33,989 nt of DNA from Ignavibacteriota bacterium. Lineage in GTDB: Bacteria; Bacteroidota; Ignavibacteria; UBA10030; UBA6906. How positions within the stretch are numbered: position 1 is the stretch's first letter; each line of letters starts with the position of its first letter. The position numbers and the translations under genes were made by a program. The notes below the pieces were generated by a model. The model saw only the letters and a list, made by a program, of their open reading frames with translations, did no database searches and was not told the origin of the DNA. This document shows positions 1-33,989 of this stretch, one piece after another. The stretch is taken from assembly GCA_003162635.1 (NCBI GenBank), contig PMNE01000103.1:7179-41167 (forward strand), read 5' to 3'.

Positions 1-570
1 AAACTGCTCGCGAAAGCGAGGGAAGAAACGGGCCTGGGCGTGGTGACGGAAGTGATGGAGTCGTCGGAAGTCGATGTTGTTGCGCAGTATGCCGATGTCC
101 TGCAAGTGGGCGCGCGGAATATGCACAACACCAAGCTCCTTCGATCGCTCGCAGCAGTCAGGAAGCCGGTGCTGCTGAAGAGAAACTTTTCCGCCACGCT
201 GAACGAATTTCTCATGAGCGCTGAATACCTTCTCTCGGGGGGGAACCCCGATGTGATCCTGTGCGAAAGGGGCATCCGGACATTCGTCGAGTTTACGCGC
301 AACACGCTCGATCTGAACGTCGTCCCCGCTGTCAAGCAGCTCTCCCATCTTCCGATCATCGTCGATCCGAGCCACGGCACGGGACGGCAGGACCTGGTTC
401 TTCCCATGAGCCGCGCGGCGATAGCGGCGGGAGCCGACGGCCTGATGATCGAGGTTCACCCTCGCCCGGCCGACGCTTTTTCCGACGGAGAGCAATCTCT
501 GACGCCGGAAATGTTTCAACAGCTCATGCGTGAAGTGCGCATGATCGCGGCAGCCGTCGGGAGGCGCTGA
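1..570 (+). CDS. aroF: 3-deoxy-7-phosphoheptulonate synthase (DAHP synthase), C-terminal part
   Basis: The reading frame is open from base 1, so the gene begins outside the window; 189 residues remain. The enzyme condenses phosphoenolpyruvate with erythrose-4-phosphate, the first step of the shikimate pathway. The fragment shows the class-I beta (AroF/AroG of Bacillus type) C-terminal barrel: [26 protein letters not shown], the [10 protein letters not shown] segment, the metal/substrate loop [10 protein letters not shown] and the IEVHPRP motif near the end. The stop at 568-570 lies 13 bases before the next gene, so the two are probably co-transcribed. Any N-terminal regulatory or chorismate mutase domain would lie outside the window and cannot be judged. 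Family assignment is secure; the choice of gene symbol is conventional. Confidence 0.95.
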
Positions 571-583
571 CATCGCCCCCGCC

Positions 584-1756
584 ATGAAATCATCCGGTAT
601 GGTCATCTTCTTCGGCGTCTTCTTCCTGGTGTATGGCCTGATCAATGCGTACATCATTCTCCACGCATGGCAGGCGATTCCGGCCGGCTCCGCGCTTCGC
701 GCGCCTCTTCTTGTCCTTGCAATCATGCTCGCCCTGTCATTCATTGCGGGGCGTGTCATGGAACGGCTGTGGCCTTCATCCATCTCCACGGGCCTCATCT
801 GGGTGGGCTCCCTGTGGCTGGGCGCAATGCTGTATTTCTTTCTGGCCGTGGTTGTGTTTGACCTCGTTCGACTGGTCAACCATTTCCTTCCGTTTTTTCC
901 CGAGGCGATGACCCGGGCATACGGAGTGTGGAAGTTCAGAGTCGCTCTCGTCACCGTCGGTGCCGTCGTCCTGCTGTTGGGTGCGGGGTACCTGAATGCG
1001 CGCACACCAAGGGTAAGGGAGCTGACGTTTCCGGTTGCCAAGACGATGGAGGGGGGGCAGAGCATGACCATCGTTGCCGCTTCTGATATCCATCTCGGCA
1101 CGATTATCGGCCGGGAGCGCCTCCGCTCCCTCGTCGACCAAATCAACTCGCTCGCGCCGGATGTTGTCCTGCTCCCGGGCGACATCGTCGACGAAGACCT
1201 TGCGCCGGTCGTGCGGGAGAATCTCGGCGAAACGCTCCGTGAAATACGCGCACGGTATGGGGTCTTTGCCATTACGGGCAACCATGAGTATATCGGCGGT
1301 GCGGAAGCGGCCTGCAGGTACCTCGCGGAGCACGGCATCGTCATGCTCCGGGACTCGCTGGCGCATCTTCCGAACGGGGTCGTCATTGCCGGGAGGGAGG
1401 ATCTGAGCGGCCGGCAGTTCGGAGGATTGCAGAGGAAACCGCTGAAGGAATTGCTCGCGGGTATCGACACGTCCCGTCCCGTGATCCTCCTCGACCATCA
1501 ACCCTTTCACCTGGCCGAAGGTGCGGAGAACGGCGTTGACGTTCAACTGTCGGGTCACACACATCACGGACAGTTGTGGCCGTTGAACTACATCACCCGG
1601 GCGGTCTACGAAGTGAGCTGGGGATATCTGAGGAAGGGAGGGACGCACATTTACGTTTCCTGCGGCGTTGGGACGTGGGGTCCGCCTGTCCGCCTCGGCA
1701 ATCGGCCGGAAATCCTGCACATAACGCTCCGGTCACAAGGAGATCTGCTCCATTAG
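584..1756 (+). CDS. membrane-anchored metallophosphoesterase (YkuE-like)
   Basis: This 390-residue protein has about four hydrophobic membrane segments in its first 140 residues (near 5-27, 40-55, 70-95 and 118-136), followed by a calcineurin-like phosphoesterase domain. The full binuclear metal signature is visible: D168-x-H170, GD200xxD, GNH234E, H305 in LLDHQPFH and GHTHHGQ with H325 and H327. It probably hydrolyses a phosphoester at the membrane. The family includes YkuE-type lipid-associated phosphoesterases, but the substrate cannot be read from sequence. The start at 584 has only a distant GGAGG inside the end of the preceding gene. The stop overlaps the convergent panD stop by four bases. 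Confidence 0.9.
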   Translation: MKSSGMVIFFGVFFLVYGLINAYIILHAWQAIPAGSALRAPLLVLAIMLALSFIAGRVMERLWPSSISTGLIWVGSLWLGAMLYFFLAVVVFDLVRLVNHFLPFFPEAMTRAYGVWKFRVALVTVGAVVLLLGAGYLNARTPRVRELTFPVAKTMEGGQSMTIVAASDIHLGTIIGRERLRSLVDQINSLAPDVVLLPGDIVDEDLAPVVRENLGETLREIRARYGVFAITGNHEYIGGAEAACRYLAEHGIVMLRDSLAHLPNGVVIAGREDLSGRQFGGLQRKPLKELLAGIDTSRPVILLDHQPFHLAEGAENGVDVQLSGHTHHGQLWPLNYITRAVYEVSWGYLRKGGTHIYVSCGVGTWGPPVRLGNRPEILHITLRSQGDLLH

Positions 1757-2154
1757 CAGCCGTCGCCGCGTGTATGCGGACCGGCGACCTCTGTGCCCGT
1801 CCTGACGACGGCGTTGTGTCCGTCCACGAAGACGATCGTCGGGCGAAACCCCGTGACCGCGGATTCAGGGACATCCGAAAACGCGGCGACAATGATGATG
1901 TCGCCCGGTTTTGCAAGGTGGGCGGCAGCCCCGTTCACGCAAATCCCGCCGGATTCCTTGACCCCCGCGATCGCGTATGTCTCCAGCCGCGTTCCCCGGG
2001 TGACGTTCCACACATGGATTGCCTCGTATTCCCGGATGTCCGCAGCTTCCATCAATGCCGGAGGGAGAGTGAGACTCCCTTCGTAGTCGGGATTTGCTTC
2101 GGTGACGGTCGCGCGGTGGATCTTTGCGCGAAGCATCCTGCGATAATGTTCCAT
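1753..2154 (-). CDS. panD: aspartate 1-decarboxylase (PanD) proenzyme
   Basis: PanD decarboxylates L-aspartate to beta-alanine for pantothenate and coenzyme A. It is made as a proenzyme that cleaves itself at a Gly-Ser bond to form the pyruvoyl cofactor. Here the diagnostic start MLRAKIHRATVTEAN is followed by YEGS, with the cleavage pair at G26-S27. The chosen start, ATG with its first base at 2154, gives 133 residues, close to the usual length. A longer frame reaches 2217, but its extra 21 residues are unlike the family and would overlap apaG. The gene lies 37 bases downstream of apaG on the same strand and ends tail-to-tail with the phosphoesterase gene. Confidence 0.95.
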   Translation of the reverse strand: MEHYRRMLRAKIHRATVTEANPDYEGSLTLPPALMEAADIREYEAIHVWNVTRGTRLETYAIAGVKESGGICVNGAAAHLAKPGDIIIVAAFSDVPESAVTGFRPTIVFVDGHNAVVRTGTEVAGPHTRGDGC

Positions 2155-2191
2155 TCCTGTCTTCACTTTCCTGCGGCTGCGCAATGTCCTG

Positions 2192-2575
2192 TCAATTTGC
2201 TGCCGCGCGAAGGACAAATCGGGGGATCACCACCATAAATTCTCCACCATCCGGCTTCTGCATGACGTACGATCCTTCCATGGTCCCTTCAAAGGTCTCC
2301 AGGACGGAGTAACTGGCATACTCATGGGAAGCGCCCGGATCGATCACCGGTTGTTTTCCTATGACGCCTTCCCCCTCCACCTCATTCACCTCACCCCGAG
2401 CGTTGGTGATCAGCCAATGGCGGCGCATCAACTGGACGGATTCCGTCCCCTTGTTTTCGATGATGATGGAGTATGCGAAGACGAATCTCCTCGCGAGGAA
2501 ATCCGACTGGCCGTCCAGATACATCGGTCTCACGGTCACCGTGATGTCGTCCGTTGTTGCTTCGTAGCTCTGCAT
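2192..2575 (-). CDS. apaG: ApaG family protein (DUF525)
   Basis: This is a 127-residue protein of the ApaG family, an all-beta fibronectin-III-like domain; family members are linked to Co/Mg resistance and diadenosine tetraphosphate metabolism, with the biochemical role still unclear. Family features are the ITVTVRPMYLDGQS opening, the FAYSIIIENKG strand, LMRRHWLITNARG, the VEGEGVIGKQPVI loop and the terminal GSYVMQ-x-PDGGEF strand. The start at 2575 is chosen because it gives the normal family length; the frame extends 54 codons further upstream into sequence with no family resemblance. A promoter-like pair (TTGTGA-17-TATATT) lies just upstream, so apaG-panD may be transcribed independently of the kelch gene. 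Confidence 0.92.
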   Translation of the reverse strand: MQSYEATTDDITVTVRPMYLDGQSDFLARRFVFAYSIIIENKGTESVQLMRRHWLITNARGEVNEVEGEGVIGKQPVIDPGASHEYASYSVLETFEGTMEGSYVMQKPDGGEFMVVIPRFVLRAAAN

Positions 2576-2625
2576 ACTTCTGCAAACGCGCTCCGCGGGA
2601 TGGGGAGTTCCCCTTGTGCAGTGGA

Positions 2626-2654
2626 AATATACCAATCCGTGGATCGATTCACAA
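2626..2654 (-). promoter_or_regulatory. predicted promoter of apaG-panD
   Basis: On the minus strand, TTGTGA (2654-2649) is separated by 17 bases from TATATT (2631-2626), about 50 bases before the apaG start. The spacing is canonical and the -10 fits the TAnnTT form seen at several other genes in this window. It lies between the kelch gene and apaG. This is a pattern match only. Confidence 0.45.
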
Positions 2655-2660
2655 ACAGGG

Positions 2661-2692
2661 AAAGAGCAGGGATTTCCTAGGGCGGGCTCTTT
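2661..2692 (-). terminator. possible hairpin at the 3' end of the kelch gene
   Basis: A 7-bp inverted repeat (AAAGAGC at 2661-2667 and GCTCTTT at 2686-2692) with an 18-base loop overlaps the kelch stop codon. It has T-richness on its flank in either direction but no clean U-tract on the minus strand, so it is a weak terminator candidate. Confidence 0.2.
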
Positions 2693-3795
2693 TTCCAGAT
2701 CCACGCAGTCCTGATCGATCGGAATGAATCGTCGCACCCTCCTGCGATGAGAACGGAATCACCCTTGAGGATGGTGGCTGTTGTATATGCATAGGGCCGG
2801 TCCAGTGTCCCCAGCACCACGGAGCGTTGTTCCCCGCCGGCGTACAATTCGATGGCCGCATCCCCCCCGGCGATCAGATAGAGATCCCCGGGGATCGCTG
2901 CCACGGCGCCCGCGAGTTTGGCATGGGAATGACGCAGCGGCTGCATCGGCAGAAACCTTCCTGAAGCGGCGTCATAGCGTTCGACGCTTGCCAACGGCGA
3001 CGAGGAGACCGAACTGCTTGACCCGCCGAAGACGAGGACATCGCCGTTCTGCAGCACGCGGGATGCATGTTTGTACCGCGGCGTTGCCATCGTCCCTGTC
3101 CGAAGAAACTGCTCCTGGCGTGGATCGAAAATCTCGGCATCCGCCAGGACTGTCTCCCTGCGCGACGCGCCCCCGGTGATAAGCACGAGTCCGCCGGGGA
3201 GGGAAACGGCGGAGTGCTCGCTGCGTGGAAAGATCATCGACGCTGTGGCACGGAACTTCTTGGTGGTGGGGTCAAAGATCTCTGCGGTCGCTCCCGGTTC
3301 CTTGTCACCGCCGCCGGCGAGAAGTACGCTTCCATCGGGAAGGGGCGTCGCAGTGAGACCCCCCCGCCGTGCATGCATGTTCCCGATGGGCGTAAACGTT
3401 CCAGCGACCGGATCGAAGATCTCTGCGCTGGAGAGAGTCCCCATGGTGCTGAATCCTCCCGCGACGAGTACAAATCCGTTGGGGAGCAGTGCGGCGGCAT
3501 GTCCGGCGCGCGGGAAATTCATGCTGCCGGTCGTCGTGAAGCGACGTGTGCGGGGATCGAAGAGTTCGGCGGTGGCGAGATAGGCGGATTCATGGCTGCG
3601 CCGCGAAGGTTGAAACCCTCCCGCGATCAACACGCGCCCGTCAGGAAGCAGCGTCGCGGTATGGCCTGCACGGGCTTCGCTCATTGCGAGCGCGGGCCCC
3701 GTCCGAAGCCGTTCTTTTCCTTCCTCCTCCTGGCCCCTCCCCATGGCAAAAAAAAGGAGGAGGGAGACTGCCAACAGAAACCTCCGCGTGATCAT
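2677..3795 (-). CDS. secreted kelch-repeat beta-propeller protein
   Basis: This 372-residue protein begins with a signal peptide (MITRRFLLAVSLLLFFAMG, cut around residues 19-22). It then carries seven kelch-like blades, each built around a hydrophobic strand of the form ATLLPDGRVLIAGG: for example AAALLPNGFVLVAGG, ATPLPDGSVLLAGG, AVSLPGGLVLITGG and ATILKGDSVLIAGG. Blades are linked by repeated A-E-I-F-D-P segments. Seven blades suggest one closed propeller resembling galactose oxidase/kelch folds. I see no added enzymatic domain, so the likely role is a secreted or periplasmic binding protein of unknown ligand. The gene starts 36 bases after the S9 peptidase gene on the same strand, so the two probably form an operon. 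CAGGGG 5 bases before the ATG may serve as a ribosome site. Confidence 0.85.
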   Translation of the reverse strand: MITRRFLLAVSLLLFFAMGRGQEEEGKERLRTGPALAMSEARAGHTATLLPDGRVLIAGGFQPSRRSHESAYLATAELFDPRTRRFTTTGSMNFPRAGHAAALLPNGFVLVAGGFSTMGTLSSAEIFDPVAGTFTPIGNMHARRGGLTATPLPDGSVLLAGGGDKEPGATAEIFDPTTKKFRATASMIFPRSEHSAVSLPGGLVLITGGASRRETVLADAEIFDPRQEQFLRTGTMATPRYKHASRVLQNGDVLVFGGSSSSVSSSPLASVERYDAASGRFLPMQPLRHSHAKLAGAVAAIPGDLYLIAGGDAAIELYAGGEQRSVVLGTLDRPYAYTTATILKGDSVLIAGGCDDSFRSIRTAWIWKKSPP

Positions 3796-3831
3796 TCTGC
3801 CCCTGCAGATGGTGGTGATCCCCTCGTCCCT

Positions 3832-5907
3832 CTATTTTCCGCCAAAGACCTGATTCCGCAGCATCTTTGTCATGTCGTATGGGGCAGGATCGCCGCCAAG
3901 GTACGTGTGGAACCAGTCGAGGTGTGCGTTGTAATAGAACGGCATCGAGGTGATGCCGTTGGGCCAATGACCGTCATCGTTGAACACAATGAGGCGGGAC
4001 GGGACGTGCATCTCCTGGAGGTCGGTGTAGAACTCCAGACTCTGCGTGTACGGAACACGGTAATCACGCTCCCCTGTAATGACGAGACAGGGGGTCGCAA
4101 AGGCCTTGACGGATTTGTTGGGAGAGAGCCGGTCGTAGAGATCGGAGGTCCAGGGAGTTCCGCCAAGATCGAATTCGGGGAACCATAACTCCTCCGTCCC
4201 CCCGTGCATGGCCGTAAGATCGTACACACCCATCATGCTGGCGATGGCCTTGAACCGGGTTGTGTGCCCTTCCAGCCACATCATCATATACCCGCCATAC
4301 GACCACCCCATGGCGCCCATCCTCCCGCTGTCGACGTACGGGAGTTTGCTGAGTGAATCAGCGACAGCCATGACGTCCTCGAACGGCTTTCCATTCCAGT
4401 CTTTCGAAATCGATTCTGTGAATGCCTGACCGTATCCCGTGGACCCATGGGGATTTGGTAATGCGACGATGTACCCGCAACCCGGATACACTTGCCAGTC
4501 TCCCCGGAAGGCATCCTGCCACTGACTTTGCGGTCCACCATGGACGTTGAGGATCAGGGGATATTTCTTCGCGGGATCGAAATTGTGCGGCTTGATAATG
4601 AACGTGTGGATGCGGCTGCCGGTCGGCGAAGAAATCCACATCTCCTCCGCAGGGCGGATATCGACCTCGTCTTCGATCTTCTTATTGCAAAAAGTCAGCC
4701 GGCGCACGGAGCGCCCTGCTGTTTCCGCCTCCCAAATATCACGCGGCTCACCCACGGTGCGACGCACGAATGCGACCTTCTTTCCGTCTGCAGACAGTGC
4801 GAAGGACTCAACTGTTTTCGGGTCGATGACGCTTGCAATCTCTCCTGTGCCTATGTCCACACTGTACAAGGGGACATGACCCTTGACATCCGATGTGAAG
4901 TAAATGTGACGTGAATCGGGTCCCCAGGCGATCGCGTCCACCCAGTTGTCGAATCCCTCCGTCAGGATCCGCTTCACTTTCGTCGTCCTGTCATAGAGGG
5001 CGATGCGGAATCTGTCCGATTCATATCCCGGGACAGTTTGCGTCCGGTACGCGATGTAACGGCCGTCGGGTGAATACGCGGGGTCGCCGTCACATGCGGC
5101 GTTTGCCTCCGTCAGATTGACGGGAACCCCTCCCCCGATGGGGACGACCCAGAGGTCCTTGTTGGTGGTCTCTGCTTCGCGGCCGTCCCTCTGCGAAACA
5201 AAACAAATCTCCTTCCCATCAGGTGAGACGGCAAATCCGGCTTCACCTCCAAGAGAGAAGGAAGGCGAATCGAAATCCCCGGGGGTCAGGTCGGTGTATA
5301 TCGACTCTGCGCCCCGGTACACAAAAGTGTGGGTCCTTTTGCCGTCTTTCCAGGAAGTCCAATGTCGGTACAGGAGCCCGTCTGTCATATGTGCGTGCAA
5401 CGGGCCTCCGCCCCAGGTCTCTTCCGTTTTCTTGTTGCAGCCGCTGTCCGCCCCGCACTCCGGGTAGACGTCGCCCGTAAAGACAATTCCCGATCCGTCC
5501 GGGAGCCATTCCGGCTGAGCGATGCCGCCGAAGAATCCGGTGAGCTGTTTCGGCTCGCCGCCGTCGAGGGGCAGAACCCATGCCTGTGCTCCCTCGGAAC
5601 GTGTCGAGAGAAAAAGGAGAGATTTGCCGTCGGGAGACCATCGGGGATGCGTGTCGTTCGCCCGGCCGGTTGTCAGCGCGCGTGTGCCCGACCCATCCGC
5701 ATTCATGAGATAGATGTCGCTCTTTGATGTGCCCGTCTCGAGCTTGTCTTCCCTGACGACGAACGCTATCTTCTTTCCGTCAGGGGAATACTGGGGATCA
5801 TCAACATTCCTGATGGCAAACAGGTCGGCGATGGTAAAGGCCCTTTTCTGCGCTTGCAACGGCGAGAAGAGTGACACGAGAAGGAAAGAGACGATGATTC
5901 TTTTCAT
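3832..5907 (-). CDS. S9 family prolyl oligopeptidase-like peptidase
   Basis: This 691-residue exported serine peptidase has a signal peptide (residues 1-20, ending LQAQ). It is followed by an N-terminal propeller of PD40/WD40-like repeats (SPDGKKIAFV, SPDGKSLLFL, SPDGKEICFV, SPDGRYIAYR, SADGKKVAFV) and a C-terminal alpha/beta hydrolase domain from about residue 420. The catalytic triad is visible as S536 in GWSYGG, D615 in TGERDYRVPY and H647 in DDGHWP, with the HGGP loop at 456-459. Such enzymes trim peptides at the outer side of the cell, often after Pro or Ala; specificity is not predictable here. It heads a minus-strand group with the kelch protein and has a promoter-like TTGCTT-17-TATTTT upstream. 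Confidence 0.95.
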   Translation of the reverse strand: MKRIIVSFLLVSLFSPLQAQKRAFTIADLFAIRNVDDPQYSPDGKKIAFVVREDKLETGTSKSDIYLMNADGSGTRALTTGRANDTHPRWSPDGKSLLFLSTRSEGAQAWVLPLDGGEPKQLTGFFGGIAQPEWLPDGSGIVFTGDVYPECGADSGCNKKTEETWGGGPLHAHMTDGLLYRHWTSWKDGKRTHTFVYRGAESIYTDLTPGDFDSPSFSLGGEAGFAVSPDGKEICFVSQRDGREAETTNKDLWVVPIGGGVPVNLTEANAACDGDPAYSPDGRYIAYRTQTVPGYESDRFRIALYDRTTKVKRILTEGFDNWVDAIAWGPDSRHIYFTSDVKGHVPLYSVDIGTGEIASVIDPKTVESFALSADGKKVAFVRRTVGEPRDIWEAETAGRSVRRLTFCNKKIEDEVDIRPAEEMWISSPTGSRIHTFIIKPHNFDPAKKYPLILNVHGGPQSQWQDAFRGDWQVYPGCGYIVALPNPHGSTGYGQAFTESISKDWNGKPFEDVMAVADSLSKLPYVDSGRMGAMGWSYGGYMMMWLEGHTTRFKAIASMMGVYDLTAMHGGTEELWFPEFDLGGTPWTSDLYDRLSPNKSVKAFATPCLVITGERDYRVPYTQSLEFYTDLQEMHVPSRLIVFNDDGHWPNGITSMPFYYNAHLDWFHTYLGGDPAPYDMTKMLRNQVFGGK

Positions 5908-5967
5908 GACATCTCTGGATGGTGAGTGTGGATAGACGAACGGGGGAAAAGCAGTGGTCGTTGCGAA

Positions 5968-5996
5968 AAAATACCGAACTGCGACCTGAGAAGCAA
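5968..5996 (-). promoter_or_regulatory. predicted promoter of the S9 peptidase gene
   Basis: On the minus strand, TTGCTT (5996-5991) is followed after 17 bases by TATTTT (5973-5968), about 60 bases upstream of the ATG. The -35 hexamer lies inside the 14-bp palindrome at 5992-6005. Spacing and hexamers are good, but this is only a pattern match. Confidence 0.5.
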
Positions 5997-6005
5997 TATA
6001 TTGCT
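5992..6005. promoter_or_regulatory. 14-bp perfect palindrome in a divergent intergenic region
   Basis: AGCAATATATTGCT reads identically on both strands. It sits between the divergent peptidase and alanine racemase genes, over the predicted -35 of the peptidase promoter. Its size and position suit a binding site for a dimeric repressor; no protein can be assigned. Confidence 0.35.
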
Positions 6006-6092
6006 AATGAGAGGCGTTCTCGCGATATTTGAAGACGTGCAAGCTTTCGCATGCCGTGTGCACATCGCTCCCCTCATACCTGACATCAACTT

Positions 6093-7211
6093 GTGGATAC
6101 GCATCCCACCCGGGCCGTGATCGATCTCGGGGCATTTCGTCACAACATGTCGTGTGTCCGCTCTTATTGCGGACCGCAAGTGAAGATCATGGCCGTGGTG
6201 AAGGCCAATGGCTATGGACATGGCGCGGTCCACATCTCCCAGGAGGCGGTGCGTGCCGGCGCCGAATACCTGGCGGTAACACGCGTGGAAGAAGCCCTCG
6301 AGCTCCGTCGTCACGGCATTCTCCACCCGCTTCTCGTGTTCGAACTTGCGCGTGACAGCAGCATTGGGGAAGCCCTTGCGGCAAACGTCGAGTTGACGGT
6401 GAGCACGCTGGAAGGGGCGGAGACCATCAGCCGCATTGCTGCCGGGCTTGGCATCACCGCGAAAGTCCACGTCAAGATCGACACCGGCATGGTGAGGCTT
6501 GGGTTCGATTTCCACACGGCGGCAGCATCGATCGCCGCCCTCGTTCAGCTTCCTTCTCTGGCCCTTAAGAGCGTGTACAGCCATCTTGCGACGTCGGACG
6601 ATCCGGATCAGACTTTTGCCCGTGATCAACTTGATCGCTACAATGGCGTCGTGAAGGAGCTCGCGGCCTTGGGCATCAGTGTTCCTCTCCGGCACATTGC
6701 CAACAGCGGCGCGATCCTAACACTTCCCGAAGCCCATCTCGATATGGTCCGCCCCGGCATCCTCTTGTATGGCTACACTCCCGCCCGTCATCTGAAGGAG
6801 CGTTTTCCGGTCACTCCTGTCATGTCCCTCCAGTCCGTCGTCACGTTCCTGAGAACGGTGGAACCGGGGACAAGTATTTCCTACGGCAGGAATTACGTAA
6901 CGACCCAACGGACGACGATTGCCACAGTGCCGATCGGGTATGCCGACGGATACTCACGGCTGTTGACCAATCGTACCGATGCGCTTGTACGGGGGCGCCG
7001 CGTTCCGGTTGTCGGATCAATCTGCATGGACCAGGTAATGCTTGATCTCGGTGAGAAGACGGATTGTACGGTGGGTGATCTCGTAACGTTTATCGGACGG
7101 GATGGGAAGGAATCCATTTCCGCCTGGGACCTTGCCGAGATTATCGGAACCATCCCCTATGAGATAACCTGTCTCCTGACGGGACGGGTGCCCCGGGTGG
7201 ATCGCGAATGA
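6093..7211 (+). CDS. alr: alanine racemase
   Basis: A PLP-dependent enzyme of 372 residues that interconverts L- and D-alanine, supplying D-Ala for peptidoglycan. The N-terminal barrel carries the cofactor lysine K37 in VVKANGYGHG; the second domain supplies the other catalytic base, Y264 in SISYGRNY, and the GYADGYSR motif near 282. The start is GTG at 6093: an in-frame stop lies at 6081-6083, only 9 bases upstream, so the start cannot be far away, and the protein then opens with the family pattern THPTRAVIDLGAFRHN. No convincing ribosome site is seen. It is a full-length stand-alone gene, divergent from the S9 peptidase and followed by a large spacer. Confidence 0.96.
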   Translation: MDTHPTRAVIDLGAFRHNMSCVRSYCGPQVKIMAVVKANGYGHGAVHISQEAVRAGAEYLAVTRVEEALELRRHGILHPLLVFELARDSSIGEALAANVELTVSTLEGAETISRIAAGLGITAKVHVKIDTGMVRLGFDFHTAAASIAALVQLPSLALKSVYSHLATSDDPDQTFARDQLDRYNGVVKELAALGISVPLRHIANSGAILTLPEAHLDMVRPGILLYGYTPARHLKERFPVTPVMSLQSVVTFLRTVEPGTSISYGRNYVTTQRTTIATVPIGYADGYSRLLTNRTDALVRGRRVPVVGSICMDQVMLDLGEKTDCTVGDLVTFIGRDGKESISAWDLAEIIGTIPYEITCLLTGRVPRVDRE

Positions 7212-7318
7212 AGCTGCTGCGGTCAAGCACTCCACTCGCGGCGCCCGATATATCTCCTGCAGAAAGATCAAAACCTTCCCTGGGACCGACCTGGCTTAGA
7301 AAAGTTCTTCAAGTTCTC

Positions 7319-7340
7319 GCGGGCGAGGCCCGCATTTATT
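7319..7340 (+). terminator. weak terminator candidate downstream of alr
   Basis: A 6-bp stem GCGGGC/GCCCGC with loop GAG is followed by ATTTATT. The T-run is interrupted and it lies 108 bases after the alr stop, so the call is tentative. Confidence 0.35.
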
Positions 7341-7703
7341 GAATCTCCAAACTCCTCGAGTTGGTGTCCTTGACGCGCTTTGTAGGGCGTGTTGGTTTGC
7401 CAGGTTCATGCAGCTTCCCCGCAAGGGGTGAGAGACGGTTTGTCATCGTGACAGGGCTGTGTGTTGGTAGTTCCAGATTTGTCGCCGTGTTGAGTAACGA
7501 TTATGGGGGAAGAAAGCCTCCCTCCAGGGCTCACATCGCTCTACCCTCATTGCGGATTCTCAGTTCCCCATTCCCCATTCTGCGTTGTCGTTGGGGCTTT
7601 CCATTCGAGTTTGTTTCCTATCTGTAAGAACCCTCCTTTCTTCGCAGGCGATTGCTGAGTGGCAAAGCCCCCAAGAGCGTTACTTCGGCGTGTTGGGGGG
7701 AAC

Positions 7704-7732
7704 TTGCAGTCCTGGCACATTTGTTGTAAATT
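7704..7732 (+). promoter_or_regulatory. predicted promoter of the copper cassette
   Basis: TTGCAG (7704-7709), a 17-base spacer and TAAATT (7727-7732). Transcription would begin only a few bases before the ATG at 7742, implying a very short or absent leader. If so, the first gene would be translated without a Shine-Dalgarno, or its start lies downstream. Pattern match only. Confidence 0.35.
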
Positions 7733-7741
7733 CATACACCC

Positions 7742-8170
7742 ATGCGCTCCTTCGCCAGACATAGTATCTCCTTTGCCCGTCTTATGGTTCTCCTGTTCGT
7801 TTTGGCGAACTCGGGCTTTACGATGGTGATGTATACCTGCTCCATGGGTTGCTGCGGGGACGGGCGAATATGTGCGCCGGCTGGGTCGGGGGGGCGTTCC
7901 AGTGTGCCTCACTTCCCCATATCAGTCGCCGGGGTGCGCCTTTCCTGTATGTCTGTGACAATCGCCGGCGGGATCCATACCGATCCCACGGTCGTCGAGA
8001 AGAAATTCTCTGCCCGCCCGCTGCACAGCGGCCTCGTTCCAGCGGCGTTGAGCGATCAGCGGCCGGTGATCCACTCTCTTCCATCCTCTACCCTCAAGGC
8101 CTTCGCCGGGAGATGGGTTGTTCCCTCCTCGGTGGAGAAGTGTGCCCTCAACTCGACCTTCCTGATCTGA
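7742..8170 (+). CDS. secreted Cys-rich small protein at the head of the copper cassette
   Basis: A 142-residue protein with an N-terminal hydrophobic segment (about residues 11-30) directly followed by a cysteine cluster: C33, C37, C38 and C44 in YTCSMGCCGDGRIC, plus C69 in LSCMSVTIAGG. This resembles in layout the small exported HYC...CC proteins found next to CusA-type pumps in Bacteroidota; homology is by pattern only. Thiolates and the nearby Met residues would suit Cu(I)/Ag(I) binding in the periplasm. The C-terminal 60 residues have no recognisable motif. It lies 184 bases before the TolC-type gene with hairpins in between. No Shine-Dalgarno is visible at the ATG; an alternative start is the Met at residue 15 (7784). 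That this is a gene is likely, its function is inferred. Confidence 0.6.
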   Translation: MRSFARHSISFARLMVLLFVLANSGFTMVMYTCSMGCCGDGRICAPAGSGGRSSVPHFPISVAGVRLSCMSVTIAGGIHTDPTVVEKKFSARPLHSGLVPAALSDQRPVIHSLPSSTLKAFAGRWVVPSSVEKCALNSTFLI

Positions 8171-8201
8171 TCCACCTGCTCCGTTAGTCTCGTGCACTTG
8201 C

Positions 8202-8217
8202 GACGGATGTGTCCGTC
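8202..8217 (+). other. short hairpin in the copper cassette spacer
   Basis: GACGGA-TGTG-TCCGTC forms a perfect 6-bp stem with a 4-base loop, 32 bases after the stop of the Cys-rich gene. There is no following T-run, so it is not an obvious terminator; it could stabilise or separate transcript ends. Confidence 0.35.
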
Positions 8218-8279
8218 CGCGACCGATCTTCCCGACGCCGTTCAATAACCGCCGGGTTCATGGTCGACGCACAGTTGGA

Positions 8280-8321
8280 TGGCATGCGCCTGCATCGATC
8301 TCGCGATGCAGAGCGTGGCCA
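8280..8321 (+). other. long imperfect inverted repeat before the TolC-type gene
   Basis: The core is a perfect 8-bp stem, CTGCATCG (8290-8297) and CGATGCAG (8304-8311), around the loop ATCTCG. Outside it the pairing continues with small bulges (TGCG with CGTG, then TGGC with GCCA), giving about 16 pairs over 42 bases. It ends 33 bases before the next start codon and has no T-run. It could be an operator, an RNA processing or stability element, or an attenuator. Confidence 0.45.
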
Positions 8322-8354
8322 AGCCGGAACCAGCACAGAATCGGAGTGCCGAAT

Positions 8355-9683
8355 ATGAAAACCAGGGGATCTCTTCTTGTCTCCCTCTTGCTTGTTTTCC
8401 TTCTCCTTCCGCCGCCGGCCGACGCGGGCGGACATGCGAATGCTTCTTCTTCCGATGCGCAGAGAGATGGAGACAAAGACCACATTGACCTGCAATCGGA
8501 CAGCACCGGCACTCTCCCGGTCTTCGTCGCCGAAGCGTTGGCAGGGAGCCCCCGCCTCCAGGCGGCCCGCACCCGGGCAGAAGGTGCCGAATCGAAAATC
8601 GCGCAGACGGGTGCGTGGGATGACCCGCAAGTCGGTGTCGAGTTTTTCGCCACGCCGGTGACGTCGGCCAACCCGTTTCGCGACGGAATGGAAACCGATT
8701 ACTTCGTTCAACAGATGATCCCCTTGTTTGGAAAGAAGGGGCTGATGAGCGAAGCTGCCTCGGCGGCGGCACGCATGGAAGGGCAGACAACCGCTATGGC
8801 CGAGCGGGACCTTGTCGTTGAAGTCAAGAGGGCGTATGCAATGCTCTATGCTGCGCAGAAGAAACTGGAGATCAACGCGGAGATCCGGCGTCTTCTCGTA
8901 CAGATCGCGGAATCCGCACGTGAGAAATACAGCGTGGGCGCCGTCTCGCAGGCAGACGTCCTGAAGGCCGAAGTGGAACTGGAGAAGCTCCAGAACGAAC
9001 GAAACGAGCTCGGGCAGGAACGTGAGAACGCCGCTGCAATGCTCAATGCACTGCGAGGAGTCCCTGCCGGGAGGATCGTCGGCCGTGTGGCCGAGCCCCC
9101 CCTCGTAAAGGTTGCACTCTCCGTGGAAGACCTGACCGCTGATGCATTGGCAAACAGGCCGGAGATCCTCGGGATGAACGAGCAGCTTGCGATGAACAGA
9201 GTGGATGCGACTGCGACCGACCGCGAGAAACTTCCCGACCTCATGGTGAGGGGGACGTACAAGAAGATGACGGAGGGGACCGATCAGTGGGCGGCGATGT
9301 TCAGCATCAACGTACCGATCGCCCCATGGTCGGCGGGAAAATACTCGGGGAAGAGCGAGGAGCGCGCACTCGCGGCCCGGGCGACCGAGCAGTCGCTGGC
9401 CGACATGAGGTACATGGTGCAGGCGGAAGTGCGCGATGCATGGGGAAAGACATCGGCGCGGTGGGAAGAACTGGCGCGGTTCAGGGAGTCCATCCTCCCG
9501 CGGGCCGAGCAATCGCTTCGGTCGGATCTGACCGCCTTTAAGACAAACGGCGTGGATTTCCTTTCCCTCCTCGAGAGCTTTCGCATGCTGCAAATGCTGA
9601 AAATGGAAGAGGCCATGCTCGTCGGCGAATATATCACAAACGTTGCGCAGCTTGAAAGAGCTGTGGGGAGGGATCTGCAATGA
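8355..9683 (+). CDS. TolC-family outer membrane efflux protein (CusC/CzcC-like)
   Basis: The outer-membrane channel of the tripartite metal efflux pump. A signal peptide (MKTRGSLLVSLLLVFLLLPP, cut near PADA) is followed by two outer-membrane-efflux repeats rich in long helices. Family features are the early LPVFVAEALAGSPRLQAAR segment, QTGAWDDPQVGVEF, EVKRAYAMLYAAQKKLEI, the GAVSQADVLKAEVELEKLQNE helix and the second-half VQAEVRDAWGKTSARWEEL. The start at 8355 is preferred over GTG at 8346 because GGAG sits 8 bases upstream and the signal peptide then begins directly. At 442 residues it is full length. Its stop overlaps the start of the adaptor gene (ATGA), indicating translational coupling. 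No lipobox is seen, unlike E. coli CusC. Confidence 0.92.
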   Translation: MKTRGSLLVSLLLVFLLLPPPADAGGHANASSSDAQRDGDKDHIDLQSDSTGTLPVFVAEALAGSPRLQAARTRAEGAESKIAQTGAWDDPQVGVEFFATPVTSANPFRDGMETDYFVQQMIPLFGKKGLMSEAASAAARMEGQTTAMAERDLVVEVKRAYAMLYAAQKKLEINAEIRRLLVQIAESAREKYSVGAVSQADVLKAEVELEKLQNERNELGQERENAAAMLNALRGVPAGRIVGRVAEPPLVKVALSVEDLTADALANRPEILGMNEQLAMNRVDATATDREKLPDLMVRGTYKKMTEGTDQWAAMFSINVPIAPWSAGKYSGKSEERALAARATEQSLADMRYMVQAEVRDAWGKTSARWEELARFRESILPRAEQSLRSDLTAFKTNGVDFLSLLESFRMLQMLKMEEAMLVGEYITNVAQLERAVGRDLQ

Positions 9684-11254
9684 CTTTCATGAAATCCATC
9701 ATTCTGTTGTTTGTTGCTGCGCTCACGCTCACCGTCGCTGGATGCACTCGTGGAACCTCCGGTGCACCCGATCAGGGCCGGACATCGACGCAGGACCAGC
9801 TCGCGGAGGAATACTATACATGTCCGATGCATCCCTCGGTGCGAAGCGACAAACCCGGGGCCTGCCCGATCTGCGGCATGGCGCTTGTCAAGAGGCGCGA
9901 CGAACCGGAGAGGACAGCGGCCGAGCTGTCGTCACTGAGGGAAGTCAGTCTCTCGCCATCCCAGCGTGTGATGGCCAATGTTGCCACGGAGCCGGTACGG
10001 CGGATGAATCTTGTCCACGCCATACGGAGCGTGGGGGTGATCGACGAGGCTGAGCCCCTGCAGGCGAAGGTTGCCGCTCGATTCCATGGAAGGATTGAGA
10101 AGCTCTATGCGAATTCCACCGGGGTTGCGGTGAAAAAAGGCCAGCCCCTCTTTGATTTGTACAGCCCCGATCTCGTCACTGCGAGTCGGGAGTATGTGCT
10201 CGCATTGCAGGCGCAGGAGGGTGCGGGGGAGGGGACATCCGGCGCGCAGAATGCCGGCATGGCCGCAGCCGCAAGGGAACGCCTGTTGGTACATTTCGGG
10301 ATGACGGCACGGCAGATCGAACGCCTGGCCGAATCCAGGGAAGGAAACTCGACCGTCACGTTCTTCTCGCCCATCAGCGGAACGGTGGTGGCGAAAGATG
10401 TCCAGGAAGGGCAATACGTGGACGAAGGGATGGTTCTCTACCAGGTCGCAGATCTGTCGCGAGTGTGGGCGTACCTCGACGTGTATGAACGGGATCAGCG
10501 GTTCGTCGCACCGGGCCAGACAGTCGTCCTCGCTGCGGATGCATTCCCGGGTGAGGAATTCGGCGGCCGCGTATCGTTTGTCGATCCCATCGTTACTCCT
10601 CAATCGAGGACAGTGCGCATCCGGGTGGAACTCGGGAACGCCGGAGGAAAGCTCAAGCCGCAGATGTACGTCCGGGGGACGATCGAAGTACCCGTGGGAA
10701 ACTCACTTGTCGTGCCGGAAACGGCGATTCTTGCCACGGGGTTGCGCGATGTTGCGTGGGTGGAAGTGAAACCAAACGTGTTTGAGCCGCGCGATGTCGT
10801 TGTGGGAGTGCGCGATGACGGCGGAGCGCAGATTCTGACGGGGCTGCACGAAGGGGAGATGGTGGCTACGTCGGGAGGATTTCTCCTGGACTCGGAAAGC
10901 CAATTGCAGCACCCCGGCGGACGGACGGAACCAGGTGCGGCCCGACCCGTGACCCCCACGCTATTGAAGGAGAAGCCGACGGCGGCGCCGGGGTTCAGGA
11001 AGATCTTTATCGACGTCAACGGGGGCTTCGTGCCGGACACCGTGAGGGTGAAGAAAGGGGAAACCGTCCTGTTGGAATTCCACCGTGAGAAGGAATCGGG
11101 ATGCATTGAAGAAGTGGTCTTTCCGGGACTGAAGATTCGGAAACCGCTCGCGGTGGAAAAGACCACGGCATTCAGGATCTCACCGCAGAAAAGGGGCGAG
11201 ATTCCGTTCGAATGCGGGATGGGCATGGTCAGAGGGATAGTCGTCGTCGAATAA
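9680..11254 (+). CDS. cusB: CusB-type RND adaptor lipoprotein with N-terminal heavy-metal domain and C-terminal cupredoxin-like domain
   Basis: This 524-residue periplasmic adaptor links the inner-membrane pump to the outer-membrane channel. In order: signal peptide with lipobox VAGC (C22); a heavy-metal-binding domain at about 46-71 with the pattern YTCPMHP...PGACPICGM (C48, H51, C62, C65); the membrane-fusion barrel and lipoyl-like parts (RFHGRIEKLY, VKKGQPLFDLYSPDL, FFSPISGTVV, EGQYVDEGMVLYQVADLS); and from about 436 a separate domain (VKKGETVLLEF, GCIEEVVFPG, FECGMGMVRG) that matches the cupredoxin_1/EfeO-type fold with C512, M514 and M516 as candidate copper ligands. The N-terminal domain is common in this family; the C-terminal cupredoxin fusion is less so. 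Its start overlaps the stop of the channel gene, and the CusA gene follows after 27 bases. Confidence 0.93.
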   Translation: MTFMKSIILLFVAALTLTVAGCTRGTSGAPDQGRTSTQDQLAEEYYTCPMHPSVRSDKPGACPICGMALVKRRDEPERTAAELSSLREVSLSPSQRVMANVATEPVRRMNLVHAIRSVGVIDEAEPLQAKVAARFHGRIEKLYANSTGVAVKKGQPLFDLYSPDLVTASREYVLALQAQEGAGEGTSGAQNAGMAAAARERLLVHFGMTARQIERLAESREGNSTVTFFSPISGTVVAKDVQEGQYVDEGMVLYQVADLSRVWAYLDVYERDQRFVAPGQTVVLAADAFPGEEFGGRVSFVDPIVTPQSRTVRIRVELGNAGGKLKPQMYVRGTIEVPVGNSLVVPETAILATGLRDVAWVEVKPNVFEPRDVVVGVRDDGGAQILTGLHEGEMVATSGGFLLDSESQLQHPGGRTEPGAARPVTPTLLKEKPTAAPGFRKIFIDVNGGFVPDTVRVKKGETVLLEFHREKESGCIEEVVFPGLKIRKPLAVEKTTAFRISPQKRGEIPFECGMGMVRGIVVVE

Positions 11255-11281
11255 AGACGCGCCGATCAACGGGAGACATCC

Positions 11282-14200
11282 ATGATAGAGAGAATAATCG
11301 ATTTCTCCGCACGCAATAAGTTCATCGTCATCCTCTTCTACCTGTGTGTCGTCGGATGGGGGATCTGGTCGGTGGTACACACGCCGCTCGATGCAATCCC
11401 TGATCTGTCCGAGAACCAGGTGATCGTCTATACGGAGTGGATGGGAAGGTCACCGCAGCTCGTCGAGGATCAGGTCACGTTTCCGCTTGTCACCGCTCTT
11501 CAAGGGTTGCCTCAGGTATCCGCCGTCAGGGCGCAATCGATGTTCGGGATGTCCTTCATTTATATCATCTTCGATGAAGCGACCGACCTGTATTGGGCGC
11601 GGAGCCGCGTTCTCGAGAAGCTCTCCACCGTCCAGACCGCCCTCCCGCAAGGAGCACGCATGGAGCTCGGCCCCGACGGAACCGGTGTGGGACACGTTTT
11701 CTGGTACACATTGGAGGGGAAATATGATCTCGGGACGCTCCGGGCGACTCAGGACTGGTACGTGAAGTTACACCTTCAGGGAGTGGAAGGAGTTGCCGAG
11801 GTCGCCTCGGTGGGCGGGTACATCCGTCAGTATCAGGTGGACGTTGATCCGAATAGGATGAAGGGATACGGCATTACCCTTGCGACGATCCGGAATGCTG
11901 TCATGCGATCCAACAATGATGTAGGGGGAAAGATTCTCGAAGTGTCGGACGCCGAGTATTTTGTCCGGGGGCAGGGCTATATCCGGTCGACGAGGGATAT
12001 CGAAGAGATCGTGGTCGGAACCGGGCCGAACGGGGTCCCTGTGACCATTCGAAGCATCGGGACCGTGCAGCTTGGGGGTGATATCCGCCGCGGTTCCATT
12101 GAAAAGGACGGAAAAGGACAGGTCGTGGGGGGGATCGTCGTCATGCGGTACGGGGAGAATGCGAAGGCGGTCATCGACCGGGTGAAGCAGAAGATCGTGG
12201 AGATCACGCCCGGTCTTCCCCCGGGCATGGAAATCAAGACCGCATATGATAGAAGCGACATTATCATGGCGTCAATCCAAACGTTGAAAAGCACGCTCGT
12301 GGAAGAGGCGATCGTCGTCAGCATTGTCGTCTTTCTCTTTCTCCTTCATTTTCGGAGTGTTCTCCGGATTATCATTGAGATACCTGTCGCCGTCCTCATT
12401 GCATTCATCTGCATGAAGGCGTTCGGGATTACCTCCAACATCATGTCGCTGGGAGGGATTGCCATCGCCATCGGTGTCATTGTGGACGCATCCATCGTGC
12501 TTGTCGAGAACGCCTACCGGAATGTCGCCCGGGCGCAGGAGACCAAGGGGACGTTGACCAGGGAGGACTTCATTGAAATTTCCATCGTTTCCGCGAAGCA
12601 GGTTGGCCGGCCCATTTTCTTTGCTGTTGCGATCATGGTTGTTTCCTTCCTCCCCGTGTTCCTGCTCGAGGGACAGGAGGGAAAACTATTTCGCCCGCTT
12701 GCGTTCACCAAGACTTTTGTTTTGGGCGGGTCCGCCATCATCGCCATCACGCTGGTTCCCGTGCTCATGGTCATGCTGACGAGGGGAAGATTTCGGCGCG
12801 ACGGGGAGAATCCGCTCACACGCTTCCTTCATTGGCTTTACGAACCGGTCATTCGCTGGGTTTTGAAGTACCGCAAGACGGCGATCGCGCTGAATGTTGT
12901 CGCGCTTCTGGTCACCATACCGATGATCATGAACATGGGTTCAGAATTCATGCCGCCGCTGGATGAAGGAAGTCTGCTTTTCATGCCGGTGGCGCTCCCC
13001 TCCGCCTCCATCACGGAAGTCAACCGGATCGTCCAGGTGCAGGACGCAATCATCATGACCGTCCCCGAGGTCGAACAGGTGCTGGGGAAGGTGGGAAAGG
13101 CCGAAACGTCGACCGATCCCGCGCCGGTCAGCATGATCGAGTCGATCGTGCTCTTGAAACCAAAGTCCCAGTGGCGCGCAGGGATCACGAAGAACGACAT
13201 TATCGCCGAACTCGATGCGAAGCTGCAGATGCCGGGCGTCCGGAACGGATGGACGCAGCCGATCATCAACAGAATCAACATGCTCTCCACCGGGGTGCGG
13301 ACGGACCTCGGGGTGAAGATCTTCGGCAAGGATCTCGACACGCTCGAAGAGCTGGCCATCAAAGCGGAGCAGATCCTCCGTACGGTCCCCGGCGCGGCCG
13401 ACCTCTATGCGGAGCGGACGCAGGGGGGAATGTTCCTCGACATCAAGATTGATCGCGAGGCAATTGCGCGCTACGGGATTAACGTGGGGGATGTGCAGGA
13501 CGTGATCGAGACAGCCATCGGCGGGGAGAACATCGGCACGGTCATCGAGGGCCGTGAGAGGTTTCCGATCCGTGTCCGGTACGAACGGGAATGGCGCGGG
13601 AACGTCGAACAGCTCAAGGATCTGCTTGTGCCTGTTCCACAGATGGTTGATCCCGTCATGCGGGCGGTTTCTGCGCAGGGGTTTGTGCCCCTGACGCAAT
13701 TGGCGCAGATCTCCGTGACGCACGGTCCGCCGATGATCTCGAGCGAAAACGCGCAACTCCGATCGATCGTCTTCCTCAACGTGCGGGGGAGGGATATGGG
13801 AGGATTTGTCCATGACGCGAGAGAGACGTTGGACAAGGGGCTTCAGCTCCCGCAGGGATACACTCTCCAGTGGAGCGGCCAATGGGAGAACCATCTCAGA
13901 GCCACGAAGCGTCTGGAGATCCTCATGCCGGCGGTCTTTCTGATCATTTTCGTCATGCTGTACCTGACGACGAAAGACTTTGCGGAAGCGGGTACCGTCA
14001 TGCTCTCCGTTCCGTTCGCCCTCATTGGCGGCGTGTACCTGATCTATTTCCTCGGGTACAATTTCTCGGTGGCCGTCTGGGTCGGATTCATCGCCTTGTA
14101 CGGCGTTGCGGTCCAGACAGGGCTCGTCATGGTCGTCTATCTGCACGAGGCGTTGGACCGGCGCCTGCGCGATCACCAGCTCGGCAAGCGGGGGCCCATC

Positions 14201-14491
14201 ACCGCGCAGGACATTTTCGATGCAGCAATCGAGGGATCGGTTCTGCGGTTGCGGCCGAAAGTGATGACAGTTGGAACTGCCCTCCTCGGTCTTCTTCCCA
14301 TTATGTGGAGCAAGGGAGCGGGGGCCGATATCATGAAGCCCATTGCCGCTCCCATGATCGGCGGATTGTTGACATCGACGGTCCACGTTCTCGTGGTCAC
14401 CCCCGTCCTTTTTACTTATATGAAGCTGCACGCGCTCAAAAAGGGGACTCTGAAGATCTCCCAAATGGCCAATTGGATGAAAGAAGGATGA
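11282..14491 (+). CDS. cusA: CusA/CzcA-family heavy-metal RND efflux pump, Cu(I)/Ag(I) type
   Basis: A 1069-residue inner-membrane proton-driven pump with the usual plan of two sets of six transmembrane helices and two large periplasmic loops. Family motifs include RNKFIVILFY at the N-terminus, TPLDAIPDLSENQV, the TM4 proton-relay segment GVIVDASIVLVENAYRN (D402, E409) and LPVFLLEGQEGKLFRPL. Copper/silver specificity is supported by Met at 568 (LLFMP), 618 (APVSM) and 667 (NRINMLST). Their spacing, 50 and 49 residues, equals that of the three methionines that bind metal in E. coli CusA (573, 623, 672). GGGAGA lies 5 bases before the ATG. The gene follows the adaptor by 27 bases and precedes a small secreted Cys-rich protein. 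Confidence 0.96.
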   Translation: MIERIIDFSARNKFIVILFYLCVVGWGIWSVVHTPLDAIPDLSENQVIVYTEWMGRSPQLVEDQVTFPLVTALQGLPQVSAVRAQSMFGMSFIYIIFDEATDLYWARSRVLEKLSTVQTALPQGARMELGPDGTGVGHVFWYTLEGKYDLGTLRATQDWYVKLHLQGVEGVAEVASVGGYIRQYQVDVDPNRMKGYGITLATIRNAVMRSNNDVGGKILEVSDAEYFVRGQGYIRSTRDIEEIVVGTGPNGVPVTIRSIGTVQLGGDIRRGSIEKDGKGQVVGGIVVMRYGENAKAVIDRVKQKIVEITPGLPPGMEIKTAYDRSDIIMASIQTLKSTLVEEAIVVSIVVFLFLLHFRSVLRIIIEIPVAVLIAFICMKAFGITSNIMSLGGIAIAIGVIVDASIVLVENAYRNVARAQETKGTLTREDFIEISIVSAKQVGRPIFFAVAIMVVSFLPVFLLEGQEGKLFRPLAFTKTFVLGGSAIIAITLVPVLMVMLTRGRFRRDGENPLTRFLHWLYEPVIRWVLKYRKTAIALNVVALLVTIPMIMNMGSEFMPPLDEGSLLFMPVALPSASITEVNRIVQVQDAIIMTVPEVEQVLGKVGKAETSTDPAPVSMIESIVLLKPKSQWRAGITKNDIIAELDAKLQMPGVRNGWTQPIINRINMLSTGVRTDLGVKIFGKDLDTLEELAIKAEQILRTVPGAADLYAERTQGGMFLDIKIDREAIARYGINVGDVQDVIETAIGGENIGTVIEGRERFPIRVRYEREWRGNVEQLKDLLVPVPQMVDPVMRAVSAQGFVPLTQLAQISVTHGPPMISSENAQLRSIVFLNVRGRDMGGFVHDARETLDKGLQLPQGYTLQWSGQWENHLRATKRLEILMPAVFLIIFVMLYLTTKDFAEAGTVMLSVPFALIGGVYLIYFLGYNFSVAVWVGFIALYGVAVQTGLVMVVYLHEALDRRLRDHQLGKRGPITAQDIFDAAIEGSVLRLRPKVMTVGTALLGLLPIMWSKGAGADIMKPIAAPMIGGLLTSTVHVLVVTPVLFTYMKLHALKKGTLKISQMANWMKEG

Positions 14492-14500
14492 CGACAGGGA

Positions 14501-14529
14501 TTGCATTTCTTCGGATTCCATCGTATCCT
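14501..14529 (+). promoter_or_regulatory. possible internal promoter for the small Cys/Met-rich gene
   Basis: TTGCAT (14501-14506), 17-base spacer, TATCCT (14524-14529), 36 bases before the ATG at 14566. This would let the small protein be made in excess over the pump. Pattern match only. Confidence 0.35.
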
Positions 14530-14565
14530 TGAGGAAACGGATACTAAACAGGAAGGAAGACAGGC

Positions 14566-14841
14566 ATGAAATACGCAAGAGCTCTTGTGGTTTTGATCGT
14601 CCTCACAGGTGCGGGGGTTGTTTTTGCCCAGGAATCACAGGATCAGAAGAAGCCGGATCAGCAGCAGACAAAGGTCGCAGCGACGAAGAAACTCGATCCG
14701 ACGAAACAGGCAGGAAAAGCCGGGATGAAAATGGCCTGCTGTTCAACGGATTCCGCAAAGACCTGCATGTGCAAGAAAGGGATGGACAAGTGCAAAAAGA
14801 TGGAATCCAAGGAGGGGAACAAAGAGGGAGACAAGAAGTAA
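14566..14841 (+). CDS. small secreted Cys/Met/Lys-rich putative metal-binding protein
   Basis: A 91-residue protein with a clear signal peptide (residues 1-21, cut after VFA). A Lys/Gln-rich linker (22-52) leads to a compact ligand cluster: M54, M56, C58, C59, C67, M68, C69, M73, C76 and M79. Paired and alternating soft ligands (ACC, CMC, MDKC) are what a Cu(I) or Ag(I) binding peptide needs. It stands directly behind cusA, the position where a periplasmic copper chaperone such as CusF might be expected, but it has no CusF-like beta-barrel sequence. GGAAGG about 11 bases upstream could be the ribosome site. The very polar Lys-rich tail (EGNKEGDKK) is typical of small exported proteins. The gene is likely real; metal binding is inferred from composition and context. 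Confidence 0.75.
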   Translation: MKYARALVVLIVLTGAGVVFAQESQDQKKPDQQQTKVAATKKLDPTKQAGKAGMKMACCSTDSAKTCMCKKGMDKCKKMESKEGNKEGDKK

Positions 14842-14972
14842 CCCAAGTGGTCGCGTTGGCAGAGCAGCGCATGACGGAGATGAAGATGTGACTGAGGACA
14901 TACCGAAGTTCTACGGCATGTGATATCATAGTAGCAAGCTGGCGGGGGCGGGATGATTGCCCGACGCCGAAA

Positions 14973-15001
14973 TTGCAGTTCCTGTCACAATGGTCGATAA
15001 T
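14973..15001 (+). promoter_or_regulatory. predicted promoter of the response regulator gene
   Basis: TTGCAG (14973-14978), 17-base spacer, GATAAT (14996-15001; 5 of 6 to the sigma-70 consensus). It ends 38 bases before the ATG at 15040, a normal leader length. Confidence 0.5.
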
Positions 15002-15039
15002 CCGGGAGCGACCGGTTGTCGGCCGTGGAGGTGAGAATC

Positions 15040-15501
15040 ATGACGATCCTTGTTGTGGACGACGAGCCGGAATACCGGCTGATCATGAGAAGCGTTCTCA
15101 TGACGGAAGGCTGGGAAGTTCTTCTTGCCGAGAACGGGGAAGAAGGGATGGAGAAGCTTCGCGATTCGAAGGTTGACCTCATCATCTCGGACATCTACAT
15201 GCCCGTAATGGATGGGATCAAGTTTCACCGTACGGTCCGCGCGACCCCCGGGCTTGAGAAGACGCCCTTCCTTTTCGTATCGGCGTACGATGACCAGCAC
15301 ACACTGGACGCGGTGAAGGATCCCCGCTGCGACGGTTTTCTCCGGAAGGCCAGACCCGTCGAGGAGTTGATTGAATGGATTACATACCTGACAACCCCTG
15401 AGGAGAAACGGTCGAAGCTTACTCCGGGAGGAACGCGCACCAAGATTGGAACGCAAGCGAGGTTCAACACACGGGGAGGAAGCGGAACTCCCATCCTTTG
15501 A
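15040..15501 (+). CDS. single-domain response regulator (CheY-like receiver)
   Basis: A 153-residue receiver protein with all conserved positions: acidic pair D7-D8 in ILVVDDEPEYR, phospho-acceptor D51 in IISDIYMPVMDG, S81 in FLFVSAYDD and K103 in FLRKARP. After residue 120 comes a basic Ser/Thr/Gly-rich tail (RSKLTPGGTRTKIGTQARF) with no output-domain motif. It probably signals by protein-protein contact in a phosphorelay or chemotaxis-like system; no histidine kinase is in the window. The ATG at 15040 is chosen for its strong GGAGGTGA five bases upstream; an in-frame TTG at 15016 is less likely. It is a single-gene unit, with its own promoter-like pair and a strong terminator. Confidence 0.92.
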   Translation: MTILVVDDEPEYRLIMRSVLMTEGWEVLLAENGEEGMEKLRDSKVDLIISDIYMPVMDGIKFHRTVRATPGLEKTPFLFVSAYDDQHTLDAVKDPRCDGFLRKARPVEELIEWITYLTTPEEKRSKLTPGGTRTKIGTQARFNTRGGSGTPIL

Positions 15502-15525
15502 ACCCCGCGCCACAGATGTGAGAAG

Positions 15526-15567
15526 GAACAGCCGCGACCTGCGCCGGAACGCGGCTGTTCTGTTTTT
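15526..15567 (+). terminator. strong intrinsic terminator after the response regulator
   Basis: A perfect 11-bp stem, GAACAGCCGCG (15526-15536) and CGCGGCTGTTC (15550-15560), with a 13-base loop, followed by TGTTTTT. It separates the regulator from the threonine dehydrogenase gene. Confidence 0.9.
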
Positions 15568-15642
15568 CGTCTCTTTTCCGTATCTTCGCATGTTCATCAT
15601 CGGCTGGTTCTGTTGTCCTTTCCTCCAATGAATTGAGTTCCC

Positions 15643-16677
15643 ATGAGCGATCACATCAGAAAGCCCGCCACACTGATCACGGGAGCGAACGGCGAGGTGG
15701 GTCATGGACTCATCGAACAGCTCTCGCAGGACGGAGAGAGGAACATCATTGCGATCGACTTGAAACCGGTCGATGAGTCGATTCGCGCCTCCTGCATGGC
15801 GACCATCGCCGGCGATATTCTGGACAAGAGCTTGCTCGACCGTCTTCAAAGCGAGTTTGAGATTCACACCGTCTTTCACCTTGCCGCGCTCCTCTCGACA
15901 CGGGCGGAGTTCACCCCGGAGTTGGCGCATCAGGTCAACGTTGAGGGGACACTCCACCTGCTGAAACTCGCAGTGGAGCAGTCCCGCTGGCATGGAAATC
16001 CCGTGAAGTTTCTTTTTCCGAGCTCCGTCGCAGTCTATGGCCTTCCCGACGTCTCGTACAAGAAGAAGGCGGGAAGAGTGAGCGAACGTGAATGGACCGT
16101 TCCCGTCACGATGTACGGATGCAACAAACTCTATTGCGAACACCTCGGCCGGTACTACGCGACACACTATCGGCAGCTTGCGGCCGACTCGGAGCGCCGG
16201 GGCGGCGTGGATTTCCGTTCGATCAGATTCCCCGGGCTTATCAGTGCGGTCACTGTGCCAAGCGGAGGGACGAGCGACTATGCCTCCGAAATGATACATG
16301 CGGCCGCTCAGGAGAAACCCTACGCCTGCTTCGTGCGCGAGGACGTCAGGATGCCTTTCATGGCCATGCCGGATGCAATCCATGCGCTTCTGACGCTCGC
16401 CTCGGCGCCGGCGGCGAGTCTCACCCAAACCGTCTACAATATTACCAGCTTCAATCCTTCCGCCGGCGAAATCCGCGACATCGTGCTCAGGGAGTTCCCC
16501 CATGCAACAATTTCATTCTCACCCGACGACAAGCGGCAGGCGATCGTTGATACCTGGCCGGAAGATGTCGACGATTCCGCGGCACGCCGCGACTGGGGAT
16601 TCACGCCCGGGTACAACCTCGCCCGTGCCTTTGACGAATACCTGATCCCCGGCATCCGTCGTCTGTACAACATTTGA
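15643..16677 (+). CDS. NAD-dependent L-threonine 3-dehydrogenase, short-chain (SDR) type
   Basis: A 344-residue extended SDR enzyme. The NAD-binding motif TGANGEVG lies at 13-20, the FHLAALLSTRAE segment at 78-89, Ser127-Ser128 and catalytic Y158-xxx-K162 follow. The C-terminal half carries features specific to the SDR-type threonine dehydrogenase group: RSIRFPGLIS, VPSGGTSDYASEM, FVREDVRMPFMAMPDAI and RQAIVDTWPEDVDDSAAR-DWG. Such enzymes oxidise L-threonine to 2-amino-3-ketobutyrate, which is cleaved to glycine and acetyl-CoA. A related UDP-sugar epimerase activity is less likely given these motifs. No strong ribosome site is seen before the ATG. The M28 peptidase gene follows after 21 bases, so they may share a transcript. 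Confidence 0.85.
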   Translation: MSDHIRKPATLITGANGEVGHGLIEQLSQDGERNIIAIDLKPVDESIRASCMATIAGDILDKSLLDRLQSEFEIHTVFHLAALLSTRAEFTPELAHQVNVEGTLHLLKLAVEQSRWHGNPVKFLFPSSVAVYGLPDVSYKKKAGRVSEREWTVPVTMYGCNKLYCEHLGRYYATHYRQLAADSERRGGVDFRSIRFPGLISAVTVPSGGTSDYASEMIHAAAQEKPYACFVREDVRMPFMAMPDAIHALLTLASAPAASLTQTVYNITSFNPSAGEIRDIVLREFPHATISFSPDDKRQAIVDTWPEDVDDSAARRDWGFTPGYNLARAFDEYLIPGIRRLYNI

Positions 16678-16698
16678 GGAACGGACAAACAACGTGCG

Positions 16699-18093
16699 AT
16701 GAAAACTTCTCGCTGTGCCTGCCTTGCAGGAGTACTCCTTGTGATGCTGCCTGTGTCCGTCCGGTGCCAGGACAGCGCAGCGACCGCCGATGCACGGAGG
16801 GTGCTTTCCTCGTTATTGTCTGCCGGCATGAAAGAGCGCGGCGCGTACGCCCTTCTCCGAGAATTGACCCGCGAAGCGCCGCACCGGCTGAGCGGTTCGC
16901 AGGGGGCCGCGCGGGCAGTTCGCCTTGTCCAACGGATGATGGACAGTCTGGGCTTTGCCAACGTCCACCGCGAGGACATCGCCGTTCCGCACTGGGAACG
17001 CGGGGCGGCGGAACGCTGCACCATCGTCCGTTCCGGTGCCCGAGGTATCCGGCTCTCCGTCTGTGCCCTGGGAGGGAGTGTGGGAACGCAAACAGGCGGG
17101 ATAACGGCGGAAGTGTTGGAGGTGCGGTCGTTCGAGGAACTTGCACGGGCCGGCGATACAGCGCGGGGGAAGATCATCTTCTTCAATCGGCCCATGGATG
17201 CTTCGTTGGTCAATACCTTTGAGGCCTATGGAGGCGCCGTCGATCAGAGATTCGGGGGGGCTGCGGAAGCTGCCAAGGCAGGCGGTGTCGCGGCTCTCGT
17301 TCGCTCCATGACCCTCGCGGACGACGACGTGCCGCACACCGGCGTTATGGGTTATCGCGATGGCGTGCGGAAAATCCCGACAGCAGCTCTTGGAGCGCGA
17401 AGTGCGGACCGCCTCAGCGCCATGTTACACCGGAGTGCAATGGTCACTGTGAGACTCGTTTTGCGTTGTCAGACTCTCCCGGATGCCCCCTCTGCAAATG
17501 TCGTGGGGGAGATCGCCGGTTCGGTCCACCCGGAGAACGTTATCGTCATCAGCGGACATCTCGACTGCTGGGACAAAGGAGAGGGTGCGCACGATGACGG
17601 AGCCGGATGCGTGCAAGCCCTTGAGGCACTTCGTCTCCTGCAAGCCGCCGGCGTTCGTCCTCACCAATCCATCCGGGTCGTCCTCTACATGAATGAGGAA
17701 AATGGCTCCCGGGGGGGGAAAGGATATGCTCAGGACCCGCGGCGTGAGAAGGAAAACCACGTTGCGCTGATGGAGTCGGACCGCGGAGGGTTTGCCCCAC
17801 GGGGCTTCACTGTGGATGGCGACTCCAGTCTCCTGAGCCGCGTGATGAGGTGGCAATCTCTCTTCGATGCCGTCGGCGCGGGGACGATCACCCAGGGGGG
17901 CGGGGGGGCTGACATCTCCCCCATGGCGCAAAAAGGGATACCCTGCTTTGGGCTCTTGCCGGAGAACCAGAGGTACTTCGACTATCATCATTCAGACAAT
18001 GACACTCTCGACAAGGTGAATCCCCGGGAATTGGAGCTTGGCGCGATCGTCGAGGCCCTCCTTGCCTATTTGCTGTCAGAGTCCAAGATTTAG
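16699..18093 (+). CDS. secreted M28-family zinc aminopeptidase / carboxypeptidase Q-like
   Basis: A 464-residue exported di-zinc peptidase. The signal peptide ends near residue 23 (SVRCQ; the Cys there could alternatively be lipid-modified, but the lipobox is poor). A PA-type insert occupies about 100-230. The M28 core carries H287 in SGHLDCWD, D299 in AHDDGAG, E333-E334 in MNEENGSRGG, D361 in MESDRGG and H431 in DYHHSDNDT, so every metal and catalytic residue is present. The layout is closest to carboxypeptidase Q/PGCP-like peptidases that release amino acids from short peptides. It follows the threonine dehydrogenase by 21 bases, which fits amino-acid salvage. Confidence 0.92.
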   Translation: MKTSRCACLAGVLLVMLPVSVRCQDSAATADARRVLSSLLSAGMKERGAYALLRELTREAPHRLSGSQGAARAVRLVQRMMDSLGFANVHREDIAVPHWERGAAERCTIVRSGARGIRLSVCALGGSVGTQTGGITAEVLEVRSFEELARAGDTARGKIIFFNRPMDASLVNTFEAYGGAVDQRFGGAAEAAKAGGVAALVRSMTLADDDVPHTGVMGYRDGVRKIPTAALGARSADRLSAMLHRSAMVTVRLVLRCQTLPDAPSANVVGEIAGSVHPENVIVISGHLDCWDKGEGAHDDGAGCVQALEALRLLQAAGVRPHQSIRVVLYMNEENGSRGGKGYAQDPRREKENHVALMESDRGGFAPRGFTVDGDSSLLSRVMRWQSLFDAVGAGTITQGGGGADISPMAQKGIPCFGLLPENQRYFDYHHSDNDTLDKVNPRELELGAIVEALLAYLLSESKI

Positions 18094-18395
18094 AGATACC
18101 GTACCCCCCACGGATTTTTGCGGTTCGTCGGCCGGAGGTTGTTCTGCCTTCGATGTCCCATTCCTTCGTTTCCGCCGCATGGGATGGGAGGTTGACTCTC
18201 AGCGGAAGAATTCAGTAGATGAGCGATGGTGATGGGCAGTGTGCTGCCCCGTCAACCTGGAAGTGCTTTCGGGCTTCCGGAAAGTCCTGGATGAATCTTG
18301 AGCGGTTTTTTTCGCGCGGTGAGTTCGGAAATGGGCGGGGGGATGAGTAATAATCAAAGGTGTCCCACTGTCCCCTACAACAAGCGGAGGAACTC
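18094..18395 (+). other. 302-bp spacer between the M28 peptidase and DUF3276 genes
   Basis: I see no gene here. The spacer holds a 6-bp hairpin GGGCAG-TGTG-CTGCCC (18235-18250) and a run of seven T at 18307-18313. The T-run is too far from the hairpin to be a standard terminator. A TAATAAT stretch near 18349 may be part of the promoter for the next gene, but no good -35 was found. Confidence 0.5.
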
Positions 18396-18620
18396 ATGGC
18401 GAACAGCGAAGCAATCTATTCCACCATGGTGAAAGCTGGAAGAACCACCTATTTCGTCGATGTCAAGGAAGCGAAGAACGGCAGCAAGTTCATCGCCATA
18501 TCCGAGTCGAAACTTGAGGCGGATGACAAGAAGACCCGCTCCACGATCCGGGTGTTCGGCGAGTCTGTCGAGCCGTTCCGCCAGGCAATCGACGAAGCAG
18601 CCGCTTCCGCTGTGCAGTAG
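18396..18620 (+). CDS. DUF3276 family PUR-alpha-like nucleic acid-binding protein
   Basis: A 74-residue protein matching the DUF3276 (PUR DNA/RNA-binding-like) family: IYSTMVKAGRTTYFVDVKE, then NGSKFIAISESK and IRVFGESVEPFRQAID. The family is small, largely confined to Bacteroidota, Chlorobiota and relatives, and is thought to bind single-stranded nucleic acid through a Whirly-like fold; its biological role is not settled. The ATG at 18396 has GGAGGA 5 bases upstream; a longer in-frame start at 18360 would add 12 residues with no such site. The gene has its own terminator 11 bases downstream, so it is transcribed alone. Confidence 0.9.
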   Translation: MANSEAIYSTMVKAGRTTYFVDVKEAKNGSKFIAISESKLEADDKKTRSTIRVFGESVEPFRQAIDEAAASAVQ

Positions 18621-18631
18621 GCCCATCCCTT

Positions 18632-18674
18632 CCGGGATCCGGCGTGGCCCGGCGGCTCCGGATCCCGGTCTTTT
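18632..18674 (+). terminator. strong intrinsic terminator after the DUF3276 gene
   Basis: A perfect 11-bp stem, CCGGGATCCGG (18632-18642) and CCGGATCCCGG (18658-18668), followed by TCTTTTCC. The stem lies 11 bases beyond the stop codon. Confidence 0.85.
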
Positions 18675-18684
18675 CCCCCTCTCG

Positions 18685-18712
18685 TTGCTTTTGCCCGATT
18701 TTGTGGTATATT
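18685..18712 (+). promoter_or_regulatory. predicted promoter of rmuC
   Basis: TTGCTT (18685-18690), 16-base spacer, TATATT (18707-18712), directly after the DUF3276 terminator and 66 bases before the rmuC start. One of the best promoter matches in the window. Confidence 0.55.
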
Positions 18713-18778
18713 CCCACCGTAAAGGCGGCTGCACTATCGTCGCGCCGCGCATGAAACGCTCCCGAACACTCCATCCCC

Positions 18779-20140
18779 ATGTTCGATCTCACAGGCATCC
18801 TGACGCTCATTCTCCTTGCTGCTGTTATTGTTCTCCTCCTCTTGCTCCTCCGCCGACCATCGGGCGGGGCGGACGGGAACATCACGCTTACCCTCGGAAT
18901 CCTCCGGGATCAGTTGGAAAAGCTCGACCGTTCGATGGGTGACGAATTCGCGCGTGCCCGTGAGTCGATCCAATCCTCCGGGCAACAGGACAGGAGCGAA
19001 CTGCAGGGGGCGCTTCGTTCTACAGCCGACTCCCTCCAGGCGCGGTTGGCCGAGATTGCGACCCTCCAGCGGAATCAGCTCGATTCGTTTGCGCAGAATC
19101 TGACCGTGCTGACACAAACGATGGAGCAGCGCGTCGATCGCCTTCGGGAGAGTGTGGAAGGGAAGCTCTCCCAGATACAGGAAGACAACACGCTCCAATT
19201 GGAGAAGATGAGGATGACGGTGGACGAGAAGCTGCATGCGACATTGGAACGGCGGCTCGGAGAATCCTTCCGCATCGTCAGCGAGAGTCTTGAGAAGGTC
19301 CAATTGGGTCTGGGAGAAATGAAGAGCCTTGCAACGGGGGTCGGGGATCTCAAGCGCGTGCTCACGAACGTCAAGTCGCGCGGAACCTGGGGGGAAGTCC
19401 AACTCGGCGCGCTGCTCGAGCAAGTCCTGACCCAGGATCAGTATGCCACCAACATTGCCACCAAGCCGGGGAGCGCCGACAGAGTGGAGTTTGCCATCAA
19501 GCTGCCCGGACGCGACGAACACGCCCTGCAACCTGTGTGGCTTCCGGTCGATGCCAAATTTCCGCAGGAGGATTACCAGCGGCTCCTCGATGCGCAGGAC
19601 CAGGCGAATCCCGCCCTCGTGGAGGAATCCGGCCGCCAGATGGAGAACAGGGTGAAAATGGAAGCGCGGTCCATCCACGAAAAATATGTCGACCCGCCGT
19701 ACACCACCGATTTTGCCGTCATGTTTCTTCCGACGGAGGGTTTGTATGCTGAAGTCCTCCGGCGTCCCGGCCTTGCCGACTGGATTCAACGGGAATTCAA
19801 GATTCTCGTCACGGGGCCGACGACACTCGCCGCACTCCTCAACAGCCTCCAGTTGGGGTTCCGGACGCTGGCCATCGAGAAGCGGTCGAGCGAGGTCTGG
19901 ACGCTCCTCGGAGCGGTGAAGACCGAATTCGGCAAGTTCGGAGACGTTCTGGAAAAAACCCAGAAGAAACTCCAGGAGGCGAGCAACACGATTGACGATG
20001 CGGGGAGGCGGACGAGGGCCATTGCGAGGAAGCTGAAGGATGTCCAGGAACTCCCGGCGGGAGAGGCCGTTCACCTTCTGGGGCGGGCGGATGACGCGGC
20101 CGAAGAACCCGAAGGGGGAGGGAATGAAGCGGGCGCTTGA
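18779..20140 (+). CDS. rmuC: RmuC family DNA recombination protein
   Basis: A 453-residue protein with an N-terminal membrane segment (about 7-29), a long coiled coil (about 40-190, rich in Leu/Glu/Gln heptads) and a nuclease-like RmuC domain. The domain shows RGTWGEVQLGALLEQVL, FAIKLPGRD, WLPVDAKFPQEDYQRL, FAVMFLPTEGLYAEVLRRP and VTGPTTLAALLNSLQLGFRTLAIEKRSSEVW. RmuC limits inversion between short inverted repeats in E. coli and the domain belongs to the PD-(D/E)xK nuclease-like group; the VDAKFP segment carries the expected D and K. No ribosome site stands out at the ATG. The gene has its own promoter-like pair and is followed by the lpoB-like lipoprotein gene. Confidence 0.95.
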   Translation: MFDLTGILTLILLAAVIVLLLLLLRRPSGGADGNITLTLGILRDQLEKLDRSMGDEFARARESIQSSGQQDRSELQGALRSTADSLQARLAEIATLQRNQLDSFAQNLTVLTQTMEQRVDRLRESVEGKLSQIQEDNTLQLEKMRMTVDEKLHATLERRLGESFRIVSESLEKVQLGLGEMKSLATGVGDLKRVLTNVKSRGTWGEVQLGALLEQVLTQDQYATNIATKPGSADRVEFAIKLPGRDEHALQPVWLPVDAKFPQEDYQRLLDAQDQANPALVEESGRQMENRVKMEARSIHEKYVDPPYTTDFAVMFLPTEGLYAEVLRRPGLADWIQREFKILVTGPTTLAALLNSLQLGFRTLAIEKRSSEVWTLLGAVKTEFGKFGDVLEKTQKKLQEASNTIDDAGRRTRAIARKLKDVQELPAGEAVHLLGRADDAAEEPEGGGNEAGA

Positions 20141-20165
20141 AGATTGACGGCGAATTCTGTACGTT
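20137..20165 (+). promoter_or_regulatory. predicted promoter of the lpoB-like gene
   Basis: TTGAAG (20137-20142, overlapping the rmuC stop), 17-base spacer, TACGTT (20160-20165), 37 bases before the GTG start at 20203. Confidence 0.5.
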
Positions 20166-20202
20166 GATGACGGCATTCATTCATTTGGGAAAAGGAGGAA
20201 AT

Positions 20203-20814
20203 GTGACGAGAACTCATGTTGCGGTCGCTGTGTGCGTTGCCGCCTGCGCGGCGTTCCTTGCCGGCTGCGGCGGCGGGAAGACGGTTTCGCGCATCGATCC
20301 CAATCAGACGGTTGACCTCAGCGGGGACTGGAATGATACGGATTCGCGCCTGGTTGCGGAGGAAATGATCAATGACGTGCTCGCGAGACCATGGGTCGGT
20401 GAGTTCAAGGGTGAGAAAAAGCGTTCGCCTGACGTTATCGTCGGCACGGTACGGAATCGGACGGATGAGCACATTGCGACGGTTGCCTTCATCAAGAACC
20501 TTGAGAAGGAGCTGATCAACTCCGGCCGCGTGAATTTTGTGGCGAGCAAAGAGGAACGGACCGAGGTCCGCGATGAACGGGCCGACCAGCAGGAGAACGC
20601 GTCTCCCGAATCGATGAAGAAATTCCAGCAGGAAGCGGGGGCAGACTTCCTGCTTCGGGGCGACATCACGACCATCATCGATCAGGAGGGCGGGGACAAG
20701 GTGAAGTACTACCAGGTGAACCTGGAACTGGTCAACGTCGAGACCAACCGCAAGGCGTGGGTCGGCGAAAAGAAGATCAAGAAGTTCATTTCACAAAGCG
20801 GTACCAAACTCTAA
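20203..20814 (+). CDS. LpoB-like outer-membrane lipoprotein (penicillin-binding protein activator)
   Basis: A 203-residue lipoprotein with a signal peptide and lipobox LAGC (C22). The mature part matches the LpoB family: DLSGDWNDTDSRLVAEEMINDVLARPWV, then VIVGTVRNRTDEHI, FIKNLEKELINSGRVNFVAS, RDERADQQENAS, GADFLLRGDITTI and YYQVNLELVNVETNRKAWVGEKKIKK. In E. coli, LpoB spans the periplasm to activate the synthase PBP1b; a similar role is plausible here but no penicillin-binding protein is in the window. GTG at 20203 is chosen because AGGAGG lies 4 bases upstream and the signal peptide begins there; an upstream in-frame ATG at 20137 overlaps rmuC and would bury the signal peptide. The COG3014-like lipoprotein gene follows after 20 bases. 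Confidence 0.88.
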   Translation: MTRTHVAVAVCVAACAAFLAGCGGGKTVSRIDPNQTVDLSGDWNDTDSRLVAEEMINDVLARPWVGEFKGEKKRSPDVIVGTVRNRTDEHIATVAFIKNLEKELINSGRVNFVASKEERTEVRDERADQQENASPESMKKFQQEAGADFLLRGDITTIIDQEGGDKVKYYQVNLELVNVETNRKAWVGEKKIKKFISQSGTKL

Positions 20815-20834
20815 CGGATCTTCACCCGTCCACC

Positions 20835-22181
20835 ATGTCCCATTTCATGAAGTCCTCGAAAGCGCCTTGGTTCATTCCCATGGCGCTTTCGCTTTTCCTC
20901 GCCGCATGCGGTCCCGCCACCGAGTTTTACAGAAACGTCGACACGAGCGTCGCCGGGCACGACTTTGCCGCGGCCATCGCCGACGTGCGCGCGCACCAGG
21001 GCGACTACGGCGAAAAAGCCACGGTTCTTTACAAACTCGACCTCGGCCTGCTCTACCATTATGCGGGCCAGCCCGACTCGAGCAATCGCTGGTTCTTTGC
21101 CGCCGAAAAGGAGATCGACGATCTGTACACGAAAAGCGTCAGTCTTGCGGCGGCTTCCATGCTTCTGAACGACAACGTCCTTCCCTATGAGGGGGAAGAT
21201 GTCGAAAAAGTGCTGATCAATGCGTTCCTTGCGCTGAACTATGTGGAAAAGGGAGAGCCCGACGAGGCTCTCGTCGAGGCCCGTAAGGTTGATGAGAAGC
21301 TCCGGGTGTACGCCAAAGAGTACGACGGGAAGAATACCTACAAAGAGGACGCCTTCATACGGTACCTCATGGGTGTTCTGTACGAATCGAGGGGCGAGAT
21401 CAATGATGCCTACATCTCGTACAAGAAGGCCTACGAGACGTATGCGGTGTACACGAAGGACTATGGCACGAGGGCGCCCTCGTTCCTTCTTGATGATCTC
21501 GTCCGCACCGCGACGCTGATGGCGTTCGATGACGATGCGGAGCACTTCCGGTCTCTCGGGGGAAAGCCCTTCGGCAGGGAGCACGGGGACGACGGAAGTG
21601 TGATCGTCCTGGCATATGCCGGGAAGGGACCGATCAAGCAGGAGTATCGACCGACGGTGAGCATTCCGGACGAAAAGGGAGTCATCCACACCTTCCAGGT
21701 GGCGCTGCCAAAATTCGTTCCACGGTCGAAGCCGGGACGTTCATACGTCATCGAGGTCGCGGCGGGAGACTCGACGCGGCTGCGCCAGGTGCGGACGGAA
21801 GTGGTGGAGGACGTGAATGCGATCGCTGCGAAGACACTTGAAGACCGGATGACGCTTGTCTATCTTAAGTCGGGGGGACGCGCGCTCCTCAAGTTTCTGG
21901 CGTCCGAGAAGGCCAAGTCGACGATCAGCAAAAAAAATGACGACGTACTGACGAATCTTCTCGGAAGTCTCGCAGTCGACATCGCCGTGGGGGCGACGGA
22001 AAAAGCAGATGTTCGCGCCTGGCGCACGCTTCCCGCGGAATTCCAAATGGCGCGTGTGAATATTCCCGCCGGGTCCTATGCGGTTCGCATCGCCTCAACC
22101 GATGGAGCCGTCCGCCGTGAAGAGAAGGTCGTCGTCAGGAAGGGGAAGACAACGTTCGTCATCGTTGACGACGTGAGGTAG
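20835..22181 (+). CDS. COG3014-like TPR lipoprotein, partner of LpoB
   Basis: A 448-residue lipoprotein with lipobox LAAC (C25). After it come helical repeat-like units of TPR character (VLYKLDLGLLYHYAGQPDSSNRWF, INAFLALNYVEKGEPDEALVEARKV, IRYLMGVLYESRGEINDAYISYKKA), then a beta-rich C-terminal half ending in a PEGA-like segment (NIPAGSYAVRIASTDG, VVVRKGKTTFVIVDDVR). Proteins of this type are recurrent neighbours of LpoB-like lipoproteins; their function is not established, but an envelope or peptidoglycan-related role fits. The start at 20835 is the likely one; the Met at 20847 also leaves an intact signal peptide. No ribosome site is seen, so translation may be coupled to the upstream gene. 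Confidence 0.82.
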   Translation: MSHFMKSSKAPWFIPMALSLFLAACGPATEFYRNVDTSVAGHDFAAAIADVRAHQGDYGEKATVLYKLDLGLLYHYAGQPDSSNRWFFAAEKEIDDLYTKSVSLAAASMLLNDNVLPYEGEDVEKVLINAFLALNYVEKGEPDEALVEARKVDEKLRVYAKEYDGKNTYKEDAFIRYLMGVLYESRGEINDAYISYKKAYETYAVYTKDYGTRAPSFLLDDLVRTATLMAFDDDAEHFRSLGGKPFGREHGDDGSVIVLAYAGKGPIKQEYRPTVSIPDEKGVIHTFQVALPKFVPRSKPGRSYVIEVAAGDSTRLRQVRTEVVEDVNAIAAKTLEDRMTLVYLKSGGRALLKFLASEKAKSTISKKNDDVLTNLLGSLAVDIAVGATEKADVRAWRTLPAEFQMARVNIPAGSYAVRIASTDGAVRREEKVVVRKGKTTFVIVDDVR

Positions 22182-22217
22182 AATGACACGAAAGATGGAG
22201 AGTAATCGGGGAATCTT

Positions 22218-24416
22218 ATGCACACCACTGCCATTGTCGACGACGTTTACAGGGTAATCTTCACCGATCACCACGATCCCTTTGCAGTGCTCGGTCCCCA
22301 TCTTCTGGACGGGGACCGGCTTGCCATTCGCTCCTTCCTTCCCGGCGCCGAAAACGCCGCCATCCTGTGCGAAGGGGGGAAGTACAAGGGGAAAGAGTTC
22401 GTCATGGAGAAAGTGCACGAACTGGGTTTCTTCGAAGTCGTGATCCCCGCCTGCACCGCTGTCTTCCCGTATCACATTCGCAAGGGGCTCCCCGGAGGTG
22501 ATGTTGAGGAGTTCCACGATTCGTACTCGTTCCTTCCGACCCTGTCCGATGTTGATCTTTATCTCTTTAACGCGGGGGATCATCACCGGATCTACGAGAA
22601 GCTGGGAGCCCATGACATGGAGATCAACGGGATGGGGGGCGTCCAGTTTGCCGTGTGGGCACCGGGCGCGAGAAGCGTCAGCGTGATCGGCGAATTCAAC
22701 CATTGGGACCGCCGCTTCCATGCCATGCGCGTCCTCGGATCCTCGGGGATCTGGGAGATCTTCATCCCCGGTCTGCAGGAGGGAGTGCTGTACAAGTTCC
22801 AGGTCCGGACTCAGAACGGCTTCGTCATGGACAAAGCGGATCCGTACGGGCGCGAGATGGAATTGCGCCCCCGCACGGCTTCGAAAGTGAATTTCCTTCG
22901 CGGCTATGAATGGCACGACAAGGAATGGATGGAGGAGAGAGAAAAGGGAAGGGATCTCGCACGGCCGCTCTCCGCGTACGAGGTTCACCCCGGCTCATGG
23001 CGAAGAGGAGAAGACGGCCGATTCCTCACGTACCACGAGATGGCGGAGCAGCTTGTTCCCTATCTCCTGAAAATGGGATTCACCCATCTGGAACTCCTCC
23101 CCATCATGGAGCATCCCTTCGATGGATCGTGGGGGTACCAGGTGACCGGCTACTTTGCGCCGACGAGCAGATTCGGGAGCCCGTCCGATTTCATGGCATT
23201 GGTCGATTGCTGCCACCAGAACGGGATCGGGGTCATTCTGGATTGGGTGCCGGCGCACTTCCCCAAGGACGCGTACGCGCTGGGGCAGTTCGACGGGACA
23301 CACCTCTACGAGCACGCCGATCCGAGGAAGGGAGAACACCAGGATTGGGGGACGTATATTTTTAATTATGGCAGGCATGAGGTCAAGAATTTCCTGGTGA
23401 GCAATGCCCTCTTCTGGCTGGAGAAATATCATGTGGATGGTTTGAGGATCGATGCGGTCGCCTCCATGCTGTATCTCGATTATTCGCGGAAGCCCGGCGC
23501 ATGGATCCCCAACCAGTACGGCGGACGGGAGAATCTGGAGGCGATCGAGTTCCTCAAATGCATGAACAGCGTGGTCCATCAGTACTATCCCGGCGTCATG
23601 ACCATCGCTGAAGAATCCACGGCGTGGCCGGGGGTGACCAACACGGTGGAGAAGGGGGGATTGGGATTCGATCTCAAGTGGAACATGGGCTGGATGCACG
23701 ATATTCTGGAGTATTTCACGAAGGATCCTATTCATCGCGCGCATCATCATCACAACCTGACTTTTGTTCTTCTGTACGCCTTTACGGAAAAATTCATGCT
23801 CCCGCTGTCGCACGATGAGGTTGTCCATGGGAAGGGTTCCCTTCTCGGGAAGATGCCGGGCGACCTCTGGCAGAAATTCGCCAACTGCCGGCTCCTTTTT
23901 TCCCTGATGTGGGCCTTCCCCGGCAAGAAGCTCCTGTTCATGGGAGGGGAATTCGCCCAATGGGACGAATGGAACCACGAGAAGAGCATCGATTGGAGTC
24001 TCCTGAAGTACGACACCCACCGGGGTGTCCATCTCCTGATGGAGGAGCTTGGGAGACTGTATGGGAAGGAGCGTGCTCTCTATGAGGTTGATTTCCACTA
24101 CAGCGGCTTTGAATGGGTGGACTTTCAGGATGCAGCGAGCAGCGTGATTTCTTTCGACCGAAAATCGCGCGACGGGCAGGAGACGATCACGGCCGTTTTC
24201 AATTTCACGCCCGTTCCCCGCACCGGCCACCGTGTCGGGGTCCGCTTCCCCGGGTCGTACGCCGAGATCTTCAACAGCGACAGCACCTGCTACGGCGGGA
24301 GCAACATGGGAAACTACGGAGAAGTGCAGGCGGAAGCAGTCCCGTCAGACGGCAGGGATTACTCGGTGCTCCTGACGCTGCCTCCCCTTGGCGCACTCTA
24401 TCTGAAGCACAAGTAG
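22218..24416 (+). CDS. glgB: 1,4-alpha-glucan branching enzyme
   Basis: A 732-residue GH13 enzyme that makes alpha-1,6 branches in glycogen. It has the long form: an N1 domain ([12 protein letters not shown] near 17-28), a CBM48 domain ([20 protein letters not shown] near 144-163), the catalytic barrel and a C-terminal beta domain. Catalytic residues are D412 in [19 protein letters not shown]465 in [12 protein letters not shown] and the stabilising D533 in [12 protein letters not shown]; the spacing between the first two (53) equals that of E. coli GlgB. The GEFAQWDEW motif follows. It starts 36 bases after the lipoprotein gene. No other glycogen gene is in the window. Confidence 0.97.
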
Positions 24417-24466
24417 ATGAATTTATGCCTTTTTCCCCACCTCTCTTCTTTCCGACGGGGAGGACG

Positions 24467-24496
24467 GGGGAACCGGCTTCCCCTGCCCGGTGTTTT
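24467..24496 (+). terminator. possible terminator after glgB
   Basis: GGGGAA-CCGGC-TTCCCC (24467-24483) forms a 6-bp stem 50 bases past the stop; a short TTTT lies seven bases later. The separation makes it weak. A second GC hairpin, GGCGCGG-CCT-CCGCGCC (24514-24530), follows without a T-run. The rest of the 291-bp spacer up to 24707 shows no gene. Confidence 0.35.
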
Positions 24497-24707
24497 CAAC
24501 TCACCTCCACGCTGGCGCGGCCTCCGCGCCAAAATGAGCATAAACGCTTCGATTGCGAGATCGTTCCAATACCGGTCCGGCTCCGAACCATCTCCATCCG
24601 CCGGTGACGTCTTCACGGAAAGAGCAAAAGGACCCATTGTTGGTTGATTGTACCTGCTGCATGATTGATGGTGAAACGGTCATATCGTCGAAAACGGTTT
24701 AATTGCC

Positions 24708-25640
24708 ATGTGTGCTTTGGTGCGGAAGACAATTCTGTCGACGGCGGATATCGCCCGGCTCTTCAATGTCACGGAGACAACGGTGAAGCGCTGGGCAGAT
24801 GAGGGGACGTTACGATGCCAGAAGACGCCGGGCGGCCACAGAAAATTTGAGATGAGGAGCGTGGTCGAGTTTGCCGACCGGAACAATTTCGAACCCATCG
24901 GGACGCTCGCTATTCCGGAAGACGACCGCCTTGCCCAGCGGATTCAGGTGGCTGTCCTGGGGAGAGATTTCTCGGAGCTCGTGGCGGCGTTCGTGGAGAA
25001 AGTCCTGTCGCCGGAGGGGACGGATCTGGTGGCATTCCTCTCGTACCTCTACCAGCACCACGTCGCGCTGTGGGAACTGTACGACCTGATCCTCGCTCCC
25101 GGTATGGCCGAGATTGGCGTGCAGTGGAAGCGGGGAGAGATCGGCATCAGCCATGAACACCGCGCGTCGTACGGTATCCTCGATGCGATCGCGAAGTTGC
25201 AGGCGCAGGTTCACACGAAACCGCCGAACGGACTTTCTGCACTATGTGCATGCCTTGGGGATGAAGAACACGAGATCGGGCTCCGTTGCGTCTCGTACCT
25301 TCTTGAATCGGAGGGCTGGTCGACATGCCATCTCGGCGCCCATGTCCCCCGCGATGCGATGAAGTCCGCCCTCCACGAGATGAGACCGACGATCATTTGC
25401 CTTTCCGCAACGCTGCAGGCGGTGAACGATCATCGCCGCGAGGAACTCGACAGCATCTGCACGGAAGCTCACTTGATCGGTGCCCGCGTTTTCCTCGGGG
25501 GGGGCGGCGCCGGCGCGGTTGCAGCGACGGCGCACGGCGTGGATACATTCTGTTCCACGCTCCATGATTTTGTCACGGCCCTGGAGGCGGTTGAGCGGGA
25601 GCTCGGTCCGGGACAGGGCGAAGAGGAGAGCCGCCAATGA
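24708..25640 (+). CDS. CarH/LitR-like B12-binding HTH regulator (candidate photoreceptor)
   Basis: A 310-residue protein with a MerR/excisionase-type HTH (about 8-50: ADIARLFNVTETTVKRW, TPGGHRKF), a helical cobalamin-cap domain (about 75-165) and a B12-binding Rossmann domain (about 175-300). W140 is followed after exactly nine residues by E150-H151, the Wx9EH signature of AdoCbl-dependent CarH photoreceptors. The lower axial ligand motif is E186-x-H188-xx-G191, and the GGGGAG loop sits at 264-269. In these regulators AdoCbl-bound tetramers repress DNA in the dark and fall apart in light. Odd point: the residue after the Trp, a His that becomes the second Co ligand in Thermus CarH, is K141 here. 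No ribosome site is seen; GTG at 24720 is an alternative start. A VOC protein and a TIGR01777 epimerase lie downstream. Confidence 0.88.
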   Translation: MCALVRKTILSTADIARLFNVTETTVKRWADEGTLRCQKTPGGHRKFEMRSVVEFADRNNFEPIGTLAIPEDDRLAQRIQVAVLGRDFSELVAAFVEKVLSPEGTDLVAFLSYLYQHHVALWELYDLILAPGMAEIGVQWKRGEIGISHEHRASYGILDAIAKLQAQVHTKPPNGLSALCACLGDEEHEIGLRCVSYLLESEGWSTCHLGAHVPRDAMKSALHEMRPTIICLSATLQAVNDHRREELDSICTEAHLIGARVFLGGGGAGAVAATAHGVDTFCSTLHDFVTALEAVERELGPGQGEEESRQ

Positions 25641-25743
25641 GAACTCCCGGTGTACCCCCAACGAGCCGTCCCTTGTGACGCCTGCGGGAGGCCGATGGAA
25701 GACATGGAGGAGGGAGGGCGTTACCCTCCGGAGAAAGGAGAGA

Positions 25744-26058
25744 ATGATGACTTTTGACCACGTTGCGGTGAATGTTGCCGATGTTGCGCGTTCGACGTCC
25801 TGGTATGTGGAGACATTGGGGGCGAAGATACTCTATCAGGATTCCACGTGGGCGTTTCTCGACGCCAACGGCGTCAAGCTTGCATTGACGCTGCCGCAGC
25901 AGCACCCGGGCCATCTTGCATTCGACATCGGTCCCAACCCGTCCCCCGAGTTCCTGGCAAAAGCCAAAAGACACCGGGATGGCAGCCTGTCCCGATACAT
26001 TGTCGACCCGGATGGGAACGCCATCGAGTACATTCACTATCCTCCGGCGGATCGGTGA
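25744..26058 (+). CDS. VOC (glyoxalase/bleomycin-resistance fold) family protein
   Basis: A 104-residue single-module VOC protein: MTFDHVAVNVADVARSTSWY at the N-terminus with the metal-ligand position H6, GAKILYQDSTWAFLDANGVKLAL, PGHLAFDIG in the middle and YIVDPDGNAIEYIHYP at the end. This is the basic fold of glyoxalases and dioxygenases; substrate unknown, and it is distinct in sequence from the methylmalonyl-CoA epimerase at 29014. The start at 25744 (or the adjacent ATG at 25747) has AGGAG 4-7 bases upstream; the frame is open further upstream but without family features. It lies 103 bases after the B12 regulator and 16 bases before the epimerase, so it probably shares their transcript. 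Confidence 0.85.
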   Translation: MMTFDHVAVNVADVARSTSWYVETLGAKILYQDSTWAFLDANGVKLALTLPQQHPGHLAFDIGPNPSPEFLAKAKRHRDGSLSRYIVDPDGNAIEYIHYPPADR

Positions 26059-26074
26059 AACGAAGGGACCGTCG

Positions 26075-26986
26075 ATGAAGATCGTTCTTGCAGGAGGTAC
26101 GGGGTTCATCGGATCGGCGCTCCTGCCGCGACTTGCGGCTGCGGGTCACACTGTCGTCGCGCTGAGCCGTTCGCCGTCGTCGAGAATGCAGGCACTCTCT
26201 CCCGGAATGAGCGTTGCCCCCTGGGATGGTGCGTCAATGGGTGAGTGGGCCTCCCATATTGACGGGGCCGATGCAGTGGTCAACCTGGCCGGTGAGCCTC
26301 TGGCCGCGAAGCGCTGGACGGGAGTTCAAAAGGCGCGTATCCTCCGGAGCCGCATTGATGCAACCCGCATCTTGCGAGAAGCCATTGCCAACGCACGACA
26401 AAAACCTTCTGTCTTTCTTCAGATGTCGGCTGTGGGATACTACGGCGACATTCCGGAAGGGGATGTCAGGGAGGATCATGGACCGGGGAGCGACTTCCTG
26501 GCCCGAACCTGCCAACAATGGGAGTTCGAAGCGTCAGGGATGGTCCCCATGGGTCTGCGACTCGTTGTGCTCCGGCTGGGTGTTGTCCTCGGGGACCATG
26601 GCGGAGCGTTGCAGAAAATGGTCCTTCCCTACAAGCTCTTTCTAGGTGGGGCGATCGGCGGGGGGAGTCAGTGGTTTCCCTGGATCCACAGAGACGATGT
26701 CGCGGGCATCATGATGTTTGCGCTCGAGCGGACCGTGGCTGCAGGTCCCGTCAACGTTGTCGCGCCCGATCTCGTGACGATGAAGACCTTCTGCGCAACG
26801 CTGGGGCAGGTTCTCCACCGTCCCTCGTGGGCTGCTGTCCCGGGCGCGTTGGTACGGGCCGCTCTTGGTGAAATGGCTGATATGCTCCTCACCGGACAGC
26901 GGGTGGTTCCCGCCAGAATCCAGGAATGGGGCTACTCCTTCCGCTATCCAACCCTTCTTTCTGCGCTCACAGACATCCTTGACTGA
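26075..26986 (+). CDS. TIGR01777 family NAD-dependent epimerase (YfcH-like)
   Basis: A 303-residue SDR protein: MKIVLAGGTGFIGSAL with the nucleotide-binding GGTGFIG, then DAVVNLAGEPLAAKRW, the family segment KARILRSRIDATR, QMSAVGYYGD, LRLGVVLGDHGGALQKM, FPWIHRDDVAG and a C-terminal helix with LLTGQRVVPAR. This is the TIGR01777/YfcH (formerly 'SulA-like cell division inhibitor') group, whose substrate is unknown. Members are often found near photolyase and light-response genes, which fits the CarH-like regulator two genes upstream. AAGGGA about 7 bases before the ATG at 26075 can act as the ribosome site. Length is normal for the family. Confidence 0.9.
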   Translation: MKIVLAGGTGFIGSALLPRLAAAGHTVVALSRSPSSRMQALSPGMSVAPWDGASMGEWASHIDGADAVVNLAGEPLAAKRWTGVQKARILRSRIDATRILREAIANARQKPSVFLQMSAVGYYGDIPEGDVREDHGPGSDFLARTCQQWEFEASGMVPMGLRLVVLRLGVVLGDHGGALQKMVLPYKLFLGGAIGGGSQWFPWIHRDDVAGIMMFALERTVAAGPVNVVAPDLVTMKTFCATLGQVLHRPSWAAVPGALVRAALGEMADMLLTGQRVVPARIQEWGYSFRYPTLLSALTDILD

Positions 26987-27037
26987 CGTCTTCGCACCAT
27001 CCTCTCGGCCAAAGCTGCGCGCAGGGCCCTCCCGGAT

Positions 27038-27065
27038 TTCACTTCTTCCGGATTTTCGCTACATT
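27038..27065 (+). promoter_or_regulatory. predicted promoter of the carboxyltransferase operon
   Basis: TTCACT (27038-27043), 16-base spacer, TACATT (27060-27065), 61 bases before the start codon at 27127. The -10 again has the TAnnTT form. Confidence 0.4.
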
Positions 27066-27126
27066 ACTTGTTGTGCAGTTTCTTCCCTAAAGCGACCGGC
27101 ATAGGGACTGAAGAGAGGAGCAGACG

Positions 27127-28671
27127 TTGTCGCCATCGAACAAGCATATAGATTTTCACAAGAGAACCGACCAGGTTCTCCGTGGAGGCGGAAACAAGGC
27201 GATCGAGCGCCAGATGGCTCTCGGGAAGCTGACCGCAAGGGACCGGATTCATGCGCTGCTGGATGCCGGCTCCTTTCATGAGTATGATCTCTTTGTGGAA
27301 CACCGGTGCCGCGATTTCGACATGGATAAGAAGGAGCTTCCCGGTGACGGGGTTATCACGGGGACGGGAACCATCATCGGCCATCCGGTCTGCATCTATG
27401 CCCAGGATTTCACGGTAGCAGGCGGATCGCTTGGTTTGATGCATGCGAGGAAAATTACGAAGATCATGGACCATGCCATCAAGCTCGGCATGCCCATCAT
27501 CGGCATCAACGATTCAGGAGGGGCAAGGATTCAGGAGGGGGTGGATTCCCTCGCCGGCTACGGAGAGATTTTCTACCGGAATACCCTCGCTTCGGGGATC
27601 GTCCCGCAGATCTCGGTGATCCTGGGACCGTGCGCAGGCGGGGCCGTCTATTCTCCCGCATTGACTGACTTCGTGTTCGTTGTGGACAAGATCTCCAAGA
27701 TGTTCATTACGGGTCCGGAAGTGATCAAGACCGTCCTTGGGGAAGAAATCTCCATGGAAGACCTTGGCGGAGCGCGCGTGCACGCGGAGATTTCCGGCAA
27801 TGCCCATTTTTATGCGCCGAACGAGCTTGAGTGCTTTCATCAGATCAAGAAACTCTTCACATTCATTCCCTGGAACAACCGGGAGAAAGCCGAACGTTTT
27901 CCCCCCAGACCTCCCAAGCCGAGTCACGACATCGAACGCGTCGTCCCGATGGATTCCCGGAAGCCGTATGACGTGCGCGACGTCATTTGTGCCGTCTGCG
28001 ACAATTCCGACTTTTTCGAGATCCACAAGAACTGGGCGGCGAACATCGTCGTTGGGTTTGCGCGTTTTGACGGGGAAACCATCGGCGTCGTTGCCAACCA
28101 GCCGATGGTTCTTGCCGGCGTCCTGGACGTCGATTCCTCCGACAAGGCGGCGCGATTCGTGCGGTTCTGCGACGCCTTCAACATTCCTCTGGTGACATTC
28201 GTCGACCTGCCGGGGTACCTGCCCGGGGTGGACCAGGAACACGCCGGCGTCATCAGGCATGGGGCAAAACTTCTGTATGCTTTCAGCGAGGCGACGGTTC
28301 CCAAAATGACGGTGATCCTCCGCAAGGCGTACGGCGGGGGGTACATTGCGATGTGCTCGCGGCACCTCGGGGCTGATTTCGTCATTGCGTGGCCGACAGC
28401 CGAGATCGCAGTGATGGGTCCGGAAGGTGCGGCAAACATCATCTTCAGGAATGAGATCGCCTCCGCGGCCGATCCCGACGCATTCCGAAAGCAGAAGGTG
28501 GCGGAATACACGGAGAAATTCGCCAACCCGTATGTGGCCGCGGCCGCCGGACATATCGACGCGGTCATCACGCCCAAGGACACGCGCGATTTCCTGATCC
28601 ACGCGATCCAGATCGCCGGCCATAAGACCGAGTCGCGCCCGGTCAGGAAGCACGGCATTCCCCCCTTCTGA
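27127..28671 (+). CDS. acyl-CoA carboxylase / methylmalonyl-CoA decarboxylase carboxyltransferase subunit
   Basis: A 514-residue biotin-dependent carboxyltransferase (PccB/MmdA family), probably forming a hexamer. Both crotonase-like halves are complete: N-terminal GINDSGGARIQEG (127-137) and GPCAGGAVYSPA (168-178), C-terminal FVDLPGYLPGVDQEH (358-372), LRKAYGGGYIAM (398-409) and AEIAVMGPEGAANIIF. At the position that separates strict propionyl-CoA carboxylases (Asp) from enzymes that also take acetyl-CoA (Ile), this protein has I407; MmdA-type decarboxylases also carry Ile there. The start is TTG at 27127 with GAGGAG 7 bases upstream. A biotin carrier and methylmalonyl-CoA epimerase follow, pointing to propionyl/methylmalonyl-CoA metabolism. 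No biotin carboxylase or membrane decarboxylase subunit lies in the window. Confidence 0.93.
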   Translation: MSPSNKHIDFHKRTDQVLRGGGNKAIERQMALGKLTARDRIHALLDAGSFHEYDLFVEHRCRDFDMDKKELPGDGVITGTGTIIGHPVCIYAQDFTVAGGSLGLMHARKITKIMDHAIKLGMPIIGINDSGGARIQEGVDSLAGYGEIFYRNTLASGIVPQISVILGPCAGGAVYSPALTDFVFVVDKISKMFITGPEVIKTVLGEEISMEDLGGARVHAEISGNAHFYAPNELECFHQIKKLFTFIPWNNREKAERFPPRPPKPSHDIERVVPMDSRKPYDVRDVICAVCDNSDFFEIHKNWAANIVVGFARFDGETIGVVANQPMVLAGVLDVDSSDKAARFVRFCDAFNIPLVTFVDLPGYLPGVDQEHAGVIRHGAKLLYAFSEATVPKMTVILRKAYGGGYIAMCSRHLGADFVIAWPTAEIAVMGPEGAANIIFRNEIASAADPDAFRKQKVAEYTEKFANPYVAAAAGHIDAVITPKDTRDFLIHAIQIAGHKTESRPVRKHGIPPF

Positions 28672-28675
28672 CCCC

Positions 28676-29017
28676 ATGGAAAAGCCGGAAAATCTGAAGA
28701 TCATTGTGGTGGGAGGGACGACGTATGAGACTCGCTTCACGAAGAAGTTCGAACGGCGCGTCCCGTATTCGCCTCCTGATCCGCGCCATGTCCTCTGCGT
28801 GATCCCCGGGGTTGTCCGGGCGCTCTTCGTCAAACCCGGATCGATGGTTCATGCACACGATCGCCTGATGGTGATAGAGGCGATGAAGATGGAGAACGAC
28901 GTCCTTGCCCACAGGGACGGGATCATCAGGAATATCCAGGTTGCCGTCGGAGACGTCGTGACGAGGGGGCGGGCCCTTATGGATATCGAGTCGGAACGAC
29001 AGGGGACGGATGAATGA
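28676..29017 (+). CDS. biotin carboxyl carrier protein (biotinyl-domain subunit)
   Basis: A 113-residue protein whose C-terminal half is a biotinyl domain with the modified lysine K71 in VIEAMKMEND. The hinge glycine patterns PGVVRALFVKPGSMV and IQVAVGDVV-x-RGRALMDIE complete the flattened barrel. The first 40 residues (IIVVGGTTYETRF) resemble the N-terminal arm of small carriers associated with MmdA/PccB enzymes. It starts 4 bases after the carboxyltransferase stop and overlaps the epimerase start (ATGA), so the three are translated as a unit. It would ferry CO2 between a biotin carboxylase (not in the window) and the carboxyltransferase. Confidence 0.92.
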   Translation: MEKPENLKIIVVGGTTYETRFTKKFERRVPYSPPDPRHVLCVIPGVVRALFVKPGSMVHAHDRLMVIEAMKMENDVLAHRDGIIRNIQVAVGDVVTRGRALMDIESERQGTDE

Positions 29018-29451
29018 CCGGAAGCACAGGACTGCCGGAGACCGGCTCGGGCGGCCGGCGCGTTGAACACATTGGAATCGCCGTGCGGAAACTGGACGAA
29101 GCGGTGCGCCGCTATGAAGCCCTTCTGGGTGTCGCCTGCTACGGGATCGAGGCGGTCGAAGACCAGGGAGTGAACACGGCGTTTTTCCGTCTGGGTGATG
29201 TAAAGATCGAACTGCTGGAAAGCGCGTCCCCCGACGGCCCGCTCGGCAAGTTTCTTGAAACTCGCGGGGAGGGACTGCACCACATCGCATACAGGGTGCC
29301 GGACGTCGCCGAAGCTCTTCGTCAGGCGGAGGCGGCCGGGTTCCGGCTGATCGACAAAGAACCGCGGCGGGGGGCGGAAGGGATGCTGATTGCATTTGTC
29401 CATCCAAAATCCACCGGCGGTGTCCTGACGGAATTTTGCCAGATTCCGTAA
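29014..29451 (+). CDS. mce: methylmalonyl-CoA epimerase
   Basis: A 145-residue VOC enzyme that interconverts (S)- and (R)-methylmalonyl-CoA ahead of the B12-dependent mutase. Two beta-alpha-beta modules are seen: VEHIGIAVRKLDEAVRRYEALLG with metal ligand H19, KIELLES with E66, GEGLHHIAYRVPDV with H89/H90, and GVLTEFCQ with E140. The ELLE-ASPDGPLGKFLE segment and the GLHHIAY motif are typical of the family. Its ATG overlaps the stop of the biotin carrier gene by four bases. Paired with the carboxyltransferase it indicates a propionyl-CoA/succinyl-CoA route; the mutase genes are elsewhere. Confidence 0.93.
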   Translation: MTGSTGLPETGSGGRRVEHIGIAVRKLDEAVRRYEALLGVACYGIEAVEDQGVNTAFFRLGDVKIELLESASPDGPLGKFLETRGEGLHHIAYRVPDVAEALRQAEAAGFRLIDKEPRRGAEGMLIAFVHPKSTGGVLTEFCQIP

Positions 29452-29486
29452 TTCTCTTCTGGTCGCATTCTCGAAGATGAGTTGGT

Positions 29487-31139
29487 ATGAGTTCTCTCTA
29501 CAATTTCTTCGCTGGAAACCCGCTCCTCCTCCTTTTTGTCGTCATCGGCGCCGGGTCCGTCGTCGGGAGTATCCGCATCTTCGGTTTTTCCCTCGGGGCG
29601 TCCGCAGTCCTGTTTGCCGGAATATTCTTCGGTGCCCTCGATCCACGCATGCGGATCCCGGACCTGGTGTACATCATCGGATTGGTCCTGTTCGTGTACA
29701 CCGTGGGATTGCAATCGGGTCCGACATTCTTTGCCTCGTTCGGGAAAAGGGCTCTCCGCGCAAACGTCTTCATCTTCGGTGCAATCCTTTTTGCCGCGAT
29801 CATGGCTCTTGCGGCAGCGCGACTCTTCCATCTCGATGGCGCGGCGATGGTGGGCGTTTTCTGCGGTTCGTTGACAAACACGCCGGCCCTTGCGGCGAGC
29901 GTCGAGACAATGCGCCAGCATCTGGCGGGAGCCCCCGATCTTCCGGCACGGGTAAGCGCCCCGGTTATCGGTTACGGCATTGCGTATCCCTTCGGCGTCA
30001 TCGGTGTTCTCATCAGTTTTTCCATCTTCGGCAGGCTCCGCGCGAAGGAGGGTCTTGCCACGGCCAACGGCGACTCGGGTGAGACGACTGCGATGGGACC
30101 TATTCTTGCACGGACATTCCGCGTTGTCAACCCCGGGGTATTCGGCAAGAAGGTCGAGGCAGTGCTGGGAGAGGGCGGGAGCCACGGTTTTGTCCTGAGC
30201 CGCTTACGGCGGGGAAACAATACATCCCTGGTCAACGGAGAGACGGTGATTGCCAGGGATGACCTCATCGTTGCCGTGGGGGAGGCCGCCGCCCTTGAAA
30301 GAGCGCGGATGATCCTCGGTGAGGAATCCACGGCGGATATTCAGGCGGAGAACAAGGAGTTTGATTTCAGGCGAGTCGAAGTGTCGGACCGGAGAGTGGT
30401 CGGGAAATCGCTCCGTGAGCTCGATCTCCAGCGCATCCTCGACACGACAATCACCCGCATCAGGAGGGGGGATGTTGACTTCGTTCCGATGGCAGACACC
30501 GTGCTCGAGCGGGGGGACCGTGTGCGTGTCCTTACCTGGAAGGGGAACGTCGATCGTGTTGCCCGGTTCCTCGGCGATTCCGTCCGTTCAAGCTCTGAAG
30601 CGGATTTCCTTTCGCTTTCCTTCGGCTTGGTTCTCGGTGTGCTTCTTGGCAGCCTGCCTCTTCCGCTTCCAAGCGGCGGATCGTTTACGCTGGGATTCGC
30701 CGGCGGGCCCCTCATCGTCGGCCTGCTCCTCGGACGCATCCAACACACGGGTCCCATCAGTTGGGGAATGCCGTATGGCGTCAACCTGACGATCCGCCAG
30801 ATCGGACTGATCTTTTTTCTGGCAGGGATCGGGACGAAGGCGGGGGACGGGTTCCTGCAAACGGTGCAGAATGGCGGTCTTACCCTCGCTGCCGTTGGTG
30901 CCGTCATCACCACCATCGTGACGCTATCGACCCTGATCCTCGGTTCACGCCTGCTTCGCCTGTCCACTCCGGCAATCATGGGGCTGATGTCAGGCCTCCA
31001 GACGCAGCCGGCATGCCTTGCCTATGCCAACGATCAGGGGGGGAGCGACGCCCCCAATGTCTGGTATGCCGCTGTGTATCCGGCATCAATGATCTCCAAG
31101 ATCATCCTGGCGCAGCTTCTCGTCGGCTGGTTGTTGTAG
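29487..31139 (+). CDS. AAE (aspartate-alanine exchanger) family transporter with RCK_C domains
   Basis: A 550-residue inner-membrane transporter of the AspT/YidE/YbjL family. Five or so helices in residues 1-185 (FAGNPLLLLFVVIGAGSVVG, LVYIIGLVLFVYTVGLQSGP, GVFCGSLTNTPALAAS) are followed by two cytoplasmic RCK_C/TrkA_C modules (about 205-285 and 290-370; for example VARDDLIVAVGEAAALE-like and VLERGDRVRVLTW). A second membrane half then contains FFLAGIGTKAGDGF and GLMSGLQTQPACLAYA. The repeated GSLTNTPALA / GLQTQPACLA motifs mark the family's internal duplication. Substrates in the family are carboxylates or amino acids; the one here is unknown. The gene is on its own, 35 bases after mce and 49 before uppP. 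Confidence 0.92.
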   Translation: MSSLYNFFAGNPLLLLFVVIGAGSVVGSIRIFGFSLGASAVLFAGIFFGALDPRMRIPDLVYIIGLVLFVYTVGLQSGPTFFASFGKRALRANVFIFGAILFAAIMALAAARLFHLDGAAMVGVFCGSLTNTPALAASVETMRQHLAGAPDLPARVSAPVIGYGIAYPFGVIGVLISFSIFGRLRAKEGLATANGDSGETTAMGPILARTFRVVNPGVFGKKVEAVLGEGGSHGFVLSRLRRGNNTSLVNGETVIARDDLIVAVGEAAALERARMILGEESTADIQAENKEFDFRRVEVSDRRVVGKSLRELDLQRILDTTITRIRRGDVDFVPMADTVLERGDRVRVLTWKGNVDRVARFLGDSVRSSSEADFLSLSFGLVLGVLLGSLPLPLPSGGSFTLGFAGGPLIVGLLLGRIQHTGPISWGMPYGVNLTIRQIGLIFFLAGIGTKAGDGFLQTVQNGGLTLAAVGAVITTIVTLSTLILGSRLLRLSTPAIMGLMSGLQTQPACLAYANDQGGSDAPNVWYAAVYPASMISKIILAQLLVGWLL

Positions 31140-31188
31140 TGCGGTCGGCCGCCCCATTCCATCATTCACCATAGAAGGGGAATCATCG

Positions 31189-32043
31189 GTGAACATCCTG
31201 TATGCCATTATCCTCGGAATTGTCCAGGGAGTGACGGAGTTCCTTCCCATCAGCAGCACTGCCCACTTGACTCTCACCGCGAAGCTCCTGGGCCTGGTCG
31301 ATCCCGCGCATCCGGAAGCGTGGACCGCGTTCATGGCAGTCATGCAACTGGGAACCCTCACTGCGGTGCTCATCTACTTCCGGAAGGACATCATGGTCAT
31401 GGCATTCTCCTTGTTCCATGATCTTTTCTCTCACGGGAACGGAAACGGGTTCCGGGGCTATGGTCAGGATTCGCGGCTCGCCCTCTGGATCGGCGTCGGG
31501 ACCTTGCCGGTGGCAGTGATCGGTCTCGCATTCAAGCATGTCATTGAAGGGGCATTGACGAAGACCACTCTTGTGATTGCAGCGAGTCTTGTGACGCTGG
31601 CACTGTTTCTCTGGCTTGCCGAAAAAGTGGCACGTCACATCCGGTCGCTCCAGCAGGTCGGTTGGGCGGATGCCCTCGTCATCGGCTGCGCGCAGGCATT
31701 GGCACTGATTCCCGGCTCTTCCCGCTCGGGGACAACAATGACTGCTGCCCTTTTCCTCGGCTTCACGCGGGAGACCGCCGCACGCTTTTCCTTCCTTCTC
31801 AGCATACCCGCGGTTTTCGCGAGCGGACTCTATGAGCTCTCCAAGGTCCATGGGGCGTTCGACCTCGGTGTCGGCAACCTTGCCGTCGCAACGGTGGTCT
31901 CCGGGATTTTCGGCTACGCTTCCATCGCCTGGCTCCTCAGATACCTGATGAAGAACACCACCATGATATTCGTCTGGTACAGAATACTCCTCGGGCTGAC
32001 GCTCGCATTCCTTGTCTATAACGGAATGTTTGGATTGAATTGA
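31189..32043 (+). CDS. uppP: undecaprenyl-diphosphatase (UppP/BacA)
   Basis: A 284-residue polytopic membrane enzyme that dephosphorylates undecaprenyl diphosphate to recycle the lipid carrier for peptidoglycan; it also confers bacitracin tolerance. Both signature motifs are intact: GIVQGVTEFLPISSTAHL with E17 and the PISS-xx-HL segment, and ALIPGSSRSGTTM with R179. The rest is about eight hydrophobic helices. The start is GTG at 31189 with AAGGGGA about 9 bases upstream. An extra glycine/asparagine-rich loop (SHGNGNGFRGYGQ, about 81-93) sits between helices. Full length for the family. Confidence 0.95.
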   Translation: MNILYAIILGIVQGVTEFLPISSTAHLTLTAKLLGLVDPAHPEAWTAFMAVMQLGTLTAVLIYFRKDIMVMAFSLFHDLFSHGNGNGFRGYGQDSRLALWIGVGTLPVAVIGLAFKHVIEGALTKTTLVIAASLVTLALFLWLAEKVARHIRSLQQVGWADALVIGCAQALALIPGSSRSGTTMTAALFLGFTRETAARFSFLLSIPAVFASGLYELSKVHGAFDLGVGNLAVATVVSGIFGYASIAWLLRYLMKNTTMIFVWYRILLGLTLAFLVYNGMFGLN

Positions 32044-32192
32044 CAATGACGCCGCTGTAACATGTTGCCGGAGCGGAAGATAGAGCTCCTGAGGACCATC
32101 TTTCTTCATGGCGAAGCGCACATCTATTTTTTGTTTCGAGTGATTCAACGCACAAACATAGAGTTGCTTCTTTTGGATATTGTCTATGGAAT

Positions 32193-32209
32193 TCAAGGAG
32201 ATTCCTTGA
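32193..32209 (+). other. inverted repeat in the leader of the degenerate receiver gene
   Basis: TCAAGGA-GAT-TCCTTGA is a perfect 7-bp inverted repeat 19 bases before the GTG at 32229. The left arm contains an AGGAGAT copy of the ribosome site used at 32215-32220. It may be an operator or a leader hairpin; the remaining 185-bp spacer from 32044 shows no gene. Confidence 0.35.
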
Positions 32210-32228
32210 CCAATCCAGGAGATAGCTC

Positions 32229-32906
32229 GTGTACACTGATGATGAGGAGTTGGAGGGGTTGCCCCCTGCCGAGGCCTACCGGAGAGCGAAAGTAGAGCAT
32301 TTTCTTCAGCATGTGCGGGAATACGTCGAAATGGGGCGCTATCTTGCCGCACGAAAGACATTGGAAACAGTGCTTTCGCTTGACCGTGAGAATGAGGAAG
32401 CGAAGAATCACTGCCAATTCGTCGACGACTTCCTTGCGAAAGCCCTTCATAGGAACCAAAACGGCCATTCTGGCAACAATGGAGGAAGCAATGGCCCTTT
32501 GAAGCAGCGGAGGAGCGAGCTGGTCATGATTGTAGACCAGGACGAACGCCTCTTGGTGTCGTTGACGGGAACCCTTCGCCGGTATGGCTTTATGGCGATC
32601 GCCGCTTCAAGCTACGATGAAGCCGTCGAGTCCTATGCAATGGTGAAACCCGATGTCGTCATTTCGGAGGTCAATTTTGACACGGGTCCTCGGGGTTTTG
32701 ACCTATATCTCTGGTTGAAGACGAATTCGGGGAATGAAGACCTCCCGTTCCTCTTTCTCGCAACCCGCATTGATCGGGATACGCTGATTGCCGGCAAGCG
32801 ATTCGGCGTCGATGATCTGATTTTGAAACCGGTTGATGATGATGTGGTCATCGCATCTGTCATCAACAGCCTGTCGCGCCGCAAGACCATGCCCGTCCAC
32901 ACCTGA
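32229..32906 (+). CDS. helical-repeat protein with degenerate receiver domain
   Basis: A 225-residue protein in two parts. Residues 12-72 form TPR-like helices (AEAYRRAKVEHFLQHVREYVEMGRYLAARKTLETVLSL region); a Gly/Asn linker (78-92) follows; residues 97-218 are a CheY-like receiver. The receiver core is altered: the acidic pair is D103-Q104 rather than Asp-Asp, and the phospho-acceptor position is E147 (PDVVISEVNF), while T179 and K200 in LKPVDDD are kept. Glu at this site often mimics a permanently phosphorylated state, so this is probably a phosphorylation-independent adaptor. The GTG start at 32229 has AGGAGA about 8 bases upstream. No kinase or output domain is nearby. Confidence 0.85.
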   Translation: MYTDDEELEGLPPAEAYRRAKVEHFLQHVREYVEMGRYLAARKTLETVLSLDRENEEAKNHCQFVDDFLAKALHRNQNGHSGNNGGSNGPLKQRRSELVMIVDQDERLLVSLTGTLRRYGFMAIAASSYDEAVESYAMVKPDVVISEVNFDTGPRGFDLYLWLKTNSGNEDLPFLFLATRIDRDTLIAGKRFGVDDLILKPVDDDVVIASVINSLSRRKTMPVHT

Positions 32907-32946
32907 AAGGGCATGCACCACCTTTTCTGCCGCCAAATTCGCTTCC

Positions 32947-32975
32947 TTGCTTTTTCCACGCCGTCTGCGTACCTT
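32947..32975 (+). promoter_or_regulatory. predicted promoter of queE-queC
   Basis: TTGCTT (32947-32952), 17-base spacer, TACCTT (32970-32975), 32 bases before the queE ATG. The leader is short and shows no room for a preQ1 riboswitch. Confidence 0.5.
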
Positions 32976-33007
32976 TTTCTCTCGGTAGTTTGCCAATCTG
33001 TCATCTC

Positions 33008-33652
33008 ATGCCTGAACTTGTCGTCAACGAGATCTTCCACAGCATCCAGGGCGAGTCCAGCCACATGGGGCGCCCCTGCAGCTTCATCCGTCTGACGTAC
33101 TGCAATCTGCGGTGTACGTACTGCGACACCGCTTATGCATTCGAGGACGGAGAAAGAATGTCAGTTGATGAAATAATCCACAAGGTCGATGCTTTTAGAT
33201 GCGGGTTAGTGGAGGTCACCGGGGGAGAACCGCTGATGCAGCCGGCGGTGCACGACCTGCTGAAAGGGCTCTGCGACAGTGGGTATGAAGTCCTGCTGGA
33301 AACGGGTGGAAGTCTGGACATCAGCGAAGTCGATCCGCGCGTCAAGCGCATTGTCGATTTCAAGTGTCCTGGGAGCGGCATGGCGAAGAAGAACCTCTGG
33401 AGCAACGTTTCCCACTTAAGGAAGGGGGATGAAGTGAAGTTCGTGATTCGCGACCGCGAGGACTTCGACTGGTCGGTGAACCACATCATCGGGGACCAAA
33501 TCTCCCGGCGCTGTCCCGTACTGATGTCTGTTGTCTTTGGAGCCCTTGAACCGGTCGAACTTGCCCGCTGGGTTCTGGAAGCAGGGATCGATGTGAGATT
33601 CCAGCTCCAGATGCACAAGTATGTGTGGGAACCGTCCGCACGGGGTGTCTGA
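33008..33652 (+). CDS. queE: 7-carboxy-7-deazaguanine synthase
   Basis: A 214-residue radical SAM enzyme that converts carboxytetrahydropterin to 7-carboxy-7-deazaguanine, a step toward queuosine. The opening VNEIFHSIQGESSHMGRP is typical of QueE and precedes the cluster motif C32-NLR-C36-TY-C39 (CX3CX2C). The SAM-binding VTGGEPLMQP lies near 75-84 and the VDFKCPGSGM segment near 120. The ATG at 33008 is preferred over an in-frame TTG at 32990, since the latter adds six residues with no family match. The stop TGA shares its last base with the queC ATG, so the two are coupled. Confidence 0.95.
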   Translation: MPELVVNEIFHSIQGESSHMGRPCSFIRLTYCNLRCTYCDTAYAFEDGERMSVDEIIHKVDAFRCGLVEVTGGEPLMQPAVHDLLKGLCDSGYEVLLETGGSLDISEVDPRVKRIVDFKCPGSGMAKKNLWSNVSHLRKGDEVKFVIRDREDFDWSVNHIIGDQISRRCPVLMSVVFGALEPVELARWVLEAGIDVRFQLQMHKYVWEPSARGV

Positions 33653-33989
33653 TGGGGCGTGAGCTTGCTGTCGTTCTTGCAAGCGGGGGGATGGATAGTT
33701 GTGTTACCGCGGCGATCGCCCGGCAGACGCACGACCTTGCCTTTCTGCACGCGAATTACGGACAGCGGACCCAGTCGCGCGAGCTTGCAGCGTTCCATCA
33801 CGTTGCCGACCACTTCGGCGTTGAACGCCGGCTTGTTCTTTCATTGGACCATCTGGCAAGAATCGGGGGGTCGAGTCTGACTGATGCCTCCATCCCAGTT
33901 TCTGCGGCCGATCTGACAGCCCCCGGGATCCCTTCATCGTACGTCCCCTTTCGCAATGCGAATTTGCTCTCTGTGGCTGTCAGTTGGGC
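33652..33989 (+). CDS. queC: 7-cyano-7-deazaguanine synthase, N-terminal part (cut by window end)
   Basis: The frame opens with ATG at 33652 and runs off the window after 112 complete codons. It shows the ATP pyrophosphatase P-loop SGGMDS (residues 11-16), FLHANYGQRTQSRE, the segment LSLDHLARIGGSSLTD and the strongly conserved PSSYVPFRNANLLSVAVSW. QueC turns 7-carboxy-7-deazaguanine into preQ0 with ATP and ammonia, directly downstream of QueE in the pathway. The zinc-binding C-terminal cysteines lie beyond the window. The start overlaps the queE stop by one base. Confidence 0.95.
   Translation, partial: MGRELAVVLASGGMDSCVTAAIARQTHDLAFLHANYGQRTQSRELAAFHHVADHFGVERRLVLSLDHLARIGGSSLTDASIPVSAADLTAPGIPSSYVPFRNANLLSVAVSW

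Follow-up and report, generated by a model that had tools for sequence, protein, structure and literature searches.

The B12-photoreceptor signature encoded in this stretch of Ignavibacteriota DNA (33,989 bp, hereafter the window) raises two questions, namely, what follows from the lysine that stands where Thermus CarH (TtCarH) has the histidine ligand of its light state, and what such a regulator would control in a window that, as an earlier sequence-only reading pointed out and as we confirm, harbors no carotenoid gene. The protein, denoted P0001, and its parts are the following.

24708..25640, + strand: predicted CtMerR-type AdoCbl-binding repressor, P0001, 310 aa (ORF, Pfam, alignments, structure model)
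24729..24872, + strand: BldC-like winged helix-turn-helix (HTH), residues 8-55, with R28 and H44 at the aligned positions of BldC Arg30 and His46
24924..25202, + strand: helical cap with W140 (codon 25125-25127), K141 (codon 25128-25130), E150 and H151 (Pfam, alignment, model)
25233..25607, + strand: B12 Rossmann domain with E186-x-H188-xx-G191, G210-xxx-P214, S233-x-T235 and G264-G265

The open reading frame and its Pfam matches (HTH_17, 5e-9; B12-binding_2 cap, 1e-6; B12-binding, 2e-9; all above the curated cut-offs) bear out the originally described architecture of HTH, helical cap and B12 Rossmann domain with W140-x9-E150-H151 and E186-x-H188-xx-G191. The start codon may be GTG 24720 instead of ATG 24708, because several orthologues start at that point. 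The Wx9EH motif, a trait of classic CarH/LitR proteins, is represented by W140, E150 and H151, and the D/ExHx2G/Px41SxT/V...GG B12 motif by E186, H188, G191, S233, T235 and G264-G265, with a last gap of 28 residues versus the quoted 22-27. The residues W140, E150, H151, E186, H188, G210 and P214 are invariant in P0001 and 21 aligned relatives, and thus the signature is not a chance occurrence. In the alignment, the residues that form the dimer salt bridges of TtCarH are not conserved in P0001. A separate set of paralogues (L085, L087, L089, L091, L093) with the same HTH type lacks the Trp, the EH pair and the lower-ligand His; these are probably B12-free regulators, comparable to CarA, in which part of the motif is lost.

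The closest known system is CtMerR of Chloracidobacterium thermophilum (8JBS/8JBT, WP_157850694), a measured AdoCbl-dependent green-light receptor that passes from a dark tetramer to a light monomer (PMC11796333). CtMerR is the best match of P0001 in both sequence and fold: it is the best PDB match (phmmer E 1e-41, compared to 7e-14 for TtCarH), with 33% identity (25% for TtCarH), and the AlphaFold2 model of P0001 (mean pLDDT 86) matches 8JBS with a Z score of 27.9 and 1.9 A over 225 residues, compared to 23.8 for the photocobilins and 18.5 for TtCarH. The two proteins share the domain order, the BldC-like HTH, the W/EH/H/GxxxP residues and a non-His residue at the 132 position, and differ in having, respectively, Arg and Lys at that position and Gly and D185 in GxxH. 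With its BldC-like HTH, cap and B12 domain, and with 8JBS as the nearest structure, P0001 belongs to the CtMerR type. This proximity, together with the invariance of W, EH, H and P214, supports the initial reading of P0001 as a B12- or light-responsive repressor.

The GxxW, EH and GxxxP elements used by SignatureFinder are all present in P0001, whereas the strict GxxH element is replaced by D185-E-E-H188. In CtMerR, the Gly of GxxH makes its contact via the backbone carbonyl (PMC11796333), so this departure probably reflects a limit of the published signature rather than exclusion from the CtMerR branch. Strict GxxH occurs in only 14 of the 59 relatives (P0001 included) with intact W, E, H and H, and therefore, searches using that signature would pass over most such relatives. 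The relatives come mostly from Ignavibacteria/Bacteroidota metagenome-assembled genomes (MAGs), the others being labelled Kryptoniota, Calditrichia, KSB1 and Acidobacteriota. Our literature searches yielded nothing relevant on B12 photoreceptors in Ignavibacteria and nothing on the Chloracidobacterium regulator beyond PMC11796333.

His132 of TtCarH pairs with K141 in an ungapped stretch (VGEAWHRGEIGVAEEH over IGVQWKRGEIGISHEH) in both pairwise and multiple alignments, so the column assignment from which the sequence-only reading proceeded is correct. The tally of this column that it had proposed, carried out on the same 59 intact relatives, gives 11 different residues (E16, A10, S9, Q7, M4, H4, K3, L3, I1, V1, T1), with His in 4 of the 59. 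Within the window's own family, the residues at this position are E, S, Q, A, M and K, and His does not occur. The column entropy is zero for W, E, H and H and 3.06 bits for position 141, which ranks with the most variable positions in the cap. By this measure, lysine 141 is ordinary for the CtMerR branch. Relative to Thermus CarH, it is accurate to speak of a Lys that replaces the His ligand; the description misleads insofar as P0001 falls in a branch where the position is unconstrained, and where, for that reason, a bis-His light state is not expected in most members.

In classic CarH, too, His132, the upper ligand in the light, is a trait of many proteins and not of all (PMC9304148). The equivalent residue is Arg in CtMerR and Gln or Tyr in photocobilins (PMC11796333). 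The photocobilins SasPcob and AbDPcob (8J2W, 8J2Y) resemble P0001 in having a light-responsive B12 domain without His132 but contain a biliverdin domain and no HTH. The solved CtMerR, with its Arg, still switches from tetramer to monomer, so the absence of His implies neither reversibility nor sensing of the B12 level. The TtCarH H132A variant, in turn, does not monomerise after light (PMC11796333), and thus, without His, switching could also be impaired.

The DNA-binding domain sets P0001 apart from classic CarH/LitR (TtCarH, 5C8D/5C8E; myxobacterial CarH, PMC9304148), with which it shares Wx9EH, the ExHxxG B12 motif, the expected role of a dark repressor and relatives linked to carotenoid genes. 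The recognition helix VKRWADEG is BldC-like, and the RxWERRY of the MerR-type HTH of classic CarH/LitR is absent. The BldC HTH model is the best NCBIfam match by E-value; the score for the BldC family (NF033787) is 51.1 bits against a cut-off of 77, and that for the CarH equivalog (NF052513) 51.4 bits against a cut-off of 400. Judging by these profiles, P0001 shares the BldC HTH type, not membership in the BldC family. BldC of Streptomyces (6AMA/6AMK), a protein of 68 residues that, unlike P0001, has no B12 domain, reads head-to-tail 9-bp direct repeats (AT-tract-NNNN-C), its protomers binding AATTXXXX(C) via Arg30 and His46 (PMC5859096). The aligned R28 and H44 of P0001 are invariant in the aligned relatives, and P0001 is predicted to read DNA in the same manner, at a period of 9 bp versus the 11-bp direct repeats (nnnnTnnACAn) of classic CarH/LitR (PMC9304148).

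Tandem repeats of this kind are found upstream of most relatives, usually 10-70 bp ahead of the start codon, in two to five copies near (A/T)CGTGCAAA, (WCGTGCAAA)n; in the register WWWWCGNNC, they fit the AATTXXXX(C) rule of BldC. In many loci, a TTGACA-N17-TATATT-like promoter immediately precedes the repeats, which follow its -10 box, where a repressor would be well placed. The window contains the following site.

24677..24703, + strand: candidate operator composed of three 9-bp direct repeats in tandem, CGGTCATAT CGTCGAAAA CGGTTTAAT, with 4 bp between the last one and the ATG

The three-unit pattern CGNNNWWWWCGNNNWWWWCGNNNWWW is matched perfectly at a single place in the 3.1-Mb genome, 24677-24702 of the window. 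The spacer 24417-24707, suggested earlier as DNA for binding tests, includes this candidate operator. A repeat matrix trained on 51 regulators outside the window's family, with Markov-sampled sequences as the null, places 38 of these 51 above 99% of the null (in-sample); the held-out region upstream of P0001 scores 12.3 bits (p about 0.004), and the top site of the matrix on both strands of the whole window is 24675-24694. The units in the window are degenerate, two of the three lacking C at unit position 5. Other one-mismatch matches in the genome fall within open frames of >200 codons and are mostly low-scoring. In the family loci L032, L034, L035 and L045, no clear repeat immediately precedes the regulator, which may be transcribed there from a gene further upstream. 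A strong repeat, AACGTACAAAACGTACATA, is present in L165 (G009 C32:25248-25266), 53 bp before a lipoprotein-like ORF, possibly marking a further target in that genus.

A strict version of the pattern, WWCGNNCAWWWCGNNCAWW, occurs once in the genome, on contig C103, which is not the contig of the window. The match directly follows TTGACA-N17-TATTAT and precedes an ECF sigma-factor gene by 96 bp, so that repeats occur at two promoters, that of the regulator and that of the sigma factor. At 20 bits, this site is the strongest among those found in the genome, and the locus was not used in building the matrix. Matrix sites with p<0.01 are present at 11 of the 14 scored ECF orthologues of the family and at none of 10 paralogues (~50% identity, other families); the site is conserved across genera. 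The site is also found in G002, is interrupted by Ns in G017, and in G020, which has no close regulator, is degraded together with the -10 box while the sigma gene is kept. Manual counting, with thresholds of at least 50% identity for the regulator and at least 62% for the sigma orthologue and one split copy counted, finds both genes in 15 of the 21 family genomes, the regulator alone in one, the sigma orthologue alone in one and neither gene in four; given the relatedness of the genomes and the gaps in MAGs, this co-occurrence is suggestive only. In five genomes (L192-L194, L197, L198), GGAAC-N17/18-GTTA replaces the sigma-70 box before the repeats at the sigma gene, which hints at sigma autoregulation; the same element precedes the regulator in L033 (7892), making sigma-factor feedback on both genes possible. 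No such ECF-type promoter, as a sign of sigma targets, was found in the window. In function, the system that comes closest is Streptomyces LitR-LitS, where a B12 photoreceptor governs an ECF sigma factor, as predicted for P0001; LitR, however, is described as promoting litS transcription, with sigma-LitS driving crtE (PMC12705666), whereas repression is predicted for P0001, the sigma gene is unlinked and the crt genes are missing.

In the genomic slot of the regulator in the window's family, the gene order is glgB, regulator, TIGR01777 SDR, carboxyltransferase, and the flanking genes in the window are these.

22218..24416, + strand: glgB, conserved left border of the regulator slot (profile match, locus comparison)
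25747..26058, + strand: VOC/glyoxalase-fold small protein downstream of the regulator (Pfam), context only
26066..26986, + strand: TIGR01777 SDR-family oxidoreductase, context only

In most family members, the SDR gene remains in the vicinity of the regulator, whether the carotenoid island is present or not. Further upstream, at 8346-14491, the window encodes an efflux set that consists of an outer-membrane protein, a CusB-like adaptor (heavy-metal-binding and cupredoxin domains) and an AcrB-family pump.

In L035, L036, L040 and L044, the same slot contains a crtI-family desaturase gene before the regulator and a phytoene-synthase-like SQS_PSY gene after it. L035, L036, L040 and L042 have a photolyase there, L035 additionally has a crtD-like and a prenyl-diphosphate-synthase-like gene, and a lycopene cyclase is encoded in L036. 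In the 98%-complete genome analysed here, no crtI-family, crtB-type or FAD_binding_7 photolyase gene was found. The two SQS_PSY matches are HpnC and HpnD, above their cut-offs; we therefore reject the idea that carotenoid genes reside elsewhere in the genome. An intact photolyase and a 40-residue crtB fragment lie beside the regulator in L042 (G007 C208), an island that seems to have been caught while decaying. We infer loss of the carotenoid and photolyase genes from the window's slot as the simpler reading, although they could have been gained in the relatives or be hidden by MAG gaps.

Taken together, these observations make it probable that P0001 is a CtMerR-type AdoCbl photoreceptor that represses both the gene encoding it and the ECF sigma gene, the usual carotenoid targets being absent. 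CtMerR serves as the analogy for how AdoCbl binding, cleavage by green light and oligomer dissociation may proceed. In the dark, AdoCbl would be clamped by the cap (W140, E150, H151) on one side and the Rossmann domain, with H188 as the lower Co ligand, on the other, favouring an oligomer that covers the tandem 9-bp repeats just past the -10 element. Light would break the Co-C bond; with no upper His available from position 141, the photolysed cobalamin would become aquo/hydroxo-ligated and E150 re-oriented, whereupon the oligomer would dissociate and transcription begin. The predicted targets, the P0001 gene itself and the ECF sigma gene on the other contig, would form a two-step circuit, retained even though the carotenoid and photolyase genes of the relatives' slot are missing.

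The missing genes also lend themselves to other explanations. One is that P0001 is a sensor of B12 level or redox state, with AdoCbl tuning repression and light irrelevant in the organism; in its favor are the lack in this genome of FAD_binding_7 photolyase and of the carotenoid genes that we looked for, as well as metabolic neighbors, namely, a methylmalonyl-CoA decarboxylase/propionyl-CoA carboxylase-type gene close by and a methylmalonyl-CoA mutase that adjoins the slot in L036. We regard this as unlikely, given that the Trp and Glu-His over the adenosyl group are invariant, as in proven light receptors, that crtI, crtB and photolyase genes are tied to this regulator in relatives, and that the window contains no cobalamin riboswitch or other Rfam RNA. 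That P0001 is a decaying, now functionless remnant that outlived its carotenoid cluster is very unlikely: the cluster is indeed missing here and present in the same slot of relatives, the neighbor genome G007 retains a crtB fragment and an intact photolyase beside the regulator, and the candidate operator in the window consists of degenerate units, but the ORF is intact with all B12 residues retained, several genera have the regulator without the cluster, and the sigma-gene site is both the strongest found and conserved across genera.

The remaining possibility concerns the lysine itself, which the sequence-only reading took as a hint of a distinct photoproduct, for example, one that is reversible or tuned to the B12 level; nothing in our analysis supports either. 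K141 does align with His132, which speaks for a tuned replacement with, for example, a Lys-ligated photoproduct; yet the variability of the column, the E, S, Q, A and M of the nearest family members and the Arg, Gln or Tyr of proven relatives make such a role extremely improbable, and the 59-member tally leads us to reject Lys as a tuned ligand.

With P0001 thus viewed as a CtMerR-type photoreceptor-repressor, the CtMerR class gains a predicted operator and predicted targets, neither of which we found described for CtMerR in the sections consulted of PMC11796333; the combination of a BldC-type HTH with candidate tandem 9-bp operator repeats upstream of most relatives is new here. A broader proposal, which we advance tentatively and with slightly more doubt than confidence, is that a branch of non-His B12 photoreceptors spans Ignavibacteria and their relatives, falling mostly outside strict GxxH, forming no bis-His state, using BldC-type 9-bp repeats and having an ECF sigma output where carotenoid genes are absent. 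Whether B12 photoreceptors without a His upper ligand switch likewise becomes testable, and a green-light repressor with 9-bp repeats would make a compact optogenetic part distinct from CarH. For the organisms themselves, these findings suggest that light signalling continues via a sigma factor where the carotenoid and photolyase genes are missing; if so, light would set off a sigma-factor programme in lineages without carotenoid genes.
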